Source: Actinomycetospora succinea (lineage in GTDB: Bacteria; Actinomycetota; Actinomycetes; Mycobacteriales; Pseudonocardiaceae). From it: DNA of 64,000 nt. The number at the start of each line of letters is the position of its first letter. The first letter of the stretch is position 1. Below are positions 1-64,000 of the stretch, piece by piece. The stretch covers positions 62,001-126,000 of the forward strand of contig NZ_SNYO01000014.1 in the NCBI RefSeq assembly GCF_004363095.1, given 5' to 3'. A program made the position numbers and the translations under genes. Below the pieces are notes generated by a model. It did not search any database. It saw only the letters and a program-made list of their open reading frames with translations, and was not told the DNA's origin.

Positions 1-231
1 TCCGCGCCGGCCGGTGCTGGCGGGCCCGGTCCGACGTCGGTGCCGGGTCGTGGGGTGGGTTCTGCGGGGTCCATCGCGTACCGAGTCTGCGAGGCCGTCG
101 GGGGCAGGCGGTGCTGCGATGAGGGAAGTAATTGCCGCATCCGAACGGCGCGGTGACGACGGGCCCGCGATCTGCGGCATCTCACCGGAGCTGTGGACGG
201 GACGGGACGGCCGACCGCGACGGGCCGGGAC
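1..231. other. Left-edge intergenic segment, no gene seen
   Basis: This stretch lies downstream of the minus-strand LLM oxidoreductase and runs to the window edge. I see no frame with actinobacterial codon bias, no clear hairpin terminator and no RNA gene. Short open frames across it are antisense or chance frames typical of very GC-rich DNA. Confidence 0.5.
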
Positions 232-1227
232 TCAGGAGCGGTCGAGGTCCCGGAGGCTCGCCACCAGCTCGGCGAAATGGCTGGGCGGAGGGCTGTCGCC
301 CGGGCGGTTGAGCCGGATGCGGTCGGCCACCGCGGCGTAGCGCTCCCGGAGGAGCCCGGCGACCTCGCCCGGCGACCCGACGGCGCACATCGCGTGGAGG
401 AGGTCGTCGTCGACGAGGGCGGGCATGTCGTCCCACCGGCCCTCCTTCGACAGCCGGTGGAGCTCGTCCTGCAGGTCGCCCTGCCCGTGGAGCTCGAGGA
501 CCCGGCGGTACGCGGGCGTCGAGCCGTAGAAGGAGATCTGTCGACGGACCGCCGCGACGTCGCTCTCGTCGAGCGCGACGAACGGGGAGAGCGCGATCCG
601 CAGGGGAGGGCGGCCCGGCGGCCGGTGGGTCCTGACCTCGGGGAGGATCACCTCCTCGAGGTAGGCCTGGGTGCAGAAGGGATGGACGAAGAGCCCGTCG
701 GCTACCTCGGCGGCGACGCGGAGCATCCGCGGCCCGACCGCCGCGAGGAAGACCGGCGGCGGGCCGTCGGGGTTCGGCGGCGGCGTGAAGGCGGGCGGCA
801 TGAGGGAGTGCTCGTAGAACCGTCCGCGGTGCGCCAGGGGCTCACCGGTCGCCCAGGTGTGCCAGATCGCCCGCAGCGCGACGACGAACTCGCGCATCCG
901 GTCGGCCGGCTCCGACCAGGGCATGGAGAACCGCCGGGCGACGTGCGGCCGGATCTGGCTGCCCAGCCCGAGGATCAGCCGCCCGCCGGAGAAGCGCTGC
1001 AGATCCCAGGCGGGATACGCGACCGTCATCGGGGTGCGGGCGAAGGCGATCGCGACCGACGGGCCCAGCCGGAGGCGCTGCGAGTGCTCGCACGCCAGGG
1101 TCAGGGACAGGAACGGGTCGGCCCGGTTCTCGGTGTTCCACGCGCCGTCGAACCCGATCTCCTCGCACGCGCGGACGTCGCGGGCGACCGAGGACAGGGC
1201 CGTGTCGAGCCGTGCGTCGATCTCCAT
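232..1227 (-). CDS. LLM class F420-dependent oxidoreductase (TIGR03617-like)
   Basis: A 331-residue luciferase-like TIM-barrel oxidoreductase, probably using coenzyme F420 as hydride carrier; the substrate is unknown. The N-terminal part has the pattern EIGFDGAW and a strand around GPSVAIAFARTPM, followed by GGRLILGLGSQ near residue 82, typical of the family. The middle contains FLAAVGPRMLRVAAEVADG, the usual core of these enzymes. Length is normal for the family. It follows the cupin gene on the same strand by 18 bases, so the two are probably co-transcribed. Family assignment is firm; the F420 rather than FMN choice rests on resemblance to the actinobacterial TIGR03617 group. Confidence 0.88.
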   Translation of the reverse strand: MEIDARLDTALSSVARDVRACEEIGFDGAWNTENRADPFLSLTLACEHSQRLRLGPSVAIAFARTPMTVAYPAWDLQRFSGGRLILGLGSQIRPHVARRFSMPWSEPADRMREFVVALRAIWHTWATGEPLAHRGRFYEHSLMPPAFTPPPNPDGPPPVFLAAVGPRMLRVAAEVADGLFVHPFCTQAYLEEVILPEVRTHRPPGRPPLRIALSPFVALDESDVAAVRRQISFYGSTPAYRRVLELHGQGDLQDELHRLSKEGRWDDMPALVDDDLLHAMCAVGSPGEVAGLLRERYAAVADRIRLNRPGDSPPPSHFAELVASLRDLDRS

Positions 1228-1245
1228 CGGACGTGGAGTTTGCGC

Positions 1246-1725
1246 CTATGCGCCGGGGACGGAGCCGGGCGGGAGGAACTCCACGTCGTGCAGCGCGGAC
1301 TGCCGGACCACCTCGTCGGGGTCCTGGAGGTCGTGCAGCTGATCGAACAGGTGGGCCAGGTTGCCGGTCGGGCTCACCCAGAACAGGGCGCGGGCGTCGG
1401 ACTCGCCACGGTTGTAGTAGGCGTGGGGGAGGCCGCGCGGCATCAGCACCGTGTCCCCGGGACCGGCCTTCTCCCACTCCCCGTCGAGGTAGAGCGTGAA
1501 GACGCCGCCGAGGACGTGGATGTGCTCGTCCTGCGTGGGGTGGACGTGGGGCGGCACGCCGGTGCCCGGCGGGTCGAGGGTCTCGAACGCGAAGCTGGAC
1601 TCGCTGATCGCCTTCGCCCAGTAGGTGTGGCCGAGCACGTTCCACACCCGTCGGTGCTGACCCTCACCGGCGCGCACGATGCCCTTGGGCAGGGGCCCCA
1701 GCACGATCTCGTCTCCCTCGAACAT
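1246..1725 (-). CDS. Cupin domain protein
   Basis: A 159-residue single-domain cupin. The metal-binding motif 1 is HVHPTQDEHIHVLGG, giving His60, His62, Glu67 and a later glycine. Motif 2 is PGDTVLMPRGLPHAYYN with His101, so all usual metal ligands are present. Such proteins act as small dioxygenases, isomerases or ligand sensors; nothing here fixes the reaction. It lies between the CPBP protease gene (39 bases upstream) and the LLM oxidoreductase (18 bases downstream), all on the minus strand. A combined role with the LLM enzyme is plausible but inferred only from spacing. Confidence 0.85.
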   Translation of the reverse strand: MFEGDEIVLGPLPKGIVRAGEGQHRRVWNVLGHTYWAKAISESSFAFETLDPPGTGVPPHVHPTQDEHIHVLGGVFTLYLDGEWEKAGPGDTVLMPRGLPHAYYNRGESDARALFWVSPTGNLAHLFDQLHDLQDPDEVVRQSALHDVEFLPPGSVPGA

Positions 1726-1764
1726 GCTCGGACGGTACTGCGGGTGTCCACGCCCCGGACCGGG

Positions 1765-2727
1765 TCAGGCGACGGCGCGCGGCTCAGCGGCCCCCGTGAC
1801 CGCCATGGGCCGGCTGGTCTCGACACCCCGGCGCCGGGACAGGATCAGCACGGAGGTCGCGTAGAGCACCGTCCCGAGCATCGACACGGCGAACACCCCG
1901 GCCCCGACGTCGGTGTAGTCGGCGATGGCGTCGGTGCCGCCGGAGGCGGCCGCGGCGACCCACGCAACGGTGTTGTGGACCAGGTGCAGGGCCAGGGCGG
2001 CCTCGAGGCCTCCGGTGCGCAGGGTCAGGACCGAGAGCACGACCGCGAACACGACGAGGTCGGCGAAGCCCCACACGCTCGCGGTCGCACCCTCGTGGAC
2101 CAGCGCGAACAGGACGGCGCTCACCGCGACGCCGGGCCACGGGCTGCGGACGACGGCGCCGAACGTCTGCACGATCCAGCCCCGGAACAGGTACTCCTCG
2201 GCCGCGACCTGCAACGGCGTCACGGCGAGGGCCACGACCGCGACCCCGACGAACGACGACCAGCCCACGAAGGCGCCCTGGGTGGGAGCGACGAGCTCGC
2301 CCACCAGCCCGGTCACGGCGGAGACGGCGAGCGCGGGGACCAGGCAGACGGCGAGCCAGCGACCGCGCAGGCGCCCGGTGACGGACGACAGCGTCCCCGG
2401 GCGGCGTCGCTCGACGAACCGTACGACGAGGAGCACCGCGGGCAGTGTCGCGGCGATGATCAACAGGCCGAACCCGGCGGACCAGGCGGGATCGGCCGGG
2501 AGGCCGTCGACGTCGAGGGGAACGCCGGCGATCGCGGCGGCCAGGCCGGTCGTCATGCCGACCACGAGCACGAACAGCAGGCCGGCGACGACGATCGACA
2601 GCAGCGCCGCGGGACCGACCCACCAGCGGCGTCCCGGTGTCCGGGCGAGGTGGTCGTAGGTCACCGGGGGCGGGGCGTCGGCCTCCGGAGCCGGTGTCGG
2701 CGGGGTGGACGGGTGCACAGCGGTCAT
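1765..2727 (-). CDS. CPBP family intramembrane metalloprotease
   Basis: A 320-residue membrane protein with about eight hydrophobic segments beginning near residue 37. The CPBP/Rce1 signature is present: AAEEYLFRGWI with the catalytic Glu177-Glu178 pair and the following Arg, then FALVHEG, then HLVHNTV in the last segments. Members cleave CAAX-like or bacteriocin-type peptides, or act in stress and immunity. A proline-rich cytosolic head of about 35 residues precedes the first segment. It is the first gene of an apparent three-gene minus-strand unit with the cupin and LLM genes, and is divergent from the PRISE-like reductase at 2929. Confidence 0.9.
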   Translation of the reverse strand: MTAVHPSTPPTPAPEADAPPPVTYDHLARTPGRRWWVGPAALLSIVVAGLLFVLVVGMTTGLAAAIAGVPLDVDGLPADPAWSAGFGLLIIAATLPAVLLVVRFVERRRPGTLSSVTGRLRGRWLAVCLVPALAVSAVTGLVGELVAPTQGAFVGWSSFVGVAVVALAVTPLQVAAEEYLFRGWIVQTFGAVVRSPWPGVAVSAVLFALVHEGATASVWGFADLVVFAVVLSVLTLRTGGLEAALALHLVHNTVAWVAAAASGGTDAIADYTDVGAGVFAVSMLGTVLYATSVLILSRRRGVETSRPMAVTGAAEPRAVA

Positions 2728-2753
2728 GGGTTCCTCCGGCAGAGTGCAGTGGC

Positions 2754-2889
2754 GGGCGTGACGGCCCTGCCAGCAGCGTCCTGCGGTCGACCGGCGAGGT
2801 CTGTGGCGTCGTGGCGCGAATGTCCTGGTCGCGGGAGCAGGCTCTTGTCACCGGGAGGACAGGTCACGGCCGGGGCGTGATGGCCCTGC
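2754..2889. repeat. 17-bp direct repeat pair in a divergent promoter region
   Basis: The motif GGGCGTGAYGGCCCTGC occurs at 2754-2770 and again at 2873-2889 with one mismatch (C versus T), start to start 119 bases. Both copies lie in the 201-base region between the divergent CPBP and PRISE-like genes. A regulator or a DNA-bending site could use them; this is inference from position only. Confidence 0.4.
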
Positions 2890-2928
2890 TCACGGTTCGC
2901 GGCGGCCCGGTCGGGTGCATCCGAGGAC

Positions 2929-4002
2929 ATGTCACCCCTGGATCGACCGCTCGTCGTCGGCGTCACCGGCATCAGCGGGCACGCCCTGGCCGAGCGCCTC
3001 GCCCCGCAGACCGGGCAGACACTCGGGCTCTCCCGCGGCAGCACGTCCCCGGTGCCCGGTGTGGAGCCCCTGCACGCCGACCTCACCGACCCGGAGGCGC
3101 TGCGCGAGACGCTGGCCGGCACGAAGGCGACGTCGGTCTTCCTCACCGCCTGGTCGCGGCAGGAGACCGAGGAGGACAACATCCGGGTCAACGGCGCCCT
3201 GGTGCGTGATGTCCTGGACGCGGCCTGCGCCGACGGGACGGTCGAGCACGTCGCGCTGGTGACCGGGCTCAAGCACTACCTCGGCCCGTTCGAGGCCTAC
3301 GGCCAGGGCGAGCTCCCGGAGACGCCGTTCACCGAGGACACCCCGCGCCTCGATGCGCCGAACTTCTACTACGCGCAGGAGGACGAGCTGGTCGCCGCCG
3401 CGGAGCGGCACGGTTTCGGATGGAGCGTGCACCGCGCCCACACGATGATCGGGTTCGCGGTGGGCAACGCCATGAACATCGGCTCCACCCTCGCCGCCTC
3501 TGCGGCGATCTGCCGCGAGACGGGCCGGCCGTTCCGCTTCCCGGGCTCGGCCCAGCAGTGGCACGGGCTCACCGACATGACCGACGCCGGCCAGCTCGCC
3601 GACCAGATGGTCTGGGCGGCGACGACGCCCGGCGCGCGGAACGAGCCGTTCAACATCGTCGACGGTGACGTCTTCCGGTGGCGGTGGATGTGGCCGCGGC
3701 TCGCCGAGCTGCTGCACGTGACGCCCGAGGGCTTCGACGGCGAGCCCGCCCCGCTCGAGCAGCAGATGGAGGGCATGGCACCGGTGTGGGAGCGGATCGC
3801 CGAGCGCGAGGGCCTGCGCGAGTCGCAGCTCGACCGCGTCGCCTCCTTCTGGCACACCGACGGTGACCTCGGGCGCGACATCGAGTGCGTCACCGACATG
3901 ACCAAGTCCCGCCTCGCCGGCTTCACCGGCTACACCCGGACCCTCGACGCCTTCGCCCGCGTGTTCGACCGTCTCCGCGACGAGCGCGTCGTGCCGTCCT
4001 GA
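2929..4002 (+). CDS. SDR oxidoreductase, PRISE (progesterone 5-beta-reductase/iridoid synthase-like) family
   Basis: A 357-residue atypical short-chain dehydrogenase. The NAD(P) loop is GVTGISGHALAERL at residues 11-24. The PRISE hallmark TGLKHYLGP occurs at residues 112-120 (Lys115) and NFYYAQED at 145-152 carries the catalytic Tyr, so both catalytic residues of the family are present. The family reduces 1,4-enones such as progesterone in plants; bacterial members act on small enones in vitro. The start has the purine-rich stretch CGAGG just upstream. It stands alone on the plus strand and converges on the small gene at 4018. Confidence 0.87.
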   Translation: MSPLDRPLVVGVTGISGHALAERLAPQTGQTLGLSRGSTSPVPGVEPLHADLTDPEALRETLAGTKATSVFLTAWSRQETEEDNIRVNGALVRDVLDAACADGTVEHVALVTGLKHYLGPFEAYGQGELPETPFTEDTPRLDAPNFYYAQEDELVAAAERHGFGWSVHRAHTMIGFAVGNAMNIGSTLAASAAICRETGRPFRFPGSAQQWHGLTDMTDAGQLADQMVWAATTPGARNEPFNIVDGDVFRWRWMWPRLAELLHVTPEGFDGEPAPLEQQMEGMAPVWERIAEREGLRESQLDRVASFWHTDGDLGRDIECVTDMTKSRLAGFTGYTRTLDAFARVFDRLRDERVVPS

Positions 4003-4017
4003 GGGGGAGAGCGGCGG

Positions 4018-4257
4018 CTACGCGGCGGCCAGGGCGGCCCGTCCGACGTCGGTGATCGTCGCTGTTCCCCGACCGGCCTCGGTGGCGATGAACCCGGCGG
4101 CCGCCAGCCGGAGTCCGACCTGCTGGTCGCTGCAGTAGACGCCGTCCACCATCAGCGTCATCCCGATCTCGCCGGAGCGACGGCAGCGTCCGCCGGCGAC
4201 CGCGCGGAGCACCGCCCGGTCCCGCTGGCTGAGTGGTTCGCGCGTCGTCGTGGTCAT
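4018..4257 (-). CDS. Small winged-helix-like protein of unknown function
   Basis: A 79-residue protein I do not recognise by name. The pattern LSQRDRAVLRAVAGG, then a second helix around CSDQQVGLRLAAAGFI, then a short wing with ATITDVGRAALAAA resembles one compact winged-helix unit, as in stand-alone DNA-binding proteins. Cys23 and Cys45 are the only cysteines. An ATG start is used, and codon bias fits a real gene. It lies 15 bases past the convergent PRISE-like gene. A role as a small regulator is a guess from fold-like pattern. Confidence 0.55.
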   Translation of the reverse strand: MTTTTREPLSQRDRAVLRAVAGGRCRRSGEIGMTLMVDGVYCSDQQVGLRLAAAGFIATEAGRGTATITDVGRAALAAA

Positions 4258-4350
4258 GGTCGGCTCCCTTCGAGGTCGTCCTGCTTCTCACCTCCTCGAC
4301 GAACGGGACGACCTGATTTCGACACCCTCGGCCAACGTTCTCCGGTGGGG

Positions 4351-5115
4351 TCAGGCGCTCCAGGCCCGCGCGCGCCAGAAGGCGGTGAGCACGCGCGCGG
4401 CGCGGGCCGGGTCCTCGCTCATCCACCAGTGACCCAGCTCGTCGAGCACCGCGACCTCGGCGCCCGCGCGGTCGGCGGCGCGCCGGCGGAGCTCCTCGGT
4501 GCCACCGAAGGGGTCGGCGGTGGCGAGGAGCGCGAGGCCCGGGCGAGCCGCCAGGGTCGGCAGCTCCTTGCCGAGCGTGGCCATCGCCGGCTGGGCGGCG
4601 GACCGGTAGAGCGCGAGGATCGCCTGCTTCATGTCTTCGTTCTGGGCCCCCGCGAGCTGCAGGGCCTCGGCGTGGCCCACGCCGAACGATTCCATCTGCT
4701 CGGCGCGCTGAGCGGGGGTCCCGCCGAACAGCTCCTCGAGGTGCGCCTCGCCGTCGCCGGGCGTCTGCCAGATCTGCGCGAGGTCGTGCCACGTGTAGTC
4801 CGGCTCGAAGAGGCCCAGCGCGTCGCTGGCCCAGCTGCGCACCAGCTCCGGGCGCGCCATGAGCGCGGTCGCGAGGTGCCCCCCGCCCCAGTCGTGGCCC
4901 AGCAGGTCGACGGGCCGCTCGAAGCGCTCGAGCTCGCCGATCAGCCAGTCGCGGTACGCCGTCACGGTCGCCGGGAAGCCGGCGGGCAGCGGCACGCCGA
5001 AGCCGGGCGGCGAGAGGCGGACGACGTCGTCGACGCCCGCGCGCGCCAGCTCGGCGACGAGCGGGTCCCACAGCGCCGCGCTCTCCGGATTGCCGTGCAC
5101 CAGTACCACCGTCAT
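4351..5115 (-). CDS. Alpha/beta hydrolase, epoxide-hydrolase/dehalogenase type
   Basis: A 254-residue alpha/beta hydrolase. The oxyanion motif HGNP is at residues 7-10 and the nucleophile elbow is GHDWGG with Asp75 instead of Ser, the mark of epoxide hydrolases and haloalkane dehalogenases. The C-terminal LDELGHWW provides the catalytic His. I chose the ATG at 5115 because its ATGA overlaps the stop of the upstream TetR gene, which implies translational coupling. The frame stays open further upstream, but that part has no family similarity. An epoxide or another activated small substrate is likely; the exact one is unknown. Confidence 0.83.
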   Translation of the reverse strand: MTVVLVHGNPESAALWDPLVAELARAGVDDVVRLSPPGFGVPLPAGFPATVTAYRDWLIGELERFERPVDLLGHDWGGGHLATALMARPELVRSWASDALGLFEPDYTWHDLAQIWQTPGDGEAHLEELFGGTPAQRAEQMESFGVGHAEALQLAGAQNEDMKQAILALYRSAAQPAMATLGKELPTLAARPGLALLATADPFGGTEELRRRAADRAGAEVAVLDELGHWWMSEDPARAARVLTAFWRARAWSA

Positions 5116-5771
5116 GGCGCTGCATCCTGCTCTCTCGGTGTGGGTGCGGCGACGCGGCGGGTGTGGTCGGACACCAGCGCCGCGATCAGCCGGGTCACCC
5201 GCTGCGTCATCTCCGCGGCGTCCTGGTCGGGGTGGGCGACCCACCAGTCCATGAACGAGTCCACGATGCCGAGCCACGTGCGGACCATCGCCGAGACGTC
5301 GAGGTCGTCGGTGATCCCGGCGCCGCCCAGCAGCTCGAGGACCCCCTCCCGGGCGAGGGCCTCGATGCGCGCCGCGTACTGCGCGACGACCTCGGCCGCG
5401 GGCCCGTCCTGCGGGGCCGTGCGGTCGCGCAGCAGGCGCCAGACGTGGCGGCGGTCGTCGAGCACGGCGAACATCGCCGCGAGCGTGCGCACCCCCCGCT
5501 CGACGCCGGCGCTCCCGTCGCGGGCCACCCGCTCGATCTCCGTGGCCAGCAGGCCGCCGGCCTCGGCGAGGCACGCCGCGTGCAGGCCCTCCTTCGAGCC
5601 GAAGTAGCTGTAGACCAGCGTCTTGGAGATGCCCGCGGCGTGCGCGACGTCGGCGACGCCGGTGGCGGCGAAGCCGTCGGTGCCGAAGGCGGTCGACGCG
5701 ATGCGCAGGATCTCCCGCTCCCGGTCGGCGCGCGGAACCCCCTTCGTCCCGGCGTTCGGTCGCGCAGCCAC
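5112..5771 (-). CDS. TetR family regulator
   Basis: A 219-residue TetR-type repressor. The N-terminal helix-turn-helix shows ILRIASTAFGTDGFAATGVA followed by ISKTLVYSYFGSKEGL, the classic TetR DNA-binding pattern around residues 20-65. The ligand-binding part has LGIVDSFMDWW. It overlaps the downstream hydrolase by four bases and is divergent from the sterol-desaturase-like gene at 5839. The 67-base intergenic region contains a highly symmetric operator (5791-5825), so it very probably controls itself, the hydrolase and the desaturase-like gene. Confidence 0.92.
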   Translation of the reverse strand: MAARPNAGTKGVPRADREREILRIASTAFGTDGFAATGVADVAHAAGISKTLVYSYFGSKEGLHAACLAEAGGLLATEIERVARDGSAGVERGVRTLAAMFAVLDDRRHVWRLLRDRTAPQDGPAAEVVAQYAARIEALAREGVLELLGGAGITDDLDVSAMVRTWLGIVDSFMDWWVAHPDQDAAEMTQRVTRLIAALVSDHTRRVAAPTPREQDAAP

Positions 5772-5790
5772 GGTCCGACCCTAGCGCGGA

Positions 5791-5825
5791 ATATGACCCT
5801 GCGGTAACTTACCCGACGGTCATAT
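5791..5825. promoter_or_regulatory. 35-bp concentric dyad operator
   Basis: Outer arms ATATGACC (5791-5798) and GGTCATAT (5818-5825) are perfect inverted repeats. An inner dyad GGTAA-C-TTACC (5803-5813) shares the same centre, base 5808. It can be read as two mirror-image copies of TTACC-N4-GGTCA. TAACTT and CATATT, possible -10 hexamers for the two divergent genes, lie inside it. This is the expected place for binding by the TetR encoded at 5112. Confidence 0.75.
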
Positions 5826-5838
5826 CGCTGGAGGGTCC

Positions 5839-6726
5839 ATGGACGCACTGCTCGACCCGATGCAGAACCCGGTCACCTACGCGGCCCCGTTCTTCGTGCT
5901 GGCGATCCTCGTCGAGCTCGCGGCGCTGCGGTGGCTCGACCACGACGACTCGGTCAGCGGCTACGCCTTCCGGGACGCGCGGACGTCGATCTCCATGGGG
6001 GTCGTGTCGCTCGTGTTCCTGACGGCGTTCAAGGTGGTCACGTTCTTCGCGTTCAGCGCCGTGTACGTCTACCTCGCGCCGTTCCACCTGCCCACCGACA
6101 CGTGGTGGTACTGGGTGCTGGTCGTGCTCGGGGTCGACCTCGGCTACTACGGGCACCACCGCTTCAGCCACCGCGTGCGGATCGCCTGGGCCGGGCACCA
6201 GGCGCACCACTCCAGCGAGTTCATGAACTTCGGCACCGCGCTGCGCCAGAAGTGGAACCCCTGGTTCGAGTTCTTCTTCTGGCTGCCGCTGCCGTTCCTC
6301 GGCTTCGCGCCCGGGACGCTCTACGCGGCGTTCGGCGTCAACCTCGTCTTCCAGTTCTTCGTCCACACCGAGCTCGTCGACAAGCTCCCGCGGCCGATCG
6401 AGTACGTGTTCAACACCCCGTCGCACCACCGCGTGCACCACGGCCGCGATCCCGAGTACCTCGACCGCAACTACGGCGGGATCCTCATCGTCTGGGACCG
6501 GCTGTTCGGCACCTTCGCCGCCGAGGCGCGGCGACCGTCGTACGGGCTCACCACGCCGGTCGAGACGTACAACGTCCTCACCCTGCAATACGGGCACTAC
6601 GCCGACATCGCCCGCGACGTCCGCGCGGCCCGCGGCTGGCGCGACCGGCTCGGCTACGTCCTCGGCCCGCCCGGGTGGCAGCCGTCCGGGGGCCCTGCCC
6701 CGGAGCCGACCCTGCCGCGACGCTGA
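5839..6726 (+). CDS. Sterol desaturase / fatty acid hydroxylase superfamily membrane protein
   Basis: A 295-residue integral membrane di-iron oxygenase. The histidine clusters of the family are all present: HHRFSH, HQAHHSS and HHRVHH, plus EYVFNTPSHH in between. About four to five hydrophobic segments start near residue 15. Members insert hydroxyl groups or double bonds into sterols, fatty acids or carotenoids; the substrate here is unknown. It is divergent from the TetR gene at 5112 and shares its operator region, so induction by a hydrophobic or epoxide-type compound that also needs the hydrolase is an attractive inference. Confidence 0.9.
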   Translation: MDALLDPMQNPVTYAAPFFVLAILVELAALRWLDHDDSVSGYAFRDARTSISMGVVSLVFLTAFKVVTFFAFSAVYVYLAPFHLPTDTWWYWVLVVLGVDLGYYGHHRFSHRVRIAWAGHQAHHSSEFMNFGTALRQKWNPWFEFFFWLPLPFLGFAPGTLYAAFGVNLVFQFFVHTELVDKLPRPIEYVFNTPSHHRVHHGRDPEYLDRNYGGILIVWDRLFGTFAAEARRPSYGLTTPVETYNVLTLQYGHYADIARDVRAARGWRDRLGYVLGPPGWQPSGGPAPEPTLPRR

Positions 6727-6796
6727 CCGTGGTGTGAGGTGGACCCATGACGACCTCGCCGTGGTCCCCGTCCGCCACCCGCGACCGGCGCGACGC

Positions 6797-8353
6797 GTGA
6801 GGGGCGCCGAGGCCCTGGTCGGCTCGCTGGTCGGGGCGGGCGTCGACGTCTGCTTCATGAACCCCGGCACATCCGAGATGCACTTCGTGCAGGCCCTGGA
6901 CGACGTCCCGGAGATGCGCGGCGTCCTGACCCTGTTCGAGGGCGTCGCGACCGGCGCGGCCGACGCCCACGCCCGGATCACCGGCCGGCCCGCGGCGGTG
7001 CTGCTGCACCTGGGGCCCGGGCTCGGCAACGGGCTGGCGAACCTGCACAACGCGCGGCGGGCCGGCACCCCGCTGGTGTGCGTCGTCGGTGCCCACGCCA
7101 CCGACCACGTCCGCCACGACGCCCCGCTCGAGTCCGACATCACCGCGCTCGCCCGGACGGTCTCGGGCTGGGTGCACACGTGCGGCGACGTGCGCGACGT
7201 CGCCGACGACGCGGTGCGCGCCGTGGCGGCGGCCGCCGAGCGCGGCGGCCGGGTCGCGACGCTGGTCCTGCCCGCCGACGTGTCGTGGTCCGAGGGCGGT
7301 GCCCCGGCGCCCGCGCTGCCGGCCGCGGCCCCGTTCCCGCCGGCGCCCTCGCGCGTGGCGATCGCGGCGGCCGCGGTGCGCTCCGGCGGCGCGGTGATCC
7401 TGCTGGGCGGCCCGGCGCTGACCGAGCGCGCGATGGACGCCGCGGGCCGCGTCGCCGCCGCCACCGGCGCCCGCCTGCTCGTCGAGACCTTTCCGCGGTG
7501 CTGGGACACCGGCGCCGGCCGCCCCCGTGCCGACAAGCTCGCCTACTTCGCCGAGCAGGCGCTCGAGCAGCTCGACGGCGCGTCGTCGCTGGTGCTGGCG
7601 GGGGCGCGCTCGCCGGTGTCGTTCTTCGGCTACCCCGGGATCCCCGGCGACCTCGTGCCCGACGGCGCCACCGTGGTCGGGCTCGCGGACGCGGCGACCG
7701 ACGCGGAAGCCGCCCTCGAGGCGCTGGCCGTCGAGGTGGCGCCGGACGCGGCCGCCGAGCCCGCGCCGCGGGACGCGCCGGAGCCCGCGCCCGGGCCGCT
7801 GGACGTGCGCTCGCTGTGCGCGGCGGTCGCGGCGACGCTCCCCGAGGACGCGATCGTGATCGACGAGTCGCTGACCGCCGCGGCGGTGCTCGCGCCGGCC
7901 CTGCAGACCGCGGCTCCGCACACCCAGCTGGCGCTCACCGGCGGCGCCATCGGCCAGGGCCCGCCCGCCGCGGTGGGCGCCGCGGTCGCGGCGCCGGACC
8001 GGTCGGTCGTCGCGGTGCAGGCCGACGGCAGCGCCCTGTACACGCTGCAGGCGTTGTGGACCCAGGCCCGCGAGCAGCTCGACGTCACCACGGTGCTGAT
8101 CAACAACGCGGCGTACGCGATCCTCCGGGTGGAGCTGGCGCGCACCGGCGTGGGGGAGGCCGCCCACTCCGGGCGCGCCGGGCGGATGCTCACCCTGACC
8201 GACCCGACGCCGGACTTCGTGTCGCTGGCGACCGGCTACGGCGTCCCGGCGCGGCGGGTGGAGACGACCGAGGACCTGCTCGACGCCCTGCGGTGGGCCC
8301 ACGACGAGCCGGGCCCGCACCTCATCGAGGCGATCGTCCCCGCCGTGGGGTGA
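6797..8353 (+). CDS. Thiamine diphosphate enzyme, acetolactate synthase/benzoylformate decarboxylase-like
   Basis: A protein of about 518 residues from the GTG at 6797; the frame is also open from an ATG at 6734, but family similarity begins with RGAEALVGSLV. The N-terminal Pyr domain has NPGTSEMHFV and LTLFEGVATGAADAHAR with the catalytic Glu48. The C-terminal PP domain contains GGAIGQGPPAAVGAA and VQADGSALYTLQALW ending with INNAAY, so the usual GDG metal-binding start reads ADG. It belongs to the group often labelled acetolactate synthase large subunit but lacks a partner small subunit here. A 2-oxo acid decarboxylase or carboligase role is likely. Confidence 0.83.
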   Translation: MRGAEALVGSLVGAGVDVCFMNPGTSEMHFVQALDDVPEMRGVLTLFEGVATGAADAHARITGRPAAVLLHLGPGLGNGLANLHNARRAGTPLVCVVGAHATDHVRHDAPLESDITALARTVSGWVHTCGDVRDVADDAVRAVAAAAERGGRVATLVLPADVSWSEGGAPAPALPAAAPFPPAPSRVAIAAAAVRSGGAVILLGGPALTERAMDAAGRVAAATGARLLVETFPRCWDTGAGRPRADKLAYFAEQALEQLDGASSLVLAGARSPVSFFGYPGIPGDLVPDGATVVGLADAATDAEAALEALAVEVAPDAAAEPAPRDAPEPAPGPLDVRSLCAAVAATLPEDAIVIDESLTAAAVLAPALQTAAPHTQLALTGGAIGQGPPAAVGAAVAAPDRSVVAVQADGSALYTLQALWTQAREQLDVTTVLINNAAYAILRVELARTGVGEAAHSGRAGRMLTLTDPTPDFVSLATGYGVPARRVETTEDLLDALRWAHDEPGPHLIEAIVPAVG

Positions 8354-8360
8354 GCGCGCC

Positions 8361-8696
8361 TCACACGTCCCTGTCGTTCAGCACGGGCCGCAGGTCGTCG
8401 AGCTTGTCGTAGGCCCACCACAGGTAGTTCTCGGTCCCGCCCTCCCGCAGGGGGTGGAGGTCGACGTGGTCGGGGTCGTCCTTGAACGCCCGGAACGCGT
8501 CGCTCGAGGGCCACTCGACCAGCACGAGGACCTGGCGGGGGGAGCCGCCCGTGCTGGGCGAGTCCTCGCTCAGCCGGCCGAGTGCGACGACGCGGCCGCC
8601 GTGCTTGCCGACCGCGTCGACGGATCGCTTCGAATAGGCCTTGTAGTCGTCGTTCGGGGCGAGGTCGAAGAGGTTCAGGGCGTAGACCGCACTCAT
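8361..8696 (-). CDS. DUF1330-like dimeric alpha/beta-barrel protein
   Basis: A 111-residue protein beginning MSAVYALNLFDLAPNDDYKAY, with later FRAFKDDPDHVDLHPLR, typical of small ferredoxin-like alpha/beta-barrel proteins such as DUF1330 and EthD relatives. No catalytic assignment is possible. It is the last gene of a minus-strand unit with the SDR (30 bases upstream) and the hydrolase, and converges on the ThDP gene with a 7-base gap. Confidence 0.65.
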   Translation of the reverse strand: MSAVYALNLFDLAPNDDYKAYSKRSVDAVGKHGGRVVALGRLSEDSPSTGGSPRQVLVLVEWPSSDAFRAFKDDPDHVDLHPLREGGTENYLWWAYDKLDDLRPVLNDRDV

Positions 8697-8726
8697 GGCG
8701 GCAGCCTCCCAGGTGCCGCGTGCCGA

Positions 8727-9515
8727 TCACATGGTGCTGACCATGCCCCCGTCGATGAGCACGTCGGCGCCGGTGATGTTGCCGGCGGTCTCGGAGGCGA
8801 GGAGCAGGACCAGCGAGGCGACCTCCGACGGGTGGGTGAACCGGTTGGTCGGGGTCCCGGCGACGGCGGCCGCCTGCACGCTGGCGGGGTCGGCGCCGTT
8901 CGCCTGGCCGATCGTGTCCGCGACCCCGCCCGGGCCGAGCCAGAGGGCGGTCTCGACGGGGCCCGGGCTGACCGTGTTGACACGGACCCCCGACGGCCCG
9001 AGCTCCTTGGACAGCGACTTGCTGAAGCTGCGCAGCGCGGCTTTGGCCGCGCTGTAGTCGATCACCCCGGGGTCCGGGAGCGTGGCGTTCACCGAGCAGA
9101 CGGTGACGATCGACGAGGGGGCGCTGCGGACGAGGTGCGGGACGGCCGCGCGCGTGGCGCGGACCGCGGACAGCAGGTTCACCTCCAGTGCCCACTGCCA
9201 GTCCGCGTCGCTGACCTCGACGAACCCCTCGGTGCGGGGTCGGACGCCGCCGACGTTGTTGACGAGCAGGTCGATGCCGCCGAAGCGTTCCACCGCCTGG
9301 TCGACGAGCGTCCGGCTCCCCTCCGCCGTCGTCAGGTCGTCGAGGACGACGATCACGTCGCCCTCGTCGGCGAGCGCGTCGAGGTCCGCCGACCCGCTGC
9401 GCGCGCCGGCGGCGACCCGGACGCCCTCGCGGACGAGGGCGCGTGCGATCTCGAGCCCGATGCCCCGGCTGGCGCCCGTCACCACGGCGGTCCGGCCGGT
9501 GAGGTCGAGCTTCAC
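8727..9515 (-). CDS. SDR family NAD(P)-dependent oxidoreductase
   Basis: A 262-residue classical short-chain dehydrogenase. Visible motifs are the cofactor loop TGASRGIG near residue 12, NNVGG for the NAG motif, a catalytic Ser in VTVCSVNA, and YSAAK for YxxxK. It ends with the usual GADVLIDGGM. The GTG at 9515 is preferred because its GTGA overlaps the stop codon of the upstream hydrolase. Co-transcription with the hydrolase and the DUF1330-like gene suggests a small catabolic operon whose substrate cannot be read from the sequence. Confidence 0.9.
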   Translation of the reverse strand: MKLDLTGRTAVVTGASRGIGLEIARALVREGVRVAAGARSGSADLDALADEGDVIVVLDDLTTAEGSRTLVDQAVERFGGIDLLVNNVGGVRPRTEGFVEVSDADWQWALEVNLLSAVRATRAAVPHLVRSAPSSIVTVCSVNATLPDPGVIDYSAAKAALRSFSKSLSKELGPSGVRVNTVSPGPVETALWLGPGGVADTIGQANGADPASVQAAAVAGTPTNRFTHPSEVASLVLLLASETAGNITGADVLIDGGMVSTM

Positions 9516-10303
9516 AGCCCCTGCTCCTTCAGCCAGGTCAGGCAGAGGTCGGCGACCGCCGGCCACCCGGAGTCGATGATCAGCGAGTGGCCGCGGTCGG
9601 GGAAGGTCTCGATGTCGGTGACGGCGCTGGAGTGCCGGTACTGCTTGAGGGTCGAGCGCGTCACGGACTCGGGCACCGTGTGGTCCTTGCCGCTGGCGAT
9701 CAGCAGCAGCGGCCCGCGACCTTCGTTGCCGGTCGCCACCTTCGCCGGCGAGTGGGGATCGAAGTTCGCCGACGCCGCCTCGAACAGCGGACGCCCCGGC
9801 GCCGGGATCGTCCAGCGCTCGTGCAGCCGGTCCGACTCGTCCTCCGGGACCGCGTTCGCGAAGGCGAAGCGGAACTGCTCGGCGGTCAGCGACACGGAGC
9901 GGTGCTTGTTGGCGGGGTTCTTGAACACCGGCAACGTCGCCCGCAGCGCCGAGAGCGGGACCGGGAGCACGCCCTTGATCTGGGCCGCGTCGATCGCCAC
10001 GGCGGCGCGCCCGCGGTCCTGCCCGAGCAGCTTCTGGGCGATCAGGCCGCCGAAGGAGTGCCCGATGAGGATGGGGGCGGTGGGCAGGGCGTCGACGATC
10101 GCGGCGTAGTGCGCCACGACGTCGTCGATGCCGTGGTCCGCGATCGCGTCGGGGTCGCGGCGGGACGCCTCGACGGTGTCGCTGTCGCCGGGCCAGCCCG
10201 GGGCCGTCGGCTCGTAGCCCGCCGCGCGGAACCGCTCGATCCACGGGTCCCACGACGAGGCGTGCAGCCAGAGGCCATGGATGAAGAGCACGGGAGTGCC
10301 CAC
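9512..10303 (-). CDS. Alpha/beta hydrolase (serine esterase/lipase-like)
   Basis: A 263-residue alpha/beta hydrolase. The oxyanion strand is LFIHGLW, the nucleophile elbow GHSFGG gives Ser83, SGKDHTVP supplies the acid, and PDRGHSLI the catalytic His. The enzyme is therefore a serine hydrolase, unlike the Asp-type enzyme at 4351. It is the first gene of the three-gene minus-strand operon and overlaps the SDR start by four bases. Ester or lactone hydrolysis followed by alcohol oxidation by the SDR is a sensible but unproven scheme. Confidence 0.88.
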   Translation of the reverse strand: MGTPVLFIHGLWLHASSWDPWIERFRAAGYEPTAPGWPGDSDTVEASRRDPDAIADHGIDDVVAHYAAIVDALPTAPILIGHSFGGLIAQKLLGQDRGRAAVAIDAAQIKGVLPVPLSALRATLPVFKNPANKHRSVSLTAEQFRFAFANAVPEDESDRLHERWTIPAPGRPLFEAASANFDPHSPAKVATGNEGRGPLLLIASGKDHTVPESVTRSTLKQYRHSSAVTDIETFPDRGHSLIIDSGWPAVADLCLTWLKEQGL

Positions 10304-10388
10304 GGTCGTCTCCTTCGCCGGTACCGGCGGCCGGTGTCGTCCAGCGCCACGGACTCCCGACGCTAGGAGGACCGGGACCCCGTCGGCT

Positions 10389-13133
10389 TCAGTCGCGATG
10401 ACTCAACACGGCCGGCAGCTGCGTCCGGCTGGTCACCCCGAGCTTGGGGAAGACCCGGTAGAGGTGCGAGCCGACCGTCCGGTGGGACAGGAACAGTCGC
10501 TGGCCGATCTCCCGGTTGGACAGCCCCTGCGCGGCCAGCTCGGCGATCTGCGCCTCCTGGGGCGAGAGCTGCTCGCGCGGCCGTTGCGCCGGCCGCCAGC
10601 CGCGCTCGCCCGTCGCCCGGAGCTCACGGTCGGCCCGGCGCGCCCAGGGGCGCGCGCCGGCGGCGTCGAAGGTGGTCCGGGCGGCGCGGAGCGGGGCGCG
10701 GGACTCGGCGGTCCGATGTTGCCGGCGCAGCCAGGAGCCGTGCGCGAGCTGGAGACGGGCGTGGTGCCACGGGTACATCGGACCGGCGCCGTCGAGAGCG
10801 GCGCGGAAGAGCTTCTCGGCCGTGGCGGGCTCCGCCAGGACCGCCCGCGAGTACTCCAGCGCGATCGTCGGCCCGGTGGCGGGGGAGTCGCCGGCGAGGC
10901 GCTCCGCCCCGGTGAGCAGCCCCGCTGCCTCCTCGCGGCGCCCGGCATGGGCGGCGGCGTCGGCGAGGTAGCTGATCGTCCAGAGCTGCTGGACGCGCTG
11001 GCAGGCCGGGTCGGTCGGGACGAAGACGCGGTGCAGCTCGCCGTACGCCGGTTCGGGACGCTCGGCGCCGAGCGCGGCCACGCCCCGGGCGAACTGGGCG
11101 GCGGCGAGCAGGGACGAGCTCGCGTTGGGCGTCCGCGAGGCCGTGTCCTCGGCCTCGGCCAGCAGCGGGTGGTGGACGTCCCAGCCCCCACTCAGGGCCT
11201 CGTCGACGACGAGGGCGAGGCGTGCGGTGGCGGCCCACACCGCCTGGCCGGTCTCGTCGGCGAGGCGGCGGGCCTCGTCGGCCGACCGCGAGGCGTCGAA
11301 GATCCCCAGGTTGATCTCGGCCCAGCTCCGCAGCGCGAGGGCCTCGGCCAGCAGGCCCAGCCTGCCGTGCGTGCGGAGCTCCTGGATCGCCGCGGAGAGG
11401 AAGGAGTCGGCACGGCCGAAGTCACCGACGCAGAACGCGGCGATGCCGAGCAGCCCGGCGAGGTCGGGCCGCCCGCCGGCGTCCGCGGGCCACTGCTCCA
11501 GGTGACCGACCACCGCCGGGGCCGTCTCGAGGGACTCCGAGAGCCCGAGCACGGCCAGCAGCCGCGGGTCGCCGGCCGCCAGCCCCACCTCGTGAGCGGC
11601 GCGCACGATGTCGTCCCGGACCTCCGGCCCGGGATCGCGCCACCACACGCGGCGGGCGGCACCGAACAGCAGCTGCATCGCGAGGTCGGTGTCGTCGTCG
11701 GACCGGGCGCGCCGGGACAGGTCGACGAGGTGCCGGATCTCCGCCGGCTCGCTGGTCGAGCCGTCGTGGAAGACCCCCGCGAGCCAGGTCAGCCGGGAGC
11801 GCTCGCGGACCTGCAGCGACATCGTCGAGACCTGCGCCGTGATCTGCTCCACCTGGGCGAAGCGCCCCAGCTCGTAGCCGAGCTCGGCGGCGCTGAGCAG
11901 CCGGGCGGCCCGTCCCTCCGGCGCGGGGCTCAGGGCGGCGGCCCGTTCGAACCAGGCGACGGCGGTGGCCGTCGCGCCGCGGCGCTGCGCGTCGGTGGCC
12001 GCCTTCTCCAGCTCGGTCGCGATCTGCTCGTCGGGACCGGACGCCGAGGACGCGCGGTGCGCGACGGCGCGGTCCGGGTGGGCGGACAGGACGCGGGCCA
12101 GCGCGGCGTGCGCCTCCCGCCGGGCGGCCGCCGGCATGGCGTGGCGGAGCGCCGACCCCACGAGGGGGTGGGCGATCCGGTAGGTGTCGCCGTCCACGGT
12201 CAGCAGCCCGAGATCCAGCGCCGGCGCTGCCGCCGCCGGCCGGCCCGCCGACGGCCGCAGGCTCGCGGCCGCGGCGAGGACCTCGTCGACGTCGTCGCCG
12301 TCGTTCAGCGCGGCCAGGTCCACGATGAGGCGGGCATCGACATCGAGCTCGTCGGCCCGCGCGACGAAGGCCTGCTCCAGCCGGGCGGTCATGGGCATCT
12401 CGTCGTCGGTGTCGGTCCACCCGCGCCCCTGCTGCACGGCGACGGCCAGCTCGCGGAGCGCGAGGGGGTTGCCGTCCGCGTGACCCACGATGCGGTCGCG
12501 CACCGCGGGCATCAGGCCGGGGGCTCGCGCGTCGAGCAGGGTCGCCGACGCGGCCTCGTCCAGGCCCCGGACCTCGAACCAGGCGACGGCGTCGTCGTCG
12601 GTGAAGGGCGCCGACGGACGGGGCGAGGCGCAGACCATCGCGATCCGCTCGGACCCGATCCGTCGCGCGACGAAGGCGAGCGCATCGACCGAGGGCTGGT
12701 CCATGCGGTGGAGGTCGTCGAGGCACACCAGCACCGGCGCCTCGGCGGCCGCGTCGACGAGCAGCTCGAGGACGGCGAGCGAGCTGAAGAAGGGATTGAC
12801 CACCAGCGAGTCGCCCATCGCGAAGCAGGCGAGCAGCGACTCCCGCTGGTGCTCGGGCAGCCGGTCCGCGCGCGGGAGCAACGGCCGGACGAGCTGGTGC
12901 AGGGCCGCGAACGGCAGGTGCGCCTCGGCGTGGGCGCCCCGCGCGGCCAGCACGCGGAACCCCGCCGCCCGGGCGTGCTCCGTGACGCCGGCCAGCAGCG
13001 CGCTCTTCCCGACCCCGGGCTCACCGACCAGGCCGAGGACGACGCCGCCGTGGTGGACCGCGTCGAGCCGCTCCACCAGGGACGTGAGCTCCTCGTCGCG
13101 CCCGACGAGTCGCTCGTCCGGTGTGGGGGTCAC
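10389..13133 (-). CDS. LAL-type LuxR regulator with AAA ATPase domain
   Basis: A 914-residue large ATP-binding LuxR regulator. It opens with LVGRDEELTSLVERL and a Walker A GEPGVGKS at residues 37-44. VLVCLDDLHRMDQPSVDAL near residue 140 is the Walker B region. A long alpha-helical TPR-like middle follows. The C-terminal LuxR helix-turn-helix covers about residues 850-910 (LSPQEAQIAELAAQGLSNRE, then LFLSHRTVGSHLYRVFPKLG). Such proteins are usually pathway-specific activators. It stands alone: upstream are only the 236 bases before YchJ, downstream is the hydrolase/SDR operon in the same direction, its most obvious candidate target. Confidence 0.92.
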   Translation of the reverse strand: MTPTPDERLVGRDEELTSLVERLDAVHHGGVVLGLVGEPGVGKSALLAGVTEHARAAGFRVLAARGAHAEAHLPFAALHQLVRPLLPRADRLPEHQRESLLACFAMGDSLVVNPFFSSLAVLELLVDAAAEAPVLVCLDDLHRMDQPSVDALAFVARRIGSERIAMVCASPRPSAPFTDDDAVAWFEVRGLDEAASATLLDARAPGLMPAVRDRIVGHADGNPLALRELAVAVQQGRGWTDTDDEMPMTARLEQAFVARADELDVDARLIVDLAALNDGDDVDEVLAAAASLRPSAGRPAAAAPALDLGLLTVDGDTYRIAHPLVGSALRHAMPAAARREAHAALARVLSAHPDRAVAHRASSASGPDEQIATELEKAATDAQRRGATATAVAWFERAAALSPAPEGRAARLLSAAELGYELGRFAQVEQITAQVSTMSLQVRERSRLTWLAGVFHDGSTSEPAEIRHLVDLSRRARSDDDTDLAMQLLFGAARRVWWRDPGPEVRDDIVRAAHEVGLAAGDPRLLAVLGLSESLETAPAVVGHLEQWPADAGGRPDLAGLLGIAAFCVGDFGRADSFLSAAIQELRTHGRLGLLAEALALRSWAEINLGIFDASRSADEARRLADETGQAVWAATARLALVVDEALSGGWDVHHPLLAEAEDTASRTPNASSSLLAAAQFARGVAALGAERPEPAYGELHRVFVPTDPACQRVQQLWTISYLADAAAHAGRREEAAGLLTGAERLAGDSPATGPTIALEYSRAVLAEPATAEKLFRAALDGAGPMYPWHHARLQLAHGSWLRRQHRTAESRAPLRAARTTFDAAGARPWARRADRELRATGERGWRPAQRPREQLSPQEAQIAELAAQGLSNREIGQRLFLSHRTVGSHLYRVFPKLGVTSRTQLPAVLSHRD

Positions 13134-13369
13134 GAGTGGAGCATCGTGTCCGCCGCCCGCGGCGTCCAGGAGTGGCGGGGGAGGGCCTCAGACCCCGCCG
13201 ACGAGTGCCGAGCCCTGCCGGTAGGACTCCCAGGGGATCGTCCGGTCGGCGATGTCGCCGTCGGCCGGGGTGAGACCGGCGCGGGATCACCTCCGTGAGC
13301 ACAGAGGCCGTCCACCGGGGTCAGGCTCTCGTCACCCCGAGGCAAGCCCCGGGATCACCCGGCATCGGG

Positions 13370-13756
13370 TCAGCGCACGGACCCGTCGCGGTAGAACCAC
13401 CGCCCGGCCTCGCGGACGAACCGGCTGCGCTCGTGCAGGACCCCGGTCTGCTGTCCCTCGCGGTGGTGGGCGCGGAACTCGACGACGCCGTCGCTGTCGA
13501 GGAGGCCGCCGCCGACGCGGTCGAGCACCTCGAGCTGCGTCCAGCGGATCGCGGGGTCGAGCGTCAGGTTCGTCGGGCGGGTCGCGGGGTGCCAGGTCCG
13601 CAGCAGGTGGTCGACGTCGCCGCGCGCGAAGGCCGTGTAGCGCGACCGCATGAGGGCCTCGGCGGTGGGGGCCGCGCTGCCGGTCTCGCCGAGGTACCGG
13701 CCGCAGCACGCGTCGAACGGTTCGGGCAGGCCGCACGGGCACGGTCGGGGAGGCAC
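13370..13756 (-). CDS. YchJ family protein with SEC-C-like cysteine cluster
   Basis: A 128-residue protein of the YchJ/UPF0225 family. The N-terminal cysteine cluster CPCGLPEPFDACCGRYL binds zinc in relatives. ALMRSRYTAFARGDVDHLLRTW is the conserved start of the NTF2-like fold, and WTQLEVLDRVGGG and FRAHHRE follow. Length is usual. Its cellular job is not established. It lies 37 bases upstream of the phosphatase stop on the same strand. Confidence 0.9.
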   Translation of the reverse strand: MPPRPCPCGLPEPFDACCGRYLGETGSAAPTAEALMRSRYTAFARGDVDHLLRTWHPATRPTNLTLDPAIRWTQLEVLDRVGGGLLDSDGVVEFRAHHREGQQTGVLHERSRFVREAGRWFYRDGSVR

Positions 13757-13793
13757 GACCGTCGAGTATGCCGCCGCGGTGACGACACCGACG

Positions 13794-15119
13794 TCAGGCC
13801 GGCGGCGTCACCTGGACGACGACGACGGCCGCGTCGTCGTCGTTCGAGACGGCGCGCGTGTGGTGGTGCACCGCCGCGACGAGGGTGGCGGCGACCTGCT
13901 CGGGGTCCTGGCCGGCCGTCGTCGCGAGGGCGTCGCGCACGCCGGGCTCGTCGAACTGGCGGCCCCCGGGGTCCCTGGCCTCGGTGATGCCGTCGGTGTA
14001 GAAGACGAGCGCGTCACCGGGGCGCAGGTCGACGACGTCGATCCCTGTGGGGTGGTCGGCGGTCAGGCCGAGGACGCGCCCGCCCCCGGGCCGCTGCTCG
14101 ACGGCGCCGTCGTGACGCCGGACGAAGGCGGGCGGGTGGCCCGCCCCGGCGATCACGACGGTCCAGCCGGTGTCGCTGCGGGTGAAGGTCGCGTAGACCG
14201 CGGTGACGAAGCTGCGGCCGGCGCCGAACCAGGACAGCAGGACCTCGTTGACGGTCGCGAGCACCGTCGTCGGGTCCCGCTCGGTATGCGCCGCCGTGCG
14301 CACCGCCGACCGGGCCATCGCCGTGGTGCGCGCGGCGGTGGGCCCCTTCCCGCACACGTCGCCGATCACCAGCCCGAAGCCGTCGGGGACGGGGAGGACG
14401 TCGTAGAAGTCGCCGAGGACGTCCACCCCGGTCCCGCCCGGGGCGAAGTGGGTGGCGATCGCGACGCCGGGGATGCGGGGCGGGTGCAGGGGGAGCAGGG
14501 ACTCCTGGAGGGTCTGGGCGAGCTCGGCGGACTCCCGGGCGTAGATCTGCAGGTCGTGGACCGCCAGCCGCAGGGCGATCGCGTCGTTCGCCGCCGCGGC
14601 GAGCGTGCGCAGCGACTCGAGGTGTCCCTCGGTCCACGGCCGGACGCGGCCGTCCATGGCGCACAGGTTCCCGAGCACGTACCCGTCGGGATCCCGGATG
14701 GGGACGCCGATCCACGCGCGCGCCCCGAACGCCTTGATCTGCGCCAGGTCGCGCAGGCGGGGGTCGGCGGCGGTGTCCTCGACGACGATCTCCTCGCCGA
14801 TGTCCACGATCACCTGGCAGGCCGCCTCCCGCGCGGGGACCTGCAGGGTGCCGTCGGGGCCGACCATGGCGGCCGAGTCGGGCGCGCCCTTGAGGAACGA
14901 GCGCACGTCGTCGACGACCGTCATGTACGCCATCGGCGCGTCCAAGAGGGTCGCGGCCAGGCTGCACAACCGGTCGAACGCCGCCTCCGGGCCGGTCTCG
15001 AGCAACCGGGTCGCCCGCACGGCAGCCGTCCGCGACGGGGACTCGACCCCCGTGCGTCCCGCCGTCACCGCTGCACTCACCCGCGCATCATCACAGACCG
15101 CCACGCTCGAGTCGGCCAT
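13794..15119 (-). CDS. GAF domain-containing SpoIIE/PP2C-type serine phosphatase
   Basis: A 441-residue soluble protein. A GAF domain spans about residues 35-190, with FGARAWIGVPIRDPDGYVLG and CAMDGRVRPW. A PPM/SpoIIE phosphatase domain follows from about residue 205: LQESLLPLHPPRIPGV, the metal-binding GDFYDV, VIGDVCGKGP, AGAGHPPAF and FYTDGITEAR. Members dephosphorylate anti-anti-sigma factors in partner-switching control, here gated by whatever binds the GAF domain. No anti-sigma kinase lies beside it. The ATG at 15119 was chosen because it just precedes the first conserved part; the open frame upstream is antisense to the ABC gene. Confidence 0.9.
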   Translation of the reverse strand: MADSSVAVCDDARVSAAVTAGRTGVESPSRTAAVRATRLLETGPEAAFDRLCSLAATLLDAPMAYMTVVDDVRSFLKGAPDSAAMVGPDGTLQVPAREAACQVIVDIGEEIVVEDTAADPRLRDLAQIKAFGARAWIGVPIRDPDGYVLGNLCAMDGRVRPWTEGHLESLRTLAAAANDAIALRLAVHDLQIYARESAELAQTLQESLLPLHPPRIPGVAIATHFAPGGTGVDVLGDFYDVLPVPDGFGLVIGDVCGKGPTAARTTAMARSAVRTAAHTERDPTTVLATVNEVLLSWFGAGRSFVTAVYATFTRSDTGWTVVIAGAGHPPAFVRRHDGAVEQRPGGGRVLGLTADHPTGIDVVDLRPGDALVFYTDGITEARDPGGRQFDEPGVRDALATTAGQDPEQVAATLVAAVHHHTRAVSNDDDAAVVVVQVTPPA

Positions 15120-15190
15120 GCGAGCGACCGTCCGAGGCGTCTGGGACGTCCGCCGACACGGGATCCACCAACGGGGTGATCGCCCCGGGC

Positions 15191-17113
15191 TCAGGCGACG
15201 TCGGTGCGCTCCTGCCGGAGCACCGCACCGTCGCGGAACCGGACCCCGTCGGCGCAGCGCGCCTCCACCTGGCCCGCGCCGAACTGCTCGGCGTAGAGCT
15301 TCGCGTAGAGCCCGCCCTGCGCCAGCAGCTCCGCGTGGGTGCCGTGCTCCACGAGGCGGCCGCCGTCCATCGCGAAGATGACGTCCGCGGCGAGCACGGT
15401 CGAGAGCCGGTGCGCGATCGCGATGGTGGTGCGACCGGACATCACCGTCTCGAGCGCGTGCTGGACGAGGCGCTCGCTGACGGTGTCCAGCGCCGAGGTG
15501 GCCTCGTCGAGGATCAGGATTCGGGGGTTCGCGAGGATGACGCGGGCGATGGCCAGGCGCTGCTTCTCGCCCCCGGACAGGCGGTAGCCCCGCTCGCCGA
15601 CCACCGTCTCGTAGCCCGCCTCGAAGCCGACGATCCGGTCGTGGATGTTCGCCGCCCGGGCGGCCGCCTCGAGCTCGGCGTCGGTCGCGTCGGGGGCGGC
15701 GTAGCGCAGGTTCTCGGCGATCGTGGCGTGGAAGAGGTAGGTGTCCTGGGTGACCATCCCGATGACCTGCGCCAACGACGCCTGGGTCAGGTCCCGTACG
15801 TCGATCCCGTCGAGGCACACGGCGCCCCGGTCGACGTCGTAGAGCCGGGGCACGAGGTACGACAGGCTCGTCTTCCCGGCGCCGCTGGGTCCGACGACGG
15901 CGGCGAGCTGCCCGGGCTCGATCAGCAGCGACAGGTCCTGCAGCGCCCAGGTCGGCTCGCGCTCCTCGTCGGGCTCGGCGCCCGTGTCCTCGTCCTCCTC
16001 GGAGCGCGGGTAGCCGAACCAGACCTCGCGGAACTCGACCGACCCCCGGGCGTGCTCCTTGTCCAGGACCCGGGCCCCGGGCGGGTCGGTGACGGCGGGG
16101 ACCAGGTCGAGGTAGGCGAAGATGCGCTGGAACAGGGCGAGCGAGGTCTGGACGTCGAGCGACACCCGCAGCAGCTGCACGGCGGGGAACAGCAGCCTGC
16201 TCTGCAGGGTGGTGAACGCGACGAGCGTGCCGGCCGACAGGAGCGCCGCGCCCGACCCCGCCCCGATGTAGCCCGCCACCAGGTAGACCGCGGCCGGGGT
16301 GATCGCGAAGAACGCCTGCACGACGGCGAAGAACGACTGGCCGGTCATGGTCTGGCGGACCTGGAGGTCGGTCTGCCGCGCGTTCTCGGCGCGGTAGCGC
16401 TCGATCTCGTGGTCCTGGCGCCCGAACACCTTCGCCAGCAGCACCCCCGACACCGACAGCGACTCCTGCGTGATCGCCGACATGTCCGACAGCGACGCCT
16501 GGGTGTTCGCCGCGACCTTCCGCCGGACCCGCCCGACCCGGATCTGCAGCACGATGAACACGGGCATGAGCACGAACGCGACCAGCGAGAGCTGCCACGA
16601 CAGCGCCAGCATCGCGATCACCGACGCGACGACGGTGACGACGTTGCCCAGGATCGACGACGCGGTCTCGGTGACCACCGACTGCACGCCGGCGACGTCG
16701 TTGTCCAGCCGCGACTGGATCACGCCGGTCTTCGTGGACGTGAAGAAGCCCAGGTGCATGCGCTGGAGGTGGGCGAACAGCCGGTCCCGCAGGCCCTGCA
16801 TGACGCGGTTGCCGAGCACGGTCGTCAGGTAGGTCTGCCCGACGCCGATGAGCCCGGAGACCAGGGCGATCACGATCATCGCCGCGACGAGGACCGTGAG
16901 CAGCCCGAGGCGGGGCCCGTCCGGGGCGAACAGGGCGTCGTCGAACACGGCCTGCGTGAGGAACGGGTTGGCGATGCCGAGCCCGGCGGTCACGAGGATC
17001 GCCAGGCCGATCAGGAGCAGGCGTCGCCGGTAGGGCGCGAACAGCGCGACGACCCGCCGTCCCAGCGGCGTCTCGTCGGCGGCCGTGCCCGCCGGTGCTG
17101 TGGTGGTGACCAT
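15191..17113 (-). CDS. ABC transporter, fused permease/ATP-binding (multidrug exporter-like)
   Basis: A 640-residue half-transporter with an N-terminal six-helix membrane domain (about residues 25-330) and a C-terminal ATPase. The ATPase shows Walker A VGPSGAGKTS, Q-loop VTQDTYLF, signature LSGGEKQRLAIAR, Walker B ILILDEATSALD and the switch His in AIAHRLST. A mainly acidic linker insertion with EEDEDTGAEPDEERE sits just before the ATPase core. I prefer the ATG at 17113 because GAGG lies eight bases upstream. It probably works as a homodimer exporting lipids or drugs. It is divergent from the KASIII-like gene. Confidence 0.93.
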   Translation of the reverse strand: MVTTTAPAGTAADETPLGRRVVALFAPYRRRLLLIGLAILVTAGLGIANPFLTQAVFDDALFAPDGPRLGLLTVLVAAMIVIALVSGLIGVGQTYLTTVLGNRVMQGLRDRLFAHLQRMHLGFFTSTKTGVIQSRLDNDVAGVQSVVTETASSILGNVVTVVASVIAMLALSWQLSLVAFVLMPVFIVLQIRVGRVRRKVAANTQASLSDMSAITQESLSVSGVLLAKVFGRQDHEIERYRAENARQTDLQVRQTMTGQSFFAVVQAFFAITPAAVYLVAGYIGAGSGAALLSAGTLVAFTTLQSRLLFPAVQLLRVSLDVQTSLALFQRIFAYLDLVPAVTDPPGARVLDKEHARGSVEFREVWFGYPRSEEDEDTGAEPDEEREPTWALQDLSLLIEPGQLAAVVGPSGAGKTSLSYLVPRLYDVDRGAVCLDGIDVRDLTQASLAQVIGMVTQDTYLFHATIAENLRYAAPDATDAELEAAARAANIHDRIVGFEAGYETVVGERGYRLSGGEKQRLAIARVILANPRILILDEATSALDTVSERLVQHALETVMSGRTTIAIAHRLSTVLAADVIFAMDGGRLVEHGTHAELLAQGGLYAKLYAEQFGAGQVEARCADGVRFRDGAVLRQERTDVA

Positions 17114-17225
17114 CGCCGTCCTCGGGTTCCTGCTCGGGCGCACTCGACGGTCTCGGATGATCCGCCGCGCAGCGGAGTCCCGCAGCCCTCGCGCTCTCTA
17201 GGGTGGGCTTCTGAGGGGGTGGGCC

Positions 17226-19190
17226 GTGAAGCCGTTCGTCATCAACCGCCGGGGCCGTCTCGTCTTCCCGGCCAACTTCTTCGGCGAGCTGGACTTCACG
17301 GTCCTCGACACGCTCGAGCAGTTCACCGCGGTCATCGAGCGGGACTTCGAGGCGAAGGCCCCGACGGGCACCGACATCCTCCACCGGGTGGAGAGCGGCT
17401 CCTACCCGACCCGCTTCGAGCTGCTGCGCGACCTCGGCCAGAACCTGTTCTGGGTCAACCGGTACTCGATGACGATGTTCGACAAGCGTCCGACACGGTG
17501 GCGCGACGTCCCCCGGCACCGCGACGACGTCTTCCTCCCGGTGCTGACCCCGTGGGAGGACCGCGAGCGCAAGGTCGCGGCGGTCGAGCGCGCCTACCAG
17601 GAGCTGCCGGCGCGCTGGGCCGCCGACGCCGAGGACCGTGTCTTCGCCCTGCTCTTCGACGTGTTCCGGCACAAGCTCCACCACGCCACCGAGCTCCCCG
17701 CGATCAAGCCGACCGTCGCCGAGTTCCTCGAGCAGCCCGACGCGCTGACCTTCGTCATGCCCGACCACGACCCCGACCACCACCTCTTCCCGGTCGACGA
17801 GATCTTCGACGCCGACGAGGAGGTGCCCGAGCTCGAGGCGCTGATGCGCTGGTCGATGGTGCTGCACAACCTGTATCCGTGGGACGGCTCGCGCACGACG
17901 CTGCGCCACCCGGCCGACATCGGGCCGGACGACTTCGTCGTCACGTTCCACCCGCGCGACCGCGAGGTCGCGGCGTTCATCGACCGGGTCAAGCAGGCCC
18001 GCGCGACGGGTGCCCGCACGACGACCACGTCGACGCCGGTCGAGGCGGTACCGCCCCGCACGCCGTTCCCGCCGGTGCGGGTGCGCGAGGCCTTCCGGGT
18101 GCGGCCCGCGCTGGAGGCCCTGGCGATCGTGCGCGGCGAGCACGTCTGCGACAACGTCGACGTCATCCGCAACGCCAGCTTCTCGTGGTCGCCGATGAGC
18201 GCGGACGAGATCGCCCGCAAGACCGGGATCCGCCAGCGGCGCTACACGGCCCGCGAGCCCCACCACCTGGCGCTGGACGCCGCGCGGGCGGCGCTCGCGA
18301 AGTCCGGCCGGGCGCCCGCCGAGATCGGCGCGGTCCTGGTCAGCACCTGCACCAGCAACCGTCAGATCCCCTCCATCGCCACGTGGGTGTCGGGCGAGCT
18401 GGGGCTGGCGCAGACCCACACGTCGATGGACATGGTCGCCGCCTGCGCCGGGCTGCCCTACGGGCTCGCCGAGGCCGTCCGGCAGATCCAGGAGGTCGAG
18501 CGGCCCGTGCTGCTGGTGTGCGTCGAGAAGTTCTCGGACAAGATCGGGAGCGCGCGCACGTCCAGGATGATCTTCGGGGACGGCGCGGCGGCGATGGTCG
18601 TGGCCCCGGCCGCCGACGGCGCCCCGGTGGACGTCGAGGTGCTGCAGACCTACGCCAGCGGGCCGGTGTCGGAGGTCAACTCGATCATCTGGCCGAACCC
18701 GGAGTTCGACAACGACATCACCGTCTACGGGCCCGAGGTCAAGTCGCTGGTCCAGCGCTACCTGGACCAGATGCTCGGCGAGCTCTCCGAGCAGACCGAC
18801 CCCGACGACCCCGGCCGCAGCCTGCTCGACAGCATCGAGCTCATCGTCCCGCACCAGGCCAACAAGACGATGATCCTCGACCTGGCCGCGAAGGCCGGGC
18901 TCTCGGAGGACCAGCTCTACTTCGACATCGAGTCCGTGGGCAACGTGTCGGCCGCGAGCATCCCGATCGCCCTCCACGACGCCGTCCGCGACGGGGCGAT
19001 CGGCCGCCCGACGAGGGTCTTCGCCCCCGGCTTCGGGGCCGGCGCCGTCGGCGGCTACGCGGTGCTCCGCCTCGACCCGGCGATCGTCGCCGACGAGGTG
19101 GTGCTCGACCCCGTCGAGACCGACCGCGCGGCCCCGGCGCCCCAGACCCGGACGACGACCGACGACGTCCGCGTGGCCTTCGGCGAGTAG
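17226..19190 (+). CDS. KASIII-like 3-oxoacyl-ACP synthase with extra N-terminal domain
   Basis: A 654-residue two-part protein. The C-terminal half, from about residue 300, is a thiolase-fold FabH relative. The catalytic triad is intact: Cys407 in MVAACAGLPYG, His543 in IVPHQANKTM and Asn573 in SVGNVSAASIP, with family-like spacing. MIFGDGAAAMVV is also present. The first roughly 265 residues form a His- and Asp-rich domain I do not recognise (FVMPDHDPDHHLF, FHPRDREVAAF), joined by a Thr-rich linker. The GTG start follows a strong GAGGGGG site. It probably condenses an acyl-CoA in a specialised lipid route with the hotdog genes 28 bases downstream. Confidence 0.85.
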   Translation: MKPFVINRRGRLVFPANFFGELDFTVLDTLEQFTAVIERDFEAKAPTGTDILHRVESGSYPTRFELLRDLGQNLFWVNRYSMTMFDKRPTRWRDVPRHRDDVFLPVLTPWEDRERKVAAVERAYQELPARWAADAEDRVFALLFDVFRHKLHHATELPAIKPTVAEFLEQPDALTFVMPDHDPDHHLFPVDEIFDADEEVPELEALMRWSMVLHNLYPWDGSRTTLRHPADIGPDDFVVTFHPRDREVAAFIDRVKQARATGARTTTTSTPVEAVPPRTPFPPVRVREAFRVRPALEALAIVRGEHVCDNVDVIRNASFSWSPMSADEIARKTGIRQRRYTAREPHHLALDAARAALAKSGRAPAEIGAVLVSTCTSNRQIPSIATWVSGELGLAQTHTSMDMVAACAGLPYGLAEAVRQIQEVERPVLLVCVEKFSDKIGSARTSRMIFGDGAAAMVVAPAADGAPVDVEVLQTYASGPVSEVNSIIWPNPEFDNDITVYGPEVKSLVQRYLDQMLGELSEQTDPDDPGRSLLDSIELIVPHQANKTMILDLAAKAGLSEDQLYFDIESVGNVSAASIPIALHDAVRDGAIGRPTRVFAPGFGAGAVGGYAVLRLDPAIVADEVVLDPVETDRAAPAPQTRTTTDDVRVAFGE

Positions 19191-19218
19191 CCGGCCGTCA
19201 CGGACAGGGAGGCCGCCC

Positions 19219-19626
19219 GTGGGAAGGGTCGCTCAGGAGTTCGCGGACGTCCCCTACGAGGACCTCGAGCCGGGCGTGGTCCGCACGACGACCCACCGCC
19301 TCGACCCCTCGCTCGTCGCCGAGTACGAGCGACTCGTGGGCCCCTCGCCGGACGGCTCGGTCTCGCCGTGGGTCTTCTGCACCTTCCTGCCCATGTACCG
19401 GGCCCTCGGCGGGCGCATGGAGCAGGGATCGATCCACACCCGCCAGCGGATGGTCGAGCACCGTCCGGTGTCGGTCGGAGCGACGCTCACCGTCGAGCTG
19501 CGGGTGCTGGAGAAGATCGAGGAAGGGGGTCGACGGCACGTGACGCTCGAGATCGTCTTCGCGGACGAGGCCGGTCCGGTCTGTTCCTCCACCGGTACCT
19601 ACCTGTGGGGACACGCCACCCGATGA
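19219..19626 (+). CDS. Hotdog-fold protein, FAS1-like dehydratase N-half type
   Basis: A 135-residue protein with GTG start. VPYEDLEPGVVRTTTHRLDP, then SPWVFCTFLPMYRALGG, then an HTRQRMVEHRPVSVGATL segment, fit the non-catalytic MaoC/FAS1-like dehydratase half that pairs with a catalytic hotdog partner. No HxD catalytic motif is present. Its ATGA overlap with the next gene, also a hotdog protein, strongly suggests a heterodimer. With the KASIII-like enzyme it could shape a beta-hydroxyacyl intermediate. Confidence 0.72.
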   Translation: MGRVAQEFADVPYEDLEPGVVRTTTHRLDPSLVAEYERLVGPSPDGSVSPWVFCTFLPMYRALGGRMEQGSIHTRQRMVEHRPVSVGATLTVELRVLEKIEEGGRRHVTLEIVFADEAGPVCSSTGTYLWGHATR

Positions 19627-20057
19627 CCCCGGCGGACCCCGTGCTCGCCGTCGTGCGGCGGACCTTCACCCAGGACGACATCGACGCCTTCGGGCACGTC
19701 AGCGGCGGCACCGGCCACATCCACACGGACCCGGAGTTCGCGGCGGCGACCCCGTTCGGTCGCACCCTGGTCCAGGGCCTGTACCTCCTGGCTCTGGTCG
19801 AGAGGGCCGTCGCCGAGGCCGCGCCGGGTCGGCACGAGGTGTCGGTCCGGTTCGTCGCGCCCGTGGGCGTCGGCGACGAGTTCCGGGTCGAGGTCCGTGA
19901 CCACCCCGACTCGCCGGGAGACCTGGCGATCACGGCCTCCGTGGGGGAGCGGACCGCGGTGGTGGGCACGGCGACCAGGGCCCCGGAGGTCACTCCTCCA
20001 GCAGCGCGCGCAGGCGGAACTTCTGAATCTTCGTCGCCGACATCGGCCAGCTGGTGA
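19623..20057 (+). CDS. MaoC-like hotdog protein with altered catalytic motif
   Basis: A 144-residue hotdog protein. FTQDDIDAFGHVSGGTGHIHTDPEFA matches the region in R-specific enoyl-CoA hydratases where SGDxNPxHxD carries the Asp-His dyad; here the stretch reads SGGTGHIHTD, so the His is kept but the Asp and Asn are glycines. FGRTLVQGLYLL is the usual following helix. The start overlaps the previous hotdog gene by four bases. Its last 68 bases overlap the end of the convergent CoA ligase gene, so the C-terminal tail (rich in Ser, Thr and Ala) may be weakly constrained. Confidence 0.75.
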   Translation: MTPADPVLAVVRRTFTQDDIDAFGHVSGGTGHIHTDPEFAAATPFGRTLVQGLYLLALVERAVAEAAPGRHEVSVRFVAPVGVGDEFRVEVRDHPDSPGDLAITASVGERTAVVGTATRAPEVTPPAARAGGTSESSSPTSASW

Positions 20058-21639
20058 CGAAGCGGATCTCCCGCGGCACCTTGTAGGACGCGAGGTCGCC
20101 GCGGCAGAAGGCGATGAGGTCGGCTCCCGTGCACTCCGCGCCGTCCGTGGTCTCGACGAACGCCACCGGCACCTCGCCGTAGCGCGCCGACGGGCGGCCG
20201 ACGATCTGGGCCATCCGGACCTCGGGGTGCGTGCTCAGGAGGGCCTCGACCTCGAGCGGCGAGACGTTCTCCCCGCCGACCTTGAGCACGTCCTTCCTCC
20301 GGCCGAGGAAGAGCAGGGAGCCGTTCGCGTTCAGGCTCCCGGAGTCGCCGGTGCGCACCCAGCCGCCGGGGAGGATCGTCGCGGCCGTGGCCTCGGGGTC
20401 GCGGTAGTAGGCGCGGAAGGCGTTCACGCCCCGGAACTGGATCTCGCCGGGCGCGTCGACGGGCACGAGCGTCTCGGGGGCGTCGGGATCGGCGATGCGC
20501 ACCTCGATCCCGGGGATCGGGTTGCCGTTGCGTCCGAGCCGGTCGCCCTCCGGCTCGTCGAGCGCCGTCGCGGTGATCATGCCGGCGCCCTCGGTCATGC
20601 CGAAGTCGGTGAGCAGCGTCGCCTCGGCGGGCAGCAGCGCCTGGATCATCTCCTGGGTCTCGCGCGGCGCCACGTTGAGGACCGTGCGCACCGAGCGCAG
20701 CCGCTCAGGGGCGTATCCGGGGGCGCGCAGGAGCCCGAGCGTCAGCGGCGGGAACGCCGGGAACAGGTGCTCCGCGTGCCGGCGTTCGATGTGCTCGAGC
20801 GCGACCTCGGGATCGAAGTGGCTCATCGACATCACCGCGGCGCCGCGGACGAGCGCCGAGACGGTGGGTCCGATCCCGCCGACGTGGAAGAAGGGGCACG
20901 GGGTCCACATCGCCTCGCCCCGCCGCAGCCCGACGACGTCGGCGAACGCCGACCAGCTGCCGCGCAGCGCGCGGTGGGTCAGCTCGCAGCCCTTGGGGTC
21001 GGCGGTCGTCCCGGAGGTGTAGAGCAGGACGGCGGTGTCGTCGGCGGTCCTCGCGTGGGTGGCCGCGGTGACCGCGTCGTCGGGGACCCCGCGTCCCGCC
21101 TCGATCAGCCCGGGGAGGGGCGCGGCGAACGGCACCTCCTTGGCGCCGTCGAGGTAGATGCGGCGCAGACGCGGCGCGCCTGCCGCGGTCACGGTGCCGT
21201 CGGGGCCCGGGCGCAGGTCCGGCAGCGCCTCGGACACGAGCGCGGTGAAGTCGGTGTGCTCGTCGACGGCGTCGGTGGTGACGAGGAGCTCGGCGTCGCA
21301 CCGGCCCAGGACGTAGCTCAGCTCGCGGCGCTTGAAGCGGGCGTTCAGGGGGACGAGGACGCCGCCCGCGAGGTGCACCCCGAACAGGAGCTCGACGTAG
21401 GTCGGCGAGTTGGTCATGAGGGCCGCGACGTGGCCGCCCGGGCGCAGCCCCGCGGCGATCAGACCCTTCGCCATCGCGACCGCGCGCCGCAGGAACGCCG
21501 CGTAGGTCAGGTCGACGTCCGGGAAGGACACGAAGGTCAGGTCGGGGTGCTCCTCGGCCCGGTGCACCAGCTCGACGGCCAGCGTGCCCTCGGTCGTCGC
21601 GGTGGCCCGCTCTCCACCGCCCGGCAGTGCCGACACCAT
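19990..21639 (-). CDS. AMP-dependent acyl-CoA ligase
   Basis: A 549-residue ANL-superfamily acid-CoA ligase. The phosphate-binding motif is LLYTSGTTADPKGCELTH, the adenine motif region reads TDFGMTEGAG, WVRTGDSGSL holds the catalytic Asp, and the hinge and C-terminal lysine region read GRRKDVLKVGGENVSP and TKIQKF. The ATG at 21639 was chosen because GGAGG lies six bases upstream. It is divergent from the unknown 347-residue gene at 21747 and converges on the KASIII/hotdog genes. It may activate the acid that feeds or leaves that set. Confidence 0.9.
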   Translation of the reverse strand: MVSALPGGGERATATTEGTLAVELVHRAEEHPDLTFVSFPDVDLTYAAFLRRAVAMAKGLIAAGLRPGGHVAALMTNSPTYVELLFGVHLAGGVLVPLNARFKRRELSYVLGRCDAELLVTTDAVDEHTDFTALVSEALPDLRPGPDGTVTAAGAPRLRRIYLDGAKEVPFAAPLPGLIEAGRGVPDDAVTAATHARTADDTAVLLYTSGTTADPKGCELTHRALRGSWSAFADVVGLRRGEAMWTPCPFFHVGGIGPTVSALVRGAAVMSMSHFDPEVALEHIERRHAEHLFPAFPPLTLGLLRAPGYAPERLRSVRTVLNVAPRETQEMIQALLPAEATLLTDFGMTEGAGMITATALDEPEGDRLGRNGNPIPGIEVRIADPDAPETLVPVDAPGEIQFRGVNAFRAYYRDPEATAATILPGGWVRTGDSGSLNANGSLLFLGRRKDVLKVGGENVSPLEVEALLSTHPEVRMAQIVGRPSARYGEVPVAFVETTDGAECTGADLIAFCRGDLASYKVPREIRFVTSWPMSATKIQKFRLRALLEE

Positions 21640-21665
21640 CGCGACCTCCACGGCCGAGCGCCAAA

Positions 21666-21679
21666 CAAACGGCAGTTTG
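21666..21679. promoter_or_regulatory. Candidate operator CAAAC-N4-GTTTG
   Basis: A perfect 5-base inverted repeat, CAAAC (21666-21670) and GTTTG (21675-21679), separated by GGCA. It sits in the divergent region between the CoA ligase and the gene at 21747. A second, wider pair TTGACA (21677-21682) and TGTCAA (21698-21703) overlaps it. No regulator gene is adjacent, so the binder would act from elsewhere. Confidence 0.45.
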
Positions 21680-21746
21680 ACAACCTGCGCCGAGCGGTGT
21701 CAACGTCGGTCCCACCTGCTGGGGAGCCCGGAAGGACCGGCCACTG

Positions 21747-22790
21747 ATGCGCTACCACGTGTACCTGGAGGGCGAACCCACGCTGGAGTCCTACCGGCTG
21801 AGCCACCGGCCGCGGGAGGACTACGCCCCCGTCTTCATCTGCCCGTTCGTCGTCCTCACCGACTCCTCGGGCCGGCTCTACAACGCCATGCGCGGCATCC
21901 AGGGCCAGAACAAGAACGAGACCCTGAACATGGGCGTCTACCGCCTCGACGGTCGCCTCGACGCCCAGTGCCCCGTCCTGTTCCCCTACGCCGAGAACCC
22001 GATCACCGAGCGGTACCGGGTGACGGAGACCGCCGACGCGGTGAGCTACGTCGGGGAGACGTGGCGCTACGACTTCGGGGTGAGCGACTACCGCTGGGTG
22101 GACGGCTCGGGTCGTCTCGACCTGACCGCGCGGCGGCTCGGCCAGGTCTGCACGTTCTGGGTGCCCGAGCAGGAGGGCTACGAGTACCCGCAGATGCTGC
22201 GCTCCCACCTCGGCAAGGCCACCGGCACGCTCGACGGCGAGCCCGTCGAGGGCCTGTTCATGCTCGACTACATCTACAGCAGGCCCGACGCGATGTGGAA
22301 CGAGATGGGCATGCTCAGCAAGCTCCACAACGTGTGGCTGAACTGGCTCGTCGAGTACGAGGACGGGTCGTACGAGGGCGGCTACGCCTGGCGCGGTCGC
22401 CCGGGCACGGGGTTCGCGGCCGCGCACCAGGTGGTGGACGGGGTGAGCACCGCCCGCAGCGACGCGAGCGTGTCGACCCACTTCACCGAGCGCGGCACGG
22501 TCACCAAGGTCGACCTCGCGCTCGGGGCGGACGCCTCCCTGACGCTCGAGCAGTTCGGGTCGACCGACTGGCCGCTGCACACGTGCGGCACGGTCAGCTC
22601 CGCGGGCGCCGGCAAGACGATCGCCCGCAGCTGGAACTACACGGAGTTCTTCCCGCTGAACTGGAGCGCCGTGGCCGACTACCAGGCCGCCCACCACGCG
22701 CTCTACGGCCGGCGGCCCTCGTTCGCGCGACTGATGGAGGGCGCGCGGATCGAGGACCAGCGACTGGTGTTCCCGCGGGAGAGCGCCTGA
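21747..22790 (+). CDS. Conserved-looking protein of unknown function, possible lipocalin-like fold
   Basis: A 347-residue protein I cannot name. It has no signal peptide or membrane segment and is rich in aromatic residues (many Trp and Tyr), with alternating beta-strand-like patterns such as RYRVTETADAVSYVGETWRY and YEDGSYEGGYAWRGRPG. This recalls the two-domain lipocalin-like proteins related to carotenoid hydratase CrtC and AttH, but that is a weak pattern match. There are four cysteines. It is divergent from the CoA ligase across a palindromic region, so it may belong to the same lipid or terpenoid pathway. Codon use matches its neighbours. Confidence 0.6.
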   Translation: MRYHVYLEGEPTLESYRLSHRPREDYAPVFICPFVVLTDSSGRLYNAMRGIQGQNKNETLNMGVYRLDGRLDAQCPVLFPYAENPITERYRVTETADAVSYVGETWRYDFGVSDYRWVDGSGRLDLTARRLGQVCTFWVPEQEGYEYPQMLRSHLGKATGTLDGEPVEGLFMLDYIYSRPDAMWNEMGMLSKLHNVWLNWLVEYEDGSYEGGYAWRGRPGTGFAAAHQVVDGVSTARSDASVSTHFTERGTVTKVDLALGADASLTLEQFGSTDWPLHTCGTVSSAGAGKTIARSWNYTEFFPLNWSAVADYQAAHHALYGRRPSFARLMEGARIEDQRLVFPRESA

Positions 22791-22820
22791 GCTCGACCAC
22801 CGCTCGGCCCGGCGGTCGGT

Positions 22821-24170
22821 CTACTCGGCGCTGCCCCGCTCGCCCGCGTCGTCACGACCCCCACCGTCGGTCTCCGTGGACGCGCGATCCCGGTCGGGGT
22901 CCCGGGGCGGATCGGTGTCCGCCGCCGCGCGGGAGGACGCGTCGTCGCGCGGCGTCGCGTGCCGGCCGGCCGTCGAGGCGTCCCGCGTGCGCGTGGTGTC
23001 GCGTGCCGGGTGGTCGCGGGAGGAGTCCCGGGTGCGCGTGGTGTCGCGTGACGAGTGGTCGCGTGCCGGGTGGTCGCGGGAGGAGTCCCGGGTCCGCGTG
23101 GTGTCGCGATCCGACTGGTCACGTCCGGTCCGGCTCGTCGGCTCGGGCGGCGCGGGGCGACGGCCGCCCTCCGCGACGGCCTGGTGGCGTGCCGGGGCCT
23201 CGCGGCTCGGGTCGGCGGCGGCTCCGTGCTCGACGCGCCAGCCGCCGAACCGCACCGTGCTCGGGACCCCGATCGTCCGGTCCCGGTGGAGGCCGATCTT
23301 GAGGTAGCTCTGCTGGCCCGGGTAGAGCGTGCCGCCCCTGGGGTGGTCGTCGACGACGACGGGCCGGCCGTCCCGCCAGACACTGACCTCCCCCTTGTCG
23401 GGGTCGGCGGAGAAGCGCACCAGCAGCCGCAGCCGGGTCCACTCGCCGACCGGTGCAGGCCCGAGGGAGCGCGTGAAGGTCCGTGCCCCCGAGGGATGGC
23501 CCTCGCCGCCGTGCAGGACGAGCTCGCCGTCCTCCACCCGGAGGTCCAGCGGCGCCTGTCCCGGACTGTCGTTCTCCCAGCGGGCGATGACCTGCCGAGC
23601 CGAACGCCCCGGGGCGAACGTGCCGTCGAGACGTACCGAGAAGGAGACGTCGTGCCGGGATCCCTCGCCGACGACGGGGATGGCCGGCTCGAGCTCGCTC
23701 CGCTGCCCGCGCCCGCTGAGGTGGAAGGACACCTCGTCGCCAGCAACGTGCGGAGGCGGCGCCGCGACGGTGTTCCACGGCGTCCGCTCGAAGGCGCGCG
23801 GACCGTCGCCGCGCCACACCTCCGACGGCGGTGCCTCGGCCGGCGCGGGTGGGAGCTCCGGCCGTTCGGCCGGGACGGCGCCGCTCGGGCCCTCGCCCGA
23901 CGGGGGCGGCGCGGGGAGCACTCCCGGTCCGGCGCCCGAGGTGCCCGAGGCGTCGCCCCCGGAGCCGGCGTCCGGGTGGGGGAGGGACGCCTCGCGGAAC
24001 CAGGGCATCGAGGTGCTGGCGACGGCGATCCCGCCCGCGAGGGCGCCGACGGCGACCAGGGACACCGCGCGGGCCCGCGCCACGCTCGGCGGTCGCCGGT
24101 GCGAGCGCACCTCTCCTGCCGTGATCGGCACCGGGCGCGTTCCCGCGCCGGTATCGCGATGGCGTCCCAT
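22821..24170 (-). CDS. Exported polysaccharide-lyase-like (heparin lyase I family) protein with repeat tail
   Basis: A 449-residue protein starting at the ATG at 24170. A single hydrophobic segment around residues 28-50 (VSLVAVGALAGGIAVAS) anchors or exports it. A proline/glycine-rich linker of about 75 residues follows. The jelly-roll-like body runs from about residue 135 to 370, with VIARWENDSPGQAPLDLRV and GEWTRLRLLVRFSADPDKGE and PGQQSYLKIGLHRDRTIGV, typical of Polysacc_lyase (PF14099) proteins. The charged tail repeats a 15-residue unit RDTTRTRDSSRDHPA. Whether it still cleaves glycans is unknown. It may act at the cell wall. Confidence 0.75.
   Translation of the reverse strand: MGRHRDTGAGTRPVPITAGEVRSHRRPPSVARARAVSLVAVGALAGGIAVASTSMPWFREASLPHPDAGSGGDASGTSGAGPGVLPAPPPSGEGPSGAVPAERPELPPAPAEAPPSEVWRGDGPRAFERTPWNTVAAPPPHVAGDEVSFHLSGRGQRSELEPAIPVVGEGSRHDVSFSVRLDGTFAPGRSARQVIARWENDSPGQAPLDLRVEDGELVLHGGEGHPSGARTFTRSLGPAPVGEWTRLRLLVRFSADPDKGEVSVWRDGRPVVVDDHPRGGTLYPGQQSYLKIGLHRDRTIGVPSTVRFGGWRVEHGAAADPSREAPARHQAVAEGGRRPAPPEPTSRTGRDQSDRDTTRTRDSSRDHPARDHSSRDTTRTRDSSRDHPARDTTRTRDASTAGRHATPRDDASSRAAADTDPPRDPDRDRASTETDGGGRDDAGERGSAE
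22987..23108. repeat. 45/60-bp in-frame tandem repeat
   Basis: A 45-base unit at 22987-23031 recurs at 23032-23091 with a 15-base insertion and again partly from 23092 to 23108. It encodes the Arg/Asp/Thr-rich tail of the exported lyase-like protein (minus strand). All unit lengths are multiples of three and 15, so expansion and contraction keep the frame. Confidence 0.85.
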
Positions 24171-24301
24171 GATCGCGCCGGCGACCCCCGGATCTCGACG
24201 ACTCCACGGAGACGTTGCCGGAGGATCGGGCGGGAAACGCCCTACCGGCGAGCTTGGTGCCGGCGTTCCAACGGATTGCGCCGCCTGCGCGCGTCCGCTG
24301 A

Positions 24302-24892
24302 TCAGCCCGCTGCGCCGACGAGGCGGTCCACGAGCACCTCCAGGCGCGCGGGCGCGTACTCGGCGGGCAGTCGCCCGGCCCGCGTCAGGGTCACGAGCCC
24401 GTGCAGGGTGGCCCACGCGACCTCGGTCAACGTTCCCGAGTCGGCGGACCCGGCGACCCGCGCGAAGACCTCGTCCAGGGCCTCGAACGCCGCCCGGAGG
24501 GGCGCCGGGGTGGCCTCGTCGGCGAACCGCAGGCCGGTGCTCATCGAGAAGATGGCGTCGTAGACCGCGGGGTTCTCGCGGGCCCAGTCCAGGTAGGCCG
24601 TGGCGAGGGCGCGCACGGCGGCGGTGCCCGAGGCGTCCGGCACTGCGGCGTGCACCGCCCGGTGCACCGCCTCGGTGAGCTCGGCGGCGCCCTCGAGCGC
24701 GACCGCCGACACGATCTCGTCCTTGCCGCCGAAGTGGCTGTAGAGCACCGGCTGGCTGTACTCGATGCGCCCGGCGAGCCGCCGGGTGGTCACCGCGTCC
24801 CAGCCCTCCGCCTCGGCCAGCTCGCGCGCCGTCGCGAGGATCAGGCGATGGCGCGCGGCCCGGTCGCGCTCCTTGCGCTGCTGCACCGTCAC
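24302..24892 (-). CDS. TetR family regulator with WHG-type C-terminal domain
   Basis: A 196-residue TetR regulator. The DNA-binding head shows LILATARELAEAEGWDAVTT then RIEYSQPVLYSHFGGKDEI at residues 18-58. The ligand domain fits the TetR_C_13 (WHG) group, with YLDWARENPAVYDAIFS. It is divergent from the DUF4267/DUF1772 gene pair, and the intergenic region has two matching palindromes (24913-24927 and 24963-24977), so autoregulation and control of that pair are very likely. Confidence 0.92.
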   Translation of the reverse strand: MTVQQRKERDRAARHRLILATARELAEAEGWDAVTTRRLAGRIEYSQPVLYSHFGGKDEIVSAVALEGAAELTEAVHRAVHAAVPDASGTAAVRALATAYLDWARENPAVYDAIFSMSTGLRFADEATPAPLRAAFEALDEVFARVAGSADSGTLTEVAWATLHGLVTLTRAGRLPAEYAPARLEVLVDRLVGAAG

Positions 24893-24912
24893 GACGTCAC
24901 GCTAGCACGTTT

Positions 24913-24977
24913 TCTAGCGGCGCTAGACATGCGAGCGTTGACTGTCTAGCGTCGGTTGTGTTCCTAGCAGCGCTAGA
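24913..24977. promoter_or_regulatory. Paired 15-bp operators for the adjacent TetR
   Basis: TCTAGCGGCGCTAGA at 24913-24927 and CCTAGCAGCGCTAGA at 24963-24977 share the core CTAGC-N3-GCTAG. Their centres (24920 and 24970) are exactly 50 bases apart. A half-site TCTAGCG begins near 24945 and a GCTAGC at 24901. The second site lies 14 bases before the GTG of the DUF4267 gene. The TetR at 24302 is the obvious binder. Confidence 0.82.
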
Positions 24978-24991
24978 TTCCAGGAGACGCC

Positions 24992-25438
24992 GTGAACAGC
25001 AGACGGATCGGGACAGCCCTCCTCGGGGCGGTCGGCGTGGGCATCGCCGTCGTCGGCAGCAGGTACCTCGCCGACCCGGTGGGACAGGTCCCGGGCTACG
25101 TCGGGAGCACCACGCTCGACCCGGCGGTCGTCGCGGGCAACGCGAAAGGCGTGCGCGACCTGGCCGCCGGTGGCGCCGTGACCGTGCTCCTGGCCGCGCG
25201 GCAGTGGCGGGCGGCGGGGTGGTTCGCCGTCGGCGCGGCGACGATCCCGGTCGGCGACATGCTCGTCGTGCTCGCGCAGGGCGGGTCGGTGCTCACCGCC
25301 CTCGCCGTGCACGGCGCGACCGCGCTGGTCGTGCTGCTGGCGGGCGTGCTCCTCCTGCGGGGCAGCGCCCCGGCCACGGTGCCGGCTCGCGGCCGGCGGG
25401 CCGGCCGCGTCGTGACCAGCGCCGTCGGGCGGGTGTGA
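24992..25438 (+). CDS. DUF4267 small membrane protein
   Basis: A 148-residue protein with four predicted membrane helices. The first residues (RIGTALLGAVGVGIAVVGSRYL) and the patterns NAKGVRDLAAGG and IPVGDMLVVLAQGG match DUF4267 proteins. Function is unknown. A GTG start is used with AGGAG upstream. The next gene starts one base after the stop codon, so they are co-translated, and both are probably derepressed when the divergent TetR binds its ligand. Confidence 0.8.
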   Translation: MNSRRIGTALLGAVGVGIAVVGSRYLADPVGQVPGYVGSTTLDPAVVAGNAKGVRDLAAGGAVTVLLAARQWRAAGWFAVGAATIPVGDMLVVLAQGGSVLTALAVHGATALVVLLAGVLLLRGSAPATVPARGRRAGRVVTSAVGRV

Positions 25439-25439
25439 C

Positions 25440-25889
25440 GTGATGCCGGTGATCCTGGGAGTCCTGACCGTCGTCGTGGTCGGCCTCATGGTCGGCGTCG
25501 AGCTCGCCGTCGCGGTGTTCGTGAACCCGATCTTCGACAGGCTCCCCGCGGACGGCGGGCCGGCGGCGCGCAGCGACGGGGCGCGCGTGCTGGGCCGGGC
25601 GATGCCGTTCTGGTACATCGGCGGGCTCGCGCTCGCCGTGGTGTGGGCCGTGCTGGCGTGGGGCGCGCCGGCGACACCGCTCGTGCTCGTCGCGGTCGGG
25701 CTGCTCGTGCTCAGCGTGGTGATGTCGGTGACGCTGCTGGTGCCGATCAACGACCGTGTCGCGGCCTGGGCGGCCGACGGGACACCGTCCGACTGGCGCG
25801 CGCAGGTCCACCGCTGGGACCGCTGGCACCACCTCCGCGTGGCGATCATCGTGGCCGCGTTCGTCCTGCTCGTGGTCGCGGTGGCGTGA
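25440..25889 (+). CDS. DUF1772 membrane protein
   Basis: A 148-149-residue protein with four hydrophobic helices; GTG at 25440 or ATG at 25443 may start it. The conserved DUF1772 features are LAVAVFVNPIF, LVPINDRVAAW and WDRWHHLRVAI near the C-terminus. Fungal relatives take part in anthrone oxidation, and bacterial members are often near TetR genes. Function here is unknown; it likely works with the DUF4267 protein as a TetR-controlled membrane unit. Confidence 0.82.
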   Translation: MMPVILGVLTVVVVGLMVGVELAVAVFVNPIFDRLPADGGPAARSDGARVLGRAMPFWYIGGLALAVVWAVLAWGAPATPLVLVAVGLLVLSVVMSVTLLVPINDRVAAWAADGTPSDWRAQVHRWDRWHHLRVAIIVAAFVLLVVAVA

Positions 25890-25900
25890 CCGGGGGAGCG

Positions 25901-27097
25901 TCAGCCGCCCCACGTGACGGGGAGCGCGGTCATCCCGCGGAACACCCAGCCGAACCAGGTGGTCTCGCGGCGCGGATCGGTGCGGAGGCCGGGGAGCGCG
26001 TCGTAGAGCATCGGCAGCGCCACCTCGCCGATCGCGATCCGCGCCGCCCAGTGCCCGGCGCAGACGTGCACCCCGCTGCCGAAACCGAGGTGTGCGCGCT
26101 TGGTGCGGGCGATGTCGAACTCGTCCGGCCGGTCGAACACCGCCGGGTCGCGGTTGGCCGCCCCGACGACCACGCCGAGCGAGGCCTCGGCGGGCAGCGC
26201 GATGCCCGCGAGCACACAGTCGCGCGTGGTCCGGCGCGGGTACATGCCGATCGGCGCCTGCCAGCGGATGGTCTCGTCGACGACCCGCGGCCACCAGGAC
26301 GGGTCGGACAGCACGCGCTCGCGCTGCTCGGGGTGGTCGGTCAGCGCCCAGACGATCGCGGTGATGGTGTGCTGCGGCTCGTTCATGCCCCCGGAGATGG
26401 TGAGCTTGACGTTCGTGCGCACCGTCGCCTCGTCCAGCCCCGCGTGGAGCAGCGCCGAGGTCACCGACGCGTCGGGCCGGCGCCGGAGCACGGGGAGCAG
26501 CGCGTCGAGGTGGGCGTCGACCTCCTGTTGCGCGGCGTCGCTCCGCGCCCAGATCCCCGGGTCGTCCTGGAGGTTGCCGATGCCGGCGATGAAGGCGAGC
26601 GACCACCGGGCGAGCTCCTCGGCGGTGGCGTCGGGGAGCCCGAGCATGTCGACGAGGTTCTGCGCCGCGAGCGGGCCGGCGAAGTCGCGGTTCAGGTCGG
26701 CGTCGTCGGGTCCCCGCGCGCGCAGCGTCTCGAGATAGGTGCGGGCGTTGCGCTCGAAGCGCGCCAGCCAGGTCGCCCGGATCGCCTTCGGTCGCAGCGG
26801 GGTGTTGATCGGCGTGCGCTCCTCGGCGTGCGCGGCGCCGTCCTTGCGCAGCATCGGCCGCCCGCCGAGGGCCCGCGCCATGGTCGCCGACCCGCCCCGC
26901 ACGTCGGCGGAGAACGTCGCCTCGTCCGCCTCGACGGCGCGGCACGCGTCGAACCCGGTGACCAGGTACCGGTTCAGGACCGGCACCCACGCGACCGGGC
27001 CGAGCTCGTGCAGCCGGGCGTAGGTGGCGTACGGGTCGTCGAGCAGCGTGGCGACGTCGATGTCGTCGGCGACGGGCGGCGGGACGGCGGTGCTCAC
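25901..27097 (-). CDS. Cytochrome P450 with unusual I-helix
   Basis: A 398-residue bacterial class I P450. The heme loop is FGSGVHVCAGHWAAR with proximal Cys346, the ExxR motif is in VDETIRW, and the length is typical. The I-helix, normally AGxDT or AGxET, reads SGGMNEPQ, so the acid-alcohol pair is replaced by Asn-Glu, as in a minor set of actinobacterial P450s. The GTG start at 27097 overlaps the stop of the upstream P450 by four bases. No ferredoxin gene is adjacent. Substrate is unknown. Confidence 0.9.
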   Translation of the reverse strand: MSTAVPPPVADDIDVATLLDDPYATYARLHELGPVAWVPVLNRYLVTGFDACRAVEADEATFSADVRGGSATMARALGGRPMLRKDGAAHAEERTPINTPLRPKAIRATWLARFERNARTYLETLRARGPDDADLNRDFAGPLAAQNLVDMLGLPDATAEELARWSLAFIAGIGNLQDDPGIWARSDAAQQEVDAHLDALLPVLRRRPDASVTSALLHAGLDEATVRTNVKLTISGGMNEPQHTITAIVWALTDHPEQRERVLSDPSWWPRVVDETIRWQAPIGMYPRRTTRDCVLAGIALPAEASLGVVVGAANRDPAVFDRPDEFDIARTKRAHLGFGSGVHVCAGHWAARIAIGEVALPMLYDALPGLRTDPRRETTWFGWVFRGMTALPVTWGG

Positions 27098-28290
27098 GAC
27101 GAGGCCGGCGCGGGGGAGCGGTGGACGATCACCTCGAGGCTCTCGAGACCGCGCAGGCCGTTGTTGAGCAGCGGGCGGGAGGAGACGACCTCGAACCGTT
27201 CGACGACGTCGGCGAGCCGGTCGAGCAGCGTGCCCATCTCGAGTCGCGCGAGGTTCATCCCGATGCAGACGTGCTCGCCGCGGCCGAACGCGAGCTGGTC
27301 CGACGGCCGGCGGGTGATGTCGAACCGGTCGGGGTCCGGGTACTTGCGCGGGTCGCGGTTGGCCGCGCCGTAGAGCAGCGCGACGCGGGAGCCCGCCGGC
27401 AGGGCCACGCCGTCGATCGTGTGGTCCTCGGTGAGGACGCGGCTGAACTGCGGGACCGGGGACTCGATCCGCAGGCACTCGTTGACGGCGTGCGGGATGA
27501 GCGACCGGTCCTCGCGCAGCCGGTGCCACTGCTCGGGGTGCTGGGCGAAGAGCGCGATCGCGGACGTCGTCGCGAGGATCGTCGTGTCGAGGCTCGGGGT
27601 GACGTAGTCCAGCATCAGGGCCGGGCACTTGTCGCGCGGGAGCTCGCCCCGGTCGGCGGCCTGGTAGAGCTGGTCCGCCCAGCCGTCGGGGACGATCTTG
27701 CCGGGGACGGCCTCCTCCGCGGCGAACCCCAGGAACTCCTCGACCAGCGGCATCGCGGCGGTGAACCGCTCGTTGGCCGGACCCTGGACGTCCCAGATCG
27801 CGGCCGCCCACTCCAGCATCTTGCCGCGGTGGCCTTCGCCGAGCCCGACGAGGTCGGACACGACCGTCATCGGCAGGTGCTCGGCCAGCTCGGTGGCGGC
27901 GTCGAACCGTCCCCGCCCGACCAGTTCGCCGACGATGTGGTCGGCCGCCGCCTCGATCCTCGGCGCCATCTCGCGGCTGAGCTCCGGGCGCAGCGGCCGG
28001 CCCAGCACCGAGCGCAGCATCGTGTGCTCGGGCGGGTCGCTGCACAGGGTGATGCCCTCGAGCGAGGCGTTGACGCCGGGATCGACGAACACGCCCTTGG
28101 CCGAGGAGAACGTCGGCCAGTCCATGAGGGCGGCGCGCACGTCGGCGTAGCGGGTCAGGGCGTAGAGGTCCTGGCGGGTCAGCCGGACGACGGGGCCGGC
28201 CTCCCGCAACCGCTCGTAGATCGGGTACGGGTCGATCCGCGCCTCGTCGCTGAAGAGGTCGACGTCGTCGACCGGGATCGTGTCGGTCAC
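27094..28290 (-). CDS. Cytochrome P450
   Basis: A 398-residue P450. The heme loop is FGRGEHVCIGMNLAR with Cys342, ExxR lies in NECLRIESP, and the I-helix reads TPSLDTTI, keeping the Asp-Thr pair but with Pro-Ser in place of Ala-Gly. It is the first gene of a tightly coupled P450 pair. A separate gene for a DHFR-like protein lies 81 bases upstream on the same strand. Two coupled P450s suggest successive oxidations or a paired function on one substrate. Confidence 0.92.
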   Translation of the reverse strand: MTDTIPVDDVDLFSDEARIDPYPIYERLREAGPVVRLTRQDLYALTRYADVRAALMDWPTFSSAKGVFVDPGVNASLEGITLCSDPPEHTMLRSVLGRPLRPELSREMAPRIEAAADHIVGELVGRGRFDAATELAEHLPMTVVSDLVGLGEGHRGKMLEWAAAIWDVQGPANERFTAAMPLVEEFLGFAAEEAVPGKIVPDGWADQLYQAADRGELPRDKCPALMLDYVTPSLDTTILATTSAIALFAQHPEQWHRLREDRSLIPHAVNECLRIESPVPQFSRVLTEDHTIDGVALPAGSRVALLYGAANRDPRKYPDPDRFDITRRPSDQLAFGRGEHVCIGMNLARLEMGTLLDRLADVVERFEVVSSRPLLNNGLRGLESLEVIVHRSPAPASS

Positions 28291-28371
28291 GGTTCGGCCC
28301 CCACCTCGGGTCGGCTGCCAGCGGCCGGGTCCGTGTCTAACACCCTCCGGGACCCGCAGCGAGGGGATCGA

Positions 28372-28983
28372 TCAGCCGGCTTCCACCCTGCGGTAGCGGA
28401 TGTGCGTGGACAGCGGCGAGTGCAGCACCTCGACGGGCTCGTAGTCGAAGGACGCGACGCCGTCGAACATGCGCTCGCCCCCGCCGAGCAGGGTCGGGGC
28501 GATGTCGAGGGTGAACTCGTCGATCACGCCCGCGTTGAGCGCCTGCCGGACGGTGGAGGCGCCCCCGGCGATGTCCACGCCCTGGTCGCCGGCGGCCTCG
28601 AGCGCCTGCGCGTAGGCGGCGTCGAAGCCGTCGGTGACGAAGTGGAACGACGTCCCGCCCTCCATCTCGATCGGCGCGTGGGCGTGATGGGTCAGCACGA
28701 ACACCGGCGCGTGGTACGGCGGCTCGGCCCCCCACCAGCCGCGCCAGTCCTCGTCCCACTCGCCGCGGACCGGCCCGAACATGTTCCGGCCCATGACGTA
28801 GGCCCCGCGGGGGCGCATGAGCCACCCGGTCGCGATCTCGTCGGCCTCGGTCGCCCGCGGGTCCCCGATGTGCCACGTGTGCACCTCGATGCCCCGCTTG
28901 CCGAGCGGGTCGTCGCGGCTCTGGTCCGGCCCGGCGACGAAGCCGTCGAGGGAGATCGACATGTGGCAGGTGGTGTCCGTCAT
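28372..28983 (-). CDS. Dihydrofolate reductase family (RibD C-terminal-like) protein
   Basis: A 203-residue protein with the pattern MSISLDGFVAGPDQS, MRPRGAYVMGRNMF, then VDIAGGASTVRQALNAGVID and APTLLGGGERMFDG, all typical of the DHFR/RibD reductase-like family found in many actinobacteria. These proteins bind NADPH; most have no known substrate and are not housekeeping DHFR. It follows the aryl-CoA cluster on the same strand after 70 bases. That leader has an odd TTGC/GTTGC-rich stretch. Confidence 0.87.
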   Translation of the reverse strand: MTDTTCHMSISLDGFVAGPDQSRDDPLGKRGIEVHTWHIGDPRATEADEIATGWLMRPRGAYVMGRNMFGPVRGEWDEDWRGWWGAEPPYHAPVFVLTHHAHAPIEMEGGTSFHFVTDGFDAAYAQALEAAGDQGVDIAGGASTVRQALNAGVIDEFTLDIAPTLLGGGERMFDGVASFDYEPVEVLHSPLSTHIRYRRVEAG

Positions 28984-29053
28984 CCGCGCTCCTGAGCAGT
29001 TGCGAGTTGCAAGCAGTCAGGAGGTTAGCGGGGATGCCGCCCGCGCGGGAGAG

Positions 29054-29482
29054 TCAACCGGTCGGCGCGGTGCGGACCTGCAGACCCTCCAGCGCGGCGC
29101 GGCGCTCGCCCTCGATCGGCACCGTGTCCTCGGTGGCCCGGTCGACGAAGGCCTGCACGAACTGCCCGGTGAAGAACAGCTCGCCGTCGCCGCGGTACAG
29201 GCCGACCTCGAAGCGCACGCTCGAGGTGCCGAGCTCGCCGACGCGCAGGCCGGCCGAGACGACGTCGGGGAAGCCGGCCTGGGCCTTGTACTCGCAGTTC
29301 ACCTCGATGACGAGCCCGACCGTGTCGCCGCCGTGCGGGTCGAGACAGCCGTTCTCGATCATCCAACGGTTCACGACCGTGTCCATGATCGCGTGGTGGA
29401 CGACGTTGTTGAGGTGTCCGTACTGGTCGTTGTCGTTCCAGCGGGTCGTGACGTCCTGCCAGTGCACGTAGTCCTCGGTCAC
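29054..29482 (-). CDS. Acyl-CoA thioesterase, 4HBT hotdog family
   Basis: A 142-residue hotdog thioesterase. TTRWNDNDQYGHLNNVVH is the 4-hydroxybenzoyl-CoA thioesterase signature, with the catalytic Asp and the YGHxNN helix. VNCEYKAQAGF and VRFEVGLYRGDGEL continue the fold. It is the last gene of the CoA-ligase/monooxygenase operon (36 bases after the monooxygenase), so it probably releases a hydroxylated aromatic acid or clears dead-end CoA esters. Confidence 0.9.
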   Translation of the reverse strand: MTEDYVHWQDVTTRWNDNDQYGHLNNVVHHAIMDTVVNRWMIENGCLDPHGGDTVGLVIEVNCEYKAQAGFPDVVSAGLRVGELGTSSVRFEVGLYRGDGELFFTGQFVQAFVDRATEDTVPIEGERRAALEGLQVRTAPTG

Positions 29483-29518
29483 GGCCCCGGTGATGGGCGC
29501 TGCGGGGCGCGGGCAAAC

Positions 29519-31813
29519 TCAGGGCGTCTGTTCGCGCCGGCGGGCCGAGAGCCCGGAGCGGTACTGCTTCGGCACCGGCACGTCGCGGTGGTCCTGGTCG
29601 AGGGCGGCGTTCCAGGTCCAGTACGGGTCCACGAGGTGCGGGCGGGCGATGGCGCAGAGGTCGGCGCGGCCGGAGGCGATGATCGTGTTGGCGTCCTCCA
29701 CCGACGCGACGGCGCCGACGGTGATCGTCGGGATGCCGGTCTCCTGACGGATCCGGTCGGCGAACGGGGTCTGGTAGAGCCGCCCGTACTGCGGGTCGGC
29801 GTCGGTCGACGTCTGGCCCGTGGAGACGTCGACGACGTCCGCGCCGTGGGCCGCGAGCATCGGGGCGAGCGCGACGGCGTCGTCACCCGTGAAGCCGCCG
29901 TCGTCCACCCAGTCGGTCGCGCTGATCCGGACGCTGACCGGCTTGTCGTCGGGCCACACCGCCCGCACCGCGTCGAGGATCTCCAGCCCCAGCCGGGCGC
30001 GGTTCTCCGGCGAGCCGCCGTAGGCGTCGGTGCGCCGGTTCGACAGCGGCGAGAGGAACGACGACACCAGGTAGCCGTGGGCGTAGTGCAGCTCGAGCAG
30101 GTCAAACCCCGCCGCGGCGGCCCGGCGCGCGGCGTCGGCGTGGGCGGCGACGACGTCGGCGATGTCGGCGTGCGTCATCTCGCGGGGCACCGGCGAGTCC
30201 GACCGGTACGGGATCGGCGACGGGCCGATGACCTCCCAGCCGCCCTCCGGGAGCGGGTCGTCGATGCCCTCCCACATGACCTTCGTCGAGCCCTTGCGCC
30301 CGGAGTGGCCGATCTGCGCGCCGATGAGCGCCGGGGTCTCACGGTGGACGAAGTCGACGATCCGCCGCCAGGCCTCGGTCTGCTCGTCGTTCCAGAGCCC
30401 GGGACAGCCGGGGGTGATCCGCCCCTGGGGCGTCACGCACGTCATCTCGGTCATGACGAGCCCGGCGCCGCCGACGGCGCGCGAGCCGAGGTGGACGAGG
30501 TGCCAGTCGGTCGGGCACCCGTCGACCGCGGAGTACTGCGCCATGGGGGAGACGACGATCCGGTTGGGCAGCGTGACCCCGCGCAGCCGGAACGGGTGGA
30601 ACATCGGCGGGGTGCCGTCGGCGACCTCGAGGCCGCTCGCCCGGGTCTGCGCGGCGAGCCACGCGTCGAGGCGTCCGACGTACGCGGCGTCGCGCAGCCG
30701 CAGGTTGTCGTAGGTGACCCGCTGCGAGCGCGTGAGCAGCTGGAACACGAACTGCAGCGGCGCGAGGTGGCGGTAGCGCGCCAGCCCCTCGAACCACTCG
30801 AGGCTGGTCTGGGCCGAGCGCTGCAGCGACGCCACCACCGGCTTGCGCTCCTCGGCGTAGGCCTTGAGCGCGGCGTCGACGTCGGACTCGCGGTTCAGCG
30901 CCCCGGCCAGCGCGATGGCGTCCTCGAGGGCGAGCTTCGTGCCCGACCCGATGGAGAAGTGCGCGGTGTGCGCGGCGTCGCCGACGAGGACCACGTTGCC
31001 CGCGTGCCAGTGCTCGTTGCGCATCACGGTGAACGACAGCCAGCCCGAGTTGTTGCCGATCAGCGGGTGGCCCTGCAGGTGCTCCGCGAAGATCTCCTCG
31101 CAGAACCGCATCGAGACCTCGTCGTTCTCGCCGGGCCGCCGTTCCACCGCGGCGTGCGCGTCGAGGCCGGCCCGCCGCCAGGTCGCCTCGTCGGTCTCGA
31201 CGATGAAGGTGGAGCGCTTCTCGTCGAAGGGGTAGATGTGCGCCCAGAACAGGCCGTGGGGCGTGTCGACGATGAGGAACGTGAAGCAGTCGAACGGGCG
31301 CTCGGTGGCGAACCAGGCGTACCGCGCGGTGCGGCCCTCGCGACGGGGGACGAACCGGTCGGCGAGCGCCTCGCGGGTCCGGCTGTTGGCGCCGTCGGCG
31401 GCGAGGACGACGTCGTGGCCGGCGCGCAGCTCCTCCAGCGGCGGCGCCTCGGTGCCGTAGCGGACGTCGACGCCCAGCTCGGCGGCGCGCTCGCCGAGGA
31501 TCTGCAGCAGGCGCTTGCGCTCGAGGGCGGCGAAGGCGTGGCCGTCGGAGCGCTCGACGGTGCCGAGGAAGTCGGTGTCGATCGCGGTCCAGTGCCGGAA
31601 CTCGGCCTGGATGCGCTCGATCGACTCCGGGTCGGCGTCGGCGATGTTCTGCAGGGTCTCCTCGGAGAACACGACGCCGAAGCCGAACGTGTCGTCCGCG
31701 GCGTTGCGCTCGTAGACGACGATCTCGCGCTCGGGGTGGGACCTCTTGGCGAGGATCGCGGTGAAGAGCCCGCCCGGGCCGCCGCCGATGCTCGCGATCG
31801 TCCGTGCCGCCAC
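29519..31813 (-). CDS. Bifunctional aryl-CoA monooxygenase/reductase (salicylyl-CoA 5-hydroxylase or 2-aminobenzoyl-CoA type)
   Basis: A 764-residue fusion. Residues 1-380 are a class A flavin monooxygenase: IGGGPGGLFTAILAKR is the FAD loop and HFSIGSGTKLALEDAIALAG contains the second FAD motif. From about residue 400 an Old Yellow Enzyme NADH:flavin oxidoreductase follows, with NRIVVSPMAQYS, HLGSRAVGGAGLVMTEMT and YLVSSFLSPLSNRRTDAYGG. This architecture is that of 2-aminobenzoyl-CoA monooxygenase/reductase of Azoarcus and of salicylyl-CoA 5-hydroxylase/oxidoreductase annotations. The neighbouring CoA ligase supplies the thioester. Which aromatic acid is used cannot be decided by sequence alone. 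Confidence 0.9.
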   Translation of the reverse strand: MAARTIASIGGGPGGLFTAILAKRSHPEREIVVYERNAADDTFGFGVVFSEETLQNIADADPESIERIQAEFRHWTAIDTDFLGTVERSDGHAFAALERKRLLQILGERAAELGVDVRYGTEAPPLEELRAGHDVVLAADGANSRTREALADRFVPRREGRTARYAWFATERPFDCFTFLIVDTPHGLFWAHIYPFDEKRSTFIVETDEATWRRAGLDAHAAVERRPGENDEVSMRFCEEIFAEHLQGHPLIGNNSGWLSFTVMRNEHWHAGNVVLVGDAAHTAHFSIGSGTKLALEDAIALAGALNRESDVDAALKAYAEERKPVVASLQRSAQTSLEWFEGLARYRHLAPLQFVFQLLTRSQRVTYDNLRLRDAAYVGRLDAWLAAQTRASGLEVADGTPPMFHPFRLRGVTLPNRIVVSPMAQYSAVDGCPTDWHLVHLGSRAVGGAGLVMTEMTCVTPQGRITPGCPGLWNDEQTEAWRRIVDFVHRETPALIGAQIGHSGRKGSTKVMWEGIDDPLPEGGWEVIGPSPIPYRSDSPVPREMTHADIADVVAAHADAARRAAAAGFDLLELHYAHGYLVSSFLSPLSNRRTDAYGGSPENRARLGLEILDAVRAVWPDDKPVSVRISATDWVDDGGFTGDDAVALAPMLAAHGADVVDVSTGQTSTDADPQYGRLYQTPFADRIRQETGIPTITVGAVASVEDANTIIASGRADLCAIARPHLVDPYWTWNAALDQDHRDVPVPKQYRSGLSARRREQTP

Positions 31814-31816
31814 GGC

Positions 31817-32020
31817 TCAGACCCCGTCGTCGAGGAGGTGCTCGAAGCGCAGCCCCAGGTCGGTGACGACGACCCCCAGGTGCGCGAGCGCGGCGCGGAC
31901 ACCCGCGGCGGCGCAGGGGGCGAGGTCGTCGTCGGCGGCGAGCGCGCGCAGGGTGTCGTAGGCGCCCAGCAGCGCGGTCTCGGGCGCGGTGAGCTCGGTG
32001 CCCAGCAGGTCGGTGGTCAT
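31817..32020 (-). CDS. 67-residue protein coupled to aryl-CoA ligase
   Basis: A small, mostly helical, acidic protein that I do not recognise. Its ATG overlaps the stop of the CoA ligase (ATGA), and its own stop lies three bases before the monooxygenase start, so it is certainly inside the operon. It is rich in Leu and Ala (LGAYDTLRALAADDD, AAAGVRAALAHLGVVVTDLG), has one Cys and no membrane segment. A subunit, chaperone or carrier role for the ligase or monooxygenase is possible. Confidence 0.7.
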   Translation of the reverse strand: MTTDLLGTELTAPETALLGAYDTLRALAADDDLAPCAAAGVRAALAHLGVVVTDLGLRFEHLLDDGV

Positions 32021-33378
32021 GCGGACTCCATCACGGCGAGGGCGGCACGCTGCTGCTCGGCGCGCAGGTCGGTCAGGCGCTTGGCTTTGAGCTCGAAGCG
32101 CGGCAGTTCGTCGGCGGCGGCCCGGCGCAGCCGGAACCGCAGCCCCTCGTGGGCGTCGGCGAGCGCGGTGCCGAGGTCGGCCGCCAGCCGCTCCCACCCG
32201 TCGTCGGGCAGCGTCGCGACGGTCTCGACGACGAGGATGACCTCGTCGCGGCCGTCGAGGTGCTCGAGGCGGATCTGGAACTCCTCGATGCCGTCGAACC
32301 CCCGCACGACGGCCTCGACGGCGCCGGGATAGACGTTGGTGCCGCGCACGAGCTTCATGTCGTCGACGCGGCCGATGATGCCGCCGCGGTAGAGGTCGAA
32401 GGTGCGGCCGTTGCCCGCGGACTCCCCGGGGACCTTCACCACCAGGTCGGCCGTCCGGTAGCGCAGCAGGGGAGTGGTGCTGCGCCCGAACGACGTGCAC
32501 ACCCGCTCGCCGCGCTCGCCGTAGGGCACCTCGAGGCCGGTGGACGGGTCGACGACCTCCTCGATGAAGTGGTCCTCGATGACGTGGCAGCCGCCCGGCT
32601 GGTTCCCGGGCTCGAACATGACGATGGTCGACACCTCGGTCATGCCCGCGGTGTCGAAGGCCTTGGCGCCCCAGGCCCGCTCGATGAGCGCCTTGGTCTC
32701 GGGGATGGAGCCGGCGGGCTCGCCGGAGAGGATCAGGGTGTGGACGCGGCTCGCGGGCAGGTCGATCCCCATCGCCTCCGCCTCCTGGGCCAGGCGCAGC
32801 GCGTAGGTGGGGGTCGACGCGACCACCGTCGCCCCGAAGTCGACGATCTGCCGCACGCGGTTCGGCGTGGTCTGCGCGCCGCCGGGCACGGCGAGGGCGC
32901 CGAGCTTCTCCAGGCCGTGGTGCAGGCCCCAGAAGCCGATGAAGCTCCCGTAGCCGAACGCGACGTAGCCGACGTCGTGCGCGCGGACGCCCGCGCCCCA
33001 CAGCGCGTAGCACCACATCTCCGCGGCCCACGACCAGTCCTTGCGGCTGTCGAGGGCGCGCAGCGGGGTGCGCCCCGAGGTGCCGCTGGTGGTGTGCAGG
33101 CGGACCGCGGCCTCGGGCCCGACCACCGGGAGCTCCCCGTAGGGCGGGTGCGCCTCCTGCCCGGCCATCCACTCCTCGCGGGTCAGGAAGGGGATCCGCC
33201 GCAGGTCGTCCCAGGTGCGCAGCCGCTCGGGATCGACCGCGGCCAGCGTGCGCGCGTAGTGCGGGCTGCGGTCCCTGGCCCAGGCGACGACGCGGCGCAG
33301 CTTGGCGAGCTGGAGCTCGCGCAGCTGCTCGCGGGGCAGCGTCTCGGTCTTGGGGTTCCAGAACGGCTGGTCGCTCAC
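32017..33378 (-). CDS. Aryl-acid CoA ligase, PaaK-like family
   Basis: A 453-residue phenylacetate-CoA ligase family enzyme. LHTTSGTSGRTPLRALDS is the phosphate-binding motif. AFDTAGMTEVST and the later LLRYRTADLVV match the adenylate-forming core, and VRGTNVYPGAVEAVVRGF is the PaaK-type C-terminal hinge. Given the downstream monooxygenase, its substrate is likely salicylate, anthranilate or a related benzoate rather than phenylacetate. It leads the minus-strand operon, divergent from the Rid-family gene; a palindrome at 33399-33413 lies just upstream. Confidence 0.9.
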   Translation of the reverse strand: MSDQPFWNPKTETLPREQLRELQLAKLRRVVAWARDRSPHYARTLAAVDPERLRTWDDLRRIPFLTREEWMAGQEAHPPYGELPVVGPEAAVRLHTTSGTSGRTPLRALDSRKDWSWAAEMWCYALWGAGVRAHDVGYVAFGYGSFIGFWGLHHGLEKLGALAVPGGAQTTPNRVRQIVDFGATVVASTPTYALRLAQEAEAMGIDLPASRVHTLILSGEPAGSIPETKALIERAWGAKAFDTAGMTEVSTIVMFEPGNQPGGCHVIEDHFIEEVVDPSTGLEVPYGERGERVCTSFGRSTTPLLRYRTADLVVKVPGESAGNGRTFDLYRGGIIGRVDDMKLVRGTNVYPGAVEAVVRGFDGIEEFQIRLEHLDGRDEVILVVETVATLPDDGWERLAADLGTALADAHEGLRFRLRRAAADELPRFELKAKRLTDLRAEQQRAALAVMESA

Positions 33379-33398
33379 GGCGGTACCTCCGACGCCCG

Positions 33399-33413
33399 GT
33401 AGATAGCGTCTAC
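33399..33413. promoter_or_regulatory. Candidate PaaX-type operator GTAGA-N5-TCTAC
   Basis: Perfect 5-base inverted repeats GTAGA and TCTAC flank TAGCG in the 104-base divergent region between the CoA ligase and the Rid-family gene. It lies 20 bases upstream of the ligase start. The PaaX-family gene at 33880 is the best candidate regulator. Confidence 0.55.
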
Positions 33414-33482
33414 GTCACGGCGGTCACGAAACCAAACTAAACTCGCTGTGCCGTCGGCACCAGGCCTCCCCGAGGAGAACCC

Positions 33483-33875
33483 ATGAGCGACATCGCCCTG
33501 ATCAACCCGGACGCGCTCGCGAAGCCCAAGGGCTTCACCCACGCGGTGCGCTGCGGCGAGCTCGTGCACCTCGCGGGGCAGACCGCGCTGGACCGCGACG
33601 GACGGATCGTGGCCGGGGGCATCGTCGAGCAGTTCCGTCAGGCGCTGTCCAACGTCGTGACGGCCCTGCGGGAGGCCGGCGGCGACCCGGCGCGCTTCCT
33701 GTCGGTGACGATCTACCTGACCGACATCCCCGACTACCAGGCCCACGGCAAGGAGATCGGCGGCGTGTGGCGCGAGCTCGTCGGCACCGACTACCCGGCG
33801 ATGACCGGGGTGGGCGTCACCGGCCTGTGGCAGCCCGAGGCGCTGGTGGAGATCCAGGCCGTGGCGGCGCTGTGA
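33483..33875 (+). CDS. Rid (RidA/YjgF/UK114) family protein lacking the canonical Arg
   Basis: A 130-residue protein with typical Rid family layout: VRCGELVHLAGQTALD, IVEQFRQALSNVVTALREAGG and FLSVTIYLTDI. In RidA the segment PARSxV carries the catalytic Arg that holds the imine carboxylate; here it reads PAMTGV, so the Arg is Met. The final LVEIQAVA matches the family. A strong AGGAG precedes the ATG. It is divergent from the aryl-CoA operon and adjoins PaaX, so it probably handles an enamine or enol intermediate of that pathway rather than general 2-iminoacid damage. Confidence 0.85.
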   Translation: MSDIALINPDALAKPKGFTHAVRCGELVHLAGQTALDRDGRIVAGGIVEQFRQALSNVVTALREAGGDPARFLSVTIYLTDIPDYQAHGKEIGGVWRELVGTDYPAMTGVGVTGLWQPEALVEIQAVAAL

Positions 33876-33879
33876 GGTC

Positions 33880-34728
33880 TCAGCTCTCCTGGACGAGCCG
33901 GACGTAGCGCGCGGCGGGCTCGGCGAGCAGCGTGCGGAAGCGCGCGAACAGCTCCTCGGCGCGCAGCCCGATCCACTGCTCGGGGAGCGCCGCGAGCGAG
34001 AGCCCCGGGTCGAGGTAGGGGAGCCGGCGCCAGGCGGTGATCGCCGGGACGTAGTCGGCGAACGCCCGGTCCCGGTGCTCGTCGGGGTCGGCGTCCGCCT
34101 CCCAGCGCGCGGCGACGCCGGAGAACCGGCGCAGGTAGTCGGCGTAGGTGGCCTCGAGCGCCTCGAGGTCCCACCAGGCGGCGACCGTCCCCCGGGGGTC
34201 GGCGTCCGAGAGGTGCGCCGCCCGGAAGACGTCGGTGAACCCGCGTAGGCCGGCGCGGTCGAGCGCGGCGAGGACGGCGTCGGCGAGGTTGGCGGGCGCG
34301 ACCCACGTGCCGGGGCCGATCGTGCCGAGGCCGAGCCGGGTCAGCGTCGAGCGCAGCCGGTGGCGCTTGTCGCGCTCGGACTCCGGCACCGAGAACACGA
34401 CGAGCACCCAGCCCTCGTCGGCGGTGGCCCGCCGCCGGCCGTAGATGCGGTCGTCGCCCTCCTCGAGGATGGCCAGGGCCTCGGCCGACGCCCGGTAGCC
34501 CGCGACCCGGCCCTCCTTCTGCGGCTCCAGCCAGCCCCGCTTCTTCAGCCGGAAGACCGCCGACCGCGTGGCCTGCTCGTCGACGCCGAGGTCGCCCATG
34601 AGGCGCACGATCGTCGCGATGGAGAGCCAGCCCGCCCGCTCGCGGGCGTAGAGGCCGAACAGCGACACGATGAGCGCGCGGGGGGTCGCGGCGTCGATCT
34701 CCTCGGGCTCCGCGCGCGCCGTCGTCAC
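33880..34728 (-). CDS. paaX: PaaX family transcriptional regulator
   Basis: A 282-residue PaaX-type repressor. The N-terminal winged helix has SLFGLYARERAGWLSIATIV and VDEQATRSAVFRLKKRGWLE. The middle WVLVVFSVPESERDKRHRLR and the later LGTIGPGTWVAP are conserved in PaaX, which senses aryl-CoA thioesters such as phenylacetyl-CoA. Here an aryl-CoA from the adjacent ligase is the likely inducer. It converges on the Rid-family gene with a gap of four bases and is divergent from PPK2. Confidence 0.9.
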   Translation of the reverse strand: MTTARAEPEEIDAATPRALIVSLFGLYARERAGWLSIATIVRLMGDLGVDEQATRSAVFRLKKRGWLEPQKEGRVAGYRASAEALAILEEGDDRIYGRRRATADEGWVLVVFSVPESERDKRHRLRSTLTRLGLGTIGPGTWVAPANLADAVLAALDRAGLRGFTDVFRAAHLSDADPRGTVAAWWDLEALEATYADYLRRFSGVAARWEADADPDEHRDRAFADYVPAITAWRRLPYLDPGLSLAALPEQWIGLRAEELFARFRTLLAEPAARYVRLVQES

Positions 34729-34796
34729 GCGGTCACCGTAGGCCGCTCCTCTAGGACATGCTGGTGGCCTGCACCGTGAGAACAGGGGGTCACGCG

Positions 34797-35630
34797 ATGA
34801 CGACGGCCGAGGCGAAGCAGAAGAAGCCGAAGCGCTTCCCCAAGAAGATCTACGAGGCCGAGCTGCTCCGCCTGCAGGGCGAGCTGGTCCAGATGCAGGA
34901 GTGGGTGAAGGCGACCGGCACCCGGCTCGTCGTGATCTTCGAGGGACGCGACGCCGCCGGGAAGGGCGGGGCCATCCAGCGGGTCGTGGAGAACCTCAAC
35001 CCCCGCGTCGCGCGCATCGTCGCCCTGCCCGCGCCCACCGAGCGCGAGCGCACGCAGTGGTACTTCCAGCGCTACGTGCAGCACCTCCCCGCGGCCGGCG
35101 AGATCGTGCTGCTCGACCGCTCCTGGTACAACCGCGCCGGCGTCGAGCGCGTCATGGGCTTCTGCACCCCGCAGGAGTACGACCGCTTCCTGCGCCAGTG
35201 CCCGACCTTCGAGGACATGCTCATCGAGGACGGGATCCTGCTGCGCAAGTACTGGTTCTCGGTGAGCCCCGACGAGCAGGAGAAGCGCTTCCGCGAGCGG
35301 CTCGAGAACCCGCTCAAGCGCTGGAAGCTCTCGCCGATGGACCTCGAGTCGATCAGCCGGTGGGACGAGTACTCGAAGGCCAAGGACGACATGCTGGCGG
35401 CCACCGACACCGACATCGCCCCCTGGACGATCGTCGAGTCCGAGGACAAGCGGCGCTCGCGGCTGAACATGATCGCCCACCTGCTGCACACGGTGCCGTG
35501 GTCGCCGATCGAGCTGCCGACGCTGGAGATCCCGGCCCGCCCGCCGGGCGACGGCTACGTCCGCCCGCCCCGCGAGCTCGACCGTGCCGTGCCCGACCAC
35601 GCGGCGACGCTGCTGGGCAAGAAGGACTAG
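34797..35630 (+). CDS. ppk2: Polyphosphate kinase 2 family protein
   Basis: A 277-residue PPK2 protein. Walker A is FEGRDAAGKGGAI near residue 47, the lid module has the conserved RSWYNRAGVERVMGFC, and KYWFSVSPDEQEKRF and RWDEYSKAKDDML continue the family pattern. One PPK2 domain is present, as in class I/III enzymes, which move phosphate between polyphosphate and nucleotides. The ATG at 34797 is preferred because GGGGG lies nine bases upstream. Its stop overlaps that of the convergent TetR gene by three bases. Confidence 0.93.
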   Translation: MTTAEAKQKKPKRFPKKIYEAELLRLQGELVQMQEWVKATGTRLVVIFEGRDAAGKGGAIQRVVENLNPRVARIVALPAPTERERTQWYFQRYVQHLPAAGEIVLLDRSWYNRAGVERVMGFCTPQEYDRFLRQCPTFEDMLIEDGILLRKYWFSVSPDEQEKRFRERLENPLKRWKLSPMDLESISRWDEYSKAKDDMLAATDTDIAPWTIVESEDKRRSRLNMIAHLLHTVPWSPIELPTLEIPARPPGDGYVRPPRELDRAVPDHAATLLGKKD

Positions 35631-36259
35631 TCGTCGAGGACGCGCGCCAGGTCCTCGACCTGCGCGTCGAACAGCGCCTCGTGGTCGAGACCCTGCGGCG
35701 CGGCGCGGGCGTTGAGCTCCTGGCTGACCGCGCCGTGCAGCCGGGCGTGCGCGGCGAGCCCGGCCGGGTCGTCGCCGAGGAACCCGGTGAAGACGCCGAC
35801 CACGCGCTCCATCCCGGCCGGTCCCTCGCCGTGGAGCGCGACCTGGAGCGCCGGGCCGGTGTGGATCAGCAGGTAGTGCCGGGGGTGGCGCAGCGCCCAG
35901 CGGCGGTAGTCGTGGGCGAGGGCGGACCAGCGCTCCCGGGGCGGGGCGCCGTCCGTCCGCGCGAGCGCGGACCGGAGGCTGCGCTCGAGCGCGGTGAAGC
36001 CGTCGGCGACGAGGGCGTCGATCAGCGCGTTCTTGGTCGGGAAGTGGTAGCGCAGCGTCGAACGGGAGATCCCGATCCTCGTGGCGAGCATCCGGTAGGA
36101 GATGCCGCCCGCCCCGCCGTCGGAGAGCTGGTCGAGGGCCGCGTCCTTGATGTCGTAGAGCAGCTCCTGGACGCGGCGGTCCCGCGGGCCCTGGGGCTCC
36201 GAGGGCAGAACGAGGCTCGTCATGTGGTCGCTGGTCCGCGTCGGTGCAGGTGGGCCCAC
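35627..36259 (-). CDS. TetR family regulator
   Basis: A regulator of about 210 residues; a later ATG at 36223 would give 198. The DNA-binding head reads ISYRMLATRIGISRSTLRYHFPTKNALIDAL, clear TetR helix-turn-helix. The remaining two thirds are helical and contain YRRWALRHPRHYLLIHTGP, as in TetR_C-type ligand domains. It converges on PPK2 and is divergent from the response regulator. Two GC-only palindromes (36249-36300) lie in the divergent region, and one of them overlaps the first proposed start. Confidence 0.85.
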   Translation of the reverse strand: MGPPAPTRTSDHMTSLVLPSEPQGPRDRRVQELLYDIKDAALDQLSDGGAGGISYRMLATRIGISRSTLRYHFPTKNALIDALVADGFTALERSLRSALARTDGAPPRERWSALAHDYRRWALRHPRHYLLIHTGPALQVALHGEGPAGMERVVGVFTGFLGDDPAGLAAHARLHGAVSQELNARAAPQGLDHEALFDAQVEDLARVLDD

Positions 36260-36300
36260 CGGGGCCGGAGAGGCGAAAGGTTAGCCGCGGGATCCGCGGC
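36249..36300. promoter_or_regulatory. Two palindromes in TetR/response-regulator divergent region
   Basis: GGTGGGCCCACC at 36249-36260 is a perfect 12-base palindrome. GCCGCGG (36284-36290) and CCGCGGC (36294-36300) form a perfect 7-base inverted repeat around GAT. The second lies 15 bases upstream of the response-regulator ATG. They may be operators, but GC-only palindromes are expected by chance more often in this genome. Confidence 0.4.
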
Positions 36301-36314
36301 TCCGGCTCCCTAAG

Positions 36315-36953
36315 ATGAGGGGGGTGAGCAGCGCAGACGGCCCGTCGCCCGCGATGGCGGTGCTCGTGGTCGACGACCACCGCGTCTTCACCGACGCGCT
36401 GCGGATGAGCCTGGAGCGCCAGGACGACGTCGCGGCCGTGACGGTCGCCCATTCCGCGCGCGAGGCCCTGGCCCGCGCCCGCCGGGTCGAGCTCGACGCG
36501 GCGATCATCGATCTCGATCTCCCCGACGGCTCCGGGCTCGACGTCGTCGCGGCGCTGCGCGGGCTCCGGCCCGGGGCCCGGACGATCGTCCTCACCGCCC
36601 ACGCGCGGCCCGACCTCGCCGAGCGGGCCATCGCCGCGGGCGCCGCGGCCTTCCTGGCGAAGGAGGGGACGCTGGACCGGGTGCTCGGCGCGCTGCGGGC
36701 GTCCGCGGCTCCGGTCGTCGACGTCCCGGCGGCGCTCGGGGCCATCGAGCTCACGCCGCGGGAGAGCGACGTCCTGCGCCTGCTCGGTCAGGGCCGGGAG
36801 CCCGCCCGCATCGCCGTGGAGCTGCGGCTCTCGCTGCACACGGTGCGCGGGCACGTGAAGGCGCTCATGGCGAAGCTCGGCGTCCACAGCCAGCTCGAGG
36901 CGGTCGTCGCGGCGCACCGCCGGGGCCTGATCAGCGTCGGCTCGAGGTACTGA
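36315..36953 (+). CDS. NarL/LuxR-type response regulator
   Basis: A 212-residue two-domain regulator. The receiver domain has the acidic pair in VLVVDDHRVF, the phosphoacceptor Asp66 in IIDLDLPDGSG, the Thr in VLTAHA and the Lys in FLAKEG. The C-terminal LuxR helix-turn-helix is LTPRESDVLRLLGQGREPAR with LHTVRGHVKALMAKLGV. The start is uncertain: a GTG at 36324 is possible. The histidine kinase gene begins three bases after the stop, so this is a two-gene two-component system. Confidence 0.92.
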   Translation: MRGVSSADGPSPAMAVLVVDDHRVFTDALRMSLERQDDVAAVTVAHSAREALARARRVELDAAIIDLDLPDGSGLDVVAALRGLRPGARTIVLTAHARPDLAERAIAAGAAAFLAKEGTLDRVLGALRASAAPVVDVPAALGAIELTPRESDVLRLLGQGREPARIAVELRLSLHTVRGHVKALMAKLGVHSQLEAVVAAHRRGLISVGSRY

Positions 36954-36956
36954 CCG

Positions 36957-38276
36957 GTGACGGCCGTGCTGCGCAGGGCGCTGGTCCGCCACGCCGTGAT
37001 CACGGTCGTCGTCCTGCTCGTCGCCGTCGTCTCGATCGCCTCCGGGGTCGCCCTGTTCGCCCGCCAGGACGCCCACCGCACCGCCGAGCACACCGCGCGC
37101 CAGGTCGGGGCCGTCGTCGACGCGGCGGTGGCGCGGCACGACCTCTCCGCCGCCGTGGACCCGGCGACCCGGGGTGATCTCGACGCCGTCCTCCGCCCGT
37201 TCCTGACCAGCGGGATCCTGACGCGCGCCAAGATCTGGGCGCCGCGGGACGGCGTCGCGCGGATCGTGTACTCGGACGAGCCGCGGGTCGAGGGCGAGAC
37301 CGCGCCCTACGGGCCGCAGACCATCGACGAGCTCGACGCCGACGGATCCCTGGTCCAGGAGGTGCCCGACGACGCCGAGCACCGCTTCGAGGTCGAGCAC
37401 ACCCGCGCGCTGCTCGAGGTGTTCACGACCTCCCGCGATGCGCGGGGCGGCGAGACCTGGCTCGAGCTCTACCTCCGGGTCGACGAGGCGGGCGCCGTGC
37501 GCGCCGCCGTCGTCCCCGTCGTGGCGGTGACCGTCGCCGGCCTGCTGCTGCTCGCGGTGCTGACGGTCCCCGTCTCGGTGTCCGTGGCGCGCCGCGCCGA
37601 CCGCGAGCGCGCCGAGCAACGTGCGGCCCGCGACTACGGCCTGGCCGCCGCCGAGACCGCGCGGCGGGAGATCGCGCAGCGCCTGCACGACGGCGTGCTC
37701 CCGGACCTGGCGAGCGTCGGGCTGCTGCTCGAGGTCGCCCGCGACGACGGAGGCGAGGGTGGGTCGGCGGTGCTCGGGCAGGCGCACGCGCTGGTGGAGG
37801 ACGAGATGCGCCGGCTGCGGGGGCTGCTCGACGACCTCGTCCCGCCGACCGTCGCGGCGGGCGGCCTCGTCGGGGCGCTCGAGCAGCTCGCGGCGCAGCT
37901 GGGCCCGATCACCGTCGAGGCCACGCCGGTCGGACCGCTGCCCGACGACCTGGAGCTCGCCCTCTATCGGGTGGGGCACGAGCTGATGCGCAACGCCGTG
38001 CTCCACGCGTCGGCGACCACCGTCCGCGTCACGCTGGAGTCGACGCCCGACGGGTGGGTCGCGCTCACCGTCGCCGACGACGGCACGGGCTTCGACGTGG
38101 GCATGGCACGCGCCGACGGGCACGTCGGCCTCCTGCTCGTGCGCGGGGTGCTGGCCGACCGCGGCGGCCGGCTGGAGCTGACGAGCACGCCCGGCCGGGG
38201 CACGACCGCCGTCGCCCGCGTGCCCGTGGTCCGACCGGCGGTGCGGGTCCGGGACCGCGTGCGGGCACCGGCGTGA
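36957..38276 (+). CDS. Sensor histidine kinase, HisKA_3 type
   Basis: A 439-residue membrane kinase. The first helix covers about residues 12-35 and the second about 180-205, framing an extracytoplasmic sensor of about 145 residues. The phosphoacceptor His244 lies in REIAQRLHDGVLPD, the HisKA_3 type that pairs with NarL-like regulators. HATPase boxes are HELMRNAVLHA, VADDGTGFD and TSTPGRGTTAV. It follows the response regulator by three bases with a GTG start. The stimulus is unknown. Confidence 0.92.
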   Translation: MTAVLRRALVRHAVITVVVLLVAVVSIASGVALFARQDAHRTAEHTARQVGAVVDAAVARHDLSAAVDPATRGDLDAVLRPFLTSGILTRAKIWAPRDGVARIVYSDEPRVEGETAPYGPQTIDELDADGSLVQEVPDDAEHRFEVEHTRALLEVFTTSRDARGGETWLELYLRVDEAGAVRAAVVPVVAVTVAGLLLLAVLTVPVSVSVARRADRERAEQRAARDYGLAAAETARREIAQRLHDGVLPDLASVGLLLEVARDDGGEGGSAVLGQAHALVEDEMRRLRGLLDDLVPPTVAAGGLVGALEQLAAQLGPITVEATPVGPLPDDLELALYRVGHELMRNAVLHASATTVRVTLESTPDGWVALTVADDGTGFDVGMARADGHVGLLLVRGVLADRGGRLELTSTPGRGTTAVARVPVVRPAVRVRDRVRAPA

Positions 38277-38277
38277 G

Positions 38278-38823
38278 TCAGGTGTCCCTGGCGTAGAGGT
38301 ACATCAGCGCCGTCGCCGTCGCGGCGCCGAGGATCTGCCCGGACGCGACGAGCTCGGGGATGCGGGCGACGTCGACCCACGTGGCGACCCCGTCCTCGGC
38401 CGGGTCGGTCGGGCCGCCGACGCGCGTGGCCCCGCGCCAGAGGTAGGCGTCGACGCGGGCGCGGACCTGGCCGGGCAGGGGCTCGAGCGAGAGCAGGTGC
38501 TCGGGCTCGCCGGACACGTGCCACCCGGTCTCCTCGGCGGCCTCGCGGGCCGCGGCCGTCACCGGCGCCTCGCCCTCGTCGACCATGCCGCCCGGCGCCT
38601 CGTAGCCCCACTGCGCGGCGGGGAAGCGGTACTTCCACAGCAGGAGGACCCGGTCGTCGGGGTCGACGATCAGCGCGACGGCGACCCGTGAGAGCTCGAC
38701 GATGTGGTAGTCGAAGCGCTTGCCCTCGGGCGCCTCGACGTCGACGAGCTTGACCCGCATCCACGGGCTGTCGTACGCGGAGCGCTCACCGAAGATCGTC
38801 CAACCGCCGACCGCCTCGGGCAC
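38278..38823 (-). CDS. NUDIX hydrolase
   Basis: A 181-residue Nudix enzyme with an intact box from Gly79 to Trp101 (GMVDEGEAPV then AREAAEETGW), holding the metal-binding glutamates. EVEAPEG-like N-terminal strands and LLWKYRFPAAQWGYEAPGG resemble ADP-ribose pyrophosphatases, which use a similar N-terminal domain for dimerisation. It converges on the histidine kinase with one base between stops. Substrate assignment to ADP-ribose is likely but unproven. Confidence 0.9.
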   Translation of the reverse strand: MPEAVGGWTIFGERSAYDSPWMRVKLVDVEAPEGKRFDYHIVELSRVAVALIVDPDDRVLLLWKYRFPAAQWGYEAPGGMVDEGEAPVTAAAREAAEETGWHVSGEPEHLLSLEPLPGQVRARVDAYLWRGATRVGGPTDPAEDGVATWVDVARIPELVASGQILGAATATALMYLYARDT

Positions 38824-38845
38824 GCCGGGACCGTACCCCGGCGCG

Positions 38846-39466
38846 TCAGCCGAGGCGCGTGAGCAGGACCCGTGTGCCGGCGCGGACGTCGTCGAGGGCC
38901 GCCGGGTCGCCCGCGAGGTGCCGCAGCAGAGCCTGCTGGAACAAGCCGTCGAACGCCGCGTACGCGAGGCCGCTCGTACACCGCGGCGGGGCGCCGGCGA
39001 GCCCGGCGTAGGCGTCGACGATCCGCCAGATCATGCGTTCGAGACTGGCGTCGATGTCGGCGACGTCGAGCCGGAACGACTCGTCGAACAGCGACTGCGC
39101 GCGCAGGTCGTACCAGAGCCGGTGCAGGAGGGCGTCCTGCTCGAGGGTCGCGGCGAGCCCGTCGCCGGCGTCGCGCAGCAGCTGCTCGGCGTCGGTGGCG
39201 TGCGCCGCGATCGTGTCGTAGCGCTCCACGCAGCGGGCCTTGTAGCGCCGCACGCAGTAGGTGATCAGCTCGACCTTGTCGCGGAAGTAGTAGTGCAGGA
39301 CGCCGAGGCTGAAGTCGGAGCTCTGCGCGATGTCGCGCAGGCTCGTGCGGGCGTACCCGCGGTCGGCGAGGGTCTGCAGCGCCGCGTCGGCGAGCAGGCG
39401 GCGGCGCTCCTCGAACTTGTCCACCCGCCGGCGTGAGAGCCGGTCTCCGGCATCGGTGCTGGTCAC
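38846..39466 (-). CDS. TetR family regulator
   Basis: A 206-residue TetR protein from the GTG at 39466, which has AGAGGA seven bases upstream. The DNA-binding head reads LLADAALQTLADRGYARTSL then SDFSLGVLHYYFRDKVELI. The effector domain has LWYDLRAQSLFDESFRLDVAD. It is divergent from the SDR/CoA ligase pair at 39636, and two copies of GGACG-N3-GTCC-type palindromes lie in between, so it most likely represses that pair. Confidence 0.9.
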   Translation of the reverse strand: MTSTDAGDRLSRRRVDKFEERRRLLADAALQTLADRGYARTSLRDIAQSSDFSLGVLHYYFRDKVELITYCVRRYKARCVERYDTIAAHATDAEQLLRDAGDGLAATLEQDALLHRLWYDLRAQSLFDESFRLDVADIDASLERMIWRIVDAYAGLAGAPPRCTSGLAYAAFDGLFQQALLRHLAGDPAALDDVRAGTRVLLTRLG

Positions 39467-39517
39467 GAGGGTCCTCTCGCAGCGGAGCACGTCCGGGAGA
39501 GCGTAACCGGTCGCGTC

Positions 39518-39551
39518 GGACGCTCGTCCAGCTTTCGTTGGACGGTTGTCC
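39518..39551. promoter_or_regulatory. Tandem operators GGACG-N2-3-GTCC
   Basis: GGACGCTCGTCC (39518-39529) and GGACGGTTGTCC (39540-39551) are near-identical 12-base inverted repeats, starts 22 bases apart, which places them on the same DNA face about two turns apart. Each is flanked by TC or TT and by AG or GA. They lie between the divergent TetR and SDR genes. Confidence 0.72.
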
Positions 39552-39635
39552 GAAGACGTCCTTGACGGTCGTTCCGCGCCCTCCCTAGCGTGTGATCCAC
39601 ACCACCGACACCGACACGACGATGTGGGGACTTCC

Positions 39636-40439
39636 ATGAGCGCGTTCGACCTGACCGGCCGCCGGGTGCTGATCACCGGAGGGGCCCAGGGCCTCGGTGA
39701 GGGCATGGCCCGGGCGCTGACCGGCGCGGGAGCGGCCGTGATGCTGGCCGACATCGCGAAGGACGTGGGGGAGAAGACCGCGTCGGCGCTGTCCGCCGAC
39801 GGCGCCACCGCGCGCTTCGTCGCGCTCGACGTCACCGACGACGCGCAGTGGGAGGCGGCGGTCGCCCAGACCGTCAGCGAGCTCGGCGGTCTCGACGTGG
39901 TGATCAACAACGCCGGCCTCGAGGTCACCCAGCTGCTGGCCGACACCGAGCCCGACGACGTCCGCCGGATGCTCGAGGTCAACCTGCTCGGCACGATGCT
40001 GGGCATCAAGCACGCGTTCCGCGCGATGCGTCCCGGCGGCCCGGCCGGGCAGGGCGGCGCGATCATCAACGTCGCGTCGGTCGCCGCGACGATCGCGTTC
40101 CCGTCGATCGGCGGCTACTCGGCCACCAAGTCCGGCGTCGACCGGCTCACCCGGGTCGCCGCGATGGAGTCGGGCAAGCTCGGCTACGGCGTGCGCGTGA
40201 ACTGCGTCTACCCGGGCCTCGTGCCGACCGCCATGGGCCAGAAGCTGGCCGTCGAGACCGCCGGCCTGGGCCTGTTCGAGAGCCCCGAGGCCGCCGTCGG
40301 CGCCGTGGTGGAGCTGACCCCGTCGGGCCGTCTCGGCGAGGTTGCCGACATCGCCGACGCCGTGGTCTTCCTGGCCTCCGACGCCTCCCGCTTCGTCAAC
40401 GGCGCCGGCCTCCCGGTCGACGGCGGCATGGGCATGTGA
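39636..40439 (+). CDS. SDR family oxidoreductase (3-hydroxyacyl/steroid dehydrogenase-like)
   Basis: A 267-residue classical SDR. The cofactor loop is TGGAQGLGEGM with Asp near ADIAKD suggesting NAD preference, NNAG is present, the catalytic Ser is in NVASVAA, and YSATK is the YxxxK motif. It resembles the 20-beta/3-alpha-hydroxysteroid and 3-hydroxyacyl dehydrogenase group. The next gene overlaps or nearly overlaps its stop, so the dehydrogenase and CoA ligase act together, under the divergent TetR. Confidence 0.92.
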   Translation: MSAFDLTGRRVLITGGAQGLGEGMARALTGAGAAVMLADIAKDVGEKTASALSADGATARFVALDVTDDAQWEAAVAQTVSELGGLDVVINNAGLEVTQLLADTEPDDVRRMLEVNLLGTMLGIKHAFRAMRPGGPAGQGGAIINVASVAATIAFPSIGGYSATKSGVDRLTRVAAMESGKLGYGVRVNCVYPGLVPTAMGQKLAVETAGLGLFESPEAAVGAVVELTPSGRLGEVADIADAVVFLASDASRFVNGAGLPVDGGMGM

Positions 40440-41998
40440 GCGGGATGCGCCTGGTCGACCACCTGGACAAGGGGGCGTCGCTCGACCCCGACGCCCCCTG
40501 TCTGGTCTGCGACGGCGAGACCTCGACCTACGCCGAGGTCCAGCAGCTCAGCGGTCGCATCGCCGCGGCCCTGGTGGCCGACGGCGTCGCGCCGGGGGAC
40601 AAGGTCGCGATCCTCTCGGCCAACGACCCGACGGCGTTCACCTGCGTCTTCGGGATCAGCCGCGCCGGGGCGGTCTGGTGCCCGGTCAACCCGCGCAACG
40701 AGGCGGCGGAGAACCGCGAGCTCCTCGACCTGTTCGGCTGCTCGGTGCTCTTCTTCCAGGCCTCGTTCGCGCCGCTGGTCGACGCGATCCGCGGAGCCTT
40801 GCCGCAGCTGCGCACGGTGGTCTGCCTCGACGGGGACCCGGAGTGGGCGCGGCGTCTCGACGAGTTCCTGGCGAGCGGGGGAGCGGAGCCCGTCGACCGG
40901 GACAGCGGCGACGACCTCGCGCTGATCGTCGGGACCGGTGGGACCACGGGCACGCCGAAGGGCGTGATGCTCACCGGCACCACCATCGAGACGATGACCG
41001 CGGTGACGCTCATGAGCTACCCGTGGCCGGAGCGGGGCGGGCGGCCGACCTACCTGGCGCTGGCGCCGCTCACCCACGCCGCCGGGGTGCTCTGCTTCCC
41101 GGTGCTGTGCCTCGGCGGCTCGATCGTGATCATGCGCTCGCCCGACGTCGGCGGCTTCCTCGACCACGTCGAGCGGTACCGCGTCACCCACACCTTCCTG
41201 CCCCCGACGCTGATCTACATGGTGCTCGACCACCCCTCGCTGCCCGAGCGCGACCTCTCCTCGCTGCAGTGCTTCTGGTACGGCGCCGCGCCGATGTCGG
41301 TGTCGCGGCTCGAGGACGCGCTGACGAGGATCGGGCCGGTGATGGCCCAGCTCTTCGGGCAGACCGAGGCGCCGATGATGATCTCGACCATGGCGCCGGA
41401 GGACCACTTCGAGCCGGACGGGTCGGTCGCCCGCGCCCGGCTCTCGTCGGCCGGGAGGCCGTCGCCGCTGGTGACGGTCGCGATCATGGCGGAGGACGGG
41501 ACGCTGCTCCCGCGCGGCGAGCGTGGCGAGATCGTCATCCGCGGGTCGCTGGTGATGCGCGGCTATCTGGACAACGAGGCGGCCACGGCGGAGGCGTCGC
41601 GGTACGGCTGGCACCACACCGGCGACATCGGCTACCTCGACGAGGACCGCTTCCTGTTCATCGTCGACCGCGCCAAGGACATGGTCATCACCGGCGGGTT
41701 CAACGTCTACTCGACCGAGGTCGAGCAGGCGCTCATGGCCCATCCCGCCGTGGCGGACAGCGCGGTGATCGGCCTGCCCGACGACAAGTGGGGCGAGCGA
41801 CTGACGGCCGTCCTCACGCTCCGGCCCGGGACCTCGCTGGACCCTGCGGAGCTGAAGTCGTTCGTCAAGGCCCGGATCGGCAGCGTGAAGACGCCGAAGC
41901 AGGTCGAGATCTGGGAGGACCTGCCCCGCTCCAAGGTCGGCAAGGTCCTGAAGACCGAGATCAAGAAGTACATCCTCGACCTCGAACCGGGGCGCTGA
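40436..41998 (+). CDS. AMP-dependent acyl-CoA synthetase
   Basis: A protein of about 520 residues. GTG at 40436 overlaps the SDR stop (GTGA), although ATG at 40445 is also possible. Motifs are GTGGTTGTPKGVMLTG, LFGQTEAPMM, WHHTGDIGYLDED and VDRAKDMVITGGFNVYSTEVE, ending with PRSKVGKVLKTEIKK that holds the catalytic Lys. It activates a carboxylic acid, probably fatty, steroid-side-chain-like or aromatic. Paired with the SDR, it looks like an entry and first oxidation step of a TetR-controlled catabolic route. Confidence 0.92.
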   Translation: MSGMRLVDHLDKGASLDPDAPCLVCDGETSTYAEVQQLSGRIAAALVADGVAPGDKVAILSANDPTAFTCVFGISRAGAVWCPVNPRNEAAENRELLDLFGCSVLFFQASFAPLVDAIRGALPQLRTVVCLDGDPEWARRLDEFLASGGAEPVDRDSGDDLALIVGTGGTTGTPKGVMLTGTTIETMTAVTLMSYPWPERGGRPTYLALAPLTHAAGVLCFPVLCLGGSIVIMRSPDVGGFLDHVERYRVTHTFLPPTLIYMVLDHPSLPERDLSSLQCFWYGAAPMSVSRLEDALTRIGPVMAQLFGQTEAPMMISTMAPEDHFEPDGSVARARLSSAGRPSPLVTVAIMAEDGTLLPRGERGEIVIRGSLVMRGYLDNEAATAEASRYGWHHTGDIGYLDEDRFLFIVDRAKDMVITGGFNVYSTEVEQALMAHPAVADSAVIGLPDDKWGERLTAVLTLRPGTSLDPAELKSFVKARIGSVKTPKQVEIWEDLPRSKVGKVLKTEIKKYILDLEPGR

Positions 41999-42032
41999 GG
42001 AGCCGGCGGGAGCCGAGCTCAGCACCTTGCCG

Positions 42033-43466
42033 TCAGGTGGGAACGCGTGGTCGTCCGCCGGGTCGGGGTCTTCGGTCGGTGTCGATGAACCAGGGTGGGG
42101 TGAACCAGGGCCGCCTGTTGATCATCTGGATGGTCCAGTGGCCGTGGTGGAGCAGTTGGTGGTGGTGGCGGCAGAGCAGGCACATGTTGTCCAGCGCGGT
42201 CGCGCCGCGGTGCTGGAGCCATTCCTGGATGTGGTGGGCTTCGCAGCGTCGGGGTCGGCGGGTGCAGCCGGGGAAGGCGCAGCCGCCGTCGCGGTGGTTG
42301 AGGGCGCGGCGGATGGCGTCGGGGGCGGTGCGCTGGCTGCGGCCGACGTCGAGGGGTTCTGACTGGGCGCCGAGGACCATGGGGATGATCTCGGCGTCGC
42401 AGGCCCAGCGTCGGACCGTGGCGGCGTCGACGTGGTGGCCGGAGTCCAGGGTGCCGTAGCCGCCCTTGTCCTGGAGGGCTTCGCAGAGCCAGCGGTGGTC
42501 GATGGTGATGGTGAGCAGGGCGCGGCCCGGTCGCTCGGTCCATCCGGAGTTGCCTGACTCGACGCGTCGCGGCTCGGGGATCAACGCCGGCGGCGCGTCG
42601 CCGCCCGCCTCGTCGTCCGCGTCGGCGGCGTCGGGAGCATCTGGCTCGTTGTCGCTCGCCTCGCTGTCGTCACCGGCCGGCTCGGACGGACTGCCGGCCG
42701 GGTCGGGGTCGTCGTGTTCCTTGCGGGCGTCGGTGGCGAGGCCGCGGGGTCCGCGGGCGTCGTGGGTGAGGTCCTTGAAGGCGTCGGCCTGGCGCCGTTC
42801 GAGGGAGCGTTCGTCGTCGGCGCCGGCTCGCGCGGAGAGCACCCCGAACACCTCGACGGTGGCTTCGGCGTCGAGCGGGTCGTGCAGGGTGCCCTTGAAG
42901 GTCAGCGAGCCGTCCTTGCGGCGCAGGAACCGCAGTTCGTCGCGGGTGTTCTCGCCCTCGGGTGGGGCGGCGCCGTCGGGGTCGTAGCCGTCGACGAAGG
43001 CCTTGGCGAGCTTGCGCAGCATCTGCGGTGGCAGCTCCTGCGCCTTCTCCGCGAGGGTCGCCTCCACCCCGGCCAGCTCATCGGGTGGTGGCGGCGTCGA
43101 GAGCCCCGACAGGTGCTCCATCGTCTCCCGGATGATCTTGACGTGCGCCGGGTCGATCACCCCCGCCGCCAGCGCCGCCCCGGTGCCGGGCAGCCGGGCG
43201 GGCAGCGCCTCACCCAGCAGCGAGCGTCGGGCACACAGGTCCACGGCCTCGGCCACCAGTCGCTTGGCGTCGGCGAAGTCGAGGTTGTCGCGGTCGGCGA
43301 TCAGCGACTCGGTGGAGCGGTAGCCGCCGTTCACTGCGGTGCCGAGGTCGGCGATCCGCGCGATGGCTTCGAGGCGGCGGAAGTAGGCGGCGCGTTGAGC
43401 GATCATCTCGGCGCGGGCGGACTCGAGCGCTTCGCGCTCGCCCTGCCCGGCCTGGTATTCGCTCAT
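42033..43466 (-). CDS. HNH endonuclease, DUF222/13E12 repeat family
   Basis: A 477-residue protein from the ATG at 43466 (a TTG at 43496 is less likely). The N-terminal DUF222 domain covers about residues 20-230, with YRSTESLIADRDNLDFADA and ARLPGTGAALAAGVIDPAHV. A long Asp/Glu/Pro-rich linker follows (about 245-305). The HNH domain is C-terminal: CAFPGCTRRPRRCEAHHIQEW and LLCRHHHQLLHHG. This family is numerous in actinobacteria, and the Mycobacterium members are 13E12 repeat proteins. Function is unsettled; DNA damage or mobile-element links are known. Confidence 0.92.
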   Translation of the reverse strand: MSEYQAGQGEREALESARAEMIAQRAAYFRRLEAIARIADLGTAVNGGYRSTESLIADRDNLDFADAKRLVAEAVDLCARRSLLGEALPARLPGTGAALAAGVIDPAHVKIIRETMEHLSGLSTPPPPDELAGVEATLAEKAQELPPQMLRKLAKAFVDGYDPDGAAPPEGENTRDELRFLRRKDGSLTFKGTLHDPLDAEATVEVFGVLSARAGADDERSLERRQADAFKDLTHDARGPRGLATDARKEHDDPDPAGSPSEPAGDDSEASDNEPDAPDAADADDEAGGDAPPALIPEPRRVESGNSGWTERPGRALLTITIDHRWLCEALQDKGGYGTLDSGHHVDAATVRRWACDAEIIPMVLGAQSEPLDVGRSQRTAPDAIRRALNHRDGGCAFPGCTRRPRRCEAHHIQEWLQHRGATALDNMCLLCRHHHQLLHHGHWTIQMINRRPWFTPPWFIDTDRRPRPGGRPRVPT

Positions 43467-43474
43467 GTGTTCGA
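43459..43474 (-). promoter_or_regulatory. Degenerate SOS-box-like site overlapping HNH start codon
   Basis: On the minus strand TCGAAC-ACAT-GAGCGA matches the actinobacterial LexA consensus TCGAAC-N4-GTTCGA perfectly in the left half and at four of six places in the right half. The right half is limited by the start codon and second codons it overlaps. LexA sites before 13E12-family genes are known in Mycobacterium tuberculosis. Confidence 0.4.
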
Positions 43475-43552
43475 ATATAGACCCGACCCCCGACAACGCC
43501 GGGCCGGTTTCGCCGAGATCGCCTCAGCGGAAGTCGCGACCCGCCGGTGACC

Positions 43553-43771
43553 TCAGTGGCAGGGGAAGCCGAGGAAGTGCCGCGCGTCGTGCACGAGCTC
43601 GTGGATCACCGAGCTGTCGCCGAACAGCGAGGTGGCGCCCTGGTCGATCCCGATGAAGTAGTAGAGCACCAGGCCGACCACGAGGGCGCTGAGCAGCCAC
43701 GGCAGGGTCTCGGACGCCGGGACGGCGACCGCGGCGGTCCGGGTCTTCGCGGTGGCGACACCAGAGGTCAC
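43553..43771 (-). CDS. cbtB: CbtB-type cobalt transport subunit
   Basis: A 72-residue protein starting at the GTG at 43771 (GAGGAG upstream). One membrane helix around LPWLLSALVVGLVLYYFIG is followed by the CbtB signature FGDSSVIHELVHDARHFLGFPCH with a His-rich C-terminus that is thought to bind cobalt. CbtB normally pairs with the multi-helix CbtA, which is absent from this neighbourhood. It follows the FhuF-like gene by 93 bases, and a cobalt-type nitrile hydratase operon lies about 1 kb away on the other strand. Confidence 0.88.
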   Translation of the reverse strand: MTSGVATAKTRTAAVAVPASETLPWLLSALVVGLVLYYFIGIDQGATSLFGDSSVIHELVHDARHFLGFPCH

Positions 43772-43864
43772 GGGGAACTCCTCGGGGCAGGTGGCGTGTG
43801 GTCGGCGTGAACGAGCAAACCGGGTCACCGGCAACAGGTCAACAGGTGACGACGTTTCGGACCG

Positions 43865-44611
43865 TCACGTTTCCGCGCGCCGGCGGACGAAGGCGGCCAC
43901 GGCGTCGGTGAAGGAGCGGCGCCGCTCGTCCTCCGGGAGCACCGGGCACGTGGCGCAGTAGGACGGCCCGCGCGCCCGGTTGCGGGCGGTCCGGAAGGCC
44001 AGGCAGCAGGTCCGGCGGTCCGCGTAGAGCCACGGCTCGCCGTCGACCGGCACGGCCTCGACGCGGACGAGGTCGGTCAGCCCGGCGTCCGCGAGCACGC
44101 GGCGGGCGTCGTCGAGGTGGCGCGCGTGGTCGGGTGCGGGCCAGGACAGGTGCAGGAACGCGACGGTGACGGCGTGCGCGATCGCGCCGGAGAGCACGCG
44201 GTGCCCCGCGCGGGTGCGGCGGTGCAGCACTTCGACGACGGGCACGAGGCCGGCCACGACCGAGTCGCCGGGAGCGTCCGTGAACGCCACCTCCCGCGCC
44301 CGGCCCGCGTCGAGGCGGACGTGGACGGAGTCGGGGTCGGTCGCCACCGAGCGCCCCGTCAGGACGCGGGAGGCGATCGCCGACGGCACCACCCGCTGGG
44401 CGTAGCCCTCGAGGAGCAGTGAGGCGGCGACCGCGTCGGAGTCGGCACCCACGCCGTCCCGCACCGCCGCCAGCGTCGCGTCGAGGCCCGCGCCGAACAG
44501 GTGCGACGCCGGGGTCCAGCCGGGCGAGGTCGGTGTCCCGACCCACGCGCGGAAGCGATCGCCGGGCGCGTCACGGCCGGCGACCAGGATCTCCAGCCCG
44601 TCGTCCGGCAC
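43865..44611 (-). CDS. FhuF-like (2Fe-2S) siderophore-iron reductase family protein
   Basis: A 248-residue protein whose C-terminus has the FhuF cysteine cluster: RRTCCLAF, then 12 residues later YCATCP, giving Cys-Cys...Cys-x2-Cys for one [2Fe-2S] centre. The rest is a variable, Ala/Val-rich substrate domain. Family members reduce ferric siderophores in the cytosol. Here the neighbours are CbtB on the same strand and the amidase/nitrile hydratase operon divergently, so a link to metal handling is suggestive only. Confidence 0.8.
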   Translation of the reverse strand: MPDDGLEILVAGRDAPGDRFRAWVGTPTSPGWTPASHLFGAGLDATLAAVRDGVGADSDAVAASLLLEGYAQRVVPSAIASRVLTGRSVATDPDSVHVRLDAGRAREVAFTDAPGDSVVAGLVPVVEVLHRRTRAGHRVLSGAIAHAVTVAFLHLSWPAPDHARHLDDARRVLADAGLTDLVRVEAVPVDGEPWLYADRRTCCLAFRTARNRARGPSYCATCPVLPEDERRRSFTDAVAAFVRRRAET

Positions 44612-44665
44612 CGGCCCAGGCTAGGGGGACGGGTCGAACGGATCATGTGAACGCGTCAGCGGGCG

Positions 44666-44694
44666 TTGACCGATGGCGGGGTCGTTCCTACTGT
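44666..44694 (+). promoter_or_regulatory. Likely sigma-70-type promoter of the amidase/nitrile hydratase operon
   Basis: TTGACC (44666-44671) and TACTGT (44689-44694) are separated by 17 bases, a near-ideal -35/-10 pair, 35 bases upstream of the amidase ATG. It faces the operon and lies in the 117-base divergent region with the FhuF-like gene. Confidence 0.6.
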
Positions 44695-44728
44695 TCGTGA
44701 GACCCACGACACATCTCGAGGAGCTCCC

Positions 44729-46288
44729 ATGCCGCCTCTGCCCGAGCCGGACCACGACGCGCTGACGGCGGTCTCCGCCGGCTACGGGCTCGGGCTCTCG
44801 GCCGACGAGATCGGCGAGTACCACCCCGCGGTCACCGGGCTGCTGGGGTCGTGGGACGTCGTCGCCGAGCTCTACGAGGCCGAGGCGCCGGCGGTCCCGG
44901 AGCGCGCCTGGTCGCGGCCCGACCGACCCGACAACCCGTACAACGCCTGGTACGTGCAGACGTCGATCACCGAGTCGTCCTCCGGCCCGCTCGCCGGCCG
45001 CACGGTCGCGATCAAGGACAACACCGCGGTGGCCGGGGTCCCGATGACCAACGGCTCGGACACCGTCCAGGGCTTCGTCCCGAGCACCGACGCGACGATC
45101 GTGCGCCGCCTGCTCGACGCGGGCGCGACGATCGCGGGCAAGGCCGTGTGCGAGGACCTGTGCTTCGCCGGCGCCTCGATCACCGCGAACACCGGCGACG
45201 TCGAGAACCCCTGGGACCCGAGCCGGACCGCGGGCGGGTCGTCGAGCGGCAGCGGCGCGCTGGTCGCGGCGGGCCTGGTGGACATGGCCACGGGCGGCGA
45301 CCAGGGCGGCTCGATCCGCATCCCGGCCGCGAACTGCGGGCTCGTCGGGCACAAGCCGACCTGGGGCCTGGTGCCCTACACCGGCGCGTTCCCCATCGAG
45401 TTCACGATCGACCACGTCGGCCCGATCACCCGCACCGTCGGCGACGCCGCGCTCATGCTCCAGGTGATCGCCGGGCTCGACGGCCACGACCCCCGCCAGC
45501 CCGCCGACCTCCGGCCCGACGACTACCTCGGCGCGCTGGCGCAGGGTGCCCGCGGCCTGCGGGTGGGCGTGCTGGGCGAGGGGTTCGGGCTCGCCGAGTC
45601 CGAGCCGGAGGTCGACGACACGGTCCGCGCCGCGACGCGCGCGCTGGCCGACGCCGGCCTCGACGTCCGCGACGTGTCGGTGCCCTGGCACCTGCACGGG
45701 CCCAAGATCTGGGACGTCATCGCCACCGAGGGTGCGACGTCCCAGATGATCGAGACGTCCGGGTACGGCCTGAACTGGAAGGGGCTCTACGACCCGGAGC
45801 TGATGCACCACTACGGCGCGCAGTGGGCCGCCGACCCGACCGCGTTCTCCCGCACCGTGAAGTTCGTGCTGCTCGCGGGCCGCTACAGCCTCGACACCAC
45901 CCACGGCCGGCACTACGCGATGGCCCGCAACCTCGCGCCGAAGCTCGCCGCCGCCTACGACGCGGCGCTCGCCGACGTCGACGTGCTGGTGCTGCCGACC
46001 CTGCCGCAGCGGGCGACGGTGCGCCCCGACCGCGACGGTCCCGTCGTCGAGACGCTGGGCCGCGCGCTGGAGATGCTGGCCAACACCGCGCCGTTCGACG
46101 TCACCGGCCACCCGGCGTGCTCGGTGCCCGCAGGCCTCGCCGGCGGGCTGCCCGTCGGGATGATGATCGTCGGGCGCCAGTTCGACGACGCGACCGTCCT
46201 GCGCGTCGCCCACGCCTTCGAGGAGGCCGTCGGCGGCTTCCCCGCCCCGGCCGGCGCACCCGCCGCGGCCCCTGTTCCCACGGCCTGA
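44729..46288 (+). CDS. Amidase of the nitrile hydratase pathway (amidase signature family)
   Basis: A 519-residue amidase. Numbered from the ATG at 44729, which follows GAGGAG, the Ser-cisSer-Lys triad is Lys96 (VAIKDN), Ser171 (AGGSSSGSG) and Ser195 (QGGSIRIPA). These are the same numbers as in the characterised Rhodococcus N-771 amidase, which strongly supports both start and family. It hydrolyses amides formed by nitrile hydratase to acid and ammonia. An extended N-terminal dimerisation part of about 80 residues is present. The nitrile hydratase beta gene begins 25 bases downstream. Confidence 0.95.
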   Translation: MPPLPEPDHDALTAVSAGYGLGLSADEIGEYHPAVTGLLGSWDVVAELYEAEAPAVPERAWSRPDRPDNPYNAWYVQTSITESSSGPLAGRTVAIKDNTAVAGVPMTNGSDTVQGFVPSTDATIVRRLLDAGATIAGKAVCEDLCFAGASITANTGDVENPWDPSRTAGGSSSGSGALVAAGLVDMATGGDQGGSIRIPAANCGLVGHKPTWGLVPYTGAFPIEFTIDHVGPITRTVGDAALMLQVIAGLDGHDPRQPADLRPDDYLGALAQGARGLRVGVLGEGFGLAESEPEVDDTVRAATRALADAGLDVRDVSVPWHLHGPKIWDVIATEGATSQMIETSGYGLNWKGLYDPELMHHYGAQWAADPTAFSRTVKFVLLAGRYSLDTTHGRHYAMARNLAPKLAAAYDAALADVDVLVLPTLPQRATVRPDRDGPVVETLGRALEMLANTAPFDVTGHPACSVPAGLAGGLPVGMMIVGRQFDDATVLRVAHAFEEAVGGFPAPAGAPAAAPVPTA

Positions 46289-46313
46289 TCCGTCACCAGC
46301 GAACGGAGACCCG

Positions 46314-47006
46314 ATGAACGGCATCCACGACCTCGGCGGCCGCGACGGGCTCGGCCCGATCAACCCGACGCCCGCCGAGCCGGTGTGGAAGGCGGAGTGG
46401 GAGAAGCACGCCCACACCTTCTTCCCGCTCGCGTTCAGGGCCGGCTTCTTCGGCGTCGACCAGTTCCGGTTCGGCATGGAGCAGATCGAGCCGGTCGAGT
46501 ACCTGACCTCGACGTACTACGAGCACTGGGTCCACTCGGTGGTCCACCACGGCGTGCGGCACGGCCAGCTCGACCCCACCGAGATCGAGAAGCGCACGCA
46601 GTACTACCTGGAGAACCCCGACGCGCCGCTGCCGGAGGGCAAGGACCCCGAGGGTGAGCTGGTCGCGTTCCTCGAGGCCGTCATCCCGGCCGGTGCTCCC
46701 GCCGGTCGCGACACCGGCAAGAAGGCGAAGTTCGCCGTCGGCGACCGCGTCACCGTCGTCGCCGACGCCCCCAAGGGCCACACCCGGAGGGCGGGCTACA
46801 TCCGCGGCAAGACCGGGGTCATCGACCTCGCCCACGGCGAGATGATCTACCCGGACACCGCGGGCAACGACCGGGGCGAGGCGCCCGAGCACGTCTACAC
46901 CGTCCGCTTCACCAACGAGGAGCTCTGGGGCGCCGAGGAGGCCGAGCCGAACGGCTCGGTGACCTTCGACGTCTGGGAGCCCTACATCGTCCCCGCGAAG
47001 AGCTGA
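46314..47006 (+). CDS. nthB: Nitrile hydratase beta subunit
   Basis: A 230-residue beta subunit. The conserved opening [35 protein letters not shown] and [19 protein letters not shown] (SH3-like barrel of the C-terminal half) are all present. It forms the alpha/beta heterodimer that hydrates nitriles to amides in the cytosol. The order beta then alpha is that of cobalt enzymes (Pseudonocardia thermophila, Rhodococcus J1). It lies 25 bases after the amidase and 13 before the alpha subunit. Confidence 0.97.
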
Positions 47007-47019
47007 GGAGCGCCGACCC

Positions 47020-47622
47020 ATGAGCGCACCCGAGAGGGCCACCCAGGCGGAGATCGCCGCCCGGGTCAAGGCCATCGAGTCCATCATGATCGAGAAGGGC
47101 CTGATGACCACCGAGGCGGTGGACCGGCTCGCGGAGATCTACGAGAACGAGGTCGGCCCGCAGCTCGGCGCGAAGGTCGTCGCGAAGGCCTGGACCGACC
47201 CCGACTTCAGGAAGCGGCTGCTCGCGAACGCCACCGAGGCCTGCGCGGAGCTGGGCATCGGCGGACTGCAGGGCGAGGACATGGTCGCCGTCGAGGACAC
47301 CGACGACATCCACCACGTCATCGTCTGCACGCTGTGCTCCTGCTACCCGTGGCCGGTCCTGGGCCTGCCGCCGAACTGGTACAAGATGCCGCAGTACCGG
47401 GCGAGCCTGGTCCGCGCGCCGCGCCGGGTACTGCGCGAGGAGTTCGGCTACGACGTGCCCGAGTCGGTCGAGATCCGCGTGTGGGACTCCAGCTCGGAGC
47501 TGCGCTACTGGGTGCTGCCGCAGCGCCCGGCGGGCACGGACCGCATGACCGAGGACGAGCTGGCGGCGCTGGTCACCCGCGACTCGATGATCGGCGTGGG
47601 GCCGACGAAGGCCGCGGCGTGA
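47020..47622 (+). CDS. nthA: Nitrile hydratase alpha subunit, cobalt type
   Basis: A 200-residue alpha subunit with the metal-binding loop [17 protein letters not shown]. The ligands are Cys103, Cys106, Ser107 and Cys108. Thr104 and Tyr109 are the residues found in cobalt enzymes, whereas iron enzymes have Ser and Thr there. In relatives two of the cysteines are oxidised to sulfinic and sulfenic acids. The sequence continues to the usual length. The activator gene overlaps the stop by four bases (GTGA). Confidence 0.97.
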
Positions 47623-48038
47623 GCTCGCCCCTCCGGGAGGAGAGCGAGCTCGGCGAGGCCCGCCGGCGCGTCGAGTCGCTGGTCGCGGGCACGCCGGGCG
47701 GTGACGGCGAGGCGTCGTTCCGCGAGCCGTGGGAGCTGCGCGCCTTCTCCCTCGCGGTCGCGGCGTACCACGCCGGCCAGTACGAGTGGTCGGAGTTCCA
47801 GCTCTCGCTCATCGCGTCGATCCGGCGGTGGGAGGCCGACGGCGCCGACGAGGCGGAGGCGCCGTGGAGCTATTACGAGCACTGGCTGACGGCGCTCGAG
47901 ACGGTGCTCGCCGGCAACGGGCTGCTCTCCGAGGCCGACCTGGACGAGCGCACCCGCGCGGTCCTCGCGACCCCGCGCAACGCGAACCACCACGAGGCGC
48001 ACCGGGAGCCGGTGGCGATCGACCCGGCGGTGCGCTGA
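47619..48038 (+). CDS. Nitrile hydratase activator / maturation protein (NhlE, P14K-like)
   Basis: A 139-residue accessory protein. Its part [27 protein letters not shown] and [22 protein letters not shown] resemble the N-terminal half of the beta subunit ([20 protein letters not shown]). This is expected for the cobalt-type activator that carries apo-alpha and inserts cobalt by subunit swapping. The GTG start overlaps the alpha stop by four bases. It converges on the small gene at 48046. Confidence 0.9.
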
Positions 48039-48045
48039 CCGGCCC

Positions 48046-48453
48046 TCAGGCCAGCATGACGTCCAGGGGCGGCGGGCCCTGCCCGTTCCACGCCCACGCC
48101 AGCGTCGCCCGGACCCCGTCGCACCAGCCCGGACGGGCGGCGAGGTCCGGGACGAAGCGGTCGTCGTGCTGCGCCGCGCGCCACTCGTCCTCGATCGTCC
48201 CCGGGTAGGCGACGCACGCCCGCAGCGTCACCGGTGAGCGCACCTGACCCCCGCAGAGCGCCGTGCGCGAGGGGATCGCCGCGAGCCACCGGCAGGTGTG
48301 CGCCACGGCGTCGGCGTAGCCGTCGGGCTCGCGCCGTCCCGCCTCGTCCCAGACCGCGAGGAACTCCGCCTGCGGGACCCGGACGTTCGCCGCCCGGATT
48401 CGGGACTGGGTCGGGGCCACGGCTCCAGGGTGAACCGCGCACGCCGGGACCAC
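48046..48453 (-). CDS. Hypothetical protein
   Basis: A protein of up to 135 residues; the start is uncertain, since GTG at 48453 or 48420 are both possible. I recognise no family. The body reads VPQAEFLAVWDEAGRREPDGYADAV and TCRWLAAIPSRTALCGGQVRSP, and is followed by YPGTIEDEWRAAQHDDRF; it has four or five cysteines and two Trp-rich parts. The pattern resembles conserved actinobacterial small cytosolic proteins. It converges on the nitrile hydratase activator with a gap of seven bases, and is divergent from the GT-C-like gene. Confidence 0.6.
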   Translation of the reverse strand: MVPACAVHPGAVAPTQSRIRAANVRVPQAEFLAVWDEAGRREPDGYADAVAHTCRWLAAIPSRTALCGGQVRSPVTLRACVAYPGTIEDEWRAAQHDDRFVPDLAARPGWCDGVRATLAWAWNGQGPPPLDVMLA

Positions 48454-48512
48454 CAGGGCCCGCCGCGTGACCCTGACGAGTGATCCAGATCTTGGTGCGG
48501 GAAGCTCCTGCG

Positions 48513-50027
48513 ATGAGCACGACCGCGGTGCGAGGCGTTGTCCCGACCGACGGCGCCGCGGCGTCCCGCTACCCGTGGCGAGAGGCCGCCGCGGCGGCCG
48601 CCGTCGGCGCGGTCACCGGTGCCGTCGTGTTCTTCCTCGTGCACCGGGCCATCGCCGACGACGCGCTGATCTCGGTCAGCTACGCCCGCACGCTCGCCGA
48701 GTCCGGCACCTGGGGCGTGGCCCCGGGGCTGACGTCCAACTCGCAGACGTCGCCGCTCAACGTGTGGCTGCTCGCCGGTGGGACGCTGCTCATCGACCGG
48801 CCGATCATCGTGGTCGGCCTGCTGCTGTGCGCCTGCCTGGCGGCCGCCGGCTGGCTGGCCTGCGACCTCGCCCGGCGGGTGGGGGTGCACCCGGCGGCCG
48901 GGGTGCTGGCCGTCGCGCTGATCGGCACCTCGCCGGTGCTGGCGTCGACCGTCGGGCTGGAGGCGCACCTGACGATCGTGGCGCTGCTGGCCGTCGCGAC
49001 GCTCGCGGTGCAGGGCCGGGTGGCGTGGACCGGTGTGGCGTGCGGGCTGGCGGTGCTCGCCCGCCCCGATCTCGCGGTCGCGGCCGGCGTGCTCGCGCTG
49101 CTCGTGCTGGTCGGGTCCGGCAGCGTTGCCGCGGCGGCGCGGCGGGCGGGGCTGGTCGCCGTCGCGGCGGCGGCGACGGCGCTGCCCTGGCACCTGTTCG
49201 CCTGGCTGCAGCTCGGCGGCGCGGTCCCGGACGCGACGTGGGTGCGCACCGCCGAGGCCGAGGGACCACTCCGCGCGGCGGTGGGGTGGTGGTCCTTCGA
49301 GCCGCGGACGGTCACGGTGAGCGTGCTGCTGGTGCTGGGCGGGACCGTGGGCGCGCTCGTGGCGGCACGCGCCCGGTGTCGCGCGCCGTGGCAGCGGGTG
49401 GTGGTGGCGCTCGCGGCGGCGGGCTGGGCCCACATGGTGGCGCTCGAAGCGATCGGGGCGCCCGGCGCGGGCTGGTACTACGCCCCGATCCTGGGGTGCT
49501 CGGCGGTCGCGGTCGCGCTGACCGTGTGCGCGACCCTCGGCGCGAGGCCGGGCCCGGTCGTGTACCCGGCCGCCGGTCTCGTGCTGGCGGTCGGGGCGCT
49601 GCTCGGGTTCGCCGGTGGTCCGGTGCCGTGGCCGTGGGCGCCGATGATGGCCAACTACGGCAGCGCCACCGACTACGCCGCAGCCGGTCGCGACCTCGCG
49701 ACGCTCACCGGCGGTCAGGCCGTCGTCGGACCCGGTGAGCTCGGCGCGCTGGCGTTCTACTCGACGGTGCCCGTCCTGGACGACCTCTCCGAGCCGGCCC
49801 GCACCGATCTGGTGATGCACGAGCGGACCGACGGCAGCCGCGTCAGGTCGACGCTCCTCGCGTGGAGCACGGCGCACCGCCACTCGCCGCCGCCGATCCG
49901 GACCCGGTGGGCGCTGACCTACGCGGGCGAGCGGGAGGTGTCCGGCGCCGTCGTCCGGGGCTGGCCCGTGTCCTCGACGAAGCGCGGCCCGGACACGCTC
50001 CTGCTCGTCGACACCGCGTCCCGCTGA
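48513..50027 (+). CDS. GT-C-like polytopic membrane protein
   Basis: A protein of about 504 residues from the ATG at 48513. About ten membrane helices cover residues 25-390. The first loop reads ADDALISVSYARTLAESG, close to the DDxx...RYARNL pattern seen in GT-C mannosyl- and arabinofuranosyltransferases such as AftB relatives, and NSQTSPLNVWLL matches the next conserved stretch. A soluble tail of about 110 residues follows. It could add lipid-linked sugars to cell-envelope glycans. No other envelope genes are adjacent. Confidence 0.72.
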   Translation: MSTTAVRGVVPTDGAAASRYPWREAAAAAAVGAVTGAVVFFLVHRAIADDALISVSYARTLAESGTWGVAPGLTSNSQTSPLNVWLLAGGTLLIDRPIIVVGLLLCACLAAAGWLACDLARRVGVHPAAGVLAVALIGTSPVLASTVGLEAHLTIVALLAVATLAVQGRVAWTGVACGLAVLARPDLAVAAGVLALLVLVGSGSVAAAARRAGLVAVAAAATALPWHLFAWLQLGGAVPDATWVRTAEAEGPLRAAVGWWSFEPRTVTVSVLLVLGGTVGALVAARARCRAPWQRVVVALAAAGWAHMVALEAIGAPGAGWYYAPILGCSAVAVALTVCATLGARPGPVVYPAAGLVLAVGALLGFAGGPVPWPWAPMMANYGSATDYAAAGRDLATLTGGQAVVGPGELGALAFYSTVPVLDDLSEPARTDLVMHERTDGSRVRSTLLAWSTAHRHSPPPIRTRWALTYAGEREVSGAVVRGWPVSSTKRGPDTLLLVDTASR

Positions 50028-50056
50028 TCGTCGCGGCGATGGCGCCCTGACGCGGG

Positions 50057-51100
50057 TCAGGCGACGCCGCGGCCCGGGTCCGGCTCCCGCGGCGCGTCGC
50101 CGGTGGAGCCGTTCGAGCCGTTGGCGCCGTTCGCCCCGACGAGCACCGGGCCGGCGAGCTCCCCGACGACGGGCAGCTCGAGGGTCCGGCGCAGCTCGCC
50201 GAGCTGGGCGAGCGTCCGGCGCCGGCGCTCCTCGAGCTCGGCGACGGCGTGGGCGGCCGCGTCGCGCCGGGCGTCCGCCTCCGCCTCGACGGCGTGGGCG
50301 TGCTCGTCGGCGCGCCGGCGCCGCTCCTCGGCGTCGGCGAGCGCCGCGGCCACCTCCTCCTGGCGCGCCGCGAGCGCGGTCTCGACGTCCTCGCGCCGGC
50401 GCCGCCGGGCGGCCTCGGCCTCCTCGTCGCGCCGGAGGCGGTCGGCGGCCGAGTCCTGCTCGCGCCGCTCGATCTCCGCGCGGGTGCGCTCGACCAGCTC
50501 GCGCTGCTCGGCGTCGGACTCCACGCGGTGGCGGTCGTGCTCGTCGCGGACGCGCTCGGCCTCGATCCGCACCGCCCGGGCCTCCTTCTGGGCGCCGAGC
50601 ACGATGGCTGCGGCCCGCTCGGCGGCCTCCTCGAGGCGCGCCTGCGCCCGGCCCGCCGCCTCCTCCATGATCACGGTGGCGCGGTCGTCGGCGTCGGCCA
50701 CGGTCGCGTGGGCCCGCTCCCGCGCGCGCTCGGCGACCTTGCCGGCGTCGTCGGCCGCGGTCGCGCGGATCGCGGTGGCCTCCTCCTCGGCGAGCCGCAG
50801 CAGGTGCTGCAGCCGCGCGGAGAGCCCGTCGACGGCGTACGGCCTGCCGACGAGGCGGTCGACGTCGGCCTTCGTCGTGCGGAGCTCGGCCCGCACCTGC
50901 TCCTCGGCCCGCACCATGGCGTCCCGGTCGGCGGTCATGACCTCCAGGTCCGCCTGCGCCCGGTCGAGCGCCTCCTCGACCTGCGTGCGGTCGTAGCCCC
51001 GGCGCACGACGTCGAAGCCGACGCCCCACCAGGGGATCCGCCGCTCACCCGTGGTCGGGGCGCCCTGCTGCCCGGCCGCGCCGTTCTCCCCCCGCGTCAT
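50057..51100 (-). CDS. DivIVA-like coiled-coil protein
   Basis: A 347-residue protein from the ATG at 51100 (GGGAGGGG upstream). The N-terminal VGFDVVRRGYDRTQVEEALD near residue 27 is the DivIVA-type lipid-binding head. A continuous coiled coil rich in Arg, Glu and Ala runs from about residue 40 to 310 (AIRATAADDAGKVAERARER, for example). The tail NGANGSNGSTG is flexible. DivIVA/Wag31 relatives mark curved membranes and guide polar growth; this one is longer and has no cell division genes nearby, so it may be a paralogue. Confidence 0.82.
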   Translation of the reverse strand: MTRGENGAAGQQGAPTTGERRIPWWGVGFDVVRRGYDRTQVEEALDRAQADLEVMTADRDAMVRAEEQVRAELRTTKADVDRLVGRPYAVDGLSARLQHLLRLAEEEATAIRATAADDAGKVAERARERAHATVADADDRATVIMEEAAGRAQARLEEAAERAAAIVLGAQKEARAVRIEAERVRDEHDRHRVESDAEQRELVERTRAEIERREQDSAADRLRRDEEAEAARRRRREDVETALAARQEEVAAALADAEERRRRADEHAHAVEAEADARRDAAAHAVAELEERRRRTLAQLGELRRTLELPVVGELAGPVLVGANGANGSNGSTGDAPREPDPGRGVA

Positions 51101-51352
51101 GTGCCCCTCCCCGATGAATGCTGCCGCCGACCGACACGTCGACCACCGAGTCTTGTCCTGCCCGGGAGCGGGAGGTAGGGCCGTTCGGCGTCGCGGCTGG
51201 TCACGGTCGGGCCACGGCGCGCGGAGGAGGACGGCCCGTGCCGATCGTGTACCGGACGTACCGGCAGTCGTGTCCCATCTCGTGATGGACCGGCCGGTCG
51301 TGGGCGTCGAGACTGCCGAGGACCCCGCCACCACGACCCCGGACCCGCCGCG

Positions 51353-52462
51353 ATGAAGATCGAACGCATCACCGTCCACCAGGCGCGCCTGCCGGTCGCG
51401 ACCGGTGCCTACCGGATGTCCCGCACCTCAGTCGAGGAGCTCGACAGCACGCTGGTCGAGGTCGTCACCGACGAGGGCCTCACCGGGTGGGGCGAGACCT
51501 GCCCGCTGGGCCCGGTCTACCAGCCCCACCACGCCCTCGGCGCCCGCGCCGCCCTCGAGCAGATCGCGCCGGGGCTGGTCGGCACCGACGTCCCGTCGGC
51601 GCGGGTGGTGGCCCGGCGGATGGACGCCCTGCTCACCGGCCACGACTACGCCAAGGCCGCCGTGGACACCGCCGTGCTCGACCTGCTCGGGCAGCGCCTC
51701 GGCGTGCCGGTCTCGACCCTGCTCGGCGGGGCCCTGGTCGACCGCGTGCCGTCCTACTGGTCGGTGACCGTGGGCTCGCCCGAGGAGGGCGCGCGGGTCG
51801 CGGCGGAGAAGGTCGAGGCCGGGTACCGCCGCGTCCAGGTCAAGATCGGGGGCCGCGACCTCGCCACGGACGTCGAGACGGTCCGCGCGGTCTGGTCGGC
51901 CGTCGGGCACCGCGCGCGGCTCGCCGTCGACGCCAACCGGGCGATGACCGTCGCCCACGCCCTGCAGTTCGACCGGCTCGTCACCGACATCCCCTTCGCG
52001 CTCGAGCAGCCCTGCGACACGCTCGAGGAGATGGAGCTGCTGCGCGGGCGCCTGCACCACCCGGTCTACCTCGACGAGAACACCGTGGACGTCGGCACCG
52101 TGCTGCGCGCTGTCGGGTCGGGGCTCTGCGAGGGCTTCTCCTTCAAGGTGACCCGCCTGGGCGGTCCGACGAAGGCCGCGCTCGCCCGCGACCTCTGCGC
52201 GCTGCGCTCCCTGCCCCACACCTGCGACGACGCCTGGGGCGGCGACGTCATCGCCGCGGCCTGCGTCCACCTGGCCGCGACCGTCGACCCCCGGCTGCTC
52301 GACGGGGTGTGGATCGCGCAGGACTACATCGGCCACCACTACGACCCCGACCACCCCATCGCAGTCGAGCACGGGGAGATCGCGGTGCCGCGGGGTCCCG
52401 GCCTCGGCGTCCACCCCCGCCCCGAGCGCCTGACCGGGGTCATCGCCACCTACGGCTCCTGA
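51353..52462 (+). CDS. Enolase-superfamily racemase/epimerase (4-hydroxyproline betaine epimerase-like)
   Basis: A 369-residue mandelate racemase/muconate lactonising enzyme. Catalytic Lys164 is in VQVKIGG, metal ligands are Asp193 (VDANR), Glu218 (LEQPCDTLEE) and Asp241 (LDENTV), and the second acid/base is Lys265 in FKVTRLGG. HTCDDAWGGD follows. The GWGETCPLGPVYQPHHALGARAAL segment and the Lys positions agree closely with HpbD and cis-3-hydroxy-L-proline dehydratase. There is no betaine operon around it, so it is an orphan. The gene converges on fmdA across a terminator. Confidence 0.85.
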   Translation: MKIERITVHQARLPVATGAYRMSRTSVEELDSTLVEVVTDEGLTGWGETCPLGPVYQPHHALGARAALEQIAPGLVGTDVPSARVVARRMDALLTGHDYAKAAVDTAVLDLLGQRLGVPVSTLLGGALVDRVPSYWSVTVGSPEEGARVAAEKVEAGYRRVQVKIGGRDLATDVETVRAVWSAVGHRARLAVDANRAMTVAHALQFDRLVTDIPFALEQPCDTLEEMELLRGRLHHPVYLDENTVDVGTVLRAVGSGLCEGFSFKVTRLGGPTKAALARDLCALRSLPHTCDDAWGGDVIAAACVHLAATVDPRLLDGVWIAQDYIGHHYDPDHPIAVEHGEIAVPRGPGLGVHPRPERLTGVIATYGS

Positions 52463-52466
52463 CGCA

Positions 52467-52505
52467 CGCCGGCGCCGGGGGCCGGCGAGGCCCCCGGCGC
52501 CGGTG
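52467..52505. terminator. Bidirectional hairpin terminator
   Basis: A perfect 13-base inverted repeat GGCGCCGGGGGCC (52471-52483) and its complement (52489-52501), loop GGCGA, extends by two to four more pairs outward. It fills the gap between the convergent racemase and formamidase genes. There is no clear U-tract, as is usual in actinobacteria. Confidence 0.8.
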
Positions 52506-52507
52506 CC

Positions 52508-53761
52508 TCAGGCGTTCGACTTCGGGACGCCCATCCCCGGGTCGATGCGCGCCGGACCGTTCTTGCCCGGCTTGACGTCGATGTCGAAGATCCCGGTCGG
52601 GAGGTAGACCGTCGAGCACGAGTTCGGGATGTCGACGACGCCGGAGAGCCGGCCCTCGATCGGCGCGGCGCCCAGGATCATGTAGGCCTGGATGTCCGAC
52701 CAGCCGAAGGTCGTCAGGTAGTCGATCGCGTGCAGGCAGGCCCGCTGGTACGACAGGTGCGAGTCGAGGTAGCGCTGCTCGCCGTCGAGCGTCACCGACG
52801 TCCCCGAGAACGCGATCCACTCGCTGTACTGCGGGTCGGTGTTGCCCGGGACGAAGATCGCGTTCTCGGAGACGCCGTAGGTCTGCATCCCGCCCTTGAT
52901 CAGGTCGACGTGCAGGTCGATGAACCCGCCCATCTCGATCGCGCCGCAGAACGTGATCTCGCCGTCGCCCTGGGAGAAGTGCAGGTCGCCCATGGACAGG
53001 TTCGCGCCGTCCACGAACACCGGGTAGAAGACGCGGCTGCCCTTGGTGAAGTTCTTGATGTCCTGGTTGCCGCCGTTCTCGCGCGGCGGCGCGGTGCGGG
53101 CGGCCTCGTTGCGGGCGCGCTCGAAGTCGTCGCCGGTCAGGGAGCCGAGGATCGCCGAGTCGGGCTGGGGCGGCAGGGCCAGCGGCGGCACGGCCGACGG
53201 GTTCGTGTCGATCAGGGCCTGCTCGCGCGCGTTCCACTTGCGCAGCAGGTCGTGCGAGGGCGCCGTGCCCATGAGGCCGGGGTGGACGATGCCCGTGAAC
53301 TCGACGCCGGGCACGTGCCGCGAGGTCGCCTTCCCGCCGCGGAAGTCCCAGATCACCTTGTAGGCGTCGGGGAACTGGTCGGTGAGGAAGCCGCCGCCGT
53401 TGCGCTTCGCGAAGACGCCCGTGTAGCCCCAGCCCTGCCCGGCCAGCGGGCCGGAGTCCTCCTGGGGGATCGGGCCGACGTCGAGGATGTCGACGATCAG
53501 CAGGTCGCCGGGCTGCGCGCCCTCCACCGCGATCGGGCCGGAGAGCACGTGCACGGAGTTCAGCGGGGCGTTGAGGATGTCGTCGGCGGAGTCGTCGTTG
53601 ACGATCGCGCCGTCGAACCACTCCCGGCAGTCGACGCGGAACACGTCGCCCGGCTTCACGTGCACCTGCGCGGGCACGTCGGGGTGCCAGCGGTTGTGGC
53701 CCACGATCTGCTGCTCGGTGAACTTCTTGCTGCTGTCGAGGGGGAAGACCTTCTGCGGCAT
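52508..53761 (-). CDS. fmdA: Acetamidase/formamidase (FmdA family)
   Basis: A 417-residue enzyme with the FmdA hallmarks: HNRWHPDVPAQVHVKPGD, HVLSGPIAVEGAQPGDLL, HPGLMGTAPS, and DLHFSQGDGEITFCGAIEMGG. It cleaves formamide or acetamide to ammonia and acid in the cytosol. The ATG at 53761 follows AGGAGAG. The amide channel AmiS lies 29 bases upstream, then FmdB and a binding protein, so this is an inducible short-amide operon, complementing the nitrile hydratase operon 5 kb away. Confidence 0.95.
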   Translation of the reverse strand: MPQKVFPLDSSKKFTEQQIVGHNRWHPDVPAQVHVKPGDVFRVDCREWFDGAIVNDDSADDILNAPLNSVHVLSGPIAVEGAQPGDLLIVDILDVGPIPQEDSGPLAGQGWGYTGVFAKRNGGGFLTDQFPDAYKVIWDFRGGKATSRHVPGVEFTGIVHPGLMGTAPSHDLLRKWNAREQALIDTNPSAVPPLALPPQPDSAILGSLTGDDFERARNEAARTAPPRENGGNQDIKNFTKGSRVFYPVFVDGANLSMGDLHFSQGDGEITFCGAIEMGGFIDLHVDLIKGGMQTYGVSENAIFVPGNTDPQYSEWIAFSGTSVTLDGEQRYLDSHLSYQRACLHAIDYLTTFGWSDIQAYMILGAAPIEGRLSGVVDIPNSCSTVYLPTGIFDIDVKPGKNGPARIDPGMGVPKSNA

Positions 53762-53790
53762 GGATCTCTCCTGGTGTGGGTCGGGACGGG

Positions 53791-54426
53791 TCAGGCGACG
53801 GCGTGCTCGCCGGTCGGGGCGGGCGTCGCGGGGGTCGGCGAGCGGCGCGCCCACGGGATGAGGGCGAGGAAGACGACGACTCCGAAGATCGCGAGGCCGA
53901 TCGCGAGCGGGACGCCGATCTCCGTGTAGACGCCGGTGAGCAGCAGGAACGCGGGGATCCACGCGGTGACCCACCCCTGGATGGCGCACACCGCACCCGT
54001 GTAGCGCCCGATCCCGTCGCGCCGCCGGCCCAGGAGGACGAAGAACAGCGACCAGAGGAACGCCCAGTAGAGCCAGATGACGCCGAAGGCCGGGTCGGCG
54101 AAGCGGAAGAAGTTCAGCGCCGAGAACACGACCGCGGTGATGGCGACGAACAGGCAGAAGTAGCCGAGCCCGGTGCCGTCGAGGTCCCAGGTCAGGTTCA
54201 CCGCCACGTAGAGGTAGGTGAACGAGAACAGGAACAGGCCGGACGCGGCGAGGATGACATCGGCGTCGCCGTTCGCCGTGAAGATCAGGTACAGCGGCGT
54301 GATGATCTGCAGTCCGCCGACGAAGAAGTTCATCGGCGCGGCCGACCTGGCGTCGATCCAGCCCAGCAGCATGACGCCGTTGATGAAGAGCACGGCGCCG
54401 ACGAACAGGAGGCCGACGCTAGCCAC
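53791..54426 (-). CDS. amiS: AmiS/UreI family amide or urea channel
   Basis: A 211-residue membrane protein with six helices; GLLFVGAVLFINGVMLLGW opens it, and FVGGLQIITPLYLIF, SFTYLYVAVNLTWDLDGTGLG and WLYWAFLWSLFFVL are conserved in AmiS. It lets short amides or urea enter the cell, down a gradient. It is directly upstream of the formamidase and downstream of FmdB on the same strand. Confidence 0.94.
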   Translation of the reverse strand: MASVGLLFVGAVLFINGVMLLGWIDARSAAPMNFFVGGLQIITPLYLIFTANGDADVILAASGLFLFSFTYLYVAVNLTWDLDGTGLGYFCLFVAITAVVFSALNFFRFADPAFGVIWLYWAFLWSLFFVLLGRRRDGIGRYTGAVCAIQGWVTAWIPAFLLLTGVYTEIGVPLAIGLAIFGVVVFLALIPWARRSPTPATPAPTGEHAVA

Positions 54427-54534
54427 GGGGCGGCGTCCCTCGGAGGTGCGACATGGGAGTTCCCTTCCTGGTCAGGGCAGGTCGGAGCCGCCCGCCGGGT
54501 CGTCGGCGACCGGGCGGGCCGGGGAGGGGGCGGT

Positions 54535-54819
54535 CTACGGGCGCGGCAGGGCCGCGGTCCGGGGATCGAGGCGCGGGGCCGGCCGCGGACCGGCGGGCCG
54601 GGGCGGCGGGGCCGAGACGACGGTCGGCTCGGTGCGGGAGGACTCGGCGCGGTCGATCGCGGCGACGCGGGCACGGTCGGCGCGCAGCCGCGGTGCAGTG
54701 ATCATGCGGGGGGCATCGGCGCCGCACGTCGGGCAGGCGAGCACCGGCGGTGCGGCGCCCATGGGCCGCATGACGTCGACGGGGCCGTCCTCGTCGCATC
54801 GGTACGCGTACAGGGGCAT
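54535..54819 (-). CDS. fmdB: FmdB family small zinc-ribbon-like protein
   Basis: A 94-residue protein starting MPLYAYRCDEDGPVDV. The FmdB zinc ribbon normally has two Cys-x2-Cys pairs. Here the second pair is CPTCGADAPR, but the first pair keeps only one Cys (YRCDEDG, where C is expected at the Asp), so a standard ribbon may not form. A basic Arg-rich linker and a Pro/Ala-rich tail follow. FmdB genes are typical companions of formamidase and AmiS, as here; they are suspected regulators. Confidence 0.82.
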   Translation of the reverse strand: MPLYAYRCDEDGPVDVMRPMGAAPPVLACPTCGADAPRMITAPRLRADRARVAAIDRAESSRTEPTVVSAPPPRPAGPRPAPRLDPRTAALPRP

Positions 54820-54949
54820 GCGGTGGATCCCTTCGCCGACGTCACCGAGGAGATATAGCGAACAGGAAATGATTTCCTCGGAAAGTTAGCCAGCGATCGA
54901 CGGGAGTGTCAACGGCCGTGGCGGGCGGTCGCGCACCGGCGACCCAGGG

Positions 54950-56047
54950 TCACAGCTGCTGGACGACGTCCCAGGCGAGGCCGTCCGCCACGGCGAGGAA
55001 GACCTGCTGGTGCAGGTGGCGGTCGCGCAGCTCGACGGTGCCGCGCGGGCTCTCGTAGGCCAGCCCGTCGGCCACCGACATCATCGTCGGCACGTCCATG
55101 GACCCGGCGCGCCGCATCAGCTCGGTGAGCAGCCGGACGCCCTCGTAGCAGGACTCGCCGAGGCTGTTGAGGACCGGCGCCTCGTCGCCGAACTCGCGGA
55201 AGTAGGTGGCGGCGAACTCGAGCCCCGAGCTCGTCGCGAGGTCCTCGAAGTAGCCCGCGGAGGTCATCAGGCCGCGGGTGCTCTCCGCGCCGGAGGCCAG
55301 CAGGACGTTCTCCTCGATCAGCGAGCTGAACCGCAGGATGTCCCGGTCGAGGCCGGCCGCGGCGAACGCCCGGTTGAACGCGACGGCGTCGTCGCCGATG
55401 AGCAGCATCAGCACGGCCTCGCACCCGCTGGCCTCGACGCGGCGCAGGACCGTCGAGAAGTCCGACGTCCCGAGCGGCACGAACATCTCGTCACAGACCG
55501 TGCCGCCCATGCGTCGCAGGTAGCGCGCCGCGGTGGTGGCCGAGCGGCGCGGCCAGACGTAGTCGTCGCCGACGATCGTCCAGCGCCGCACGCCCGCCGT
55601 GCTCGCGAACCAGTCGAGGGTCGGGGCGAGCTGCAGGTCCGGCGTCTCGCCGGTGAGGAACACGCCGGGCCGCTGCTCGCCGCCCTCGTAGAGCGCCGTG
55701 TACGCGTACGGGACGCGGCCGTGGATGCGGGGCGCGACGGCCTCGCGGACCGCGGAGATGTGCCAGCCGGTGACGGCCTGGACGGCGCCGGCGCTGACCA
55801 GCGCGTCCACCTCGATCGCGACCTCGGCGGGGCTGCGGCCGCCGTCGACCGGCACCAGGTTCAGCTCCCGGCCGAGCACCCCGCCGTCGGCGTTGATCTC
55901 CTGCATCGCCAGCGCGGCGCAGCTCTCGCAGGAGGGCCCGAAGATCCCGGCGGGCCCCTGCAACGGGATCACGAGGGCCATGTCGAGGACGTCGCGGGCG
56001 CGCGGTGCGCGCAGCGTTCCCGGGCGGGGAACCAGCGACTCGGCCAT
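54950..56047 (-). CDS. Cytosolic AmiC-like amide-binding protein (urea/amide substrate-binding family)
   Basis: A 365-residue periplasmic-binding-type protein without a signal peptide: it begins with basic residues and enters MALVIPLQGPAGIFGPSCES directly. It has ALAMQEINADGGVLGRELNLV, VTGWHISAVREAVAP and WTIVGDDYVWPRRS, typical of the urea/amide (FmdD/AmiC) branch. As in Pseudomonas AmiC, a soluble sensor of amides is therefore more likely than a transporter component. No AmiR-like antiterminator is adjacent; a MarR gene lies divergently. Confidence 0.86.
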   Translation of the reverse strand: MAESLVPRPGTLRAPRARDVLDMALVIPLQGPAGIFGPSCESCAALAMQEINADGGVLGRELNLVPVDGGRSPAEVAIEVDALVSAGAVQAVTGWHISAVREAVAPRIHGRVPYAYTALYEGGEQRPGVFLTGETPDLQLAPTLDWFASTAGVRRWTIVGDDYVWPRRSATTAARYLRRMGGTVCDEMFVPLGTSDFSTVLRRVEASGCEAVLMLLIGDDAVAFNRAFAAAGLDRDILRFSSLIEENVLLASGAESTRGLMTSAGYFEDLATSSGLEFAATYFREFGDEAPVLNSLGESCYEGVRLLTELMRRAGSMDVPTMMSVADGLAYESPRGTVELRDRHLHQQVFLAVADGLAWDVVQQL

Positions 56048-56183
56048 TGCTCGACGCTAGCGAGCGAGCCCCGCCGCGTAGCTACTCCGATCGTACGAGC
56101 CGGTCCGCGGCCGGTCGGTCCTCCGGCGGAACCTGACCGTGCGCATCCCCGCCGGGACCTCCGACCTGGCTACCATCGACGCC

Positions 56184-56660
56184 GTGCCAGCCAACGCCGG
56201 AGGGTCGACCGGAGACGGCGAGGAGTCGCTGCGGCTCCTGTCGCTCGTCGAGCGCACCCTCACCGCGCGCCTCGAGGAGGCGCTGCGCGGCGTCGGTTCC
56301 AGTCTGGACCAGTGGCGGATCCTGCGTCTGCTCGCCGAGCGCGGCGGCGCCCCGATGAACGTCGTCGCGGACCACGTGCTGCTGCTGGCGCCGAAGCTCA
56401 GCAAGCTGGTCGACCGCATGGTGTCGGCGAACCTCGTGCTGCGCCGCCGCGACGTCGAGGACCGGCGCCGGGTGCTCATCGTCGTGTCGGCGCGCGGACG
56501 CCGGGCGCTGGCGGAGTGGGACGAGGTCACCGCCGACGTCCGCGGCCAGTTCCGCGACCTGCTGGGCGCCGACGCCGAGCAGTTCGAGGCCCTGCTGCGG
56601 CGCCTGCAGGACGGCCTCGACCCCGCCGCCGTCGAGGCCCTCGAGCAGCCCGCGGGCTGA
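56184..56660 (+). CDS. MarR family regulator
   Basis: A regulator of about 158 residues; the frame is also open from an ATG at 56139. The GTG at 56184 is preferred because TACCAT lies ten bases upstream with no ribosome site, fitting a leaderless start. The winged helix reads SSLDQWRILRLLAERGGAPMN, then LLLAPKLSKLVDRMVSANLV and RRRDVEDRRRVLIVVSARG. It converges on the LLM monooxygenase with three bases between stops and is divergent from the amide-binding gene, so it may control either cluster. Confidence 0.88.
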   Translation: MPANAGGSTGDGEESLRLLSLVERTLTARLEEALRGVGSSLDQWRILRLLAERGGAPMNVVADHVLLLAPKLSKLVDRMVSANLVLRRRDVEDRRRVLIVVSARGRRALAEWDEVTADVRGQFRDLLGADAEQFEALLRRLQDGLDPAAVEALEQPAG

Positions 56661-56663
56661 CCG

Positions 56664-57764
56664 TCAGTCCCGCGGCCGCCGCACCCCCAGGCGTTCGAGG
56701 CGCGGGAAGACCTCCTGTGCGAGGTAGGGCAGCTCGTCGACGTAGTCGAGGAAGGCCAGCGTCATGCCGCTGAACCCGGCCTTCGCGTAGCGGGCGATCT
56801 CGGCGGCGACCTCGTCCGGCGTGCCGACCAGCGGCACGCTGCCGTGCCCCGCGGCGAACCGGGACCGGAACGTCGCGAGCATCTCCGGGGTGAACGACTG
56901 GGCGTGCAGGCCCTGCAATGCCATGAGGTTGTCGACCGCCGCCCAGTCGGCGCCCTCCTCGGCGTAGTGGTGCAGCGCGTCCTGCGCCTCGGCGTGGGTC
57001 GGACGGCAGACGACGTGGCCGAGGGTGAGCACGCCCATCTCGCGCCGGTAGCGCTCGCGGGCCGCCGAGGTCACCGTCGAGACCACCTCGGCGCCGTCCT
57101 CCGGGCCGGCGACGACGGTGAACGCGAAGTCGGCGTTGCGGGCGGCGAAGTCGCGGCCCTGCCCGGACGACCCGGCGTTGAGGATCGGCAGCGTCCCGTG
57201 CACCGGCTTCGGCTCGCCCTCGAGGCCGTGCAGCGTGAAGTACTCGCCGTCGTGGTCGAAGCGCCCGGGCGTCGTCCAGAGCTCCCGGGCGACCTCGAAC
57301 CACTCCTGGGCCCGCGCGTAGCGGTCGTCGTGGTCGGTCGGCAGCTCGACGCCGAACGCGTCGTACTCGGGCTTGTTCCAGCCGGCGACGATGTTGATCC
57401 CGGCGCGCCCGCCCCCGATCCGGTCGATCGTGGCGAGCTGCTTCGCGCTGACGACCGGGTGGTTGAACGCCGTGTGCACGGTGGAGAACACGTGGATGCT
57501 CCGGGTCCGGGCGAGCAGGGCCGCGGCCCAGGGGATCGGCTCCAGCACGCTCTCGTGGAAGTTGGTCTCGCCGCCGTAGCCGATGAACCGCGCGATCGGC
57601 AGCAGGAAGTCCACGCCGACCTCGTCGGCGAGCACGGCGAGGGCGAGGTTGTCCTCCCAGCTGCCCGACCAGCGCTCGGGGACCGCGGTGACCGCGAGCC
57701 CCGAGGAGCAGTTCGGGGAGAAGAGTCCCAGCAGGAAGTCGCCGTCGGAACGCTCGAGAACCAT
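56664..57764 (-). CDS. LLM class flavin-dependent monooxygenase (SfnG/RutA-like)
   Basis: A 366-residue FMN-dependent luciferase-like monooxygenase. GLFSPNCSSGLAVTAVPERW, LADEVGVDFLLPIARFIGYG and the flavin-site segment RAGINIVAGWNKPEYDAFG are typical of the SfnG, RutA and DszA group, as is NAGSSGQGRDFAARNADFAF. Members cleave C-S or C-N bonds by flavin peroxide chemistry. It is divergent from the cyclase/ThDP operon with an 18-base palindrome between, so it is likely part of the same pathway. Confidence 0.9.
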   Translation of the reverse strand: MVLERSDGDFLLGLFSPNCSSGLAVTAVPERWSGSWEDNLALAVLADEVGVDFLLPIARFIGYGGETNFHESVLEPIPWAAALLARTRSIHVFSTVHTAFNHPVVSAKQLATIDRIGGGRAGINIVAGWNKPEYDAFGVELPTDHDDRYARAQEWFEVARELWTTPGRFDHDGEYFTLHGLEGEPKPVHGTLPILNAGSSGQGRDFAARNADFAFTVVAGPEDGAEVVSTVTSAARERYRREMGVLTLGHVVCRPTHAEAQDALHHYAEEGADWAAVDNLMALQGLHAQSFTPEMLATFRSRFAAGHGSVPLVGTPDEVAAEIARYAKAGFSGMTLAFLDYVDELPYLAQEVFPRLERLGVRRPRD

Positions 57765-57781
57765 GGCCGTCCTTTCCGGAG

Positions 57782-57799
57782 ATGACCGTGGACGGTCAT
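57782..57799. promoter_or_regulatory. 18-bp palindromic operator
   Basis: ATGACCGT (57782-57789) and ACGGTCAT (57792-57799) form a perfect 8-base inverted repeat around GG. It lies in the 69-base divergent region, 17 bases upstream of the LLM monooxygenase start and 34 upstream of the cyclase start, so one regulator could control both directions. The half-site TGACCGT recurs at 56134-56140 in front of the MarR gene. Confidence 0.72.
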
Positions 57800-57833
57800 G
57801 CTGCCCGCAACCCCTCGACTCCCGGGAGAACAC

Positions 57834-58607
57834 ATGTCCGTGCTCGCCGCCCTCACCGACGCGCTGCGCTCCGGCGCCGTCGAGGTCGTCGACCTCACCA
57901 CGCCGCTGCAGGAGTCCACGCCGATCCTGGAGCTGCCCGCGCCGTTCGCCAACACCTCGCGGTTCCGGCTCGAGGAGCTGTCGCGCTACGACGACCGCGG
58001 ACCGGCCTGGTACTGGAACGACATCCACACCGGCGAGCACACCGGCACCCACCTCGACGCCCCGAACCACTGGGTCACCGGCCGCGACGGCCTCGACGTC
58101 TCGCAGGTCCCGATGGCGACGCTGGTCGCGCCGGCCGTGGTGATCGACAAGACCGCGGACGTGGCGGCCGACCCCGACTTCCTGCTCGAGCTCTCCCACC
58201 TCGAGGCGTGGCAGGCCGAGCACGGCCCGCTGCCCGAGGGCGGCTGGCTGCTCTACCGCACCGGGTGGGAGGCGTACGGGGCGACGCAGGAGGAGTTCAT
58301 GAACGCCGACGAGGCGGGCCCGCACACGCCCGGCGTCTCGGCGGAGTGCGCGCGCTGGATCGCCCAGTCCTCGCCGCTGACCGGGTTCGGCGTGGAGACC
58401 GTCGGCACCGACGCCGGCGGCGCGGGCGCCTTCGACCCGCCGTTCTCGTGCCACCACTTCCTCATGGGCGCGAACAAGTGGGGTCTGACGAGCCTGCGCA
58501 ACCTCGGCCGCCTGCCCACCCGCGGCGCGGTGCTGCTGGTCAGCCCGCTGCCGATCGTCGGCGGCTCGGGGTCGCCGACGCGGGCGCTCGCGCTGATCGA
58601 GCACTGA
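57834..58607 (+). CDS. Cyclase family protein (kynurenine formamidase-like hydrolase)
   Basis: A 257-residue PF04199 metal-dependent hydrolase from the ATG at 57834 (GGGAG upstream). The metal motif HTGTHLDAPNHW is near residue 68, with WLLYRTGWEAYG and FDPPFSCHHFLMGANKWGL later. Relatives hydrolyse N-formylkynurenine, isatin or enol-type and cyclic imide substrates to acids. Its TGATG overlap with the ThDP gene shows a coupled operon. Confidence 0.9.
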   Translation: MSVLAALTDALRSGAVEVVDLTTPLQESTPILELPAPFANTSRFRLEELSRYDDRGPAWYWNDIHTGEHTGTHLDAPNHWVTGRDGLDVSQVPMATLVAPAVVIDKTADVAADPDFLLELSHLEAWQAEHGPLPEGGWLLYRTGWEAYGATQEEFMNADEAGPHTPGVSAECARWIAQSSPLTGFGVETVGTDAGGAGAFDPPFSCHHFLMGANKWGLTSLRNLGRLPTRGAVLLVSPLPIVGGSGSPTRALALIEH

Positions 58608-60232
58608 TGGGGCCCACATCGACGAGCACGGTCGCCGAGCAGGTCGGCACGCTGCTCGCCGAGCTGGGCGTCGGGCACGCGTTCGGGGTGGTCGGCAGCG
58701 GCAACTTCCACGTGACGAACGCGCTGCGCTCCGCGGGGGTGCCCTGGGCCGCGGCGCGGCACGAGGGCGGGGCGACGGTGATGGCCGACGCCTACGCGCG
58801 CACGTCCGGCGAGGTGGCGGTCGTGACCCTGCACCAGGGCTGCGGGCTGACCAACGCGCTGACCGGTGTCACCGAGGCGGCGAAGTCGCGGACGCCGCTG
58901 CTCGTGCTGGCCGCGGAGACGGCGGGCAGCGCGGTCCGCTCGAACTTCCGCGTCGACCAGGACGCGCTGGCCCGGTCGGTGGGCGCGGTGCCCGAGCGGG
59001 TGCACTCGGCGGCCTCGGCGGCCGCGGACGTCGTGCGCGCGTACGGCATCTGCCGCGACCAGCGCCGGACCGTGGTGCTCAACCTCCCGCTCGACGTGCA
59101 GGGGGCTGCGGCGGTCAGTGCTCCGGCACCGGCTCGCACCACCTGGCGTGCCCCGCGGCCGGACCCGGCGTCGGTCGCCGAGCTCGCCCGCCTGCTCGAC
59201 GGCGCGCAGCGCCCGGTGTTCGTCGCGGGCCGGGGCGCGCGCGGGGCCCGCGTGGAGCTGGAGGCGCTGGCCGACCGCTGCGGCGCGCTGCTGGCCACCT
59301 CGGCCGTCGCCCACGGCCTGTTCACCGGCTCGCCGTGGTCGCTCGGCATCTCCGGCGGGTTCTCGACGGCCCTGGCCGCCGAGCTGATCACCGACGCCGA
59401 CCTGATCGTCGCCTGGGGCGCGTCGCTGACGATGTGGACGACGCGCCACGGCGTCCTCACCGAGCACGCGACGCTGGTGCAGGTCGACGACACCGCCGAG
59501 GCGCTCGGGGCGCAGCGGCCGATCACGCTCGGCGTGCTCGGTGACGTCGGGGCGACGGCGCGCGACGCGCTCGAGGTCGCCGGGAAGACCGGCGGATACC
59601 GGAGCGACGCCGTCGCCGAGCGGCTGCGCACGCAGAGCGCCGACGTCCCGGACGAGGTCGTCGGCGACCGCATCGACCCCCGCGTGCTCTCCGCCGCGCT
59701 CGACGAGCTGCTGCCCGCCGAGCGGACCGTCGCCGTCGACTCCGGCAACTTCATGGGCTACCCGGCGGCCTACCTCGGCGTCCCCGACGAGGCCGGCTTC
59801 TGCTTCACGCAGGCGTTCCAGTCGATCGGGCTGGGGCTCGCGACGGGGATCGGCGCCGCCCTCGCGCGCCCCGACCGGCTGCCCGTCGCGGCGTGCGGCG
59901 ACGGCGGGTTCCTCATGGGGATCAGCGAGCTGGAGACCGCGGTGCGGCTCGGGCTCGGGATGGTGATCGTGGTCTACGACGACGCGGGCTACGGCGCCGA
60001 GTTCCACCACTTCGCCGGCGGGGACCACACCACCGTCCGCTTCCCCGACACCGACCTCGCCGCCATCGCCGCCGGCTACGGGTGCGCGGCGGCGGTGGTC
60101 CGGTCGACGGCGGACCTGGGGGTGATCCCCGAGTGGCTGGCCGGTCCCCGCGACCGTCCGCTGCTGCTCGACGCGAAGGTCACCTCCGACGGCCCGTCGT
60201 GGTGGCTGGCCGAGGCGTTCAAGGGGCACTAG
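58607..60232 (+). CDS. Thiamine diphosphate enzyme (2-oxo acid decarboxylase/carboligase-like)
   Basis: A 541-residue ThDP enzyme. The N-terminal AFGVVGSGNFHVTNALR and RHEGGATVMADAYART contain the catalytic Glu53. Middle-domain RPVFVAGRGARGA and the PP-domain motif CGDGGFLMGISELET with the ending VVYDDAGYG are present, so the metal-binding GDG is intact. It is coupled to the cyclase by a one-base overlap. Likely it cleaves or decarboxylates a 2-oxo acid produced by the cyclase step. It differs clearly from the ThDP enzyme at 6797. Confidence 0.9.
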   Translation: MGPTSTSTVAEQVGTLLAELGVGHAFGVVGSGNFHVTNALRSAGVPWAAARHEGGATVMADAYARTSGEVAVVTLHQGCGLTNALTGVTEAAKSRTPLLVLAAETAGSAVRSNFRVDQDALARSVGAVPERVHSAASAAADVVRAYGICRDQRRTVVLNLPLDVQGAAAVSAPAPARTTWRAPRPDPASVAELARLLDGAQRPVFVAGRGARGARVELEALADRCGALLATSAVAHGLFTGSPWSLGISGGFSTALAAELITDADLIVAWGASLTMWTTRHGVLTEHATLVQVDDTAEALGAQRPITLGVLGDVGATARDALEVAGKTGGYRSDAVAERLRTQSADVPDEVVGDRIDPRVLSAALDELLPAERTVAVDSGNFMGYPAAYLGVPDEAGFCFTQAFQSIGLGLATGIGAALARPDRLPVAACGDGGFLMGISELETAVRLGLGMVIVVYDDAGYGAEFHHFAGGDHTTVRFPDTDLAAIAAGYGCAAAVVRSTADLGVIPEWLAGPRDRPLLLDAKVTSDGPSWWLAEAFKGH

Positions 60233-60242
60233 GCTCCCCTCG

Positions 60243-60264
60243 AACGTGTACCCGAGTACAAGTT
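60243..60264. promoter_or_regulatory. 22-bp imperfect palindrome before CoA ligase
   Basis: The inner arms TGTAC (60247-60251) and GTACA (60256-60260) flank CCGA, and the outer bases AAC (60243-60245) and GTT (60262-60264) also pair. It lies in the 40-base gap between the ThDP gene and the CoA ligase, nine bases before the GTG. It differs from the 57782 palindrome, so another regulator is implied. Confidence 0.65.
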
Positions 60265-60272
60265 AAGGTCCC

Positions 60273-61751
60273 GTGAGCAGCAGCGTCTTCGACGTCCTCG
60301 CCGGCACCGCCGCGGACCGGCCGGACGCACCCTTCCTGGTGTTCGCCGGCGACACCGGGACCGAGACCGTCTCCTACGGCGAGCAGGTCCGGCGCGCCGA
60401 CGCCACCGCGGGCCTGCTCGCCGACCTCGGCGTCGGAACGGGCGCGCGGGTGCACCTCATGACGCCCAACCGCCCGGAGTTCCTCGACGTCTGGTTCGCC
60501 TGCGCGCGGCTCGGGGCCGTCGTCGTCCCGGTGAACCCGCTCTCGACCGCCGACGAGGTGGCCCACCAGCTCACCGACTCCCGCGCGGTCCTGTCGGTCG
60601 TCGACGACGCCCTGCGCGGGACGATCGTGGGCGAGCGGGCAGTGATCACCCTCGACGAGCTGGTCGCGCGGCGTGCCGACGCCCCGCCCCCGCCGGCCGC
60701 GGCGCACGAGGACCTCGCCGCGATCATGTTCACGTCCGGCACCACGAGCGCCCCGAAGGGCGTGCAGGTCACGCACGCCAACTACCTGCGGGTCGGCCGG
60801 CTCGTCGCCGACCACCTGCGCGTGACCGCCGCGGACCGCTGGCTCGTCACGCTGCCGCTCTTCCACGGGAACGCCCAGTACTACTGCCTGATGTCCGCGC
60901 TGGTGGCGGGCGGCTCGGTGGCGGTCGCGGCGCGCTTCTCCGCCACCGGCTGGCCGACCCAGGCCCGTGAGCTGCGCCCGACGCTGGCCAGCCTCTTCGC
61001 CGCGCCCGTCCGGATGGTGCTCGCCCGGTCCACGCCCGCACCGACCGACGCCGACAACGACCTGCGCCTCGTGCTGTTCGCCCAGAACCTCGCCCCGGCG
61101 CAGGCGCAGGAGTTCGAGACGCGGTTCGGCGCGCCGCTGATCCAGCTCTACGGCATGACCGAGACCGTCGTCCCGCCGTTCATGAACCCCCTCGACGACC
61201 GGCGCCGCTGGGACTCGATCGGCCTGCCGCTGCCCGGGATCGAGGTCCGGGTGGTGGGGGAGGAGGGCGAGCCCGGCGAGCTCCAGGTCCGCGGGCGGCC
61301 CGGGATCGACGTGACGCCGGGCTACGACGGGCGCCCGGAGGCCACCGCGGCGCTGTTCGACGACGGCTGGCTGCGCACCGGCGACCAGGTGCGCCTCGAC
61401 GCCGAGGGCCGCGCGTACTTCGTCGACCGCGCCAAGGACATGATGAAGCGCGCCGGCGAGAACGTGGCGGCCAGCGAGGTCGAGCAGGTGCTCGCCGCCC
61501 ACCCGGCGGTGCTGGAGAGCGCGGTGCACGGGGTGCCCGACCCGGTGTACGACGAGGCGATCGTCGCCCACGTCGTCCTCGCGCCCGGGGCGCACGCCGA
61601 CCCCGACGAGCTCGTCGCGTGGTGTGCCGAGCGGCTGTCCCGGTTCAAGGTCCCGGGAACGGTCGTCCTGCGCGACGAGCTGCCCCGCAGCACCATCGGG
61701 AAGATCCTCAAGAACGCGCTGCGCGACGAGGTCCTCGAGGCCTCCCGGTGA
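60273..61751 (+). CDS. AMP-dependent acyl-CoA ligase
   Basis: A 492-residue acid-CoA ligase with GTG start. Motifs: MFTSGTTSAPKGVQVTHAN, IQLYGMTETVVPPFM, GWLRTGDQVRLDAEG, VDRAKDMMKRAGENVAASEVE and PRSTIGKILKNALRD with the catalytic Lys. It probably activates the product of the upstream ThDP/cyclase steps. The SDR start overlaps its stop by four bases. A palindrome precedes it, so expression may differ from that of the genes before it. Confidence 0.93.
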   Translation: MSSSVFDVLAGTAADRPDAPFLVFAGDTGTETVSYGEQVRRADATAGLLADLGVGTGARVHLMTPNRPEFLDVWFACARLGAVVVPVNPLSTADEVAHQLTDSRAVLSVVDDALRGTIVGERAVITLDELVARRADAPPPPAAAHEDLAAIMFTSGTTSAPKGVQVTHANYLRVGRLVADHLRVTAADRWLVTLPLFHGNAQYYCLMSALVAGGSVAVAARFSATGWPTQARELRPTLASLFAAPVRMVLARSTPAPTDADNDLRLVLFAQNLAPAQAQEFETRFGAPLIQLYGMTETVVPPFMNPLDDRRRWDSIGLPLPGIEVRVVGEEGEPGELQVRGRPGIDVTPGYDGRPEATAALFDDGWLRTGDQVRLDAEGRAYFVDRAKDMMKRAGENVAASEVEQVLAAHPAVLESAVHGVPDPVYDEAIVAHVVLAPGAHADPDELVAWCAERLSRFKVPGTVVLRDELPRSTIGKILKNALRDEVLEASR

Positions 61752-62506
61752 GCCGGGTCGCGCTGATCACCGGGGGCAACCGCGGCCTCGGCCGTGCCGC
61801 CGCGGAGGCCCTCGCCGACGACGGCGTCGACGTCGTCCTCACCTACCGCTCGCGCCCGGAGGAGGCCGACGCGGTCGTCGCCGACCTCGAGAAGCGGGGG
61901 CGGCGGGCCGCGGCGCTGCGCCTCGACGTCACCGAGCACGACGCGTTCCCGGCGTTCGTCGAGACGCTCGCGCGGGAGCTGCGGGGCCGTTGGGGGCGCG
62001 AGGACCTCGACGTCCTCGTCAACAACGGCGGGTACGAGGGCAACACGCCGTTCGGCGGGATCGACGCCGCGACCGTCGACGCGCTCTACGCCGTCCACCT
62101 GCGCGGACCGATCCTGCTCACCGACCTCCTGGCGCCGCGGATCCGCGACGGCGGGCGGGTGGTGTTCGTGTCGACGGGTCTGACCCGCTACGCCGCGAAC
62201 CCGCTGTTCTCGGTGTACGCGGCGATGAAGGGCGGCATCGAGGTCTACACGAAGTACGCCGCCAAGGCCCTCGGCCCGCGCCGCATCACCGTGAACGTCC
62301 TCGCGCCCGGCGCCACCGCGACCGACATCGGCGGCGGGCTGATCCGCGACGACGAGCGCTACCGCGCCATGATCACAGCGAACCACGCCTTCGGTCGCGT
62401 CGGCGAGCCCGACGACATCGGCGGCGCCCTGCGCGCCATCACCGCCGAGAGCGCCGGCTGGATCACCGCGCAGCGCGTCGAGGCGTCGGGCGGGCAGATG
62501 CTGTAG
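61748..62506 (+). CDS. SDR family oxidoreductase
   Basis: A 252-residue classical SDR with GTG start (GTGA overlap with the ligase). The cofactor loop is TGGNRGLGRAAAE, the NAG motif reads NNGGYEG, the catalytic Ser is in VFVSTGLT, and YAAMK stands for YxxxK. The C-terminus ITAQRVEASGGQML is usual. It closes the operon, probably reducing or oxidising the CoA-activated intermediate. Confidence 0.91.
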   Translation: MSRVALITGGNRGLGRAAAEALADDGVDVVLTYRSRPEEADAVVADLEKRGRRAAALRLDVTEHDAFPAFVETLARELRGRWGREDLDVLVNNGGYEGNTPFGGIDAATVDALYAVHLRGPILLTDLLAPRIRDGGRVVFVSTGLTRYAANPLFSVYAAMKGGIEVYTKYAAKALGPRRITVNVLAPGATATDIGGGLIRDDERYRAMITANHAFGRVGEPDDIGGALRAITAESAGWITAQRVEASGGQML

Positions 62507-62575
62507 CCGCGCCGCCTGCACGCCGGGTCGGATTCCGTGCACACGAGGTGGGGTCGGACGGGCCACACCCGGTGC

Positions 62576-62761
62576 ATGCTGTACCGATGTCCACGCTCGG
62601 CGGGCGGCGAGCTCGAGCCGGACTTCGAGACGGTGACCTGGGACCTCGCCGACTTCGACACCGGCATCGCGATCGGCGGGGCGACGCTGCCGGCCGAGAC
62701 CTACTTCGTCTACGGGACGCCGCCGGGACCCGGGCAGGAGAAGCTCGTGGGTCAGCGCTGA
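62576..62761 (+). CDS. Possible 61-residue hypothetical protein
   Basis: An acidic small frame from the ATG at 62576; a GTG at 62537 would add 13 residues. It begins MLYRCPRSAGGELEPDFETV, then FDTGIAIGGATLPAETYFVYG. I recognise no family and see no ribosome site. Codon bias is acceptable. Its last 10 bases overlap the end of the convergent HxlR gene. It may be real or chance; the protein-like composition is the only support. Confidence 0.35.
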   Translation: MLYRCPRSAGGELEPDFETVTWDLADFDTGIAIGGATLPAETYFVYGTPPGPGQEKLVGQR

Positions 62762-63129
62762 GCGGCGCGCCGCCCGACGATCTCCTCGGCGTGGGCGAGC
62801 ACCCACGTCAGCAGCGGGGCGATCGCCTCGGCGAGGTCCTCGCCGAGCGGGGTCAGCAGGTACTCCACGCGCGGCGGGACCTCGGGGTAGGCGCGGCGCT
62901 CGACGAGCCCGTCGGCCTCGAAGGTGCGCAGCGTGGAGGCCAGCATCTTCTCGCTGATGCCGTCGACCTCGCGGCGCAGCTCGCCCCACCGCAGGGTCCC
63001 GTCGGCGAGGGCGCCGAGCACGAGGACACCCCACTTGCTGGTCACGTGGTCGAGCACGACCCGGCCGGGGCACGACGTCGTCAGCGCGCCGGGCTGCTGC
63101 GCGCGCAGGACCTGGAGACTCACCGCCAC
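62752..63129 (-). CDS. HxlR family regulator
   Basis: A 125-residue winged-helix HxlR protein. CPGRVVLDHVTSKWGVLVLGAL with one Cys, then LRWGELRREVDGISEKMLAS, LRTFEADGLVERRAYPEVPP and VEYLLTPLGEDL are the family pattern. Members sense electrophiles or quinones through this Cys. It is divergent from a QorB-like gene, the same arrangement as Escherichia coli ytfH/ytfG. Confidence 0.92.
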   Translation of the reverse strand: MAVSLQVLRAQQPGALTTSCPGRVVLDHVTSKWGVLVLGALADGTLRWGELRREVDGISEKMLASTLRTFEADGLVERRAYPEVPPRVEYLLTPLGEDLAEAIAPLLTWVLAHAEEIVGRRAAQR

Positions 63130-63139
63130 GCCACTACCT

Positions 63140-63155
63140 TACCTGAAAGTGGGTA
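63140..63155. promoter_or_regulatory. Candidate HxlR operator TACC-N8-GGTA
   Basis: TACC (63140-63143) and GGTA (63152-63155) are inverted around TGAAAGTG, with TTACC and GTACC in the immediate flanks. The site lies 11 bases upstream of the HxlR start in the 100-base divergent region. HxlR regulators generally bind short spaced palindromes like this. Confidence 0.5.
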
Positions 63156-63229
63156 CCTCCCCTCGGGAAGTTTCCTGGTCAGCGCCGTGGTTCTGTCTGC
63201 TGACACGCAGCACCACGGAAGGAACTCCC

Positions 63230-64000
63230 ATGACCATCCTCGTCACCGGCGCCTCCGGCAGCCTCGGCCGCCTCGTCCTCGACGACCTGCTCGCACGCGG
63301 TGTCGAGCCGACCGCCGTGCGCGCGGGCGCCCGCCGTACCGACTCCCTGGCGGCCCACGCCGACCTCGGTGTCGACGTCGTCGAGCTCGACTACGACCGA
63401 CCCGACACCGTGAAGGCGGCCGTCGACGGCGCCGACCGCGTGCTCCTGATCTCGGGCAACGAGTTCGGCAAGCGCGTCGACCAGCACCGGGCGGTGATCG
63501 ACGCCGCGGCCGCCGCGGGCGTCGGTCACCTGCTGTACACGAGCGTCACGCGGGCCGACGACACCACGATCGTCGTCGCCCCCGAGCACACGGCCACCGA
63601 GGAGATCCTGGGCGATGCCGGACTGCCCGTCACCGTGCTGCGCAACAACTTCTACACCGAGGTGTTCGGCAGCGCCCTCGACGGCGCCCGGGCGACCGGC
63701 ACCGTGCTGACCAGCGCGGGGGAGGGTCGCGTGGCCAGCGCCTCCCGGGCCGACTTCGCCGAGGCCGCCGCCGTCGCGCTGACCGGCGACGTCCCGACCG
63801 GTGTGCAGGTGCTCGAGCTCGCCGGCGACCAGCGGTGGAGCCGCGACGACCTGGCCGCGGCCGCCGCCGAGGTGCTCGGCCGCGACGTACGCGTCGAGCA
63901 GGTCTCGTCCGACGAGCACCGGGCCCGGTTGCTGGACCTCGGCGTCGACGCCGGCACCGTGGGCTTCCTCGTCGAGCTCGACCAGAACATCCGCGACGGC
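63230..64000 (+). CDS. qorB: NAD(P)H-binding QorB-like quinone oxidoreductase (partial, runs off window)
   Basis: The first 257 codons of an NmrA-like atypical SDR; no stop is reached before the window end. The cofactor loop TGASGSLGRLVLDDLL is at residues 6-21. VLLISGNEFGKRVDQHRAVI, HLLYTSVTRADDT and VLRNNFYTEVF follow the QorB/YtfG pattern, which reduces quinones with NADPH. AAGGA lies eight bases before the ATG. The usual length is about 285 residues, so about 30 residues are missing. It is divergent from the HxlR regulator. Confidence 0.92.
   Translation, partial: MTILVTGASGSLGRLVLDDLLARGVEPTAVRAGARRTDSLAAHADLGVDVVELDYDRPDTVKAAVDGADRVLLISGNEFGKRVDQHRAVIDAAAAAGVGHLLYTSVTRADDTTIVVAPEHTATEEILGDAGLPVTVLRNNFYTEVFGSALDGARATGTVLTSAGEGRVASASRADFAEAAAVALTGDVPTGVQVLELAGDQRWSRDDLAAAAAEVLGRDVRVEQVSSDEHRARLLDLGVDAGTVGFLVELDQNIRDG

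Follow-up and report, generated by a model that had tools for sequence, protein, structure and literature searches.

Textbook PHB synthesis begins with a reversible thiolase, and fatty-acid synthesis begins with acetyl-CoA carboxylase (ACC), a KASIII condensing enzyme and a ketoreductase. In the KASIII of E. coli, FabH (beta-ketoacyl-ACP synthase III), the ACP-docking arginine of the HQANxR motif is R249. A further described relative is NphT7 of Streptomyces sp. CL190, whose gene lies in a mevalonate cluster, and which forms acetoacetyl-CoA from malonyl-CoA and acetyl-CoA. NphT7 has the KASIII triad and no ACP-binding arginine; the loss of this residue is given as the presumed cause of its lack of KASIII activity, and its AGGSR motif is proposed to be linked with CoA recognition (PMC5432608). 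NphT7 was joined to PhaB and PhaC for PHB by engineering (PMC3899235, PMC5432608), yielding PHB in a cyanobacterium (PMC3899235), and a third paper cites work in E. coli that paired PhaC with an engineered FabH (PMC8231600). Among the matches listed from the open-licence PMC literature, no paper described a PHA pathway based on a KASIII in nature.

Here we describe a KASIII gene in a 64,000-nucleotide stretch of DNA from Actinomycetospora succinea (the window). The features of the locus are as follows:

17226-19190, + strand: KASIII gene, open frame with a GTG start, 654 aa
17226..18011, + strand: N-terminal domain of the KASIII protein (N-domain), residues 1-262 (approximate limits), alpha/beta, no recognised fold
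18012..18080, + strand: variable linker, residues 263-285, with conservation of 0.46 over residues 256-285 and lower pLDDT
18081..19076, + strand: KASIII (FabH-fold) condensing domain, residues 286-617, with the triad Cys407, His543, Asn573
19077..19190, + strand: C-terminal tail, residues 618-654, and stop; poorly conserved
19219-19626, + strand: hotdog A, small and weakly HadA-like (NCBIfam HadA E 3.3e-5, far below the cut-off; no match to a Pfam hotdog family)
19623-20057, + strand: hotdog B, MaoC-like without the catalytic Asp (Pfam MaoC E 3.9e-18)
19990-21651, - strand: acyl-CoA synthetase/ligase (Pfam AMP-binding), convergent with hotdog B, 68-base overlap

The two-domain KASIII probably makes acetoacetyl-CoA (3-oxoacyl-CoA) and in this way supplies PHA synthesis with no need for a thiolase. 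A preliminary description of this DNA had pointed to a FabH-like half with a complete Cys407/His543/Asn573 triad. Indeed, the C-terminal half matches Pfam ACP_syn_III (E 4e-11) and ACP_syn_III_C (E 2e-21), it matches FabH chains in the PDB, and the triad is invariant in 60/60 aligned relatives, so the window protein has the Cys-His-Asn triad in a thiolase-fold domain that defines the KASIII family. Beyond this domain, the predicted structure has a pLDDT of ~50 from residue 631 onward, and the alignment to many relatives stops at about residue 622. In contrast to FabH, the protein carries an extra N-domain and has Thr548 at the position of the ACP-docking arginine. The 60 aligned relatives have T (35), N (16), S (4), P (3) or K (2) at this position, never R, and neither HQANxR nor AGGSR occurs in any of them. 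The protein also stays below the NCBIfam cut-offs for FabH (TIGR00747, 145.6 bits against 292.1; NF006829, 176.5 against 249). It would make acetoacetyl-CoA as NphT7 does, by analogy, but its family differs from NphT7 in the 262-residue N-domain and the missing AGGSR, in genes that adjoin carboxylase, reductase and PHA synthase in relatives, in acidobacterial members fused to a reductase, and in loci spread over several phyla. At present most members of the family bear the name '3-oxoacyl-ACP synthase' or 'reductase'.

The preliminary description also found the N-domain to be of no recognised fold, and our comparisons agree. Its predicted structure is confident (pLDDT 91.8), and no credible match to a solved fold was obtained with Foldseek on the PDB or with VIA, where all 50 of the best matches listed for the full-length protein fell on the KASIII domain; viral models searched with Foldseek and PDB sequences gave no credible match either. 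Pfam returned zero matches to the N-domain of the window, and just three single-member matches (E 0.047-0.067) for 70 N-domain members, while 3,464 database proteins match the domain. Residues invariant in both of our alignments (A1 and A2) include N7, D23, R39, D40, K44, Y60, R68, W76, R79, K87, E136, E204 and R208. No histidine is invariant in either alignment (H214 is kept in 57/60), and we therefore set aside a reading of the domain as a metal enzyme; the 'His/Asp-rich' character remarked on earlier has no functional echo. A stand-alone N-domain was rejected as well: in a search of short proteins only, the 120 listed of 598 matches (190-508 aa) include a single one with a non-KASIII Pfam domain (P0169, PF02653), and most are taken as putative fragments. 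For the N-domain we infer a role in docking, channelling or regulation. The earlier suggestion that a KASIII whose N-domain is of unrecognised type condenses acyl-CoA independently of ACP is supported by the loss of the docking arginine, by the unmatched N-domain, and by the carboxylase and reductase genes that adjoin KASIII in relatives.

To describe these neighbours we fetched 80 loci with flanks of up to 8 kb, many of them shorter, and called the flank genes with a crude codon-usage caller; many of the loci come from congeners, and some MAG labels are possibly wrong. A FabG/PhaB-like SDR reductase was found at 52/80 loci, a single-chain acetyl-CoA-carboxylase-like protein at 44/80 (39 within 400 bases of KASIII) and the PHA synthase PhaC at 27/80, and 62/80 loci have at least one of carboxylase, reductase, PhaC or a separate carboxyltransferase. 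One scanned carboxylase neighbour (L045) combines biotin carboxylase, biotin carrier, ACC_central and carboxyltransferase in one chain; of the other neighbours scanned, L023 is an SDR and L044 has PhaC_N. Our search of the open-licence PMC literature found no paper on a single-chain bacterial acetyl-CoA carboxylase. Some relatives share with phaCAB and phaEC loci a FabG/PhaB-like reductase, a class I-like or III-like PhaC, PhaR and phasin-like genes. Unlike phaCAB, however, none of the 80 flanks has a PhaA-like thiolase that a single thiolase query could detect at a threshold of 90 bits, and KASIII with a carboxylase or carboxyltransferase is found instead. Linked partners are missing from the flanks of nine Rokubacteria and of three proteobacterial MAGs, and no carboxylase, reductase or PhaC partner adjoins KASIII in the window's genome or at six Actinomycetospora loci. 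In the window's genome, PhaC and the thiolases are encoded away from KASIII, and a FabG/PhaB-like SDR lies near a thiolase; the classical route therefore exists there. Since the partners are present but unlinked in this strain, the role of its KASIII rests on orthology.

In Acidobacteria, the N-domain and KASIII are fused to an SDR reductase at 9/9 loci, and the KASIII-SDR fusion is found in 112 of the 120 listed proteins of at least 700 aa. Judged by sequence, the conserved step after condensation is ketoreduction. The reductase half scores above the curated FabG cut-off (TIGR01830) and below that for acetoacetyl-CoA reductase. Among the nine loci, a biotin carrier is present at 8/9 and PhaR at 4/9, and PhaE-like genes occur as well; carboxyltransferase, PhaC and a phasin-like frame are each present at 6/9, all three together at 5/9, and the nine flanks have no biotin carboxylase. 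The Pfam basis for these neighbour types is the set of one locus (L089), where a PYC_OADA/HMGL-like frame and methylmalonyl-CoA mutase accompany the carboxyltransferase in what resembles, at the sequence level, a transcarboxylase. The closest PDB entries to the acidobacterial carboxyltransferase are methylmalonyl-CoA carboxyltransferase 12S and propionyl-CoA carboxylase. Both observations would suit a CoA-based KASIII whose extender is methylmalonyl-CoA or whose starter is propionyl-CoA, so that PHA copolymers would receive 3-hydroxy-2-methylbutyrate or 3-hydroxyvalerate units. We find this unlikely. At the position that would correspond to the propionyl-specific Asp422 of PccB, L089 has Ile and the L045 chain has Val. 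A weak argument against it comes from ACC_central in the actinobacterial single-chain carboxylase and from the eukaryotic ACC chains among its PDB matches; it is weak because these chains align with the biotin-carboxylase half, and a methylcrotonyl-CoA carboxylase subunit is the top match.

Genome-wide co-occurrence is consistent with acetoacetyl-CoA formation for PHA. Among 200 genomes of the family, PhaC is found in 12/12 KASIII-positive and 30/188 KASIII-negative genomes, in a comparison that, like our other co-occurrence tests, ignores ancestry, and 17 of the 18 loci without linked partners lie in genomes with PhaC. The carboxyltransferase part of the carboxylase has matches in 167/200 family genomes; its presence is thus uninformative, and we used the carboxylase lineage instead, from a tree from which two duplicate rows had been dropped. 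Within the genus, the lineage linked to KASIII in Pseudonocardia occurs in 4/4 KASIII-positive and 1/6 negative genomes, and PhaC in all 10 genomes compared, with KASIII or without. The same carboxylase lineage is found in three Pseudonocardia-type genomes without KASIII (g5), and among the KASIII-positive genomes one (G168) has no carboxylase match. In Rokubacteria, the PhaC_N profile detected PhaC in 1/9 and a class III PhaC query in 8/9; for these eight proteins, one of which is incomplete, the class III PhaC model gives the highest score, under its curated cut-off, and one MAG has no PhaC by either probe. PHA appears to be the usual destination of the KASIII product. Could the KASIII instead provide the start for making ordinary fatty acids, polyketides or secondary lipids, on ACP or on CoA, beside PHA genes that are there by coincidence? 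We consider this improbable. The docking arginine is gone in all aligned relatives, the window's genome has at least two further KASIII-domain homologues, and the acidobacterial loci have PhaC, PhaE-like, phasin-like and PhaR genes, even though ACC, KASIII and ketoreductase are the beginning of fatty-acid synthesis too, PhaC is in range at just the 27 loci, the Rokubacteria KASIII loci have no PHA genes nearby, and the fused reductase passes the FabG cut-off.

Lastly, the preliminary description had joined the KASIII, a hotdog dehydratase heterodimer and the CoA ligase into one compact condensing and dehydrating system. The overlapping frames and the convergent ligase do exist, and hotdog B is MaoC-like (by a Pfam match from a longer frame, 19368-20057, that contains it), with a weak match for hotdog A. 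HadAB and MaoC-type pairs are likewise two small overlapping genes with a MaoC-like second member, and the 28-base gap from KASIII to hotdog A and the 4-base overlap of the hotdog genes suggest co-transcription in this strain. In MaoC/HadB dehydratases, however, the catalytic Asp-His dyad lies in an SGDxNPxH-type motif, and hotdog B reads SGGTGHIH, with Gly in place of the Asp that is kept in 11/11 MaoC-like matches fetched from the genus (11 of a much longer list). The dyad is thus incomplete and a dehydratase heterodimer doubtful. The best-scoring match to hotdog B elsewhere in 18 genus genomes is 45% identical. In relatives the KASIII neighbours differ from those in the window: the hotdog pair, the ligase and the next gene are beside KASIII in 0/80, six congeners with KASIII 89-91% identical included. 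Weak hotdog matches at two loci (L094, L095) are on a MaoC-PTB protein, and five loci have a match to the ligase, at 28-35%, but 4-7 kb away. We therefore rejected these genes as conserved KASIII context, and the compact pathway is very improbable even in this organism; hotdog A is probably not part of the conserved KASIII system, and hotdog B is not a conserved neighbour.

Returning to PHA precursor synthesis, we infer the substrates, direction and flux of the KASIII reaction as follows. The enzyme would work on CoA and not on ACP, condensing malonyl-CoA with acetyl-CoA, or perhaps with a different short acyl-CoA, to give acetoacetyl-CoA (3-oxoacyl-CoA) and CO2. Malonyl-CoA would be supplied in Actinobacteria by the single-chain carboxylase and, putatively, in Acidobacteria by the biotin-dependent carboxyltransferase beside KASIII. 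The FabG/PhaB-type reductase would then form (R)-3-hydroxyacyl-CoA for polymerisation by PHA synthase, with KASIII standing in for the PhaA thiolase and decarboxylation drawing the reaction forward. That several phyla share a natural thiolase-free PHA pathway, driven by malonyl-CoA through this KASIII, with an N-domain of a fold unseen in solved structures that couples it to carboxylase or reductase, is a broader proposal that we make tentatively.

If true, bacteria spend ATP via carboxylase and so make storage polymer synthesis irreversible, and nature has arrived at the solution for which engineers used NphT7. In Acidobacteria and Actinobacteria, a dedicated condensing enzyme driven by decarboxylation would account for PHA loci that have no thiolase gene, and would offer parts, the single-chain carboxylase and the KASIII-ketoreductase fusion, for bioplastic and butanol engineering. 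The N-domain, with its confident model and no PDB match, is worth solving, and a large family named mostly as synthase or reductase would be given a function.

The preliminary description had joined the KASIII enzyme, a hotdog pair and a CoA ligase into one route. The genes concerned lie in the window as follows:

17226-19190 (+): KASIII, 654 aa
19219-19626 (+): hotdog A
19623-20057 (+): hotdog B, MaoC-like
19990-21651 (-): ligase
21747-22790 (+): 347-aa frame adjoining the ligase, without a Pfam or NCBIfam match

When hotdog A, hotdog B, the ligase and the 347-aa gene were compared by tblastn with the best 80 of 119 related loci, none was found beside KASIII (0/80); these neighbours are local, and the survey does not bear out the hotdog pair and ligase as the system of KASIII. 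The sole hotdog matches were weak and fell on a MaoC-phosphotransacylase protein in two acidobacterial loci (L094 and L095), and ligase matches, in five loci, were at 28-35% and 4-7 kb off. The hotdog/ligase block is likewise absent from six Actinomycetospora loci where KASIII is 89-91% identical, one of which retains the upstream ABC transporter (95%). Hotdog B carries SGGTGHIH, without the Asp kept there in 11/11 fetched MaoC-like matches from the genus, which argues against the suggested dehydratase; across 18 genomes of the genus, the top-scoring MaoC-like match outside this locus was 45% identical. Two open frames overlapping the ABC transporter and KASIII genes (13794-18977 (-), 1,727 aa; 15176-19543 (+), 1,455 aa) are taken for by-products of 72-75% G+C. 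Frames at 44729-48038 (+) encode a putative amidase and putative nitrile hydratase subunits, and frames in one related locus (L021), 3-6 kb from KASIII, have similar N-termini.

The architecture of KASIII, its linkage and its fusions are read directly from the loci. Clustering of called genes gave three recurrent neighbours, of ~1,840 aa, ~255 aa (an SDR) and ~548 aa, and domain scans identified the following:

Single-chain carboxylase (L045): biotin carboxylase, biotin carrier, ACC_central (as in eukaryotic ACC) and carboxyltransferase in one chain
SDR neighbour (L023): short-chain dehydrogenase
PHA synthase neighbour (L044): PhaC_N

The carboxylase occurs in 44/80 loci (at most 400 bases from KASIII in 39), the SDR in 52/80 and PhaC in 27/80, and with a separate carboxyltransferase also counted, 62/80 have one partner or more; these per-locus counts are not independent, because flanks reached at most 8 kb and were often shorter, many loci are from congeners and MAGs may be mislabelled. 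At least one partner was present in all loci from Pseudonocardiales (23/23), Geodermatophilaceae (24/24), Acidobacteria (9/9) and Micrococcaceae (2/2), and in four single MAGs or bins with other labels; none was linked in Actinomycetospora (6), Rokubacteria (9) or three proteobacterial MAGs. One PhaA-like query from the window's genome found thiolase in 0/80 KASIII flanks.

In 9/9 acidobacterial loci the KASIII frame continues into an SDR (888-900 aa), and a database search from one such fusion found both domains together in 112 of the 120 listed proteins of at least 700 aa. The SDR half of two scanned fusions scored above the curated FabG cut-off and below that for acetoacetyl-CoA reductase. 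Carboxyltransferase, PhaC and a phasin-like frame each occur in 6/9 loci, all three in 5/9, and a PhaR-like gene in 4/9. Locus L089 reads in order:

L089:622-6347, a transcarboxylase-like set: PYC_OADA/HMGL-like frame, carboxyltransferase, biotin carrier, methylmalonyl-CoA mutase
MFS transporter
KASIII-SDR fusion
PhaC
PhaE-like frame, slightly below Pfam's cut-off
Unmatched 195-aa frame, taken for a phasin
PHB_acc_N regulator
SDR

Condensation, then reduction, then polymerisation is the simplest reading of these loci. A biotin-carboxylase query found no biotin carboxylase in the nine flanks (L081, L087-L091, L093-L095), so malonyl-CoA there could come from a carboxylase, a transcarboxylase or elsewhere. 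Together with the L089 set, this is a hint of a different carboxyl donor, or of PHA units that are branched or C5. The main rival to our reading is a KASIII variant using methylmalonyl-CoA or propionyl-CoA.

FabH docks ACP via the Arg in HQANxR, whereas among 60 aligned sequences of the KASIII family this position holds Thr, Asn, Ser, Pro or Lys and never Arg. The AGGSR motif of NphT7 is absent from the family (0/60); in our reading the family would work like NphT7, with no membership in the NphT7 subfamily implied. NphT7 with phaB and phaC gave PHB in Synechocystis (PMC3899235). Among the open-licence papers listed, a KASIII acetoacetyl-CoA synthase served PHA production in engineered strains, and none described such a role in nature.

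Where no partner is linked, the genome has PhaC for 17/18 loci: PhaC_N found it for six Actinomycetospora, three proteobacterial MAGs and one Rokubacteria, and a class III query in 8/9 Rokubacteria, including the PhaC_N-positive one. The window's genome (G000) has:

G000:C10 (L106:6937-12600): single-chain carboxylase, 76% identical to the Pseudonocardia one
G000:C3: class I-like PhaC
G000:C2: FabG/PhaB-like SDR near a thiolase

Among 200 genomes of the family, PhaC is present in 12/12 KASIII-positive (E<=1e-40) versus 30/188 KASIII-negative ones (Fisher p 1.8e-9, which ignores ancestry); by genus, KASIII occurs in 3/46 and PhaC in 10/46. The acetyl-CoA-carboxylase-like single chain (~1,840-1,890 aa), on which our literature search found no paper, is matched through its carboxyltransferase part in 167/200. 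In a carboxylase tree, the 10 genomes drawn from the window's genus (L119-L123, L155-L159) split between two lineages, with 100/100 on each genus branch, as if one had replaced the other. The Pseudonocardia-type lineage is found in 4/4 KASIII-positive versus 1/6 KASIII-negative genus genomes (p 0.024). Tight KASIII-carboxylase coupling is nevertheless disfavoured, because three genomes of another genus (g5) have this lineage without KASIII and in one KASIII-positive family genome (G168) the strict cut-off left no match to the carboxylase.

The N-domain might, as a guess, serve in docking or channelling for the carboxylase or reductase. On balance, we infer that the KASIII enzyme probably makes 3-oxoacyl-CoA for PHA.
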